A DNA stretch of 44,720 nucleotides from NCBI GenBank assembly GCA_012719655.1, contig JAAXZZ010000141.1, positions 1-44,720 of the forward strand. The letters are read 5' to 3'. A program made the position numbers and the translations under genes. The DNA is from Gammaproteobacteria bacterium. GTDB lineage: Bacteria; Pseudomonadota; Gammaproteobacteria; Pseudomonadales; Pseudomonadaceae. Numbering within the stretch: position 1 is the first letter of the stretch; every line of letters starts with the position of its first letter. The notes below the pieces were generated by a model. It searched no databases. It worked only from the letters and a program-made list of their open reading frames with translations, and was not told where the DNA came from. Below, piece after piece: positions 1 to 44,720 of this stretch.

Positions 1-238
1 CCGCTTTGTCATGCATAATGCGCTCAATGGCTTCAATGCCGCTGATACCGGGCATATTCAAGTCCATGGTGACTAGATCAGGACGCAGCTGCTGCACCAA
101 CTCAATCGCCTCACGACCATTGCGCGCCTCGGCAACCACTTCGATATCCTGTTGATCCTCTAAAAGCGTGCGCAAAATTTCACGTGCGACATCACTGTCA
201 TCAACAATTAAAACTCTGATTTTTTTAGCTGTCACCAT
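1..238 (-). CDS. cheB: CheB-like response regulator, N-terminal receiver domain (partial, runs off window start)
   Basis: Only the first 79 codons are inside the window. They form a CheY-type receiver: a VLIVDDSDVAR motif with the acidic pair near residues 12-13, and a phospho-acceptor Asp in VTMDLNMPGISG near residue 58. The following EAIERIMHDKA stretch is the kind found in CheB methylesterases, where a linker and a methylesterase domain follow. That second domain is outside the window, so a stand-alone receiver or another output domain is possible. The ATG at 238 begins MVTAKKIRVLIVDD. It lies 45 bp downstream of a chemoreceptor gene on the same strand, so it is probably the next gene of a chemotaxis operon. 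CheB demethylates or deamidates receptor glutamates during adaptation. Confidence 0.65.
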   Translation of the reverse strand, partial: MVTAKKIRVLIVDDSDVAREILRTLLEDQQDIEVVAEARNGREAIELVQQLRPDLVTMDLNMPGISGIEAIERIMHDKA

Positions 239-283
239 TGTTTGAACCACTCCTGCTGCAATTGTTGCATGCGCATGAGCGCT

Positions 284-2230
284 CTATTTCTTTAGTTCAA
301 CCGTAAACGCACTGACCAGCTGGCTGAGTTCATCGGCCATACTGATCATCTCCTCACTAATGTGAGTAATGCTGCGTACCGACTGCGCATTGTGGGTACT
401 GGCATTGGCGATATCGCGCAAAGCAATCACCACTTGGCTGCTGGCGGTTTTTTGTTGGCGTGTTGATAAAGAAATTTGTTGTGCAGCATTGCTGGTGCGA
501 CTCGCGGCTTGTACCAACTGTTCCAAGTCTTCAGCGGTTTCTTGACTGACCTGCATGCCCAATTGAATGGAGCTCGCGCCCTTTTCTGAGGTGATCACCA
601 AGCGGTTAATTGAGTCTTGGATTTCTTGGATGCGGTCCTCGATTTCATGGGTGGAGTCCGTCACGCTGTCGGCAAGACGGCGAATTTCACTGGCCACCAC
701 CGAGAAGCGCTTACCTGACTCGCCGGCACTGGACGCCTCTAATGCGGCATTAAACGCAATCAATTTGGTTTGATCAGCCAGTGTATTGATTAAATCCATC
801 ACCTTGCTGATTTCTTTAGATTTACGCCCCAATTGCACAATTTCTTGCAGACTGTTTTCACTGTCATGGTGAATATCCGCCATACGCAACTGCAAGTGCT
901 GCATGGCATCGGCACCTTTCTTACTGCTTTCTAAGGTTAAATTGGCGACATCCACCACCGACTGCGAATGGTCAGCAATTTGTGTTGAGGAGGCTGAGAG
1001 CTCTTCCATGGTCGAAGTGATTTCCGCCACAGACGAAGACATTTGCTCCACAGCGGCGGCCATCGACTGACTGACTTCTTGCTGTCGATCCGTGTTACGA
1101 CTGACTAAGCCTGCGGTATGAGCTAAGTGATCGGCTGTTTCTGAGAGACGGCTAGAACTGCGCAGCACACCGCTGATGGCAAGGGCTAAGCGTTCCAGCA
1201 AGCTGTTGGTCTGCGCGGCCAATTCACCCAGCTCTGCTTCATCGGTTGTCTGTAAGCGTTGTGATAAATCCAGAGTGCGCGAAATGTATTTCAGCTGTTC
1301 TTGGAAGTGATCAAGTGGCGAGGTCAGTGCGCGCGTTAGCCACAACACTAGCATTGCACCAGCGAATAACACGGCGGCCGTTAATAACAGCAGCTGCTTG
1401 AGTAACTCTGTCTGAACGGCTTGCACTTCTTGGGCATCAACCAAGAGCAAAAAATGCCAGTCAGTGCCCTCAACTTGTGTTGCCGAAGCAAGCCACTGGC
1501 GGTCATTAAAGTTGACATACTGCAAGGCTGAATCGGTGACATTATAGTCTGGCAATACTTGCGCTAAACTTTTTTGCTGCAGAGATGCATCACTGTGAGC
1601 CAGAATTTTTTGCTCGCCATCAAACATCAACAGTTGACTGCTCCAACGCATTTTCAGCTTGAGCAGCTCATCAACAATCATCGAAATATAGATATCACCG
1701 CCAACAACCTGTTGGGAATCCTCCTGTAAAGGAACCGCCAAAGTTGCGGTCAAATTTCCAGTTAATGCATCAGGATAAGTAGAGGTTAAAATCAAACCAT
1801 TTGCTTGTTGCGCTTGCATAAACCAAGGGCGCTTACGTGGATCAAAGCCTTGCGGCACATCAATGGCAGGGCTTGATTGAATAAACTGCCCCTGACTGGT
1901 TCCTAAGTACAGCAGACTATAACCACCCGCCTCGCGCCCCGTGGTCAGCATGGTTTGCCACTGTTTTACATCCCCTGATTGCACGGGCAAGTAATGCGCC
2001 AAAGCCAATATCTGCTGTTTTTTCGCCTCAAGCCATTGTTTGGCTAACAAGTTCGTCTGCTCTAAACCACCCTGCATCTCACTCTGCACTGCACGGGTGG
2101 ACTCTTGCTCCAGTAAACGACTGGCCAGCAGGCTGAGCATCAATAACGCGACCAGCATTAAGGCAATAAATGACAGTAAGAATTTTTTCTGCAGCGCTTG
2201 TTTGCGCCACCAATGCACCATACCTTGCAT
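284..2230 (-). CDS. Methyl-accepting chemotaxis protein with dCache-like sensor (MCP 1)
   Basis: Membrane chemoreceptor of 648 residues: TM1 about 17-37, periplasmic sensor about 38-275, TM2 about 278-298, a HAMP region, then the cytoplasmic signalling helices. The sensor contains FDPRKRPWF followed by STYPDALTG, typical of dCache_1 domains. The hairpin tip reads LIAFNAALEASSAGESGKRF, a variant of the usual NAAIEAARAGE signature. No CheR-binding pentapeptide ends the protein. The ORF track starts at 2314, but the ATG at 2230 has AGGA eight bases upstream and follows the upstream receptor's stop by one base, so I use it. That arrangement suggests translational coupling. The signalling half is nearly identical to the upstream paralog, while the sensor half is unrelated. 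The ligand is unknown; amino acids are possible from the R-x-W-F and Y-x-D residues. Confidence 0.93.
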   Translation of the reverse strand: MQGMVHWWRKQALQKKFLLSFIALMLVALLMLSLLASRLLEQESTRAVQSEMQGGLEQTNLLAKQWLEAKKQQILALAHYLPVQSGDVKQWQTMLTTGREAGGYSLLYLGTSQGQFIQSSPAIDVPQGFDPRKRPWFMQAQQANGLILTSTYPDALTGNLTATLAVPLQEDSQQVVGGDIYISMIVDELLKLKMRWSSQLLMFDGEQKILAHSDASLQQKSLAQVLPDYNVTDSALQYVNFNDRQWLASATQVEGTDWHFLLLVDAQEVQAVQTELLKQLLLLTAAVLFAGAMLVLWLTRALTSPLDHFQEQLKYISRTLDLSQRLQTTDEAELGELAAQTNSLLERLALAISGVLRSSSRLSETADHLAHTAGLVSRNTDRQQEVSQSMAAAVEQMSSSVAEITSTMEELSASSTQIADHSQSVVDVANLTLESSKKGADAMQHLQLRMADIHHDSENSLQEIVQLGRKSKEISKVMDLINTLADQTKLIAFNAALEASSAGESGKRFSVVASEIRRLADSVTDSTHEIEDRIQEIQDSINRLVITSEKGASSIQLGMQVSQETAEDLEQLVQAASRTSNAAQQISLSTRQQKTASSQVVIALRDIANASTHNAQSVRSITHISEEMISMADELSQLVSAFTVELKK

Positions 2231-2231
2231 G

Positions 2232-4277
2232 TTATACGTCCTGTTTGTTGGTTTGACTGCTCTGCTCTTCAACATGAGACGGCTCGTCTTGATGAAACTC
2301 ACAAACCAAATCACTCAAATCTTGCGACATACTAATCATTTCTTCACTGATTTGCGTGATGTTGCGCACTGACAGAGCATTATGACTACTGGCATTGGCA
2401 ATATCACGTAAGGCAATCACCACCTGGCTGCTGGCGGTTTTTTGCTGGCGTGTTGATAGAGAGATTTGCTGTGCAGCACTACTGGTTCGACTGGCCGCTT
2501 GCACCAATTCATTCAGATCCTCAGCCGTTTCCTGGCTGACTTGCATGCCCAACTGAATTGAGCTGGCACCTTTTTCCGAAGTGATCACCAAGCGGTTAAT
2601 TGCGTCTTGGATTTCTTGGATGCGGTCCTCGATTTCATGGGTGGAGTCCGTCACGCTGTCGGCAAGACGGCGGATTTCACTGGCCACTACCGAGAAGCGC
2701 TTACCTGATTCGCCAGCACTGGATGCTTCTAGCGCCGCATTAAAAGCAATCAATTTAGTTTGATCGGCCAGCGTATTGATTAAATCCATCACCTTGCTGA
2801 TTTCTTTGGATTTACGCCCCAGTTGCACAATTTCTTGCAGGCTGTTTTCGCTGTCATGATGGATATCAGCCATGCGCAACTGTAAATGTTGCATGGCCGC
2901 CGCACCTTTTTTACTGCTGTCCAAAGTCAGACTGGCAACATCCACCACCGATTGTGAGTGATCGGCAATTTGCGTTGAGGACGCTGATAGTTCTTCCATG
3001 GTCGAGGTAATCTCAGCCACTGAAGAAGACATTTCTTCCACAGCCGCCGCCATCGACTGGGTCACTTCTTGTTGTCGATCCGTATTGCGATTGACCAGCC
3101 CGGCGGTAAGGGCTAAGTTATTTGCCGTTTCAGTCAGGCGACTAGAGCCGTGCTGCACCCCCCTGATGGCAAAGGATAAACGTTCCAACAAGGTATTGGT
3201 CTGTGCGGCAAGCTCACCCAACTCGGCCTTATCCTCGGTCTGCAAGCGCTTGGATAAGTTAAGCGTGCGAGTAATCTCCACCAATTGCTGTTGAAACAGC
3301 TGTAGCGGCCGACTGAGTGACACAGCCAACGGATACAACAACACCAGGCTCACCAATAGCAATCCAGCACCGATCAATAGAGACTGGTACAACTGCTGCT
3401 CAATGGGCAGCATAAAATCACTGCGCGGCACTTCAACTACTAAATAGCGCTGCAAGTCTGCCAACCAGACCACGCCGACAAAGAGTTGCTGCCCTTTATA
3501 GGTGATTTCTCGAACCTGCGCTTTATGCTGGTTGAGCAGCGTCTGTAATTGATCTGAGGCCCCTAGATCATTGATCAAGGCATCGTCGGCTCGGACTTCA
3601 ACCAGCCCATCTTTATTGGCCAAAGACGCTCTGCCATGCTCACCTAAACGGTAGGAGCTGATCATCTTAGCCAACTGCAACATATCCAAACCAACACCGG
3701 CTACGCTAACAGGCTCACCATTGCTGTTGACTGCACTACCGGTGTAGTTAACGAACATCTGCAACTGTGTGCCAGTAAAAGCATTAGTGTCTAAGTTGAG
3801 CTCATAGGGCAATTGACTGGCTAAATAATTGAAGTACCAAGCATCCTGGGTATTTTCACGCTGGATGCGGCGGCTGTTAAATTCGCCATTCTTAAAGTGA
3901 TAATAATTAATCGTACTGCCATCATTGCCTGCTAGAAACACCGCGCCTGCATTTAACTGCTGGCTTATCACTGCCATTTCTTCAACAAGCAAGGGCAACT
4001 CAGCCTCGGACATCCCTCTCTGTATCCAGCGCTGAACGAAGGAGTTCGACGCCAGACTGCGTGACACTTGTAAACTCGGAGTTAATTGTAAAGCCACTTC
4101 AGCGCCGAGATGCTGTAACTGCGCCGGCAGTTCATATTCGAGCAAACTTTGCACTCGACTCTTGGCATAAAAACCTGACTGCAAAACTAAGGTTAAGCCG
4201 GTCATCACCGCAAAAAGCACACCAAAAGACAGGAATAAACGTAAGCGTAAAGACAATTGATTCCAAAAAGTTCGCAT
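2232..4277 (-). CDS. Methyl-accepting chemotaxis protein (MCP 2)
   Basis: Chemoreceptor of 681 residues: one N-terminal TM helix, a large periplasmic domain, a second TM segment (LLIGAGLLLVSLVLLYPLAV), HAMP, and an MCP signalling domain with the same LIAFNAALEASSAGESGKRF tip as its neighbour. The periplasmic part carries WYFNYL, PYELNLD and GVGLDML, which I read as a Cache-type sensor of a different subtype from MCP 1. The ORF track extends to 4364. The ATG at 4277 (MRTFWNQLSLRLRLF) is preceded by GGAAGG at proper spacing and puts the first TM helix near the N terminus, so I prefer it. The C-terminal tail (about 25 polar residues) ends without a CheR tether. It is the first gene of a probable MCP2-MCP1-cheB operon. 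Confidence 0.92.
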   Translation of the reverse strand: MRTFWNQLSLRLRLFLSFGVLFAVMTGLTLVLQSGFYAKSRVQSLLEYELPAQLQHLGAEVALQLTPSLQVSRSLASNSFVQRWIQRGMSEAELPLLVEEMAVISQQLNAGAVFLAGNDGSTINYYHFKNGEFNSRRIQRENTQDAWYFNYLASQLPYELNLDTNAFTGTQLQMFVNYTGSAVNSNGEPVSVAGVGLDMLQLAKMISSYRLGEHGRASLANKDGLVEVRADDALINDLGASDQLQTLLNQHKAQVREITYKGQQLFVGVVWLADLQRYLVVEVPRSDFMLPIEQQLYQSLLIGAGLLLVSLVLLYPLAVSLSRPLQLFQQQLVEITRTLNLSKRLQTEDKAELGELAAQTNTLLERLSFAIRGVQHGSSRLTETANNLALTAGLVNRNTDRQQEVTQSMAAAVEEMSSSVAEITSTMEELSASSTQIADHSQSVVDVASLTLDSSKKGAAAMQHLQLRMADIHHDSENSLQEIVQLGRKSKEISKVMDLINTLADQTKLIAFNAALEASSAGESGKRFSVVASEIRRLADSVTDSTHEIEDRIQEIQDAINRLVITSEKGASSIQLGMQVSQETAEDLNELVQAASRTSSAAQQISLSTRQQKTASSQVVIALRDIANASSHNALSVRNITQISEEMISMSQDLSDLVCEFHQDEPSHVEEQSSQTNKQDV

Positions 4278-4385
4278 TGCTGATGCCTTCCGCTGAGTAA
4301 ATATTGATGATGTTGGCAAAATTACCGTTATAGCCATGACTAAAGCAAGGACATTCATTGGCACAAGCCATTTCTTATCCCAGAA

Positions 4386-5654
4386 CTAACCTTTAAAGAT
4401 CGGTAATAATTGCAGTAGCAATAACACCTGCGCGACAAAAGCGACGACAGCGAAAACCACAATAAAAGCAATCATTGTAGTGCCGCCAAACACTTGATAG
4501 TCGGCTTGAGCAAAACGTTTACGACTGGCCCTCACCAATAAAGCTGGGACTAAGACGGCCCAAATAGCCGCCATCAAACCCACATAGCCCATCACTTTGA
4601 CAAAACCGGTAGGAAAAACCAAGCACGCCAGCATGGGTGGCATAAAGGTCAACAGCGCCGTTTTAAAGCGTCCGCTGGCAGTGTCAGAAAAATCAAACAC
4701 ATCGCGAAGATAATCAAACAGACCGAGCGTCACACCTAAAAACGAACTGGCAATCGCCATATAAGCAAACGCACTCAGCACCCCCGCTATCGTATCAGTA
4801 CGTGTATAAGCAGATAACGCTTGCAAGAGCACAGCCACATCACCGTCAGCCGCAATAACGGGAGCAAACTCAGCACGCGGCAAGTTGCCCTGCACCGCCA
4901 ACTGCCAGAGCACATAGATTCCCAGCGCCAGCAATGAACCCCACAAAATACTGCGCGCCACCGGTTGCGCTTGCTTGTTGTAGTAGCTCACTAAACTTGG
5001 CACATTGCCGTGATAACCAAAGGATGCCAAACACACTGGCAACGCCGTCCACAAATAAGGCCAATAAGTCTGTTGTTCTTGCACGTTAAGATTGAGCAAA
5101 ACACTAGGCGTCACCGTTGGCAGAAGTGCCCCCACAGATAGAAAGAAACTGGTCAGCATGCCGCCAATCAAGAGTGTTGCAAAGCGATCAACCACTTTGG
5201 TAGATACCCACACCGAAGTGGCCAACACCAGCAGAAAAACCACTGATGACAGCTGCCGTGATGGTTGCAAGGGTTGTTCAAACAACCAGCCACTGGCTGC
5301 GGATAATGTATTTTGCGTTAAACCGCCGCCGACAAAAATATAGGCATAGGTTAGCGAATACAAAACAAAAGCGACGGCCACACCCGTAATGATATTCCAG
5401 CGTGGCCCGAGCAAGGCATTGACCACAGTATGAAAGCTCGCACCTTGTGGGAAATGTAACGTTGCCTCTAACAGCATCAAACCCGATATGTACATACAAA
5501 ACCATACATACAGCAATAACAACAGCGAACCGATAAACCAAACACCCGAGGTCGCCGTGGGGTTGGCCAGCATACCGGCACCAATTGCGGTACCGGCAAT
5601 GATCATTGCACCACCGAAGCGTGTGGGTTTAGAAGAGCGCTGGCTGGCCGTCAT
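4386..5654 (-). CDS. Aromatic amino acid permease (HAAAP family, Mtr/TyrP-like)
   Basis: Inner-membrane amino acid/proton symporter of 422 residues with about 11 hydrophobic helices. The first helix carries GGAMIIAGTAIGAGMLANP, the glycine-rich signature of the hydroxy/aromatic amino acid permease family that includes Mtr, TnaB and TyrP. The length fits the family (400-420). Tryptophan and tyrosine specificity cannot be separated by reading. The ATG at 5654 gives a short polar N terminus before the first helix; the ribosome binding site is weak (AAAGA). It stands as a single gene between the receptor genes and a CDF exporter, with 85 bp upstream and about 100 bp to the next gene's start. Confidence 0.85.
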   Translation of the reverse strand: MTASQRSSKPTRFGGAMIIAGTAIGAGMLANPTATSGVWFIGSLLLLLYVWFCMYISGLMLLEATLHFPQGASFHTVVNALLGPRWNIITGVAVAFVLYSLTYAYIFVGGGLTQNTLSAASGWLFEQPLQPSRQLSSVVFLLVLATSVWVSTKVVDRFATLLIGGMLTSFFLSVGALLPTVTPSVLLNLNVQEQQTYWPYLWTALPVCLASFGYHGNVPSLVSYYNKQAQPVARSILWGSLLALGIYVLWQLAVQGNLPRAEFAPVIAADGDVAVLLQALSAYTRTDTIAGVLSAFAYMAIASSFLGVTLGLFDYLRDVFDFSDTASGRFKTALLTFMPPMLACLVFPTGFVKVMGYVGLMAAIWAVLVPALLVRASRKRFAQADYQVFGGTTMIAFIVVFAVVAFVAQVLLLLQLLPIFKG

Positions 5655-5740
5655 AACAATTCTTTTAAACTCTGATAAAGCCGCCTATTCTACGCACAAC
5701 TACAGTGTTATGCGCATTAAAAGCACAGCACTACTGGCCA

Positions 5741-6889
5741 CTATAAGTAACCATATAACACCCGCACTTCACCAATGTACTTGAGCGCTTTAACTTTCTC
5801 CTGCAAACACTGATTAAACGTCTGCGCCTGCTCATCCGCAGCTTGCATGCTGCGCACTAAATCAACATGCACTTGACCGTTTAAATAATGCAGCACGGCT
5901 CTATCTAACTCGCTTGCATCGAGCACTTCAGCCCATACGCGGCGTAAGTCCGCCAGCACTTCTCGGCGTAGCGGCAAGTCAGCACACAACACCGCAAGCG
6001 AGTCATCTTCTGGATCAATGTGGACTAAGGCATTACTAATATCTTCATGCGAATCAATGAGCTTTAAGCGCACATACTCTGAAATCTTATGCCCCTCAGA
6101 AACGCTTAAACGCTCATCCACAACAATATGCACATCAATCAGATACATACCGCCCATGCGGCGACTGCGCAACATATGCACGCCACGCACGCCCTCAACA
6201 TTGCCAATAATGCGTTTCAACGCCGCGGCCGTTTTCGGCTCCATGCCCGTATCGACCAATTCACGTAGCGAACTCCAAGCTTGCGTCCAACCGATATGAC
6301 CAATCATTAAAGCAACGCCCACAGCTGCAAAAGCATCCAAATAAGGCAAACCCATTAAACTGCCGGCGACACCGACCAACACCACAATTGAAGACATGGC
6401 ATCAGAGCGATGATGCCAAGCATTGGCTTTCAGCAAACCCGAATTAAACTGCTTAGCGGCGCCAATGGTGTATTGATACAAGCCTTCGTTGGCCAAAATG
6501 GAAATAACAGCAATCAACAGCACTATGGGTGTGGGCTGCAATAACGTTTCAGGATTGAGCAAGCGCTGCGCAGAATCAAAAATGATTCCTGCGGCGGTGA
6601 CAATTACTACGGCACCCAAGCCAACTGTAAAAGCCGTTTCAATCCGCGCGTGCCCGTAAGGATGCTCTTTGTCTGCCGGCTGATTACTGTATTTAGCGGC
6701 AAACCAAACCATTAAGTCAGTGCTTAAATCGGCGAGCGAATGCACACCATCGGCAATCAACGCATGGGACTGACCAACAATGCCAAAGATAACCTTAACA
6801 ACAGTCAAAACTAAATTTACAACCGCACCAACAACACTGGTATTGCGCATCGCTTGGTCGCGTGCTTGCGCACGTTGCTCAGCATCCAT
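5741..6889 (-). CDS. Cation diffusion facilitator family metal exporter
   Basis: Inner-membrane divalent metal/proton antiporter of the CDF family, 382 residues. A six-helix membrane domain contains the paired metal-site motifs HSLAD (after ALIADGV) and HHRSD, and is followed by a cytoplasmic ferredoxin-like domain (about residues 205-290) and an extra C-terminal stretch of roughly 85 residues beyond the usual FieF length. The histidine/aspartate layout suggests zinc or a similar ion (iron, manganese and cadmium are alternatives). The ORF track starts at 6907, but the ATG at 6889 (MDAEQRAQARDQAM) has AGAGGA seven bases upstream, so I use it. The gene lies 26 bp downstream of the unnamed gene at 6916 and is probably cotranscribed with it. 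Confidence 0.88.
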   Translation of the reverse strand: MDAEQRAQARDQAMRNTSVVGAVVNLVLTVVKVIFGIVGQSHALIADGVHSLADLSTDLMVWFAAKYSNQPADKEHPYGHARIETAFTVGLGAVVIVTAAGIIFDSAQRLLNPETLLQPTPIVLLIAVISILANEGLYQYTIGAAKQFNSGLLKANAWHHRSDAMSSIVVLVGVAGSLMGLPYLDAFAAVGVALMIGHIGWTQAWSSLRELVDTGMEPKTAAALKRIIGNVEGVRGVHMLRSRRMGGMYLIDVHIVVDERLSVSEGHKISEYVRLKLIDSHEDISNALVHIDPEDDSLAVLCADLPLRREVLADLRRVWAEVLDASELDRAVLHYLNGQVHVDLVRSMQAADEQAQTFNQCLQEKVKALKYIGEVRVLYGYL

Positions 6890-6915
6890 CAGCAATCCTC
6901 TATGCAAATCAAAAC

Positions 6916-7845
6916 TTATCTAGGGTAATCAATAGTGGCTTCTAATAGCAGCGCCGGAACATTTGGATCATCGGCATCACTGACTAAATACAACTGCAAT
7001 TGATCTCCTATTTGTTTGGCGCTAATGCCTTCTAGCTTATACATCGGCTGCACCGGTTTAAGCCAACGCAGCTGTCGCTGTGCATCAATCAAACCAATGG
7101 CCGCCGCAACACACTCGCCATCCAGATAGCTGTTATCGGTATTTTCGGCCGCCGCAGTAAAGAGGCAAGCACCATCGTCGAGCGCATACGCATCAGTGAA
7201 GGTCAAAGGTACACCAGCAAACACACCTAAGTGGTAATAATCAATCCGTTGTGGCTGGAGCATTGTCTGCTCGTCACGGCCCTCCAGTAGCGCATAGAAA
7301 TCTGCCAAAGCATACTCAATCACTGCATTTCCACGATGCTGATTGTTGCCGCGCTGCCAGAGCTTTAGACAATTGCCCTGAATCACCAATCCTTCAATAT
7401 TTAGATCAGCAAACACCTGTTCCAGTGGCTGATAGAGCTTATGCAAATCAAATAGCTGCGCTTGCGCCGCAAGCTGCTGCGGTGCTGTGAACGGCCAGAG
7501 CATTGCGCGTTTGCGTTGCGCAGTTGAACCTGAGCCAAACGCCAATAAAGCACCATATGGGTAGCGTTGCGTCGCTGGCAAACCGGTTAGACTCTCAAAA
7601 TCAGGCTTAGCCGCCTTGCGTTGTTTGGCATTGGCAGGCAAATCACCAGAGATTATGGTTAACACCGTTCCAGGTCGCTGATCCAGCAGCGAAAACACCC
7701 CCATCACCAGCTCATCGTCAGCCACCACATACAGTGTTTGCCCCTCAATCCACATACCACTGGCCGCACTGAGGTGTGGCAGCGCAGAGGTGTTATTTAA
7801 GAGCAATTGACGAACTGAACGCAGTTGTAAAGATTTGATTTGCAT
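6916..7845 (-). CDS. Conserved protein of unknown function, possible beta-propeller fold
   Basis: A 309-residue soluble protein with no signal peptide or TM helix. Short segments such as GMWIEGQTLYVVADDE, YPYGALLAFGSGS and LEGISAKQIGDQLQLYLVSD recur with propeller-like spacing and resemble proteins annotated as DUF6929, but this assignment is from memory and weak. No catalytic motif stands out. It is cotranscribed with the CDF gene (26 bp gap) and divergent from ygiQ. The ATG at 7845 has only a poor ribosome binding site. I do not propose a function. Confidence 0.6.
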   Translation of the reverse strand: MQIKSLQLRSVRQLLLNNTSALPHLSAASGMWIEGQTLYVVADDELVMGVFSLLDQRPGTVLTIISGDLPANAKQRKAAKPDFESLTGLPATQRYPYGALLAFGSGSTAQRKRAMLWPFTAPQQLAAQAQLFDLHKLYQPLEQVFADLNIEGLVIQGNCLKLWQRGNNQHRGNAVIEYALADFYALLEGRDEQTMLQPQRIDYYHLGVFAGVPLTFTDAYALDDGACLFTAAAENTDNSYLDGECVAAAIGLIDAQRQLRWLKPVQPMYKLEGISAKQIGDQLQLYLVSDADDPNVPALLLEATIDYPR

Positions 7846-7899
7846 CTGTTTTATCGAATAGGCCTGAATTTTTACACTATACAGGGCACTCTAGCACAG

Positions 7900-7911
7900 A
7901 CAGCATGCTGT
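7900..7911. promoter_or_regulatory. 12-bp perfect palindrome between divergent genes
   Basis: ACAGCATGCTGT lies in the 143-bp spacer between the divergent unnamed gene and ygiQ, extended imperfectly by CAG/CTG on both sides. Its position suits an operator, but no regulator is identified and it does not fit the Pseudomonas LexA box (CTG-N10-CAG). Confidence 0.3.
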
Positions 7912-7988
7912 ACTGCGCTAACTGAATCCTCACCTCTAACACTGGCATTTATGCTATATTTTGCCAATCTTGATATAGGTCAATATTC

Positions 7989-10280
7989 ATGCACGCTGCT
8001 AAACCCTTATATGATTATCCCAAGTACTGGGCTGAATGCTTTGGTCCTGCTCCTTTCTTACCCACTTCACGTGAAGAAATGGATCAGTTAGGTTGGGATT
8101 CTTGTGATGTCATCATTGTTACCGGTGACGCTTATGTCGATCACCCCTCTTTTGGTATGGCTGTGATTGGCCGTGTGCTGGAAGCCCAAGGGTTTCGCGT
8201 CGGCATTATCAGCCAACCCAACTGGCGCAATAAAGATGACTTTATGCAACTGGGTGAGCCTAACCTATTTTTTGGCGTGGCAGCGGGCAATATGGATTCA
8301 ATGATCAACCGTTACACCGCTGATCGCAAAATCCGCTCCGATGATGCCTACACAGCGGGCGGCGAAGCAGGCAAGCGCCCTGACCGCGCCAGTTTGGTGT
8401 ACAGCCAGCGCTGTAAAGAAGCCTACAGTCATATTCCGGTTATTTTAGGTGGCATTGAGGCCTCATTACGTCGTATTGCACACTATGACTACTGGCAAGA
8501 CAGCGTACGCCGGTCGATCCTGATGGATGCTACCGCTGATATTCTGCTATACGGTAATGCTGAGCGCGCCATTGTTGAAGTCGCTCAGCGTTTGTCTTGG
8601 GGTGAGTCCATTGCACAGATTGACGATATTCGTGGCACTGCGTTTATCCGTCGTAATACTCCTAGTGATTGGTTTGAACTGGACTCTACGCGCATCGATC
8701 GCCCTGGCCGAGTTGATCGAATTATCAATCCTTATGTCAACACTCAAGACACCGAGGCTTGCGCAGTGGAACAGCAGGCGGCAGCGACCGCCAGCGAAGC
8801 CAATGACGTGCAAGTGGTGCAACTGATTGATCATCCACGCTTAACCCGTGAACGTACGGTCATTCGTATTCCGTCCTTTGAAAAAGTACGCAATGACCCT
8901 GTGCTCTATGCTCACGCGAACCGTGTTCTGCACTTAGAAACCAATCCAGGCAACGCCCGCGCCATTGTGCAGCGCCATGGCGATCAGGATATTTGGCTCA
9001 ATCCGCCGCCTATTCCATTGACCACAGAAGAAATGGACTATGTGTTTGGCCTACCCTATGCACGAGTACCTCACCCGAAGTACGGTAATGCAAAGATCCC
9101 AGCCTACGAAACCATTCGTTTCTCAGTCAATATTATGCGCGGCTGTTTTGGCGGTTGCACCTTCTGTTCAATTACCGAGCACGAAGGTCGTATTATTCAA
9201 AACCGTTCGCACGATTCTATTTTGCAAGAAATCGAAGACATGCGTGACAAGGTGCCGGGCTTTACCGGTGTTGTGTCTGATCTCGGCGGCCCTACGGCCA
9301 ATATGTACCGATTGGCCTGCAACAGCCCAGAGATTGAAGCGGCGTGTCGCAAACCCTCTTGCGTGTTCCCGGGGATTTGTCAAAACCTCAATACCGACCA
9401 TTCGTCGCTGATTGAACTGTATCGCAAAGCACGTGATATCCGCGGCGTAAAAAAAGTACTGATTGCTTCCGGCTTGCGCTATGACTTGGCCGTTGAATCA
9501 CCTGAGTATGTGCGTGAACTGGTCACTCATCACGTGGGTGGTTACTTGAAGATTGCTCCAGAGCACACCGAAGAAGGTCCGCTTGAGCACATGATGAAGC
9601 CCGGTATTGGCAGTTATGAACGCTTTCGCAAAATGTTTGAACGCTTCTCTAAAGAAGCAGGTAAAGAACAGTATTTAATCCCCTATTTTATTGCTGCTCA
9701 CCCAGGTACGACTGATAAAGACATGCTCAATTTGGCCTTATGGTTGAAAAGCAATAACTTCCGTGCCGACCAAGTGCAAGCGTTTTATCCATCACCCATG
9801 GCAACTGCTACGGCGATGTATCACTCTGGGAAAAACCCACTGCGCAAAGTAACCTACAAAAGTCCGGCGACGGAAATCGTCAAAAGCGAGGAACAGCGTC
9901 GCTTGCATAAAGCGTTCTTGCGCTATCACGATCCAAAATCCTGGCCACTGATTCGTGAAGCGTTAATTCGCATGGGCCGTGCTGATTTAATTGGTGACAG
10001 TAAAAATCATCTGATTCCTGCTCAGCAACCTGAAGCTGACGGTTATCGTAGTGCGCGCCGTAAAAACTCGACTCCAGCTAAAGGTGAGAAAACCGCGCGT
10101 CCATTGCTCACCCAGCACACTGGCTTACCGCCACGAGCGACAGGCGCAGCCGATGATAAGCCGCAGTGGCATAAGCGCGAGCAAGCTAAAGCCGCGGCTG
10201 AAGCAAAGCTACGTGCAGATAGAAGCAAGAAGCCTGCAGCGAAAGGTGGCAAGCGTAGCTCGCCGGCTAAACCGCGCTAG
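7989..10280 (+). CDS. ygiQ: YgiQ family radical SAM protein
   Basis: Large radical S-adenosylmethionine protein of the UPF0313/YgiQ family, 763 residues. An N-terminal region conserved in the family (about 1-370, with [13 protein letters not shown] and [17 protein letters not shown]) precedes the radical SAM core. The iron-sulfur motif is CFGGCTFC near residue 385, the CxxxCxxC arrangement that binds the 4Fe-4S cluster. The C-terminal ~90 residues are rich in Lys, Arg, Ala and Pro and probably disordered. The biochemical role of YgiQ is not established. The start has a modest AGG about ten bases upstream. It is one of the few plus-strand genes and its 3' side faces the repeat block, with element A 101 bp after the stop. 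Confidence 0.95.
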
Positions 10281-10359
10281 TCGTACATCTTTTTTGAAGT
10301 ACGGCGTATGATTTTTTGCCTTGCAAGGAATGCCCTCTCGATGCGTAGCGTTCACTCGA

Positions 10360-10492
10360 ATGCAACATCACTGCTCATTGAGCAGCGTGTGGGTGACCTG
10401 GCAAGCGTAGTCATGGATGACGCAGCGCCCGAATCGAGACAGGATGTCTCGTGAGGGGTAAACGTCATTCACACACTGCGACATGCACATAG
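10360..10492 (+). repeat. GGA-loop three-way-junction element, copy A (stem 10382-10479)
   Basis: A 98-nt element flanked by family-conserved sequence. The outer arms at 10382-10397 and 10464-10479 pair over 16 positions on the plus strand, with one mismatch and two G-T pairs. Inside, hairpin 1 is GTCATGGATGAC and hairpin 2 is CGAGACAGGATGTCTCG. The two GGA triplets lie 27 nt apart. The 5' flank resembles TGATCAACGAG of other copies and the 3' flank has the shared CATGCAC motif. It sits in sense orientation 101 bp after ygiQ. The 5' flank alone can also fold as CTGCTC-ATT-GAGCAG. The structure is seen directly; the function is unknown. Confidence 0.75.
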
Positions 10493-10494
10493 AC

Positions 10495-10516
10495 ATCTAA
10501 ACACTTTGCTTTAGAT
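10495..10516. repeat. Inverted repeat between the facing tails of copies A and E
   Basis: ATCTAAA and TTTAGAT enclose an 8-base loop where the 3' tails of plus-strand copy A and minus-strand copy E meet. It could end transcription from either side, but there is no T-run, so I only call it an inverted repeat. Confidence 0.4.
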
Positions 10517-10527
10517 CTGCACGTAAC

Positions 10528-10626
10528 GTACTTCGGGGTAAGTGTTAATCCGTCGATGAACCCATCCAGGGTTCAACTCCGGCGTTCGCCATCCCTGGCT
10601 CACTCACCACACCCACCCCGAAGTAC
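10528..10626 (-). repeat. GGA-loop three-way-junction element, copy E (minus strand)
   Basis: Read on the minus strand, this 99-nt copy has arms of 18 bp: 12 perfect pairs (GTACTTCGGGGT with ACCCCGAAGTAC), then six more including two G-T pairs that pair only in minus-strand RNA. Inside are hairpin 1, GCCAGGGATGGC, and hairpin 2, TGAACCCTGGATGGGTTCA. The core differs considerably from copies A-D but keeps both GGA loops. Its 5' flank holds TGGTCAACGAG. Upstream of it on the same strand lies a degenerate copy of the end of the flavin oxidoreductase gene, so it was probably once that gene's 3'-UTR element. Confidence 0.72.
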
Positions 10627-10667
10627 TCGTTGACCATTTACAGGGCTTGCACTATTGCAGCCTGAAT
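10627..10667 (-). repeat. Degenerate duplicate of the flavin oxidoreductase gene's 3' end
   Basis: On the minus strand this stretch (ATTCAGGCTGCAATAGTGCA, continuing into CAAGCCCTG) aligns with the last codons and stop of the oxidoreductase gene at 11200 (ATTCTGGCTGAGTTGCAATAG) and with the bases just after it, allowing a three-base gap. It is too short to be a pseudogene but shows that the gene end and part of its 3' UTR were duplicated before copies B and C took their present place. Confidence 0.5.
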
Positions 10668-10746
10668 AACTTGCATAGATGTTTAATGATCTAATCATTT
10701 TAAAAAGCCGTACTCCATATTGCCAAACAACATCACTGACCAACGA

Positions 10747-10844
10747 GTATCTTGTTGCTGTCGCGACCAGCGCAGCCAGGGATGGCGCAGCCTCGAATCG
10801 GGTCAGGATGACCCGCTGAGAGAAAAGCGATAGCAACAAGGTAC
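10747..10844 (+). repeat. GGA-loop three-way-junction element, copy B
   Basis: The arms GTATCTTGTTGCTGTCGC and GCGATAGCAACAAGGTAC pair over 18 positions on the plus strand with two G-T pairs, which would be A-C mismatches in minus-strand RNA. Hairpin 1 is GCCAGGGATGGC, extended by two more pairs around a bulged A. Hairpin 2 is CGGGTCAGGATGACCCG. It is followed by GGCATGCGCAT, the conserved 3' tail. Compared with copies A and D, the hairpin 2 stem has changed on both sides (GAGACA/TGTCTC to GGGTCA/TGACCC) with the loop kept, which is covariation. Confidence 0.75.
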
Positions 10845-10967
10845 GGCATGCGCATATCGCTCTGGATACTCTACAATATTAAAGACACTCAGCCTATGCA
10901 TTGGACTGAGACTCTATCGCCGGCATGGCCAGCTCATACAGGGTTCAAACACATCACTGATCAATGA

Positions 10968-11065
10968 GTATCTTGTTGCTGTCGCGACCAGCGGAGCCAA
11001 GGATGGCGCAGCCTCGAATCGGGTCAGGATGACCCGTTGAGAGAAAAGCGACAGCAACAAGGTAC
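10968..11065 (+). repeat. GGA-loop three-way-junction element, copy C
   Basis: Tandem duplicate of copy B, 221 bp downstream. The right arm GCGACAGCAACAAGGTAC turns one of copy B's G-T pairs into G-C, so 17 of 18 positions are Watson-Crick. The hairpin 1 loop differs at the free position only (GCCAAGGATGGC). Hairpin 2 is unchanged. The changes since duplication preserve pairing. Confidence 0.75.
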
Positions 11066-11199
11066 GGCATGCGCATATCGCTCTGGATACTCTGCAATGT
11101 TAAAGACACTCAGCCTATGCATCGGATTAAAACGCAGTCGCTGGCATGGCCAGCTCATACAGGGTTCGAAGCTCTGGTTGATCATGTGCAGGGTTTGTA

Positions 11200-12198
11200 C
11201 TATTGCAACTCAGCCAGAATTTCAAACGAACGCAAGCGATCAGCGTGCTCATACAAATCACAGGTAAAGATCAGCTCATCGGCTTGAGTATGCTGCAATA
11301 ACACCTGCATTTTCTGCTCAATCGTCTCAGCACTACCAATCATCGCCATGCTTAAAAACTCATTTACAGTCTGCTCCTCATGCGGCTTCCACAAGCCTTG
11401 CATACTCTCTACTGGCGGGCGCATCAGCATACTTTGACCACGGATCAAAGCCAAAATACGCTGATACGTCGTAGTCGCCAAATACTCCGCACGAGCATCC
11501 GTTTGCGCAGCAACCAAAGGAATGCCCAGCATCACATACGGCTTATCCAAAACAGGCGAAGGCTTAAAGTGACGACGATACAACTCAATCGCCTGCATCA
11601 TCATGCGTGGTGCAAAATGCGAAGCAAAAGAATACGGCAAGCCCTTCTGCGCCGCTAACTGCGCGCTAAATAAACTGGAGCCCAACAACCAAATCGGCAC
11701 ATGACTATCGACACCCGGCATCGCGATCACTGACTGACCTGAAACACGCGGGCCTAGAAATTTTTGCAACTCAGCCACATCTTCAGGAAAATCATCTGCA
11801 CTGCCGCTACGATCCCTACGCAACGCCCTTGCCGTTAATGGATCAGTACCCGACGCACGGCCAAGCCCCAAATCAATACGCCCCGGATACAATGCTGCTA
11901 ACGTACCAAACTGTTCAGCAATCACCAACGGAGCGTGATTAGGCAGCATCACTCCACCCGCACCCACTCGAATACGCTGCGTACCGGCCGCCAGATAACC
12001 AATCAACACGGACGTCGCCGAACTGACAATAGCATCCATATTGTGATGTTCAGCCACCCAAAAACGATTAAAACCTAAGGCTTCGACATGTTGAGCTAAA
12101 GCCAGTGAGCGCTGCAAAGCAGGCGCTGGACCTTGATCTGTATCTTTGCGCGAGGCCAAATCCAATACTGAAAAAGCCACCTTTTGCTGACGAATCAT
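11200..12198 (-). CDS. LLM class flavin-dependent oxidoreductase (bacterial luciferase-like, MsnO8-type)
   Basis: Soluble TIM-barrel flavoprotein of the luciferase-like monooxygenase superfamily, 332 residues. Family signatures are [13 protein letters not shown] near residue 45, [16 protein letters not shown] near 75 and [13 protein letters not shown] near 105, as in YhbW and other single-component members. The substrate is unknown; reduced FMN is the expected cofactor. The ORF track begins at a GTG at 12201. The ATG at 12198 has AGGAG seven bases upstream and I use it, though both are possible. Its 3' end abuts the repeat block, and a degenerate copy of that end lies at 10627-10667. It is divergent from the MATE gene with about 106 bp between. 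Confidence 0.88.
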
Positions 12199-12304
12199 CA
12201 CCTTGCTCCTACTTCATAAACGAATTGGACAGCAGTATAACCGCGTCACATTCACACCTTATGAGTGCTACCATAGCCGCCCCATCACAGTCTTGAAAGC
12301 AACC

Positions 12305-13630
12305 ATGCAAAATAAATACCTAGCCGATCAATCCCTAGCACGTGCTTTATTTAGTATGACTTGGCCAATGCTGTTTGGTACCGTTGCACTCATGAGCTTT
12401 CAGTTGGTCGACAGCATTTTTATCAGTATGCTGGGCATGCAACCTTTGGCGGCTCTAGGCTTCACACTACCTCTGCAGCAACTCTTGATCGGCGTACAAA
12501 TCGGTATTGGTATCGCCTCAACCGCACTCATTTCACGCGCCCTTGGCGCAGACAACCCCGAACGCGCCAAGCATCTAGGAGGAATAGTGGTACTGACCGG
12601 GTGCTGCGTTTCTTTGCTGTTATGTGCACTGATTTGGCTACTACGCCTGCCTCTACTCAGCGCTCTGGGCGCTAGTGCAGAACTCTTACCCTATACTGAA
12701 AGCTACTGGCTGCCTTGGCTAACAAGCGCTTGGCTCGGTGCCTTTCTATATTTTGCCAACAGCATTTCTCGCGCCAATGGCGATACAAAACTGCCAGGGC
12801 TAATGATGGTGGTGACCAGCGTACTGAATATGCTGCTCGACCCCTTGTTTATTTTCACCTTTGATTTAGGCCTCGCTGGAGCAGCCTATGCCACTATTGT
12901 TGCTTGCTTAAGCGGTGCAACAATTATGTATTGGCGGATCCTCAAGCGGCACTGGCTGGCTTTTTCTCCCAGCAAACTCGCCATCGGCCCTGCCTTACGC
13001 GAGATTTTCCAAACCAGTGCGCCGGCCATGCTCAGTCAGCTGATGCCCGGTACTGCCTCATTACTGGCAACACGCCTAGTCGCGGTTTTTGGTGGTTCTG
13101 CCATTGCCGCATGGACCTTAGGCAGTCGCCTCGAACTGTTCTCAATTGTCATTGTGCTAGCACTAACCATGGCATTGCCACCAATGGTTGGTCGCTTATT
13201 GGGTTCAAAACAATTAGATCGCGCCCACAGCCTAGTATTGATTGCCGTACGCTTTGTCATCGGCCTCCAGATTGCCATTGCCTTATTTTGGATGGCCAGT
13301 CGCTGGTGGATCGCTGCAGAGTTGGCCCCCGATCATACCACTGAAATCTACCTCATGAGTTACATGCTCTGGGTCCCCATCAGTTATGCCGCACTGGGTG
13401 TCTGCATGCTGATGGTCTCGGTGTGCAATGCACTAGGTATGCCAATGCGTGCAGTTTGCATTTCGACTCTACGTTTGTTTATCTGCTACTTACCTGCGCT
13501 GTGGCTTGGCGCCAGTTTGGCAGGCATGAGCGGCCTATATATTGGCGTACTCATCGGTAATATTGCGGCAGGCATATTAGCCTGGCAACTGTATCGCCAT
13601 GGCTTACGCCATCTACAACCGGCCAAGTAA
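12305..13630 (+). CDS. MATE family multidrug/metabolite exporter
   Basis: Inner-membrane exporter of 441 residues with about 12 hydrophobic helices in two repeats, of the multidrug and toxic compound extrusion family (NorM/DinF type). The N-terminal SMTWPMLFGTVALMSFQLVD is the typical first helix, and SRANGDTKLPGLMMVVTSVLN fits the region between helices 4 and 5. Such proteins use Na+ or H+ gradients; the substrate cannot be read. The ORF track starts at 12203, but the extension is not membrane-like and MQNKYLADQSLARA at 12305 matches the family's N terminus; its ribosome binding site (GAAAG) is weak. It ends just before a bidirectional terminator shared with metZ. Confidence 0.9.
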   Translation: MQNKYLADQSLARALFSMTWPMLFGTVALMSFQLVDSIFISMLGMQPLAALGFTLPLQQLLIGVQIGIGIASTALISRALGADNPERAKHLGGIVVLTGCCVSLLLCALIWLLRLPLLSALGASAELLPYTESYWLPWLTSAWLGAFLYFANSISRANGDTKLPGLMMVVTSVLNMLLDPLFIFTFDLGLAGAAYATIVACLSGATIMYWRILKRHWLAFSPSKLAIGPALREIFQTSAPAMLSQLMPGTASLLATRLVAVFGGSAIAAWTLGSRLELFSIVIVLALTMALPPMVGRLLGSKQLDRAHSLVLIAVRFVIGLQIAIALFWMASRWWIAAELAPDHTTEIYLMSYMLWVPISYAALGVCMLMVSVCNALGMPMRAVCISTLRLFICYLPALWLGASLAGMSGLYIGVLIGNIAAGILAWQLYRHGLRHLQPAK

Positions 13631-13654
13631 CCTCTGAAAACTTCATCAGTAGCA

Positions 13655-13690
13655 CAATAAAAAACCCGCTAGCTTGCGGGTTTTTTATTG
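13655..13690. terminator. Bidirectional Rho-independent terminator
   Basis: A near-perfect palindrome, AAAAAACCCGC-TAGCTT-GCGGGTTTTTT, lies between the convergent MATE and metZ genes. There is a T-run on each strand after the GC stem, so it can stop transcription from both sides. Confidence 0.93.
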
Positions 13691-13709
13691 AACAGCAGGT
13701 AAAGCTGAA

Positions 13710-14921
13710 TCAAAGCACGTTTAAACCACGCTGCACATCGGCTTGAATGTCGGCGAAGTCTTCTAACCCCACAGCAATGCGAATCAAACCATCGTGAATA
13801 CCCGCTTGCTCACGCTCGGCAGCCGGTAAGCGGCCGTGTGTGGTGGTGCCAGGGTGAGTAATAGTAGTTTTGGTATCACCAAGATTAGCGGTGATTGAGA
13901 TCATTTGTGTGGCATCAATAAAGCGCCAAGCCGCATCCTTACCACCTTCGACTTCAAAGCTTAGAACCGCACCAAAACCGCTTTGTTGCTGCTTAGCCAA
14001 CTCGTGCTGCGGATGGCTGGTTAAGCCTGAATAATAGACTCTGCTGACTTTAGCTTGCTGCTCAAGCCACTCAGCAAGCCGCTGAGCACTTTGGCAATGT
14101 GCGTTCATCCGCAAACGCAAAGTTTCCAGACCTTTCAAGAACACCCAAGCATTAAATGGACTCATGGTCGGGCCTGCAGTACGCAAGAAACCCACCACTT
14201 CTTGCATTAATTCAGCACGACCTAACACCGCACCGCCTAAGCAGCGGCCTTGCCCGTCAATGTATTTCGTTGCCGAGTGAATAACAATGTCAGCGCCAAG
14301 GGCTAATGGCTTTTGCAAAACCGGTGTGCAAAAACAGTTATCAACAACCAGTAAAGCATTGGCAGCATGGGCAATTGTACTTAATGCGCGAATATCAGCC
14401 AGCTCTGCCAAGGGATTGGACGGCGACTCAACAAACAACAGCTTCGTTTTCTCAGTGCAAGCCGTTTGCCAAGCATCTAAATCATCAATCGGCACATAGG
14501 TAATCTGGATGCCAAAACGCGCGCAGTATTTATCAAACAAACTGACTGAAGCGCCAAAAATGCTGCGCGACACCAAGACTTGATCACCCATCACGCATAG
14601 GCTCATCACCGTGGCTAAAATCGCTGACATACCTGAAGCTGTCGCCACACACTTTTCAGCACCCTCTAGGGCCGCTAGACGCTCTTCAAAGGTACGCACG
14701 GTTGGATTGGTATAGCGTGAATAAACATTACCATCACGATCACCCGCAAAGGTTGCTGCTGCATCCGCCGCACTGCGAAACACATAGCTTGATGTGGTAA
14801 AAATCGCCTCACCGTGCTCTGCTTCAAAACTACGATGCTGTCCTGCACGCACAGCGAGCGTATCAAAACCTGCATCATCGAGATCACTATTGAGTCGGCC
14901 AGCTTGCCAATCCTTCGTCAT
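13710..14921 (-). CDS. metZ: O-succinylhomoserine sulfhydrylase
   Basis: PLP-dependent enzyme that makes homocysteine directly from O-succinylhomoserine and sulfide in methionine synthesis. The 403 residues from the ATG at 14921 match the usual MetZ length. Cys/Met-metabolism family features are YSRYTNPTVRTFEERLAALE, the glycine-rich ATASGMSA, and the PLP lysine in HSATKYIDGQG near residue 207. The ORF track starts six codons earlier at 14939; MTKDWQAGRLN has AAGGTG at good spacing. Cystathionine gamma-synthase is a close relative, but the context (directly after purF, as in Pseudomonas) supports MetZ. It may be cotranscribed with purF or use its own promoter in the 104-bp gap. Confidence 0.93.
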   Translation of the reverse strand: MTKDWQAGRLNSDLDDAGFDTLAVRAGQHRSFEAEHGEAIFTTSSYVFRSAADAAATFAGDRDGNVYSRYTNPTVRTFEERLAALEGAEKCVATASGMSAILATVMSLCVMGDQVLVSRSIFGASVSLFDKYCARFGIQITYVPIDDLDAWQTACTEKTKLLFVESPSNPLAELADIRALSTIAHAANALLVVDNCFCTPVLQKPLALGADIVIHSATKYIDGQGRCLGGAVLGRAELMQEVVGFLRTAGPTMSPFNAWVFLKGLETLRLRMNAHCQSAQRLAEWLEQQAKVSRVYYSGLTSHPQHELAKQQQSGFGAVLSFEVEGGKDAAWRFIDATQMISITANLGDTKTTITHPGTTTHGRLPAAEREQAGIHDGLIRIAVGLEDFADIQADVQRGLNVL

Positions 14922-14952
14922 GATTTGCACCTTGTTCACTTAAATAACGGAT

Positions 14953-14978
14953 AGGGCACGCTATATTAACAGTGCCCT
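14953..14978. promoter_or_regulatory. Hairpin in the purF-metZ spacer
   Basis: AGGGCAC and GTGCCCT form a perfect 7-bp stem with a 12-base AT-rich loop, 32 bp upstream of the metZ ATG. It has no T-run. It could be a weak terminator, an operator over a metZ promoter or a processing site; nothing decides between these. Confidence 0.3.
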
Positions 14979-15025
14979 TATTTGCCATGCGCCAACAGCA
15001 ACATCACGCTTTAAAGATCAGCGTC

Positions 15026-16531
15026 TCAACTGTTATGCAAACCAATGGTGGCATTATTGAACTGCTTTCCAGTTAACTCAAAATCATTACGCTCACTCTC
15101 AATACGCTGCAAATACTGCTCATCAATATCGCCAGTCACATAGACGCCATCAAACACAGCGCAATCATATTGATCAATTTTGATTTTCCCGCCACTGACA
15201 GAATCAATTAAATCGTCTAAGTCTTGGTAAACCAGCCAATCAGCACCAATTAAATCAGCCACTTCTTCAGTACTACGATTGTGCGCAATTAACTCATGCA
15301 CGCTTGGCATATCAATGCCATACACATTCGGATAGCGTACAGCCGGTGCCGCAGAACAAAAATAGACATTTTTTGCTCCAGCATCGCGAGCCATCTGAAT
15401 GATTTGCTTACAAGTCGTACCGCGCACAATGGAGTCATCGACAAGCATGACGTTCTTGCCACGAAACTCTAATTCAATGGCATTGAGTTTTTGACGCACT
15501 GATTTTTTTCGCTCGGCTTGACCTGGCATGATAAAAGTACGACCGATATAACGGTTTTTTACAAAACCTTCACGGTATTTCACACCTAAGCGGTTAGCCA
15601 ACTCCAGCGCAGAGGTACGACTGGTGTCAGGGATTGGAATCACCACATCAATATCGTGCTCAGGACGCTCGCGTAGAATTTTATCAGCGAGCTTCTCACC
15701 CATGCGCAAGCGCGCTTTATAAACAGAAATGCCATCAATGATAGAGTCTGGACGCGCTAAATACACATGTTCAAAAATACAAGGCGTCAACACAGGGTTG
15801 GCTGCACATTGACGGGTATGTAATTTGCCATCTTCGGTAATGTAAACCGCTTCACCCGGTGCGAGGTCACGAATCAGACTAAAACCCAACACATCCAATG
15901 CAACACTTTCAGAAGCAATCATATATTCCACGCCAGCATCAGTATGACGTTGGCCAAATACAATCGGACGAATACCATTGGGATCACGAAAACCCAGCAC
16001 ACCATAGCCAGTAATCATCGCTACCACCGCGTAACCACCACGGCAACGCTCATGTACACGCGTGACGGCAGCAAATACATCTTCTTCCGTCGGCTGTAAC
16101 TTACCGCGTATACCCAGTTCGTGTGCAAACACGTTGAGCAATACTTCAGAATCAGAATTAGTGTTTACATGGCGCAAATCAGATTGGTAAATTTCTTGAG
16201 CCAACTGCTTTACGTTAGTTAAGTTACCGTTATGCGCCAAAGTAATGCCGTATGGCGAATTGACATAAAAAGGCTGCGCTTCTGCGCTGCTCGAACTGCC
16301 TGCAGTTGGGTAGCGAATATGGCCAATACCCACATTGCCAATCAATTCTTTCATATGGCGGGTGCGAAATACATCTCGCACCAAGCCATTGTCTTTGCGT
16401 AGAAACAAACGTCCATTCTGAGTTGTCACCATGCCTGCGGCATCCTGGCCACGGTGCTGAAGTACGGTAAGCGCATCATACAGCGCTTGATTAACATTTG
16501 ATTTACCTACAATACCGACAATGCCACACAT
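15026..16531 (-). CDS. purF: Amidophosphoribosyltransferase
   Basis: First committed enzyme of purine synthesis, converting PRPP and glutamine to phosphoribosylamine. Its 501 residues are typical. The N terminus MCGIVGIVG puts the glutamine-hydrolysing Cys directly after the initiator Met, so there is no propeptide. The class II amidotransferase domain spans about 1-240 ([17 protein letters not shown]), and the phosphoribosyltransferase domain follows, with the PRPP loop [13 protein letters not shown] near residue 360. AGGGG precedes the start. It lies 72 bp after cvpA, the classic cvpA-purF pair. Confidence 0.97.
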
Positions 16532-16603
16532 GAAACGCGACCCCTGCTATGTCATTCTAAATATAGACAGCCATACAACTACTAACAACTGCCTAGTTTG
16601 TAC

Positions 16604-17116
16604 TCACTGCTGAGCATTAAGTGCTGTAGTGACCCACTGCCCGGAGAAACCTAAAATCAGGTTTTTTGACCAATCAGCTATCAATAGAAAATGTGGAATC
16701 AAAGTGGATTGTTGCCACCAAGTGTCTTGCTCAACCGGTGCCAGACTCAACAATCCAATCAATATCACCACTAAAAAAAGTCCGCGCGCTGCACCAAATA
16801 CCATACCCAGTAAACGGTCAGTACCGGTTAAACCTGTAGCTCGAATCAGTTGCGCTAATAGAAAATTAATGAGGCCGCCAACCAATAGCGTCACCACAAA
16901 TAATAAAGCACAGGCGGCTATAGTGCGCACTGAAGGAATATCAATGTAGGGCTGCAAATGGTGGGCTAAACTACCGCCAAACATCCAAGCCACCACACCT
17001 GCAAAAATCCAGATGACCAGCGATAGTGCTTCTTTAACAAAGCCACGACTGAGGCTGATCAATGATGAAATCAAAACGATACCAACAATGACCAGATCAA
17101 CCCAATTGAAAGACAC
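16604..17116 (-). CDS. cvpA: CvpA family inner-membrane protein
   Basis: A 170-residue protein with four hydrophobic helices (LVIVGIVLISSLISLSRG at the N terminus), of the colicin V production protein family. It is needed for colicin V export in Escherichia coli; its normal role is unclear, with links to envelope stress and bile tolerance in other species. It begins with GTG at 17116 (MSFNWVDLVIVG) and an AGG motif about 11 bases upstream. It is directly upstream of purF on the same strand. Confidence 0.92.
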   Translation of the reverse strand: MSFNWVDLVIVGIVLISSLISLSRGFVKEALSLVIWIFAGVVAWMFGGSLAHHLQPYIDIPSVRTIAACALLFVVTLLVGGLINFLLAQLIRATGLTGTDRLLGMVFGAARGLFLVVILIGLLSLAPVEQDTWWQQSTLIPHFLLIADWSKNLILGFSGQWVTTALNAQQ

Positions 17117-17208
17117 GGAATAAACTACCTATTGTATAAAGTCAGCATTTTAACAGAGCTACCTAGGACTGATAAGCGCTTGTTACTGTTTTAATGCTGA
17201 ATATGCAA

Positions 17209-17832
17209 TTAAGGCTGGTAGCGCACAACAAAACACTCTTGTTTTTCACGTGTTTTTAAACCTTTACACATTGCCTGTGCTTCGGCCTCTCTAATCAATG
17301 GACCAATTAAAACGCGGTGCACACCGTCGCTGCTACGCACATAGGCATTGTATTGTTTGTTGCGATAGGTATCGCGCAGGGCTTCAGCATTGGCCTTACT
17401 CGTGAGACTGGCCAATTGTACAGACCAAGAAACAGGCAGGTTATTTTTATCAATACCTGGAGCAATGACCGGCTGTTCAGGTTTTTTGCTAACGGGTTGA
17501 GTCACAGCAGGCTTAACGGGTTGAGTTTCAACCGCAACTGCTGGCGCAGGCTCCACAGCAACAGGCTGCGCGGGTGCGCTATCTGGCGTGAGGGGTTGCT
17601 CAGTAATGACCGCACCATCCCACTCATCATCAATCACGGGTTCTGGCACAGCAACTTCGGTCACAGGGTATTGCGGTTGCGCAGGCACTGCCGGCATTGG
17701 CGGTGCGTCTACAACAACCGTGCGTGCAGGATCTTCTTGCTTGAGCAGCATCGGTAAAAAAATCACTGCTACAGCAATCAGTACCACTGCACCGACAATA
17801 CGTTGTTTAAGCTTGCTTTCTGCGCCTGCCAT
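17209..17832 (-). CDS. SPOR domain protein (DedD-like)
   Basis: A 207-residue bitopic protein: a short cytoplasmic start, one TM helix (RIVGAVVLIAVAVIFLPMLL, about 10-29), a long Pro/Ala/Val-rich periplasmic linker, and a C-terminal SPOR domain (about 130-207, starting SWSVQLASLTSKANAEALRD). SPOR domains bind denuded septal peptidoglycan, so it probably acts at the division site as DedD does. The start has GAGG at good spacing. It lies between folC and cvpA, as in other pseudomonads. The linker sequence is low in complexity and poorly conserved in general. Confidence 0.9.
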   Translation of the reverse strand: MAGAESKLKQRIVGAVVLIAVAVIFLPMLLKQEDPARTVVVDAPPMPAVPAQPQYPVTEVAVPEPVIDDEWDGAVITEQPLTPDSAPAQPVAVEPAPAVAVETQPVKPAVTQPVSKKPEQPVIAPGIDKNNLPVSWSVQLASLTSKANAEALRDTYRNKQYNAYVRSSDGVHRVLIGPLIREAEAQAMCKGLKTREKQECFVVRYQP

Positions 17833-17940
17833 ATTTGCCTCATTGTTATCATGCGCTGTTTAAAACAGCTGGTATAAAAAATCTACTTAAGCACACTCGC
17901 TGCGCTTTAACAACGTACAGGGCAATACTCTACAATTTTA

Positions 17941-19218
17941 TTATTGTTGCTGCTCCAGCCACAGCAATGCTTCAGCAACAGTGTAGAACGAGCCAAAGAT
18001 AATGATTTGATCATCAGCCGTAGCCTGAGAGCACTGCGCCTCTATTGCTTGAGCAATATTCTCATAGCATTCCACATCGGCATGACGGGCGTGTAGCGTA
18101 CTGTGCAAAAACTCAACACGGCAAGAGCGTGATGTTGGTAAGGGTGCGACCGCCCAATGACTAATCTGCGCTTGCATACAATCAAGAACACCGGATAGAT
18201 CTTTATCATCGAGTACGCCCAAGACAGCCAGACGTCGACCTTTAAGCGGTTGCGCTGCCAAACGGGTGGCTAAATATTGTGCAGCATGCGGGTTATGCGC
18301 AACATCCAGCAGTAGATGCAATGTGCGCGACTGCCACTGCAACGTCACCTGTTGCAGTCGACCTTGCATGGTTGCTTGGCATAACGATTCAATAAGCTTC
18401 TGCGCGTGCCAAGGCAAACCAAGCAGTGCATAAACTTGCAACGCAACAGCGGCATTTTCAATAGGTAAACTGAGCAAGGGAATATCGTGCAGGTAAACAG
18501 GCTTACCCTGCTCATCTAAGCCACGCCAATGCCAAACATGCTCACTCAAGGCTAAATCGAAATCACGACCACGCAGCACTAGAGGTGTTGACAATAAGGC
18601 TGCGCGCGTCAGTAATGGCTCAGGCGGATCGAGGTCACCACAGACGGCCGGTAAGTTGGGGCGGAAAATACCGGCTTTTTCATAGGCCACTGAATCGCGG
18701 GTATCACCGAGCCAGTCTTTATGATCAATACCGATACTGGTGACGACCGCAACATCTGCGTCGACAATATTCACAGCATCCAGACGACCACCTAGACCAA
18801 CTTCAAGAATAACCACATCCAGTGAACTTTGTGCGAACAGCCAAAAAGCCGCCAAGGTACCCATTTCAAAATAAGTCAAACTGACTTCAGCGCGCGCCTG
18901 CTCTACCGCAGTAAAAGCGGCGCACAACTGCGCATCAGTGGCTTCCTGCGCATTAATACGCACGCGCTCGTTGTAACGTAACAAGTGCGGCGAACTGTAG
19001 ACACCAACGCTAAACCCCTGCCCAACAACCAAACTCGCCAACAACGCGCAGGTTGAGCCTTTGCCGTTGGTGCCCGTTACAGTGACAATTTTTTTGGCAA
19101 GGCGCGGTAATCTCAAGCGCTGCGCAACCTCTTGCACACGCGCCAAGCCCATATCAATTTCACTGGGGTGTAATTGCTCTAAGTAACTGAGCCACTCCTT
19201 GAGATTACCCGTATTCAT
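17941..19218 (-). CDS. folC: Bifunctional dihydrofolate / folylpolyglutamate synthase
   Basis: Cytoplasmic ATP-dependent ligase of 425 residues that joins p-aminobenzoate-pterin to glutamate and then lengthens the glutamate tail of folates. The Mur ligase-type P-loop VTGTNGKGSTCALL is near residue 47, with LEVGLGGRLDAVN (about 140) and SIGIDHKDWLG (about 162) following, and the C-terminal DVAHNPHAA near 300. The start lies five bases after the accD stop with no clear Shine-Dalgarno sequence, so translation is probably coupled to accD. Confidence 0.95.
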   Translation of the reverse strand: MNTGNLKEWLSYLEQLHPSEIDMGLARVQEVAQRLRLPRLAKKIVTVTGTNGKGSTCALLASLVVGQGFSVGVYSSPHLLRYNERVRINAQEATDAQLCAAFTAVEQARAEVSLTYFEMGTLAAFWLFAQSSLDVVILEVGLGGRLDAVNIVDADVAVVTSIGIDHKDWLGDTRDSVAYEKAGIFRPNLPAVCGDLDPPEPLLTRAALLSTPLVLRGRDFDLALSEHVWHWRGLDEQGKPVYLHDIPLLSLPIENAAVALQVYALLGLPWHAQKLIESLCQATMQGRLQQVTLQWQSRTLHLLLDVAHNPHAAQYLATRLAAQPLKGRRLAVLGVLDDKDLSGVLDCMQAQISHWAVAPLPTSRSCRVEFLHSTLHARHADVECYENIAQAIEAQCSQATADDQIIIFGSFYTVAEALLWLEQQQ

Positions 19219-19223
19219 ATCAA

Positions 19224-20156
19224 TTAAGCTTGCGCGCCGGTAGCTGGATTGGATGCAGCAGCAGTTGCATCAACAAGGTCCATATCAGCCACTGGAATTG
19301 ATGGGCTATTCATCAACTGACGTAACACACTGGCGAGTCGTGAACGTAACTCACTGCGCGGAACAATCATATCTATCGCACCGTGATCAAGTAGGAACTC
19401 ACTACGCTGGAATCCTTCTGGCAGTTTCTCACGCACGGTCTGCTCAATAACCCGCGGACCGGCGAAACCAATCAATGCTTTAGGTTCAGCAACTATAATA
19501 TCACCCAGCATCGCTAAACTGGCTGACACACCACCATAAACCGGGTCAGTTAGCACTGAGATAAAAGGAATGCCTTCTTCACGTAAGCGCGCCAGTACGG
19601 CAGAAGTCTTAGCCATTTGCATTAAAGAAATCAGTGCTTCTTGCATGCGCGCGCCACCGGACGCTGAAAAACATACGAATGGGCAGCGTTGCTCTAATGC
19701 GACATTGGCCGCTTGCACAAAACGCTCGCCAACGACCGCCCCCATTGAGCCCCCCATAAAGGCAAACTCAAACGCAGCGGTGACCACCGGCATCCCTTCC
19801 AAAGTACCACTTAAAGCAATCAATGCATCTTTTTCGCCGGTTTGTTTCTGTGCAGCAGCAAGACGATCTTTATAGCGTTTGCTATCGCGGAATTTAATCC
19901 GATCAACCGGCTCAAGGTCGGCAGCAATTTCTTCACGACCTTCTTCATCTAAAAAAATATCTAAGCGTGTACGTGCGTTAATGCGCATATGATGCTGACA
20001 CTTCGGGCATACATCGAGCGTTTTCTCAAGCTCTGGCTTGTATAAAACCGCATCACAAGATGGGCACTTGTGCCATAAGCCTTCGGGTACTGAACTTTTC
20101 TTAGCTTCAGAACGCATGATTGATGGAATCAATTTATCGACTAACCAGTTGCTCAT
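19224..20156 (-). CDS. accD: Acetyl-CoA carboxylase carboxyltransferase subunit beta
   Basis: Beta subunit of the carboxyltransferase that transfers CO2 from biotin to acetyl-CoA, the first step of fatty acid synthesis; it partners with AccA (not in the window). The protein has 310 residues. The N-terminal zinc ribbon is CPSC...CPKC (C-x2-C-x15-C-x2-C, about residues 30-52). The crotonase-like core holds [16 protein letters not shown] and [10 protein letters not shown]. The ORF track starts at 20189; [13 protein letters not shown] at 20156 is the family's N terminus and has GGAG ten bases upstream. It is followed tightly by folC, and 85 bp separate it from trpF upstream. Confidence 0.96.
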
Positions 20157-20241
20157 CAGTTGTCTACTCCGCCTAGAGGCCAGTGGCAATGCACTGCGCC
20201 TTTATTATTTGTTTAATAACGATCAGGTTATTGACGGCTTG

Positions 20242-20886
20242 CTAACCTAAGCCGTCACATAGCTGAGCATTTTTCATTTGCACAGCATATAAGAACTTGC
20301 GAATTTTATCTGCGTCTTTAAGACCTAGGCTGCTTTCTACGCCACCACTGACATCAACAGCCCAAGGCTGTACTTGCTGCATGGCCTCACTGACATTATC
20401 GGCATTTAAGCCCCCGGCAAGAATTAGCGGTTTGGCTAAATTGTCAGGAATTGCTGACCAATCAAAGCGCTCACCCGTGCCACCATGAATACCCGGCACC
20501 CAGGCATCCAGCAGAATACCTTGTGCACCACTGTATTGCGCTGCCAGCGCAGCAATATCAACACCAGGCTGCATACGCAGTGCGCGGTAATATGGCCTAG
20601 AAAAACCTTCACACTCAGCTGGTGTTTCATCGCCATGAAACTGCAATACATCCAAAGACACTTGACTTAACAATGCGTCTATCTCAGTTCGAGGCGCATT
20701 AACAAACAAGCCTACTGTACTGACAAATGGCGGCAAAGCAGCAATGATCTTTGCAGCCTGCGTCATACTTACCGCTCTTGGGCTTTTGTGATAAAACACC
20801 AAACCGATCGCATCAACGCCTGCTTGTGCAGCAGCCAATGCATCTTCTACACGAGTAATACCACAAATCTTAGTTCGTATTCGCAC
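20242..20886 (-). CDS. trpF: Phosphoribosylanthranilate isomerase
   Basis: TIM-barrel enzyme of tryptophan synthesis that isomerises phosphoribosylanthranilate to CdRP. It has 214 residues. Visible signatures are the N-terminal [12 protein letters not shown] with the catalytic Cys, [10 protein letters not shown]-like [30 protein letters not shown] with the catalytic Asp, and the phosphate-binding [11 protein letters not shown] and [12 protein letters not shown]. The ORF track begins at 21006, but that extension reads through truA. I use the GTG at 20886 ([11 protein letters not shown]), which overlaps the truA end by 17 bases and has a GAGAAAGAG ribosome binding site inside truA. trpF stands apart from other trp genes, as is usual in pseudomonads. 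Confidence 0.94.
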
Positions 20887-21763
20887 AGATATGCTCTTTC
20901 TCTTCACGCAAAAAATCAGGTAGCCCTGATAAAAAATGTGGCCCCAGATACCGCTCAGGTAACTGAAACTGTTCTGGATACTCAACCTGTACCAGATAGA
21001 GCCCATACGGCGCTGCAGTCACACCACCTTTTTTTCGATCACAGCTTTCAAGCACAGCGCGCGCCCACTCGACAGGACGCTCACCTGCACCAATCATCAT
21101 TAAAAGCCCCGCCAAGTTGCGTACCATGTGGTGCAAAAAAGCATTGGCGCGCACATCAATAACAATCAACTTACCAAACTCAAACAACTCCAAATGATGA
21201 ATGGTACGTACAGGTGACTTTGCTTGGCATTCACTGGCACGCAACGCATTAAAATTGTGCGTACCCACAAAACAACGTGCCGCTTCGCGCATTTTTTCGA
21301 TATCGAGCCTTTGATAGGTCCAGGTCACCTCTTGTGCTAAATGTGCTGGACGCACTTCATCACTGTAAATCACGTAACGATAACGCCGTGCCAGCGCACT
21401 GAAGCGTGAATGAAACTCCAGTGGCACAGCTTGCGCCCAAGTCACGCTGATATCTTTAGGTAAATAGTGATTCGCACCCCTGACCCATGAGCGCATCGGC
21501 CGCTGCACCTCTGTATCAAAGTGAACCACCTGGTTGCAGGCGTGTACCATCGCATCAGTACGCCCAGCGCAGCTAATATGTACAGGCACGCCGGCATTGA
21601 CCTTCTGCAACGCCTCTTCGAGACAACCTTGAATACTGGGCGTGCTTGAACCTTGCAGTTGAAAGCCACGGTAATTAGAACCCTTGTATTCAACGCCTAA
21701 TGCAATTCTAGAAACGCCAGCGGCAGCCTCTTGGGCTGCCGCTGGCGTTGTTTCAGTTGACAT
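20870..21763 (-). CDS. truA: tRNA pseudouridine(38-40) synthase
   Basis: Cytoplasmic enzyme that converts uridines 38-40 of the tRNA anticodon stem to pseudouridine. It has 297 residues. The catalytic Asp is in [11 protein letters not shown] near residue 71; other family features are [14 protein letters not shown] near the N terminus, RYRYVIY, and [17 protein letters not shown] near 218. The start is three bases after the fimV stop and uses an AGGA that includes the fimV stop codon region, so the two are coupled. An N-terminal Ala-rich leader of about 18 residues precedes the conserved domain. Confidence 0.96.
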
Positions 21764-21766
21764 GAA

Positions 21767-24565
21767 CTATCCTAATTGAGTAATCATTTCACGTGCTTCA
21801 TCTTGTTGCGCCGGAGAGCCTTCAGCAATCACTTCATCAAGAATATCACGTGCACCTTCAGCATCACCCATCTCAACATAAGCGCGAGCCAGATCAAGCT
21901 TAGTTGCGGTTTCGTCAGTACCGGCCAAGATGCCGAAATAATCATCCATTGCATCTAAATCTTGGAACTCATCAGCAACCTGCAATGAGTCTGCTGCCGT
22001 CTCCGACGCTGATAGCGCATCCAACGTATCTACAGCTGCAGCTTTTGCTGTTGGGTGTAATTCTAAACTGTCATCACTGAGACCAGAGGCCAGATTATCT
22101 AACTCGGCGCTCACCTCATCCAATTGCGCACTGAAATCGCTGTCGAGCTGACTGTCTGCCTCAAAGCTAAACTCATCATCAAGCTCAAAACTTGGCGTTG
22201 GCGTTGGCGCTTGCTCTCTAGCAGGCAGATCAAACTCAAGATCAGCAAGAGATAGATCATCCACATCAGCTGACTCACTAGCCACTGCCTGACTTGTCAC
22301 TGCAGCATCTAAGTCAAGATCTAAATCAAAATCTCCGTGGCGAGCGTCTAAACTTTCAGGCTCAACTTGCGCGTCTGAATCATTAGCCAAAGCAAGATCG
22401 AGATCAGCATCGAAACTCAATTCGCTGCCAGCGGCCTTAATATCCGACTCAGTTTCAGCAAGCAAGGCTGAAAGATCATCCAATTCAGCTGCAACAGTAA
22501 ATTCATCCGACTTGGCCTCTTCCGGTAAATCAAGAGTCAGGTCGTTTAAATCAAAATCATCAAACGCACTATTTTCTGCCACGCTTTCAACTTGCTCAAC
22601 ATCGAACATCTGTGGATAGCGCGCTTTGATTTGAGCCAACTCTGCAGTTGCACCACCAATCTCGGAAATCTCCTGAATTTGACGAGCAAAACCATCACGA
22701 TCTTCTAAATCAGCGTAGACTTCAACCAGTTTTAGGCGCAGATCAATGCGTTGCGGTTCTTGATCAATTGCCGCACTCAGCACACTTGCCGCTTGATTAA
22801 AACGACCAAAGCTAATGTAACTGCTTGCCTCTGCAATAGGATCAGGCGTCTCTGCCTTGAACTGGCTCTCAGTTGCTTTGGTTTCAAAATCAAACTCATC
22901 GGCAAAAGATGCGTCAGTATTATTCTCTACTTGGTTTAAGTCACTAGCAGATAAGAAATCAGTATCAAGTGATTCTTCTACGATAGCAGGCTGAACATCA
23001 TTAACCGATAAATCACTCTGCTGTGCATCATAAAACTCAGCTTCTTTGCGAGCATTGCGACGTGAAATACCCATGAGCAACAAAAGTAATGCTAGGACAG
23101 CACCGCCACCCGCTGCAGCAAGCAACATCGGATCATCCATAACCGTGTCAATGAGACTCTTTTCTTCTTGCACAGGTATTGCAGCGGGAGGCGTCACTTC
23201 AGCCTCCACAACAGGCTCAGGCTCAACGACTGGTTGCGCCTCAACAGCTAAGGTTTCAGTTTCTTGAGCTTCAACAGCTTCGACCGGCTCTACAGTTGCA
23301 AGCTGATCGATTTGCTCAACCGATTCAGCCGGGGCATTTAGAGTATCCTCAGTAACAACTGCTGTATCTTCATTCGCTTCAGTCAACTGCGTTTCTGCAG
23401 CTGGTGTCACGTCTTGAGTTGCAATCGGCGTATCTACTGCATTCTGCAGTTGAGCTAATTGACTGTCTTTTAACTCAATTAAACGCTGCAGCTTCTCTAA
23501 TTGACTGTTAAGGTCGTCAACACGACTTTTCAGGTCTTGGTTTTCTAGGACCGTTGAGTCTAACAATTCTTTAGTAACGGCTAACTGATCCTGCACAGCT
23601 TTATCATTTGTCCCATCGCCTTGATCAGCGGCCTGTTGCGCTTGACCGGGCGCATCAGCCACTAATCTTAAACTGTCTGTCTTCTCAACGACAGCAGGCG
23701 CTGCGCCCGCGACGCTTCGATGTGTAGCATCGAGCTGACGCTCAGCGCCAGCTTGTTCAACACGCCCTGTTTTCCAGCTAGTATTTTGCTGAGTAACTTG
23801 AGCGATTGCTTCGGCACGACTGAGAACATTAATTTCTTGCTCAGTTGGCAAACGTAAAACCTGGCCACTTTTCATCCGATTAATGTTGCCATCTAAAAAA
23901 GCATTCGGATTTAAATCTTGAATGGCCAACATCGTTTGATGCACTGAGGCATTGCCACCCACGCGCGCAGCAATTTCCCACAAGGTGTCGTTTCTCTGAA
24001 CGCTGTACTCAGAACCTTGTAACGCAGGGGTCGCACGTGTTGTTGGCTGCTGTCGTTGTGCCGTTGAAGTTGATGCTTGTGAGGAACGAATGTTTTGTTG
24101 TACTACAGGCGCAGAAGGTCTGACGCTTGCAGGCTGTGGCGCATAAATAACCTGCTGAGGGCTGTATAAAGGTGGGTCAAGCAGTACGGTGTACTCACGT
24201 AACAAACGACCATTTGGCCATAAGACCTCTACTAAGAAGTTTAAATAAGGCTCTTTAATAGGGTTCGCACTTGTCACACGAATGACGTTTTTTCCATTGG
24301 CGTTAAGCACGGGCGTAAATTTCAAACCCGTTAAAAAAAACTGTCGATCAACACCAGCTTTACTGAACTCTTCTGGCGAGGCCAGTTGAGTTTTAATTTC
24401 AACTGAGGTTAAGTCGCGCACCTCTAATAAAGAGATCTCCGCTTCAAAAGGCTGGTTTAAAGATGACTTAACAGATACATCACCCAAACCTAAAGCATGA
24501 GCCAGACCAGATGAAAACGCTGAAGCAGCAGCAACTGCCAACACCAATTTGCGAACTTGAAGCAT
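21767..24565 (-). CDS. fimV: FimV, polar hub / type IV pilus assembly protein
   Basis: Inner-membrane, peptidoglycan-binding protein of 932 residues needed in pseudomonads for twitching motility, type II secretion and polar organisation. It has a signal peptide (about 1-24), the FimV N-terminal domain (GLGDVSVKSSLNQPFEAEIS onward), a LysM domain (about 185-245, YSVQRNDTLWEIAARVGGNA), a coiled coil (about 325-375), an acidic linker, one TM helix (about 480-500, LLAAAGGGAVLALLLLLMG), a long acidic cytoplasmic part with a TPR-like segment, and the conserved C-terminal domain (about 885-930, LARAYVEMGDAEGARDILDE). It has its own predicted promoter and is coupled to truA downstream. Confidence 0.96.
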   Translation of the reverse strand: MLQVRKLVLAVAAASAFSSGLAHALGLGDVSVKSSLNQPFEAEISLLEVRDLTSVEIKTQLASPEEFSKAGVDRQFFLTGLKFTPVLNANGKNVIRVTSANPIKEPYLNFLVEVLWPNGRLLREYTVLLDPPLYSPQQVIYAPQPASVRPSAPVVQQNIRSSQASTSTAQRQQPTTRATPALQGSEYSVQRNDTLWEIAARVGGNASVHQTMLAIQDLNPNAFLDGNINRMKSGQVLRLPTEQEINVLSRAEAIAQVTQQNTSWKTGRVEQAGAERQLDATHRSVAGAAPAVVEKTDSLRLVADAPGQAQQAADQGDGTNDKAVQDQLAVTKELLDSTVLENQDLKSRVDDLNSQLEKLQRLIELKDSQLAQLQNAVDTPIATQDVTPAAETQLTEANEDTAVVTEDTLNAPAESVEQIDQLATVEPVEAVEAQETETLAVEAQPVVEPEPVVEAEVTPPAAIPVQEEKSLIDTVMDDPMLLAAAGGGAVLALLLLLMGISRRNARKEAEFYDAQQSDLSVNDVQPAIVEESLDTDFLSASDLNQVENNTDASFADEFDFETKATESQFKAETPDPIAEASSYISFGRFNQAASVLSAAIDQEPQRIDLRLKLVEVYADLEDRDGFARQIQEISEIGGATAELAQIKARYPQMFDVEQVESVAENSAFDDFDLNDLTLDLPEEAKSDEFTVAAELDDLSALLAETESDIKAAGSELSFDADLDLALANDSDAQVEPESLDARHGDFDLDLDLDAAVTSQAVASESADVDDLSLADLEFDLPAREQAPTPTPSFELDDEFSFEADSQLDSDFSAQLDEVSAELDNLASGLSDDSLELHPTAKAAAVDTLDALSASETAADSLQVADEFQDLDAMDDYFGILAGTDETATKLDLARAYVEMGDAEGARDILDEVIAEGSPAQQDEAREMITQLG

Positions 24566-24711
24566 ATAGAGTTATCCCTTTTTATTCGTTCCGGATACCC
24601 GGAGGGTTTTGAATGTACTGCTCACAATCGTCATAGATTGACGGTCCCCGCCAGCGTCATTCAACCTGGTTCCGCTTTAGCAACTCGAAACAGTATTCAG
24701 TCTTGTTGCTA

Positions 24712-24740
24712 AGTATCTTTTACGGATAGAGTTTTATCAA
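24712..24740 (-). promoter_or_regulatory. Predicted sigma-70 promoter of fimV
   Basis: On the minus strand, TTGATA (-35, 24740-24735) and GATACT (-10, 24717-24712) are separated by 17 bases. They match consensus at 5/6 and 4/6 positions. The start of transcription would be near 24705, leaving a 140-base leader. Confidence 0.5.
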
Positions 24741-24839
24741 CATTCAATCGACTTACTCAAGCCATATCAAGCCCGTTATGCCATTATTATCAGACACACT
24801 GCACATTTTCAAACACTGACACCGACGACTCAACAAATA

Positions 24840-24877
24840 GGCAGACAAAAAGTTAAATAAATACCAATTTGCCTGCC
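24840..24877 (-). terminator. Possible terminator after asd
   Basis: Read on the minus strand, GGCAGGCAAA and TTTGTCTGCC form a 10-bp stem with one G-T pair around an 18-base AT-rich loop, 11 bases after the asd stop codon. The sequence after it (TATTTGTT) is T-rich but not a clean run, so the call is tentative. Confidence 0.4.
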
Positions 24878-24888
24878 CATTCATTACT

Positions 24889-26001
24889 TTAACGCTCTAG
24901 CAAGATACGCAACATTCTACGTAAAGGTTCTGCCGCACCCCATAACAATTGGTCACCGACGGTAAAGGCACCTAAGTAATGAGAGCCCATATTAAGTTTG
25001 CGTAAACGTCCAACTGGCACACTTAAAGTACCTGTCACAGCTGTTGGCGTAAGCTCTTTAACAGTCACGTCACGTTCGTTGGGTACTAAGCGCACCCAGG
25101 GGTTATGCTGACTGATTAGGTTTTCGATATCAGCCAAAGGCACATCTTTATTCAACTTAATAGTTAATGCTTGGCTGTGGCAACGCATCGCCCCAACACG
25201 CACACATAAACCATCCACAGGAATTGGATTTTTAAAACGACCTAAAATCTTATTGGTTTCGGCTTGTGCTTTCCATTCTTCGCGGCTTTGACCGTTCGGC
25301 AAAGCGCTATCAATCCAAGGAATTAAACTGCCTGCCAGCGGCACGCCAAAATGATCGGTGGGCAATTCATCACTACGCTGCATCTGTGCAACTTTACGAT
25401 CAATCTCTAAAATTGCACTGGCAGGATCTTGCAACTCACTGGCGACTGCATTGTGAATACTGCCCATTTGCCGAATCAGCTCGCGCATATTTTGCGCACC
25501 AGCACCACTGGCCGCTTGATAGGTCATGGCACTCATCCACTCGACCAAACCTGCTTCGAACAAGCCGCCCAAGCCCATTAACATCAAACTGACAGTGCAG
25601 TTACCACCAACATAGTCTTTAACCCCAGCATCCAGTGACTGGTCAATCACCTTGCGATTAACCGGATCGAGAACAATCACTGAATTGTCTTTCATGCGCA
25701 AAGCTGACGCGGCATCAATCCAATACCCCTCCCAACCTGCTTCGCGCAATTTAGGGAATACTTCATTGGTGTAGTCGCCGCCCTGACAGGTCAAGATAAC
25801 GTCGAGCGTTTTCAGCTCATTGATATCATAAGCATCTTTTAGCGCCGGAATATCTTTACCAATTGCTGGCCCTTGCCCACCTACGTTCGAGGTAGTAAAG
25901 AATACCGGTTCAATTAAGTCGAAATCCCGTTCTTCGAGCATACGCTGCATGAGCACTGAGCCCACCATGCCACGCCAACCTACTAGACCTACACGCTTCA
26001 T
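24889..26001 (-). CDS. asd: Aspartate-semialdehyde dehydrogenase
   Basis: NADPH-dependent enzyme that reduces beta-aspartyl phosphate to the semialdehyde, the branch point to lysine/diaminopimelate, threonine and methionine. The 370 residues match the Pseudomonas enzyme closely as I remember it. Visible features are the nucleotide-binding [18 protein letters not shown] at the N terminus, the catalytic Cys in [15 protein letters not shown] near residue 135, and the substrate-binding [17 protein letters not shown] near 270. The ORF track begins with a GTG; I use the next codon, the ATG at 26001, which gives the family's [11 protein letters not shown] start. It is 84 bp downstream of leuB, with a hairpin in the gap. 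Confidence 0.97.
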
Positions 26002-26029
26002 CACGACTACACCTATTGTTAAATGAATA

Positions 26030-26067
26030 ATCCGCTCGCCGCTGTGTCATCACGGCGCCGAACGGAT
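26030..26067 (-). other. Hairpin in the leuB-asd spacer
   Basis: Read on the minus strand, ATCCGTTCGGCGC and GCGGCGAGCGGAT pair over 13 positions with one G-T pair and one mismatch around a 12-base loop. It begins about 19 bases after the leuB stop and ends about 29 bases before the asd start. No T-run follows. It may stabilise the upstream message, reduce read-through or be a decayed terminator. Confidence 0.4.
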
Positions 26068-26085
26068 ATATTGAGTTAAACGAGT

Positions 26086-27168
26086 TTACAGTTTTGCAAG
26101 CGCTGCGACTACTGCATCACCCATTTCTACGGTGCCAACTTTACGCATGCCAGCGGAGAAAATGTCACCGGTGCGCAAACCTTGATCCAATACATCGCTG
26201 ACCGCTTGTTCAATGGCATCCGCTGCAGCAATGTGATTAAAGCTGTAACGCAGCATCATTGACACTGACAAAATTGTTGCCAATGGGTTAGCAATGCCCT
26301 GCCCAGCAATATCCGGTGCTGAACCGTGGCATGGCTCATACATACCTTTGTTATTCGAATCCAAAGAGGCTGATGGCAGCATGCCAATGGAGCCAGTCAA
26401 CATTGACGCTTGATCAGATAAAATATCACCAAACAAGTTGTCAGTTACAATCACATCAAACTGCTTTGGCGCGCGCACCAACTGCATAGCGGCGTTATCC
26501 ACGTATAAATGAGTAAGTTCCACATCGGGATAATCTTTACTCACCTCAATAACAATCTCACGCCATAGGCGGCTCGATTCAAGCACGTTAGCTTTATCTA
26601 CAGAGCACAACTTCTTGCTACGCAAACGTGCCATATCAAAACCGACTTTAGCAATACGGCGAATTTCACTTTCACTGTACGGCAGCGTATCAAAGGCCAT
26701 ACGCTCACCATTTTCGAGCGTCACAGTATCACGCGGGGTGCCAAAATAAATGCCCCCGGTCAACTCACGGACAATTAGAATATCTAAACCTGATACAACT
26801 TCAGGTTTTAGTGTTGATGCTTCAGCGAGCTGCGGATACAAAATAGCTGGACGCAAGTTACCAAACAGTCCTAACTCAGAACGGATTTTCAGCAAACCGC
26901 GCTCTGGGCGAATCGCACGATCTAAAGTGTCCCACTTAGGACCACCCACAGCACCTAAAAGTACCGCCTCGACTTCACGCGCCAATGCTAAGGTTGAATC
27001 CGCCAAAGGTACGCCATGCTTATCAATCGCCGCACCACCGAGCTCGCCTTCAACCAACTCAAAACCTAGGCTGAACTTTTCGTTAGCCAACTGTAAAACT
27101 TTGACGGCTTCAGACATGATTTCTGGACCGATGCCATCACCGGGTAACACAAGAATCTTTTTAGACAT
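26086..27168 (-). CDS. leuB: 3-isopropylmalate dehydrogenase
   Basis: NAD-dependent oxidative decarboxylase of leucine synthesis, acting on the product of LeuCD. It has 360 residues. Features are [15 protein letters not shown] at the N terminus, the substrate-site [10 protein letters not shown] near 144, and [25 protein letters not shown] near 250, with metal-binding aspartates. The ORF track begins at 27204; [12 protein letters not shown] at 27168 is the family start, preceded by GAGAG. It is 53 bp after leuD on the same strand and belongs to the leuC-leuD-leuB operon. Confidence 0.97.
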
Positions 27169-27221
27169 TTCCAATACTCTCAGCGCCGCAGTGACGTCAC
27201 ACAACAGCGCAGTTAGTTAAA

Positions 27222-27866
27222 TTAAAGGGCGTTGAACAACCATGGATTGGCTTTTTTATAAGCCACTTCGAACTCACGAATCTGCTCAGCATCTTGCAAA
27301 GTCAGACCAATATCATCCAGGCCATTGAGCAAGCAATGTTTACGGAAGGCATCCACTTCAAAAGAATACTGCACACCATCCGGACGGGTCACCGTCTGTG
27401 CGGCCAGGTCGATCGTCAACTGGTAGCCTTCAGTGGCTTGCACTTGTGCGAACAGCTCATTGACTTCAGCAGCCGATAAAATAATCGGCAGCAAACCGTT
27501 TTTAAAACTGTTGTTGTAGAAAATATCGGCAAAACTTGGCGCGATAATCGCACGGAAACCGTATTCTTCTAACGCCCAAGGCGCGTGCTCACGGCTGGAT
27601 CCACAACCAAAGTTTTCTTGCGCCAGCAACACGCTCGCACCTTGGTAACGCGGTTGATTAAGAACGAAATCAGTATTGATCGGGCGCTGACTATTGTCTT
27701 GATCAGGCTGTCCTTCATCGAGGTAGCGCCACTCATCAAATAAATTCGGGCCAAAGCCGGTACGCTTAATGGATTTCAAAAACTGCTTCGGAATAATTTG
27801 GTCAGTATCAACGTTGGCGCGGTCCAACGGAGCAACTAAACCCTGATGCTGAGTAAAGGCTTTCAT
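27222..27866 (-). CDS. leuD: 3-isopropylmalate dehydratase small subunit
   Basis: Small (swivel-domain) subunit of isopropylmalate isomerase, 214 residues. Features are the N-terminal [21 protein letters not shown] and the [14 protein letters not shown] loop near residue 85 that contacts substrate. It works as a heterodimer with LeuC. The start overlaps the leuC end by four bases and has GGAG seven bases upstream, so the subunits are translated together. Confidence 0.97.
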
Positions 27867-29302
27867 GCTGATGCTCCTTCGTTCATTAATTGACGCACAT
27901 CGACAAAGTGCCCTTTTACTGCAGCGGCAGCAGCCATGGCTGGGCTGACTAAGTGCGTACGTCCGCCATTACCCTGACGGCCTTCAAAGTTACGGTTGGA
28001 AGTTGAAGCGCAATGCTCACCACTGCCTAATTTATCGGGATTCATGGCCAAACACATCGAGCAGCCAGGCTCACGCCACTCAAAACCAGCCTCTAAGAAA
28101 ATCTTATCTAAACCTTCTTCTTCTGCTTGTTTCTTGACTAAACCTGAGCCGGGTACAACCAAGGCTTGAATCACATTGCTGGCAACTTTACGGCCTTTCG
28201 CTACGGCGGCGGCGGCACGCAAGTCTTCAATACGCGAGTTGGTGCATGAACCAATAAACACACGGTCGACTTTAATGTCAGTAATGGCTTGGTTGGCCGT
28301 TAAGCCCATGTACTTCAACGCGCGGGTAATCGAATCACGCTTGACTGGATCAGACTCTTTGGCAGGATCAGGCACAGTCGCGTCAACCGGCAACACCATC
28401 TCTGGCGATGTGCCCCAGCTGACTTGCGGGATAATATCTTCAGCACGCATTTCAACGATGGTGTCAAAATGTGCATCAGCATCGGAAACTAAATCTTGCC
28501 ATGCCGCAACTGCTGCGTCCCAATCTGCACCTTTAGGCGCATAAGGACGGCCTTTTACGTAGTCGATAGTTTTCTGATCGACCGCAACCATACCCACGCG
28601 GGCACCCGCTTCGATCGACATATTACACAAGGTCATGCGACCTTCCATTGACAGCTCGCGAATCGCGCTACCGGCAAACTCCAGCGCATGGCCATTACCG
28701 CCTGCGGTACCGATTTTGCCAATAATGGCTAACACAATATCTTTTGCAGTGACGCCAGCAGGCACCTTGCCTTCCACACGCACTTGCATGTTTTTCATTT
28801 TCTTGGCGACGAGGCACTGAGTGGCCAACACGTGCTCAACTTCAGAAGTACCGATACCATGCGCTAAAGCACCGAATGCACCGTGGGTTGAGGTGTGTGA
28901 ATCACCACAGACCACCGTCATACCCGGCAAGGTTGCACCCTGCTCTGGGCCAATCACATGCACGATTCCTTGACGCACATCGTTCATTTTAAACTGCAAA
29001 ATACCGTATTCATCGCAGTTATCATCCAGCGTTTGCACCTGGATACGCGAGACACTATCGGCGATCGCGGCAATACCACCTTCACGCTCTTTCTTAGTGG
29101 TCGGCACGTTATGATCGGGTGTGGCAATATTGGCATCAATACGCCAAGGTTTACGACCTGCTAAGCGCAAGCCTTCAAAAGCCTGCGGAGAGGTCACTTC
29201 ATGCAAAATATGGCGATCGATATAAATCAACGAAGAGTCGTCATCGCGACGTTTAACTTCGTGCATCTCCCAAAGCTTGTCGTACAGCGTTTTTCCAGCC
29301 AT
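27863..29302 (-). CDS. leuC: 3-isopropylmalate dehydratase large subunit
   Basis: Aconitase-family subunit carrying a 4Fe-4S cluster, 479 residues. It isomerises 2- to 3-isopropylmalate in leucine synthesis. Cluster ligands are visible as the Cys in FIGSCTNSR (about 350) and the pair in [11 protein letters not shown] (about 410-413). Other features are [18 protein letters not shown] and [15 protein letters not shown]. The ATG at 29302 has GAGGA at good spacing. It is the first gene of the leuCDB operon and is divergent from a LysR-type regulator. Confidence 0.97.
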
Positions 29303-29362
29303 TAGACCGTCCTCATCAGTGTTATCTGCAGCGATTGGATTTCATCCACTGCTTATACCTGT

Positions 29363-29391
29363 ATCCTATGAACTTTGTTGTAATAACTCAA
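29363..29391 (-). promoter_or_regulatory. Predicted leuCDB promoter
   Basis: On the minus strand, TTGAGT (29391-29386) and TAGGAT (29368-29363) are separated by 17 bases. Each matches the sigma-70 consensus at about 4/6. Transcription would start near 29356, with a leader of about 54 bases. No leader peptide or attenuator is seen. Confidence 0.45.
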
Positions 29392-29413
29392 ATTGATATT
29401 TCTTATCCAATAG

Positions 29414-29428
29414 ATTCCATTTTGGAAT
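29414..29428. promoter_or_regulatory. Candidate LysR-type regulator binding site (T-N11-A box)
   Basis: ATTCCATTTTGGAAT is a perfect 6-bp inverted repeat with three central bases. It contains T-N11-A, the LysR-family recognition pattern. Its centre lies about 65 bp upstream of the inferred leuC start of transcription, the usual place for the family's recognition site, and about 50 bp before the regulator's own start codon. Confidence 0.55.
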
Positions 29429-29474
29429 GACAGTATAGTTCCAGCACTCTGTTTAAATCATTTAAGAGCCGCTT

Positions 29475-30353
29475 ATGGACCTTGCCAGCTTGCAAACTTT
29501 TATTGCCATCGCCGAACAGCGCAGTTTTTCTTTAGCCGGCGAGCGCTTGCATGTCACCCAACCGGCCATCAGTAAGCGCATTGCCAGTCTTGAAGAGCAG
29601 CTGGGCGTACGCTTGTTTGATCGCGTGGGCCGCGAAACTCGCTTAACCGAAGCCGGGCAAGCGCTATTGCCGCGCGCCTATCGTATCGTCAATGAACTGG
29701 ATGATGCGCGCCGCGCGTTAAGTAATCTCAGCGGTATGGTCAGCGGGCCTTTAAGTATCGCAACCAGCCACCACATTGGCCTACGTCGCCTACCACCGCT
29801 GCTGCGCGCCTTCACGAAGCGCTATCCAGAGGTGATGCTGGATATTCGCTTTCTTGATTCAGAAGTGGCTTACGCCGATGTACTCCACGGGCGTTGTGAG
29901 TTAGCCATTATTACCCTGTCACCGCACTGCGAAGCTCCACTGCAAGCGGTCAAGGTTTGGCAAGATAATCTGGATTTTGTCGTCGCCCCCGATCACCCGC
30001 TGGCACAGCGTAAGCGCATTCGTCTTGCTGATTTATGCGCTTATCCCGCCGTATTTCCAGGCAGTCATACTTTTACTCGTAAAATCGCTTTGCAGCTGTT
30101 TGAGCAAGCCGGTCTCACCCCCAATATCAGCATGAGTACCAACTATATGGAAACCATTAAAATGATGGTCTCCATTGGTTTGGCTTGGAGTGTCTTGCCG
30201 CACAGCATGCTGGATGAGTCAGTGGTGCGCTTGCCTATTAGTGATGCTCATTTGAGTCGCGATTTGGGCTATATCGTACATAGGGAACGAACACTGTCGA
30301 ATGCCGCGCAGGCGTTTATGCAGATGCTCAGCAACACCGATAAAGCACAGTGA
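29475..30353 (+). CDS. LysR-type transcriptional regulator
   Basis: A 292-residue DNA-binding regulator. The winged helix-turn-helix occupies about residues 1-60 (RSFSLAGERLHVTQPAISKRIASLEEQLG) and the periplasmic-binding-protein-like effector domain about 90-290. P. aeruginosa has a LysR gene at the same place, divergent from leuC. The divergence and the T-N11-A box suggest that it controls leuCDB and itself; a leucine-pathway intermediate would be a natural effector, but nothing in the sequence shows the ligand. It is followed by a REP-like hairpin and a GGA-loop element in sense orientation. Confidence 0.93.
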   Translation: MDLASLQTFIAIAEQRSFSLAGERLHVTQPAISKRIASLEEQLGVRLFDRVGRETRLTEAGQALLPRAYRIVNELDDARRALSNLSGMVSGPLSIATSHHIGLRRLPPLLRAFTKRYPEVMLDIRFLDSEVAYADVLHGRCELAIITLSPHCEAPLQAVKVWQDNLDFVVAPDHPLAQRKRIRLADLCAYPAVFPGSHTFTRKIALQLFEQAGLTPNISMSTNYMETIKMMVSIGLAWSVLPHSMLDESVVRLPISDAHLSRDLGYIVHRERTLSNAAQAFMQMLSNTDKAQ

Positions 30354-30409
30354 TAGCGGATGCAGCGCACTCAAGGGTTGCTGCTATGAGGCTACTTAAG
30401 AAATCTGCC

Positions 30410-30437
30410 GGTGGCGGGCCAGCGGCCCGCGCTCCCA
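30410..30437 (-). repeat. REP-like palindromic element
   Basis: GCGGGCC-AGC-GGCCCGC is a perfect 7-bp hairpin. On the minus strand it is preceded by TGGGAGC, giving the layout of Pseudomonas REP sequences (GGAGC head, then palindrome). It lies 57 bp after the LysR gene in a convergent spacer. One copy only is seen, and no RAYT transposase is nearby. Confidence 0.5.
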
Positions 30438-30457
30438 GAAGGACACATGTACATTTA

Positions 30458-30595
30458 ATCAACACTACTAATGATCAACAAGCACTGCGCTGTATCTGTG
30501 ACAAGCGCAGCCATGGATAGCGCAGCGCCCGAATCGAGACAGGATGTCTCGTTGAGGGAATAACAGTTACAGCGCAGTGCGCCATGCGTGAAGCC
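30458..30595 (+). repeat. GGA-loop three-way-junction element, copy D (stem 30482-30580)
   Basis: Far from the other copies, this 99-nt element has arms GCACTGCGCTGTA and TACAGCGCAGTGC (13 perfect pairs), then a T-T mismatch and four further pairs. The arms do not resemble those of A, B or E. The core from CGCAGCGCCCGAATCGAGAC through AGGATGTCTCG is identical to copy A. Hairpin 1 is GCCATGGATAGC with one mismatch. The 5' flank is TGATCAACAAG and the 3' tail is GCCATGCGTGA. It lies in sense orientation after the LysR gene, between convergent genes. Confidence 0.75.
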
Positions 30596-30604
30596 AAAAA
30601 ACAA

Positions 30605-31594
30605 TCAAGCCGGCTGCTGCTTCAGATACTCAGTGTGCTGCAACTGCCCCACCGCAAAACCAAATAACTGATCAATCACATCGCAGTCCGTCACTTTACG
30701 TAATTGATTAAACAACAGCTGCGCTTCAGGATAATTACGCATCAACATTGCCAGCCATTGTTTTAGCCGCCCCGGCGCACTGCGCGGCAGCTGAAATAAA
30801 CGCACTTGCCGCCAGAATTCACGCAACATCGGCTGCAACTCTTGCCAAGTTTTCAACTGATACTCAATACCATCACGCGCACAAGCGATTTGCTGAGCCA
30901 AGTCAGGTCGCGACACCAAACCACGCCCTAGCATCACATGATCAACGCCACTGATTTCACGGCAACGATACCAATCATCTAAGGTCCAAATATCGCCATT
31001 GGCAAACACTGGAATTCTCACTACATCCTGTACTTTCGCCACCCACTCCCAGTGGGCCGGCGGTTTATAGCCATCCACCTTAGTGCGTGCATGCACCACG
31101 ATTTGCGCTGAACCGCCAGCGGCTAAAGCCCGTGCACAATCCATAGCGCCATCAGGGCTGTCATAGCCTAAACGCATCTTAGTGGTCAGCGGAATATGGG
31201 CTGGCATACCGGCGCGCACCGCCTCAACAATCTTAAATAACACCTCAGGCTCACGCAGCAAAATAGCGCCACCACAAGAATTATTCACCGTTTTCGATGG
31301 GCAGCCAAAGTTCAAATCAACCACTGGTGCTCCCAGCTCACAGGCTTTAGCGGCATTATCAGCCATCGCCTGGGGATCAGATCCGAGTAACTGCACCCGC
31401 AATGGCGTACCCGCAGGTGTTTGAGCATCCTGCGCAAGCTCCGGTGCTAAACGGTGGTAAGTACGACTGGGCAACAACTGATCCGTGATACGCACAAACT
31501 CAGTCACACACCAATCAATACCGCCCTGCTCGGTCAGCACATCGCGCATAATATGATCGACCAAACCTTCCATCGGCGCTAAAGCAATTTGCAC
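30605..31594 (-). CDS. dusC: tRNA-dihydrouridine(16) synthase
   Basis: FMN enzyme that reduces uridine 16 in the tRNA D-loop, 329 residues. The N terminus [18 protein letters not shown] holds the FMN-binding [26 protein letters not shown] near 96-116 has the catalytic Cys; NGDIWTLDD and [14 protein letters not shown] are flavin phosphate-binding. The sequence around the N terminus and the C-terminal helical part fit the DusC subfamily better than DusA or DusB. It lies 141 bp downstream of a thioesterase gene and ends 10 bases from element D. Confidence 0.93.
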
Positions 31595-31685
31595 AGAACA
31601 TCACTCACAAGTAAACAGGCGCCTAGTGTAAACGCCAGTCAAATAGAAGGGTATTGAATTTAGCGTGGTTCTTTTAAACACCGTT

Positions 31686-31729
31686 TTGACTCAGGGCCAA
31701 GGCCGTCGTTGCTCACGCCACCGAGTCAA
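31686..31729. repeat. Inverted repeat between the thioesterase gene and dusC
   Basis: TTGACTC and GAGTCAA are perfectly complementary over 7 bp and enclose about 30 bases that include GGCC-AA-GGCC. There is no T-run. It could be part of a terminator-like structure after the thioesterase gene, but it lacks the GGA loops of the element family. Confidence 0.3.
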
Positions 31730-31735
31730 CACCTG

Positions 31736-32170
31736 TTACTCAGGCTGCATCACGGCGCCATACCCCTTAATAAACTCCGGCGGCATACGTTTGGGTCGTC
31801 CCGTCGAGAGCTCAATACAAACAAAAGTGGTTCTTGCCCGCAATAAGGTTACGCCATCAGCGACGCGAACTAACTGAAATAAACGGTCCATTTTCAAGCG
31901 CTGATCAGAGCTCACAATCCAAGTTGCCATTTCCAACGCTTCATCAGCATAAGCGCTGGCTAGATAATCAATCTCATGACGCAGCACCGCCATCCCACGA
32001 TCCAGTGCTTGGTACTCAGCAAAACCCAAACCCAAGTGTTTGGAGTGTTGCCAAGCACACTGCTCCATCCATTGCACGTACACCGCATTATTGACGTGTG
32101 CAAACTCATCAATATCGCCTGACTGCACGCGTAGCGGTAATACATAGGGCGCAGGTCGATCCCAACTCAT
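31736..32170 (-). CDS. Acyl-CoA thioesterase, 4-hydroxybenzoyl-CoA thioesterase family
   Basis: A 144-residue single hotdog-fold protein. The helix-start motif DIDEFAHVNNAVYVQWMEQCAW carries the aspartate of the 4HBT family's active site. It probably hydrolyses a short acyl- or aroyl-CoA; the substrate is unknown. It overlaps the eda end by four bases, so it is translated with the Entner-Doudoroff genes even though no pathway link is known. Confidence 0.88.
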   Translation of the reverse strand: MSWDRPAPYVLPLRVQSGDIDEFAHVNNAVYVQWMEQCAWQHSKHLGLGFAEYQALDRGMAVLRHEIDYLASAYADEALEMATWIVSSDQRLKMDRLFQLVRVADGVTLLRARTTFVCIELSTGRPKRMPPEFIKGYGAVMQPE

Positions 32171-32814
32171 GTTAAGGATTCCAAATGCCCCGCCATGGCG
32201 CAGGCTTCACGTGCCAGTTGAGTGATTTGATCCCACGCTTGTGCCTGCACCAAACTTGCAGGAGCAATCCAAGTACCACCGCAACAAGCCACATTCGGCA
32301 AGCTCAAATAACTCAACAGGTTATCGCGCGTCACACCGCCGGTTGGGCAGAAGCTGATACCACTAAAGGGTCCTTTAAAGCTATTGAGCATGCGCACACT
32401 CGCGCCACCATTAGCTGGGAACAACTTCAAGGAGCGGTATCCATGCTCCAAAGCTGCCAACACCTCTGAGGGCGTCATCACTGCAGGCAAATACGGCAGT
32501 TCTGTTTCTTGTGCGGTCAGCGCTAAGCGCTCAGTAAAACCTGGACTGACGGCAAACTGTGCACCGGCATCCATCACTTGCGCAAACTGCTCAGTATGAA
32601 TAACAGTCCCCGCGCCGACGATTAAGTCAGGCACCTCTTGGCGAATGACTTTTAAGGCTTCCAGTGCTTGCGGTGTACGCAATGTCACCTCAATGACATT
32701 AATGCCGCCCGCACAGAGTGCCTGCGCCAAAGAAACAGCACGCTCGACATCATCAATCACCAACACCGGTAAAACGGGATAAGCGCGGCGTAAAATATGT
32801 TCCATGGTTAGCAT
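32167..32814 (-). CDS. eda: KDPG aldolase (2-dehydro-3-deoxyphosphogluconate aldolase)
   Basis: Class I aldolase of 215 residues that splits 2-keto-3-deoxy-6-phosphogluconate into pyruvate and glyceraldehyde-3-phosphate, the last step of the Entner-Doudoroff route. VIEVTLRTP holds the catalytic Glu (42), GAGTV follows, and the Schiff-base Lys (130) is in SLKLFPAN. The ATG at 32814 lies three bases after the edd stop, with AGGA overlapping the end of edd, and is preferred over the second Met. Tight coupling edd-eda-thioesterase is seen. Confidence 0.96.
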   Translation of the reverse strand: MLTMEHILRRAYPVLPVLVIDDVERAVSLAQALCAGGINVIEVTLRTPQALEALKVIRQEVPDLIVGAGTVIHTEQFAQVMDAGAQFAVSPGFTERLALTAQETELPYLPAVMTPSEVLAALEHGYRSLKLFPANGGASVRMLNSFKGPFSGISFCPTGGVTRDNLLSYLSLPNVACCGGTWIAPASLVQAQAWDQITQLAREACAMAGHLESLT

Positions 32815-32817
32815 AAG

Positions 32818-34629
32818 TCAGTCCTCAAGCAAAAAGCTGGCACCTTGATCAGCAGGGCCAACCCAACGACGTTGCGCAGCAAACAGCTGCAGTCCGTAAC
32901 CTTGCGCAGTATTACTCGGCACTGGCGCCGCACCGCGTAGAGCCAATTGCGCTTCACTCACGTGCACATGCAAGACACCTAATGTGGCATCCAGCTCAAT
33001 CAAGTCACCATCCTGCAAACGGCACAGTAAACCACCTTTTGCAGCCTCTGGCGTGACATGCAAAGCGGCTAACACCTTACCTGACGCACCGGACAGCCGG
33101 CCATCAGTAATTAGTGCAACTTTCTGCCCATTGGCCTGCAAATTCGCCAATATAGGAATGAGCTTGTGTAACTCTGGCATGCCATTGGCCGCTGGACCTT
33201 GAAAGCGCAGCACCAGCACTAAATCACCATGCAACTGCCCGGCACTATAGGCCGCAAGCGCATCAGCCTCACAATCAAACACTCGCGCAGGTGCTTTAAT
33301 CTGCCAAAACTTCTCGGCGACAGCTGAGGTTTTCAGCACGGCACGACCGAGATTACCGACCAATAGATGCAAGCCACTGTGTGCAGCAAAAGGAGCTTGG
33401 CGGCTGCGGAGAATATGTTCAGGCAAAACCTGCTTTGACAAGGCGCGCCAACTGAGTTTTTGTTCCTGCACATAAGGTTCTAAACTGTAATCACGCAAGC
33501 CCTTGCCCGCCACAGTAGACACATCTTCATGCAGCAAGCCTGCATCCAGCAGCTCACCGAGCAGCCACGCCACGCCACCAGCGGCATGAAACTGATTTAC
33601 ATCGGCGCTGCCATTGGGATAGATCTGCGCCAGTAACGGTACAACACTCGACAACGCGGCCAAATCATCCCAGGTCAACTCATAGCCTGCCGCTTTAGCA
33701 ATCGCGGGCAAGTGCAAAGAGTGATTCGTTGAGCCGCCACTGGCCAACAAGGCTACCGCGCCATTGACCAAAGCTTTGGCATCGATTTGGAAGGCCAAAG
33801 GCAAATGACGACCACCGTGCTGGGTGTTATTGACCAGCAAACGCGCCGCCTCATCAGTTAAAGCATGACGTAATGCGCTGCTGGGCGGTACAAACGCGCT
33901 ACCCGGCACATGCAAACCCATCGCTTCCATTAACATTTGATTACTATTGGCCGTGCCATAAAACGTGCAAGTGCCCGGCTCATGGTAAGCAGCAAGCTCT
34001 GCTTCTAACAGTTCAATACGACTGACCTCACCGGCCGCGTAGCGCTCACGCACCGCCGCTTTTTCTGGATTGGACAAACCTGAACTCATCGGCCCGGCCG
34101 GCACAAACACCGCAGGTAAATGACCAAAATGCAGCGCACCGATCAGCAAGCCCGGTACGATTTTATCGCAAACGCCCAAATATAAGGCACCATCAAAGAC
34201 GCCGTGGGTTAAACCAATCGCGGTGGCTTGGGCAATTAAATCACGAGAAAACAGTGACAGTTGCATGCCCGGCGTGCCTTGCGTGACACCATCACACATG
34301 GCCGGCACTCCGGCAGCAAACTGAGCGCTGGCACCATAGCGATACAAGGCTTGTTTTAACTGATCAGGGTAGTTTTTCAACGGCGCATGGGCCGACAACA
34401 TATCGTTGTAACTGGAAATAATGGCCACATGAGCCGCTGCGCCTTGACGCATGATGAGGCGCTGATCAGTCGGTTGCGCTGCCATCACGTGAGCGAGATT
34501 AGAGCAGCCGTGTGCGCTATTACGCCCTTGCTCAAGCGCTCTATCGATCCTCTGCAAATACGCAGCACGACGTAAGCAGGAGCGTTTTTCTATCTGCTGG
34601 GTAATCTGTTCAACTACGGGATGCAACAT
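32818..34629 (-). CDS. edd: 6-phosphogluconate dehydratase
   Basis: Iron-sulfur dehydratase of the IlvD/Edd family that turns 6-phosphogluconate into KDPG. The 603 residues match Edd rather than the shorter IlvD. Features are HVAIISSYNDMLSAH near 68, AGVPAMCDGVTQGTPGMQLS (cluster Cys) near 110, GVCDKIVPGLL near 152, TCTFYGTANSNQM near 220 and the C-terminal LITDGRLSGASGKV. It lies 44 bp downstream of pgl and directly upstream of eda. Confidence 0.96.
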   Translation of the reverse strand: MLHPVVEQITQQIEKRSCLRRAAYLQRIDRALEQGRNSAHGCSNLAHVMAAQPTDQRLIMRQGAAAHVAIISSYNDMLSAHAPLKNYPDQLKQALYRYGASAQFAAGVPAMCDGVTQGTPGMQLSLFSRDLIAQATAIGLTHGVFDGALYLGVCDKIVPGLLIGALHFGHLPAVFVPAGPMSSGLSNPEKAAVRERYAAGEVSRIELLEAELAAYHEPGTCTFYGTANSNQMLMEAMGLHVPGSAFVPPSSALRHALTDEAARLLVNNTQHGGRHLPLAFQIDAKALVNGAVALLASGGSTNHSLHLPAIAKAAGYELTWDDLAALSSVVPLLAQIYPNGSADVNQFHAAGGVAWLLGELLDAGLLHEDVSTVAGKGLRDYSLEPYVQEQKLSWRALSKQVLPEHILRSRQAPFAAHSGLHLLVGNLGRAVLKTSAVAEKFWQIKAPARVFDCEADALAAYSAGQLHGDLVLVLRFQGPAANGMPELHKLIPILANLQANGQKVALITDGRLSGASGKVLAALHVTPEAAKGGLLCRLQDGDLIELDATLGVLHVHVSEAQLALRGAAPVPSNTAQGYGLQLFAAQRRWVGPADQGASFLLED

Positions 34630-34673
34630 GCTGACTCCCTATTTCAAGCTGCAGCGATAACATCGTCACCCTC

Positions 34674-35357
34674 TCAGGGCGCCCAATACACCTGCACAGG
34701 GAGAGGCGCTCGCCACAGTAAATGATAAATTGGTAAAGCTTGCGTGGTTGGGTCATTAGCCAGCACACGCTCGAGCATCTGCCCTTTCGTCTCACCAAAT
34801 AAGAGCACCCCCAGCCATTGCGTACTCGCCAACATAGCTAGATTGAGGGATAGGCGTACTCTTGGATCGTCTGGCGCCAGCCCCACTAATGCACAAGGCC
34901 GAGCAGCAAAATCTATTCCTTCGGCTAAACCCGGCATACCTGCAAACAATGAGGCAACATGCCCATCATCGCCCATGCCTAACACACTTGCAGCAAAGGG
35001 TAAGCGTTCTTGTAACGCCTGCGCCCAGGCCACACTGGAGGCTTGGGCGTTATCAGCAAGGCGCGGCTCAAGCAACTGCGCTTTGGGTAACGCTCGGCGC
35101 AGCATCTGCGTATTGCTTTGCGCTGCATCTGCAGCAACCCAGCGCTCATCAGTAACACTAATCTGCACCTGCGACCAAGGCAGCGCACGCTGCTGCAAAC
35201 ACGCCAGCAACCCTTTCGGAGTTGATCCGCCCGGCAACAGCAAGCTTGCAGAGTTTGCATCTGCTAAAGCCTGCTCAATGCGGCTACTCAAAACATTAGC
35301 CAGTGCTTCATTACAGGCTTGCTGTGAGCTAAAACGGTGCAATACAGCCTGAGACAT
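34674..35357 (-). CDS. pgl: 6-phosphogluconolactonase
   Basis: Hydrolyses 6-phosphogluconolactone to 6-phosphogluconate, feeding Edd. It has 227 residues. Features are LLLPGGSTPKGLLA near 40, VSVTDERWV-like ISVTDERWVAADAAQSN near 66, and SVLGMGDDGHVASLFAGMP near 140 with the catalytic His. The start has GGAGG at good spacing. It begins the pgl-edd-eda block; zwf, its usual Pseudomonas partner, is not in the window. Confidence 0.95.
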   Translation of the reverse strand: MSQAVLHRFSSQQACNEALANVLSSRIEQALADANSASLLLPGGSTPKGLLACLQQRALPWSQVQISVTDERWVAADAAQSNTQMLRRALPKAQLLEPRLADNAQASSVAWAQALQERLPFAASVLGMGDDGHVASLFAGMPGLAEGIDFAARPCALVGLAPDDPRVRLSLNLAMLASTQWLGVLLFGETKGQMLERVLANDPTTQALPIYHLLWRAPLPVQVYWAP

Positions 35358-35376
35358 AGCGACCTCCAGACCCTAT

Positions 35377-36696
35377 TTACTCTGGACTCACCACCTTTTT
35401 ACGCAAAGGGGCATGACCATCACTACTGACCAACGAGGGCCCAGTATTAGGACGGCGCTTAGGTGTTTTCTTCACAACCTTCGCCGCCTCTTTTTTATTG
35501 ACAGCTTTCTTCTTTTTTGTACCTGCCGCTTTACCTGAAGCCTTAACGTTTTTCGGTCCTTGATACACGCCTTTAAGCTCTTTAATCACGCGACGCTCAA
35601 ATTTTTGCTTGAGATAACGCTCAACGCTGGACATCAAATTCCAGTCATTGTGGCAAATCAAACTGATCGCCAAGCCTTCTTCACCGGCACGTCCAGTACG
35701 GCCAATACGGTGCAGATACTCATCACCTGAACGTGGCATATCAAAGTTAATCACCACATCCAGGCCATCAATATCAAGACCGCGCGCCGCCACATCAGTG
35801 GCCACCAAGACCCGTGAAGTGCCTTGACTAAAACGCTCTAAAGCACGCTTGCGATCTTTCTGATCTTTATCGCCATGCAAAACATAGGCATTCACATCTT
35901 GCGCAATAAGACGACCATATAAGCGATCAGCCTGCGCTCGCGTATTGGTAAACACAATGGCCTTACGGAACGGTTCATTGGTCAGCAACCAGTGCACCAG
36001 GCGTTCTTTGTGCGCCACATCATCAGCGGTAATAATTTGCTGGCGCGTGCTTTCATTCAGCTCGGCAACCTGATTGACCATCAGATGCAGTGGATCTTTC
36101 AATACGGTGTTCACCATTTCACGTAAGGCGTTGCCGCCAGTGGTCGCGGAAAACAGTAACGTTTGCTGACGATTGGCACACTCATCAACCAGACGCTGCA
36201 TATCTTCAGCAAAACCCATATCGAGCATGCGGTCTGCTTCATCAAGGATCAACACTTCAACTTGGTCAAGTTTTAAGTGACCGGCATTGAGGTGTTCAAT
36301 CAGTCGGCCTGGCGTGGCAATCAGAATATCTGGATCTTTACGCAGCAGCGCACCCTGCTCTTTAAAGTCTTCACCACCGGTAATAATTCCGGATTTAATA
36401 AAGGTGAACCGTGAGAAACGTTCAACTTCAGCTAGTGTTTGTCGAGCTAACTCACGGGTCGGTAATAAAATTAACGAACGAATGGCAACCCGAGGTTTTG
36501 CCCCAGCAATAAAACGATTGAGCAAAGGCAGAACAAAAGCCGCTGTCTTACCGCTACCGGTGCGAGCAATCACACGCAAGTCTCGACCCTCAATAGCCGC
36601 GGGAATAGCCGCCAATTGAACAGGCGTTGGCTCTGTAAAATTTAATTCAACCAGCGCTTTCAATAGACGCTCATGCAGGGCAAGTTCAGAAAACAC
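35377..36696 (-). CDS. DEAD-box ATP-dependent RNA helicase (RhlE/SrmB type)
   Basis: RNA helicase of 439 residues: Q motif FTEPTPVQ, motif I ARTGSGKT (about 45), motif II LDEADRMLDMGF (about 152), SAT in FSATT, and HRIGRTGRAGEEG in the second RecA domain, then a Lys-rich tail of about 65 residues typical of proteins acting on rRNA or structured mRNA. The ORF track begins at 36714, but the GTG at 36696 gives MFSELALHERLLKALVELNF, the start I know from Pseudomonas homologs, and has GAGG six bases upstream, so I use it. Roles in ribosome assembly or RNA decay are likely; which one is not readable. It lies 19 bp upstream of pgl. Confidence 0.92.
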   Translation of the reverse strand: MFSELALHERLLKALVELNFTEPTPVQLAAIPAAIEGRDLRVIARTGSGKTAAFVLPLLNRFIAGAKPRVAIRSLILLPTRELARQTLAEVERFSRFTFIKSGIITGGEDFKEQGALLRKDPDILIATPGRLIEHLNAGHLKLDQVEVLILDEADRMLDMGFAEDMQRLVDECANRQQTLLFSATTGGNALREMVNTVLKDPLHLMVNQVAELNESTRQQIITADDVAHKERLVHWLLTNEPFRKAIVFTNTRAQADRLYGRLIAQDVNAYVLHGDKDQKDRKRALERFSQGTSRVLVATDVAARGLDIDGLDVVINFDMPRSGDEYLHRIGRTGRAGEEGLAISLICHNDWNLMSSVERYLKQKFERRVIKELKGVYQGPKNVKASGKAAGTKKKKAVNKKEAAKVVKKTPKRRPNTGPSLVSSDGHAPLRKKVVSPE

Positions 36697-36774
36697 GGTA
36701 TACCTCAAGATCATTGATCATAATAAGTCACAGCCTTTACTTGATACCTAAGGCTGTCTGTTCGTCATTGTACT

Positions 36775-37671
36775 TCAGTTTAAACGTCGAGATTGCTTCA
36801 GTAGCACACGTAAACTATCAAATATCACTAAAGTCACTGCAATCCAAATGGGCACATAAGTCCACCACTGCCCTGACTCAACCGCCTCACCAATCCAAAA
36901 AACGCTAAACAAGAACAATAAGACCGGCTCAATATAGCTCAAAATGCCCAGCAAACCTAAGGGTAACAGGCGACTGGCGCCTAACATCGCGGCAAACGCC
37001 AAGGTACTCAGTAGGCCCAACCCAGGTAGCAAATACCATAATTGCGGAGCCTGACTAAAAATTTGCGCGGGCGCTAAGCTGAGGATTAAATAGATCGCTA
37101 CCGGTGCCATCACCAGCATTTCTAAAAAGAAACCGCTAAAAGCATCAAAGCCCATCCAACGCCGTAACATAAAATACGGTGGATAACCCACAGCACAGAC
37201 GATCGTTACCCAAGACAAACCACCCAAACGCCATAATTCATGCGATATGCCGACAATCGCACATAACACTGCAATGCGTTGTAAGTTGCGCAAGTGTTCG
37301 TTGTAAAACAGACGTCCACTAAGCACCAGCATCAGAGGCATAAGAAAATACCCCAAAGTCAAATCCAGCATATGCCCTGTCAACGGTGCCCACACAAACA
37401 TAAACCATTGCACCCCCATTAAAAGGGCAGCACAGATCAACGCAACCATCAGTAACGGCTCACGCCATAAACGCTGCACACATTCTTTCAATGCAGGGCC
37501 GCGCCCGACTAGCAGCAACAGCACAAAAACAGCTGGCAATGACCACAGCACCCGCTGTGCGAACACTTGGACGCCATCAAGAGGGGCCAATTGCAAAACA
37601 TAGGCTGGAATAATAGTAAATAAGCAGGAGGCGAAAAACGACATCGCCACCCCACGGCCTGACAACGGCAT
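36775..37671 (-). CDS. RarD-like EamA/DMT superfamily permease
   Basis: Inner-membrane protein of 298 residues with about ten hydrophobic helices, of the drug/metabolite transporter superfamily. AMSFFASCLFTIIPAYV followed by LAPLDGVQVFAQRVLWSLPAVF matches the N-terminal pattern of RarD proteins; rarD was named for chloramphenicol sensitivity and its substrate is unknown. The ATG at 37671 has GAGG seven bases upstream. It stands alone between the Mrp operon (150-bp gap upstream) and the helicase gene. Confidence 0.88.
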   Translation of the reverse strand: MPLSGRGVAMSFFASCLFTIIPAYVLQLAPLDGVQVFAQRVLWSLPAVFVLLLLVGRGPALKECVQRLWREPLLMVALICAALLMGVQWFMFVWAPLTGHMLDLTLGYFLMPLMLVLSGRLFYNEHLRNLQRIAVLCAIVGISHELWRLGGLSWVTIVCAVGYPPYFMLRRWMGFDAFSGFFLEMLVMAPVAIYLILSLAPAQIFSQAPQLWYLLPGLGLLSTLAFAAMLGASRLLPLGLLGILSYIEPVLLFLFSVFWIGEAVESGQWWTYVPIWIAVTLVIFDSLRVLLKQSRRLN

Positions 37672-37718
37672 ATAGCTGCCTCAAATAAATAATTGTATCG
37701 GTAGACGCTACATTTGAC

Positions 37719-37738
37719 CTTGGCAAGTACCCGCCAAG
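37719..37738. other. Short hairpin upstream of the rarD-like gene
   Basis: CTTGGC and GCCAAG form a perfect 6-bp stem with an 8-base loop in the mrpG to rarD-like spacer. No T-run follows. It may belong to the leader of the rarD-like gene or be a remnant of the Mrp operon terminator. Confidence 0.3.
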
Positions 37739-37782
37739 CTAAATGCAATCTGTGAAGAGTCCAGCATCAGCAGCGCGCAATC

Positions 37783-37823
37783 AACTGAGTACGGTGTCGA
37801 CGCTGCCGAATATGGGCTCAGTT
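37783..37823 (-). terminator. Possible terminator at the end of the Mrp operon
   Basis: AACTGAG and CTCAGTT (7 bp, perfect) flank about 27 bases, starting within the mrpG stop codon region. Read on the minus strand, the stem is followed by GATTGCGC, with no T-run, so it is a weak candidate. Confidence 0.25.
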
Positions 37824-38142
37824 AATCTTTGCGATTAAAGGTTTTGACTTGCTGCTGCACGGCCGCTTTGGCCAACATATACGCTGACACTGGCGCGCTG
37901 AGCATGAGAAATAACGTAATCAGTAACTCATGCACATGCAGACCTTCATCTTTAGCACTGAAATACAACATCGAAGCAATCAACACACAACCAACACCTA
38001 GCGTGGTGGCTTTAGCAGGACCATGTAAACGCATAAAAAAATCTGGGAAGCGATGCAAGCCAATTGACCCAACCAATGCAAAAGCACTGCCAATCAATAA
38101 AAAAAATGCCACACCGTATTCAATCCAAGCTGCCATTAACAT
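37822..38142 (-). CDS. mrpG: Mrp Na+/H+ antiporter subunit G
   Basis: Small membrane subunit of the Mrp (Sha/Mnh) antiporter, 106 residues with three helices. LVGSIGLHRFPDFFMRLHGPAKATTLGVGCVL is the family core. It is the last gene of a six-gene operon that exports Na+ (and in some cases other cations) in exchange for protons. The ATG at 38142 has AGG at good spacing and begins six bases after the mrpF end. Confidence 0.93.
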   Translation of the reverse strand: MLMAAWIEYGVAFFLLIGSAFALVGSIGLHRFPDFFMRLHGPAKATTLGVGCVLIASMLYFSAKDEGLHVHELLITLFLMLSAPVSAYMLAKAAVQQQVKTFNRKD

Positions 38143-38148
38143 CCCAAC

Positions 38149-38418
38149 CTATTCAATAATGTCGCCGCGCAATAAGTATTTACACAGTACCACGGTGCTG
38201 AAAAACCCAAACAAGGCAATCAGTAGTGCCGCCTCAAAAAATAATCGACTGTTTAGCAATACACCAAACACCAATAACAGTGCCAAGCCATTAATATACA
38301 AGGTATCCAGCGCCAAAATGCGGTCAACTGCATCGGGGCCGCGTAGCAGCCTGTAAAAATTAAGCAACAAACTGATGCCAAACATAAACATGCTGATATA
38401 AATCACTGCGTTGAGCAT
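38149..38418 (-). CDS. mrpF: Mrp Na+/H+ antiporter subunit F
   Basis: An 89-residue membrane subunit with three helices. RLLRGPDAVDRILALDTLYINGLALLL is the conserved MrpF core. It overlaps the mrpE end by 16 bases, so translation is coupled. Confidence 0.93.
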   Translation of the reverse strand: MLNAVIYISMFMFGISLLLNFYRLLRGPDAVDRILALDTLYINGLALLLVFGVLLNSRLFFEAALLIALFGFFSTVVLCKYLLRGDIIE

Positions 38419-38909
38419 GTAAACGCCTCCTTTAATGGCTGTTCATAACGCCGCTTAATTTCTGCAATCAGCGCTTGTTCATCCTCACAATGCAATGCAT
38501 GCACAGTCAATTTTGAACGCTCTCGATCAACACTGACCGCCACTGTACCTGGCGCCAAAGAAATAGCGCTGGCCAATAAAAAAATCGCAATGTCTTCATC
38601 CAACTCACAGGGCACCTGCACCCAGAGCGGACGCAAATCATCAGTTTTTTTAAAAGCTAAACGCGCCACCTGAAAATTGGCGACGATGATGTCTGTCAGC
38701 ATATGCCAGATAAACACACACAGGTGTTTCCAGCTGCCAATACGCGGCAAACTTGGCCACCAAGTGCTGGTAAGGCGCGGAATCAAAATTGCTAAAAAGC
38801 TGCCCAGCAGCCAATGCCCAACCGAACTAAAATCATCAACCAGCAGCATCCACACTATTAACAAGCTGAAACTGCCTAAGGGATGAGCAAACCATCTTGC
38901 ACGGCTCAT
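38403..38909 (-). CDS. mrpE: Mrp Na+/H+ antiporter subunit E
   Basis: A 168-residue membrane subunit. HPLGSFSLLIVWMLLVDDFS and TDIIVANFQVARLAF are in the N-terminal membrane half, and a small soluble C-terminal half carries SLAPGTVAVSVDRERSKLTVHAL, a typical MrpE stretch. It overlaps the mrpD end by four bases. Confidence 0.93.
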   Translation of the reverse strand: MSRARWFAHPLGSFSLLIVWMLLVDDFSSVGHWLLGSFLAILIPRLTSTWWPSLPRIGSWKHLCVFIWHMLTDIIVANFQVARLAFKKTDDLRPLWVQVPCELDEDIAIFLLASAISLAPGTVAVSVDRERSKLTVHALHCEDEQALIAEIKRRYEQPLKEAFTCSTQ

Positions 38910-40408
38910 AGTGTGCCCTCCAATTGCATAGCTTGCAAATAGCTCGCCACATCAAGGACCTGCGCGGCTGCCGCTTGACTATAGCTGATCACTGGCTGAG
39001 CAAAAACCACCAGAAGCGGACTGCTCAGCAGTAAGACCATAGTGACGCTAAGTGCAGTTTTATCTAAAGGTGCAGCATGGCTAGGGGCATTGTGCTGACG
39101 CCAAAACAACAAACTGCCAGCACGACTTAGACCAATCACACCGATCAGACTTGAACCTAAAACCACTGCCCACAACTGCCAAGCTGTATCAGCTGATACA
39201 GCTTGCAGCAACAGCACCTTGCCAAAGAAGCCAGAGAACGGTGGTAGACCTGCTACAGCAATCGCAGCCAAGAAAAAACAAATACCCAGTAAATGCGGAT
39301 TCAATAAGATCGGCCCAACTTTAAAACTACTGCCCAGATCGCCACGCTGCTTCGCAATAATATCAGCGAGCAAGAATAAGCCTGCAATCACCCAGGTACT
39401 GTGTATTAAATAATATAAAGTTGCACTTAACGCAGCTTCCGAACCAAGCGCAATACCCGCCAATAAAGTGCCGACTGAAACCAAAACTAAGTAAGCCAAT
39501 AAACTGGTCAGACTGCTGGCGGCAAAAGCGCCTAACGCAGACAGAAGGATAGTGGCCACCGCCAGCACCCAGAGCAGTTCAGTACCTAATCCGCTGGCAT
39601 CTCCAGCTTGCTCGCCAAACACCAAAGTGCTAAAGCGTAAAATGGCATACAAACCCACCTTGGTCATGATCGCAAACAATGCCGCCACCGGTGCAGTGGC
39701 ATTCGCATACGCACGCGGCAGCCAAAAGTGCAGCGGTAAAAATGCTGCCTTAAGGCCAAAGACTAAGATCAACAGGGCGCCAGCCACTTCGAGCAAAAAT
39801 AATTGATCGCCTTGTGCTTGTGCGACAAATCGAGCCAGATCAACCATATTGAGAGTGCCAGCCACACCATAAAACAACCCAGCTGCAATTAAAAATAATC
39901 CTGAGCCTATTAGATTAAGAATCACATAATGCAACGCAGCACGGATCCGTGCTGCGCCCAAGCCATGCAGCAATAAAGCGTAAGAAGCAATCAATAAAAT
40001 TTCGAAAAATACAAACAGATTAAACAAATCACCGGTTAAAAAAGCACCATTAATACCGGCCAATTGAAACTGCAATAATGCGTGAAAATAACTGCCGCGC
40101 AGATCATCACCGCGCAAGGCATAAAAGGTGACAAAAACCGCCAGCACTGCAGTGACCAGTAGCATTAAGGCACTGAGGCGATCGAGCAGTAAAACAATGC
40201 CAAATGGCGCTGACCAATTTCCCAGTGCATAGACTTGAATCTGTCCATTGCTGGCCGTCATTAACAAATACACGGCGCACAGCAACAGTACTACAACACT
40301 AACAGCACTGACCGATCGCGTCAGGCTCAAAGGGCTGCGCGATGATGTCATCAGCAATGCACCACACATCAGCGGTAACAGTACGGGCACCAACAACCAA
40401 TGATTCAT
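38906..40408 (-). CDS. mrpD: Mrp Na+/H+ antiporter subunit D
   Basis: A 500-residue polytopic subunit homologous to the proton-pumping NuoM/NuoN subunits of complex I, with about 14 helices. AFLTGDLFNLFVFFEILLIASYALL holds the conserved membrane Glu, and LKAAFLPLHFWLPRAYANATAPVAAL holds the conserved Lys and the family's broken-helix motif. It forms the antiport core together with MrpA. It overlaps mrpC by four bases. Confidence 0.95.
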   Translation of the reverse strand: MNHWLLVPVLLPLMCGALLMTSSRSPLSLTRSVSAVSVVVLLLCAVYLLMTASNGQIQVYALGNWSAPFGIVLLLDRLSALMLLVTAVLAVFVTFYALRGDDLRGSYFHALLQFQLAGINGAFLTGDLFNLFVFFEILLIASYALLLHGLGAARIRAALHYVILNLIGSGLFLIAAGLFYGVAGTLNMVDLARFVAQAQGDQLFLLEVAGALLILVFGLKAAFLPLHFWLPRAYANATAPVAALFAIMTKVGLYAILRFSTLVFGEQAGDASGLGTELLWVLAVATILLSALGAFAASSLTSLLAYLVLVSVGTLLAGIALGSEAALSATLYYLIHSTWVIAGLFLLADIIAKQRGDLGSSFKVGPILLNPHLLGICFFLAAIAVAGLPPFSGFFGKVLLLQAVSADTAWQLWAVVLGSSLIGVIGLSRAGSLLFWRQHNAPSHAAPLDKTALSVTMVLLLSSPLLVVFAQPVISYSQAAAAQVLDVASYLQAMQLEGTL

Positions 40409-40806
40409 CGTGCCACTCCTTTAGGCTTTTTCTTCGTTTGCGCACTTTTATTCACGGCCTTAGCTGACTTTTTCAATGACGTGCTTCTTTCGACGCCATC
40501 AACATGATCACTGCCCAATTCAGTATTGGCGCGCAAGGCCAGAATCAAGACAAAAGCCGTCATTGCAAAACCAATCACAATGGCTGTCAACACCAGTGCT
40601 TGCGGTACCGGATCAGTGTAACTGGCCGCATCACTCAGCACGGCAGGCTTGCCTGTATGCAAACGCCCCATCACAAATAAAAACAAGTTCACCGCATAGG
40701 AGAATAAGGTAAGGCCCAATGCCACGCTAAAGGTGCGTGCACGCAGGATCAGATACACCCCACTAAAGGTCAGTACACCAATGGCAATTGCGACTAATAA
40801 TTCCAT
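40405..40806 (-). CDS. mrpC: Mrp Na+/H+ antiporter subunit C
   Basis: A 133-residue subunit homologous to NuoK, with three helices in the first ~100 residues (GVYLILRARTFSVALGLTLFSYAVNLFLF, then DPVPQALVLTAIVIGFAMTAF). It has a Lys-rich C-terminal tail of about 30 residues beyond the family core. Its start overlaps the mrpA end by one base. Confidence 0.94.
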   Translation of the reverse strand: MELLVAIAIGVLTFSGVYLILRARTFSVALGLTLFSYAVNLFLFVMGRLHTGKPAVLSDAASYTDPVPQALVLTAIVIGFAMTAFVLILALRANTELGSDHVDGVERSTSLKKSAKAVNKSAQTKKKPKGVAR

Positions 40807-43598
40807 TACACCTTCTCCGGCAGTTTCACACTGTGACCAATACGGCCTAAGCCACTCAAAATCAACAAAGTGCCGCCAACTACAGTCAAATACACACCTA
40901 AGTCAAATACCATTGCTGAAGCCAATTCAATCTCGCCAATCAACGGCAGATTAAAGTGCCCAAAACTTGAGGTTAAGAAGGGATAACCCAAGAGCAAACT
41001 CACCAGCCCTGTGGCTGTTGCTATCAAGACGCCACTGGCAGCAAGGTTTGGAAAACGCACGCCCATGCGGGTTTGCACCCAACGCTGTCCATACGCCACC
41101 TGCAAGAGAATCAATGCCACTGCGGTAATCAAACCAGCAATAAAACCACCGCCAGGCTCGTTGTGCCCACGCAAAAAAATAAACACTGACACCAATAGCG
41201 CCAATGGCAAAATCAAGCGCGCCAGCATGCCAAGCATCATGGGGTAAGCTTCGCTCGACCAAGCGCGACCTTGATGATCAACGCGCGAGCGCGGTAACCA
41301 CATGCCTTTCAACAGGGCTACGGTAGCAATCGCCGTTATGGCTAAAACGCTGATCTCACCTAAGGTATCAAAACCACGGAAGTCGACTAAAATAACATTA
41401 ACCACGTTAGTACCGCCGCCACCCGTCAGACTGTTAGCCAAGAAAAAGTCCGCAATACTTTGATAAGGCCGGGTCAACACGGCAAAGGTTAGAACCGCCA
41501 TTAATACCCCGCAGCTGGCGGCAATACTAAAATCCCGTAAATGCAACAAACTGCTCGACTCAGCAGGCGCTTTTGCAGGTAAAAAGTACACCACTAACAG
41601 CATCAGCAAGATGGTCACAACTTCTACCACCAATTGCGTTAAGGCAAGATCAGGCGCCGAGAAGCGGGCGAACACCATGGCTACGACTAAACCGACCACA
41701 CTCAGCATTAATAGCGCAGTCAGACGCTGACGATGAAAACCCATCGTCAATAAAGCAGAACCTGCCATCACCAACAACCCTAAAGCTGTTAGTGGATCAA
41801 CGGCGGTTAACTCAACCTCTCCGGTGATTCTCGACAAAGGGGTTAAGCCGGCTACCAGAACAACAATCACCGCCACCAGTAATAAACTGATATAGCGCTG
41901 CAATGAGCCATTCTCGATACGAGCCAAAGATCGCGAGACTAAGCCATATAAGAAACGCAGTGTATTTTCAAAAAGAACCCGCGCATTGATATCCGGCAAG
42001 CCTTCATACCATCGAAACAGTGGTGCACGCTGGGCATACACGAGAATACCGCCCACCAAAGCAATACAACTCATCAGTAATGGCATATTAAAGCCATGCC
42101 AAATCGCCAAGTTATACTCAGGCAAAGCATGCCCTAAACTCGCTTGCGCTGCAGATGCCAGCAAAGAGTCAACAGTAAAGGCCGGCAGCATCCCCACCAG
42201 CAAGCAGCAAAACACCAGCACTTCCACGGGGATTTTCATATAACGCGGCGGCTCATGTGGCGGAAACTTAGGTAAGTTAATGGGCGTGCCGTTAAAAAAC
42301 ACATCATGGATAAAGCGTAACGAATAGGCCACAGAGAACACACCGGCAATGGTTGCCATGGTCGGTAATAACCAACTGAAACTGCCTAATAAGTGCTGAT
42401 GCAAGGTTTCCGAAAAAAACATTTCTTTACTTAAGAAACCATTTAATAGCGGCACACCGGCCATTGCCGAAGACGCCACCATCGCCAACACGGCCGTGTG
42501 CGGCATGTATTTCCACAATCCGTTAATTTTGCGCATATCGCGACTACCGGTTTCATGATCAATGATGCCGGCGGCCATAAACAGTGACGCTTTAAAAGTA
42601 GCGTGATTAATAATATGGAAAATCGCCGCCACCGGGGCAAAATCAGAATCCAATCCAAAGAGCAAGGTAATCAAGCCCAAATGACTGATCGTTGAATAAG
42701 CCAGCAGCCCTTTTAAGTCATGCTGAAACAGCGCTGTGACCGCGCCAACTAACAAAGTCGTTAAGCCGGTAAAGGTCACCAGATAAAACCACCAGTCCGT
42801 ACCCGACAGCAGCGGGTATAGACGCGCCAGTAGAAATACACCTGCTTTCACCATCGTTGCAGAGTGTAAATAGGCAGAAACCGGTGTTGGCGCTGACATC
42901 GCATGCGGCAGCCAAAAGTGAAACGGAAACTGCGCAGACTTGGTAAATACACCCAGCAGCACTAAAACTAAAGCCACTGGATACAAGCTGTGCGCACGTA
43001 GCACCTCCCCCGCAGCCAAGACATCGCTCAACTCATAACTGCCCACCACATGGCCAATCAGCAAAATACCAGCCAACAAAGCTAAGCCACCACCGCCAGT
43101 GACTGTCAGCGCCATACGTGCGCCTTGTCTAGCAGCAGTTTGTTGACTCCAAAAGCCAATCAGCAAAAAGGAGGAAAGACTGGTGAGCTCCCAAAACATC
43201 AGCATCAGCAATAAGTTGCCGGCCAAAACCAAGCCAAGCATTGAGCCCATAAATAGCAAAAGACAGGCAAAGAAACGCGCCACACGCTCTTGTTCAGACA
43301 AGTAATAACGTGCATAAAGAATGACCAGCAGGCCAATACCAAGAATAAGTAGAGCAAATAAAAAACTCAGGCCATCAAGTTGAAAGCTGAGGTTCAAGCC
43401 AAGCTGGGCAATCCAAGGGTAACTGACAGCAACCACTACGCCATCAAGAACCTGCGCTGCCTGACTCAATAGCAGTGCCAGACCAATAGCTGGCGCTAAT
43501 GCTGCACACACAGCAATTGCAGTACGACCGCGGCGCGCTGCAAGAAAAGGTAATAGAACCGCAAGAAATGGTGAGAACACCAATGCCAGTAAGAGCAT
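40806..43598 (-). CDS. mrpA: Mrp Na+/H+ antiporter fused subunits A and B
   Basis: Large polytopic subunit of 930 residues. The first ~500 residues are homologous to NuoL (MFWELTSLSSFLLIGFWS with the conserved Glu; SAQFPFHFWLPHAMSAPTPVSAYLHSA with the conserved Lys). An MrpA-specific region follows (DLALTQLVVEVVTILLMLLVVYFLP, VNVILVDFRGFDTLGEISVL). The last ~140 residues are an MrpB domain (RGHNEPGGGFIAGLI), so A and B are fused, as in Pseudomonas. The ORF track starts at 43610, but the ATG at 43598 has a GGAGG five bases upstream, formed within the preceding ATGGAGGCTG, so I prefer it. It is the first gene of the operon mrpA-C-D-E-F-G. Confidence 0.95.
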   Translation of the reverse strand: MLLLALVFSPFLAVLLPFLAARRGRTAIAVCAALAPAIGLALLLSQAAQVLDGVVVAVSYPWIAQLGLNLSFQLDGLSFLFALLILGIGLLVILYARYYLSEQERVARFFACLLLFMGSMLGLVLAGNLLLMLMFWELTSLSSFLLIGFWSQQTAARQGARMALTVTGGGGLALLAGILLIGHVVGSYELSDVLAAGEVLRAHSLYPVALVLVLLGVFTKSAQFPFHFWLPHAMSAPTPVSAYLHSATMVKAGVFLLARLYPLLSGTDWWFYLVTFTGLTTLLVGAVTALFQHDLKGLLAYSTISHLGLITLLFGLDSDFAPVAAIFHIINHATFKASLFMAAGIIDHETGSRDMRKINGLWKYMPHTAVLAMVASSAMAGVPLLNGFLSKEMFFSETLHQHLLGSFSWLLPTMATIAGVFSVAYSLRFIHDVFFNGTPINLPKFPPHEPPRYMKIPVEVLVFCCLLVGMLPAFTVDSLLASAAQASLGHALPEYNLAIWHGFNMPLLMSCIALVGGILVYAQRAPLFRWYEGLPDINARVLFENTLRFLYGLVSRSLARIENGSLQRYISLLLVAVIVVLVAGLTPLSRITGEVELTAVDPLTALGLLVMAGSALLTMGFHRQRLTALLMLSVVGLVVAMVFARFSAPDLALTQLVVEVVTILLMLLVVYFLPAKAPAESSSLLHLRDFSIAASCGVLMAVLTFAVLTRPYQSIADFFLANSLTGGGGTNVVNVILVDFRGFDTLGEISVLAITAIATVALLKGMWLPRSRVDHQGRAWSSEAYPMMLGMLARLILPLALLVSVFIFLRGHNEPGGGFIAGLITAVALILLQVAYGQRWVQTRMGVRFPNLAASGVLIATATGLVSLLLGYPFLTSSFGHFNLPLIGEIELASAMVFDLGVYLTVVGGTLLILSGLGRIGHSVKLPEKV

Positions 43599-43813
43599 AA
43601 CAGCCTCCATGTTGTTCTGCCGGACGAACAGGAGACACCCAGCGTGAAACGTAAAAATACGAATTATTCAGTATCGAGCCAATAATGTCTGCATGCAATA
43701 TATTACAAAATTAGACTATAGCCTTTTATTGCGAAACAGCGCGGTGAATTGGGCAGTAATTTTAAAGTTGACCGTTTTTATTAAACCCGCAACAAGCAAT
43801 CAAAGAGTCTATG

Positions 43814-43855
43814 TATAAAAACGCCCTGGCAAGTAACAACCTCGCACAGGGCGTA
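43814..43855 (-). terminator. Rho-independent terminator of the glycine-zipper gene
   Basis: Read on the minus strand, ACGCCCTG and CAGGGCGT form an 8-bp GC-rich stem followed directly by TTTTAT. It begins about 27 bases after the stop of the lipoprotein gene. Confidence 0.8.
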
Positions 43856-43881
43856 TTCAATCGCAAGACAATCGACAATCG

Positions 43882-44346
43882 TTAAGGTGCTACGCGACTC
43901 TGACCATTGACATTAGTAATGCGTACACGCTGACCAACACGGAACACTTGGTTAGGCTCAACTGCCTGTACATAAGCACGCAATGCACCGTCATCTTCAC
44001 GCACAGTAATCTCTACACCTTGAGTGCGAGTCATGCCTTCTTCTACCGCAGCACCGGCTAAACCACCAGCCACAGCGCCAATCACAGCCGCTACAGCACT
44101 ACCACGCCCACCACCAATGGTACTGCCCGCAACACCACCAACAACTGCACCAGCACCAGCTCCAATGGGTGTTTTAGTGCCCTCAATACGCACGGGACGC
44201 AGCGACTCAATAGTGCCTAGGCGAATGGTTTGTACTTTACGCGCATCCTCGCGCGAATAGGTATCACCACTTAAGCTTGAAGCACAACCACTTAAAAGCG
44301 CGGTAAATGCTGTAAAAGTTATGGCTAAAACAATAGACTTGTGCAT
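43882..44346 (-). CDS. Glycine-zipper outer membrane lipoprotein (SlyB/17-kDa antigen-like)
   Basis: A 154-residue lipoprotein: signal sequence with a lipobox LLSGC (Cys 21), a glycine-zipper membrane segment (GAGAGAVVGGVAGSTIGGGRG and AVIGAVAGGLAGAAVEEG, about 62-105), then a C-terminal beta-rich stretch (VEITVREDDGALRAYVQAV). This is the layout of SlyB and related outer-membrane proteins; in enterobacteria slyB responds to envelope stress and magnesium via PhoPQ, but nothing here shows the control. It has its own terminator and is divergent from a small membrane protein gene. Confidence 0.9.
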   Translation of the reverse strand: MHKSIVLAITFTAFTALLSGCASSLSGDTYSREDARKVQTIRLGTIESLRPVRIEGTKTPIGAGAGAVVGGVAGSTIGGGRGSAVAAVIGAVAGGLAGAAVEEGMTRTQGVEITVREDDGALRAYVQAVEPNQVFRVGQRVRITNVNGQSRVAP

Positions 44347-44429
44347 CTGTAATACTCCTTAATGTAAGCTTCTTACTGCGTGTTAGACAGCTTAACACTT
44401 TAAATATTACCACCAACCATGAGGGTGCT

Positions 44430-44666
44430 ATGGATTATTTTATTATTGCGATTGCAACCTTGTCAGGTTTGTATTTTCACTGGTGGATTTATGCGCGCAT
44501 TAAGCGCTGGATTAATCGTGACCTTGCCCTCTCCATGGCGCAGGATGATAGTGCCAAGCAAGCTTACATGCTAGAAAAGCTTGCTGAAGCACAGAGATTA
44601 AAAATCAAAAAAACAGAACTGCAGCACTGGCTACAAAAGGCTGCTGATCAATATTCAGCGTCTTGA
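44430..44666 (+). CDS. Small membrane protein of unknown function
   Basis: A 78-residue protein with one N-terminal hydrophobic helix (DYFIIAIATLSGLYFHWWIYARI) and a charged cytoplasmic tail that is predicted to be helical (DDSAKQAYMLEKLAEAQRLKIKKTELQHWL). GAGGG stands at good spacing before the ATG, and the coding pattern resembles neighbouring genes, so I take it as real. I do not recognise a family. It is divergent from the glycine-zipper gene (83 bp) and ends 11 bases before a probable minus-strand gene end. Confidence 0.65.
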   Translation: MDYFIIAIATLSGLYFHWWIYARIKRWINRDLALSMAQDDSAKQAYMLEKLAEAQRLKIKKTELQHWLQKAADQYSAS

Positions 44667-44677
44667 GCACTTAGGGT

Positions 44678-44720
44678 TTAAGGCGATAGACGCTCTCGCA
44701 GCCATTGGTTATCTGCTTGC
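44678..44720 (-). CDS. 3' end of a gene running off the window (unidentified)
   Basis: Read on the minus strand, the last 43 bases are open in one frame and end QADNQWLRERLSP followed by TAA at 44678. The composition is protein-like and it would be convergent with the small membrane protein gene, but 13 residues are too few to identify it. Confidence 0.35.
   Translation of the reverse strand, partial: QADNQWLRERLSP

Follow-up and report, generated by a model that had tools for sequence, protein, structure and literature searches.

Intergenic repeats of bacteria are usually viewed as selfish DNA or as terminators. The window that we analysed, a stretch of 44,720 nucleotides (44.7 kb) from a 2.7-Mb draft genome, raises the question of whether a family of roughly 98-nt elements lying between its genes is to be understood in this way or as a structured RNA, and what its conserved hairpin loops might serve. 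An earlier note on this DNA had described five copies, and all five are present (Table 1). A covariance model (R1) of the kind suggested there was built from an alignment of 56 distinct copies and searched over genomes; it scores the window copies at 110-130 bits and returns no others in the window, although its E-values are rough. A DNA search of the whole draft genome gave 41 matches.

Table 1. Elements of the family in the window. Scores are for covariance model R1, cores run from the first to the last position of the outer stem, and D and E are the two subtypes described in the text.
Feature	Position	Strand	Remarks
Copy A, D subtype, model span	10370..10497	+	110.3 bits; 98-nt structured core 10382-10479
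Copy A, outer stem 5' arm	10382..10399	+	pairs with 10462-10479; alignment columns 15-33 with 99-116
Copy A, hairpin 1	10405..10426	+	hexaloop ATGGAT at 10413-10418; G·A-type internal loop
Copy A, hairpin 2	10428..10457	+	pentaloop AGGAT at 10441-10445; tandem G·A internal loop
Copy A, outer stem 3' arm	10462..10479	+	from the 56-copy alignment
Copy E, E subtype	10510..10638	-	118.1 bits; core 10528-10626
Composite D-E unit (A on +, E on -)	10370..10638	.	outer ends both of the TGATCAACGAG type
Copy B, D subtype	10735..10862	+	121.0 bits; core 10747-10844
Copy C, D subtype	10956..11083	+	126.8 bits; core 10968-11065
Fifth copy, D subtype	30470..30598	+	129.9 bits; core 30482-30580; Pfam-typed neighbours lysR and dus

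Fold, covariation and strand

The core of the element is predicted to form a three-way junction, in which an 18-bp outer stem, hairpin 1 and hairpin 2 are joined by short linkers, and the predicted folding of each window copy lies 3.2-6.4 SD below that of dinucleotide shuffles. The sequence of the outer stem is free; hairpin 1 ends in a hexaloop of the form A-N-G-G-A-U and hairpin 2 in a GGA pentaloop. Across the 56 copies, 96.3% of the cells in the 33 pairs are paired and double-sided changes occur in 28 of these pairs. The covariation score is 0.625, compared with 0.236 +/- 0.009 (sd) for shuffles and 0.07-0.12 for slid registers, and a separate alignment of 53 copies, all of the D subtype, leads to the same prediction, compensated changes being seen in 24 of its 31 pairs. 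These values bear out the description, in the earlier note, of outer arms that are unrelated between copies yet complementary within each, and of a hairpin 2 stem that changes on both sides.

When the pairs of the 56 copies are read in the direction of the element, G·T oppositions outnumber A·C oppositions by 105 to 17, from which it follows that the fold is selected on a single strand only. The same asymmetry appears in a second genus, where the arms of the copies in genome G352 are, past the inner 10 bp, 39% identical to one another, yet contain 43 G·T and a single A·C. The idea that the G-T pairs fit RNA read in the element's own direction thus holds in two genera, and covariation and G·T excess together lend strong support to the compensatory evolution of a strand-specific structure. 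The internal loops contain G·A oppositions that are near invariant (54, 52, 55 and 49 of the 56 copies), which we take from the alignment to be probable sheared pairs; in hairpin 2, the pair adjoining the tandem G·A differs by subtype, being A-U for D and G-C for E. Strand asymmetry, internal loops of this G·A type and loop conservation are the features that suggest a structured RNA; a role as single-stranded DNA is less likely.

We considered whether the arms could be kept complementary by mutation itself, through gene conversion between copies or through template switching where the DNA is palindromic, in the absence of any RNA function. Such a process would account for the outer stems found in other genera, which span 20-36 bp and are unique to their locus; those of G352 and G364 differ from copy to copy and are nearly perfect over about 22-36 bp. 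Arrays of the element also recombine. Template switching, however, predicts no strand bias, and the two G·T to A·C ratios given above already weaken this explanation, which in addition leaves the conservation of the loops and internal loops unaccounted for. We therefore regard it as very unlikely.

Paired subtypes and their distribution

Two subtypes can be distinguished among the copies, D (CCCGAATC...TTGAGGG) and E (CCGGAGTTGAACCC...GGGTTCATCGACGG). Neighbours on opposite strands pair D with E in 86 of 86 cases, placed tail to tail with a gap that is usually about 26 bp and mostly 13-33 bp, and neighbours on the same strand are only DD (23) or EE (2). In other words, the natural unit is a D-E composite of roughly 285 bp, because opposite-strand neighbours always comprise one of each. 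In the window, E is the tail-to-tail partner of A, with 12 bp between the model spans, and C is a tandem duplicate of B, a D half with its flanks, repeated at a period of 221 bp. Copy E does share the common design, as had been supposed, but it belongs to a distinct subtype and is more than a sequence variant; the conserved flanks outside a variable stem, noted earlier as unusual, are also real, and are explained as the outer ends, TGATCAACGAG, common to the composite unit.

Two smaller features touch on this architecture. Upstream of B, at about 10690-10740, lies a further conserved block, approximately TTTAAAAGAG.CGT.CT....TGCAAACAACA, which precedes many D copies and may belong to the repeat or act as a promoter. 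At L278:13750 in G004, a remnant consists of the TGATCAACGCG end with a few bases of the stem; its hairpin body is missing, possibly through deletion at the palindrome.

Each of the 12 genomes searched from the genus Denitrificimonas (ex Pseudomonas caeni) contains copies. Among named records, an exact match to the core is found in Denitrificimonas caeni (formerly Pseudomonas caeni), and metagenome-assembled genomes contain it as well. The complete 3.2-Mb congeneric genome G004 carries at least 150 copies, every scored candidate having matched. The family design proposed in the earlier note stands, with its scale corrected from local to genome-wide. Only the best 9-150 candidates per genome were scored, and copy numbers outside G004, as well as absences in other genera, are weak.

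The hunch that similar repeats exist in other gammaproteobacteria proved right. Of 119 genera sampled from the order, 14 have model matches, a count that includes the genus itself, and outside the genus the matches are weaker; G352, with 36 matches, illustrates many copies in one genus, and a single 72-bit match lies outside the order. The cores in G352 and G364 are conserved, each with two GGA hairpins. For the weaker matches, at 27-47 bits, descent in common with the Denitrificimonas family is likely as far as the shared hairpin-1 block is concerned. Plasmid and phage records gave one match, in Aeromonas caviae, with the same design: two GGA hairpins together with an outer stem. At least 23 similar elements are contained in G045 (L227-L236), a genome of 6 Mb from the same family; the ten that were read have one and the same outer stem of 17 bp, along with two GGA hairpins and flanks that are long and conserved, whereas the stems elsewhere are variable.

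This distribution invites a different reading, in which the element is a mobile repeat of the REP/REPIN or MITE kind, without a role for the host, whose folded single DNA strand is the substrate recognised by a transposase, of the Y1 (RAYT) type or another. Its inverted paired halves with common outer ends, its tandem arrays and its variable presence at the same gene pair between species all suit such a life. What speaks against it is the distribution of the enzyme: Y1_Tnp genes are patchy, found in 6 of the 12 genomes and in none of the complete, copy-rich G004, and the Y1 loci have no element nearby, for which reasons a RAYT-driven REP was rejected. Moreover, at the one gene pair compared, neither a clean empty site nor a target duplication is evident. 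We consider a purely mobile element unlikely.

Other candidate partners were also set aside. An Rpn-like nuclease lies near elements at 5 of 13 loci and was not found in G001, G002, G007 and G010, which carry elements and some of which are incomplete assemblies. A transposon with the same outer ends was likewise discarded, the core-less sites in 800 kb of G004 and the window being mostly chance matches within genes or truncated elements. In G008, a gene of about 322 aa lies between near-identical same-strand elements (L065:1511-2880), and it occupies a similar place in G003 (L063:425-3675); we take this gene to be Rpn-like (Pfam gave no match). At L081 (G000:C129:2097-2345), a Y1 transposase gene (about 209 aa) stands alone between ordinary genes with no adjacent element.

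Gene 3' ends and the GGA loops

Copies A, E, B and C sit between a convergent radical-SAM gene and luciferase-like gene, and the fifth copy between convergent lysR and dus (all by Pfam). An 800-kb sample of G004 contains 39 copies spread over a dozen regions, and 11 of these regions have called genes on both sides. Elements are found in 7 of the 61 convergent regions, in 4 of the 255 codirectional ones and in none of the 71 divergent ones, a convergent bias with a Fisher odds ratio of 10.4 (p = 3.5e-4) where genes were called simply as long ORFs. The radical-SAM/luciferase-like pair has elements in three genomes and a short region in others, several of these with a terminator-like hairpin. At the lysR/dus pair the element is kept in three genomes, in one of which hairpin 2 has been replaced on both sides.

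These positions would also be expected of a 3'-end element that acts by structure alone, as a bidirectional block to RNases or transcription at convergent genes, a role that has been proposed for REP/BIME, the GGA sequences being incidental or the concern of another factor. Along with the enrichment between convergent genes, the absence from divergent regions and the terminator-like hairpins at the same gene pair in related genomes, the great stability of the stems fits this explanation. It would leave unexplained why A, G, G and A of the loop hardly change when N and the stems do, and no U-run lies 3' of the stem: the 3' flank has the consensus CGGCATGCGCATA, with no T run, unlike an intrinsic terminator, in which a T run comes directly after a G+C-rich stem. 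We think it rather unlikely that structure is all that matters.

The loops themselves provide the more specific clue. In hairpin 1 of the 56 copies the A is found in 56, the N is free (T27 G20 A9), and the following G, G and A are found in 55, 56 and 56, all while the stem that closes the loop covaries. High-affinity targets of RsmE/CsrA are A(N)GGAX hexaloops and pentaloops such as AGGGA/AAGGA (PMC4005645). By sequence, then, the element, whose hexaloop and GGA pentaloop are both near invariant, has what is expected of a CsrA/RsmA-binding RNA, A(N)GGA in hairpin loops with at least two per RNA. Both strands of the 800 kb of G004 contain 52 hexaloop sites, 33 of them within elements, and 37 pentaloop sites with stems of at least 4 bp, 31 of them within elements; all of these element sites are in sense. 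The elements occupy about 0.6% of this sequence yet hold 63–84% of its canonical sites. Every one of the 12 genomes of the genus has a csrA gene. Pull-downs with RsmA, RsmE and RsmI in P. putida recovered intergenic RNAs beside ISPpu8 copies and a 'long palindromic region' (PMC7937890); these RNAs may be relatives of the element.

From the strand-specific structure, the D-E pairing, the convergent bias, the loop pattern, the share of sites within elements, the presence of csrA and the P. putida pull-downs, we propose that the family is a REPIN-like intergenic composite repeat whose RNA is a putative bivalent RsmA/CsrA-binding module, which would serve as a distributed sponge and possibly as a capped 3' end; we favour this proposal tentatively, at somewhat less than an even chance. 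The RNA would arise most likely through read-through beyond gene 3' ends, and each half would fold in its own direction so that its two loops could grip one RsmA/CsrA dimer. Hundreds of sites together would then constitute a distributed decoy, and in cis the element would act as a protein-capped 3' end. Transcription, RsmA binding, the effects as decoy and at 3' ends, and spreading in the manner of a REPIN or MITE are the parts that we infer.

Several observations count against the RsmA/CsrA proposal. The element pentaloops (AGGAU and similar) differ from the published AGGGA/AAGGA, and the conserved GGA loops could serve another protein instead. All 12 genomes of the genus also have a divergent sRNA that resembles RsmY and scores below the Rfam cut-off (for example L302, G000:C66:34373-34484), so that a decoy already exists. 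The lack of a U-run in the 3' flank, CGGCATGCGCATA, weighs on the same side, as do those arrays in which the copy first reached by a transcript is antisense.

The wider form of the proposal is that these are previously undescribed dispersed repeats of several gammaproteobacterial genera, acting as bivalent RsmA/CsrA modules at 3' ends and as a sponge tied to read-through. We hold this form with low confidence, as a possibility worth stating: if it is true, the activity of a global regulator would be coupled to overall read-through, and stem sequence would be free to drift. The findings have implications of their own. A repeat family whose stems are under strong selection at the level of a single strand, and whose near-invariant loops fit the motif of a global regulator, recurs in its design across genera. 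Should the loops bind RsmA/CsrA, such repeats would join a central regulatory circuit, which differences in copy number between species would retune. A class of repeats also gains a directly testable function and a covariance model for its detection.

Comparison with known repeats and regulatory RNAs

The earlier note could match the element to no known family, and the searches agree. Against Rfam 15 the window contains nothing at or above the gathering cut-off, and the relaxed threshold gave only a chance CRISPR-DR (E = 2.3). Literature searches on CsrA/RsmA-bound repeats gave no account of the family, the P. putida pull-down apart, and one on P. fluorescens repeats gave the R0, R1, R2, R6 and R178 families only. 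Integron attC sites, considered for their folded single strand, seem an improbable match: the copies are scattered, and on inspection their ends do not resemble the core sites of attC.

The REP, BIME and REPIN repeats of enterobacteria and pseudomonads resemble the element in being many-copy, intergenic, palindromic, arranged as inverted pairs and enriched at gene 3' ends, and the constant pairing of D with E corresponds to the two inverted halves of a REPIN. A REP is defined as a palindrome of 20-40 nt, one end of which bears a GTAG or CGTC tag (PMC3733652). In contrast, a half of the element is a three-way junction of about 98-129 nt that has TGATCAACGAG as its conserved 5' flank and neither tag nor linked RAYT, and it has free, compensated stems and conserved GGA loops. 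Its common outer ends, TGATCAACGAG, are MITE-like; no autonomous partner was found among the candidates described above, and no target duplication is evident at the gene pair compared.

Five families of P. fluorescens (R0, R1, R2, R6 and R178) are intergenic repeats of 80-180 bp, with inverted repeats around a core, and some have been interpreted as MITE-like (PMC2718517). Set apart by description, they have identical inverted repeats and a core of variable size, whereas the element has variable arms and a conserved core; neither RNA covariation nor an Rsm motif is described for them (PMC2718517).

The decoy RNAs RsmX, RsmY, RsmZ, CsrB and CsrC carry several GGA hairpin loops per RNA and the A(N)GGA motif, as the element does. 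They are encoded by one or a few dedicated sRNA genes, whereas the element is dispersed, with two loops per half, and has no evident promoter or terminator of its own. Likened by description, the ISPpu8-adjacent and 'long palindromic' RNAs of P. putida are, like the element, intergenic and palindromic, and they are bound by Rsm proteins in vivo (PMC7937890).
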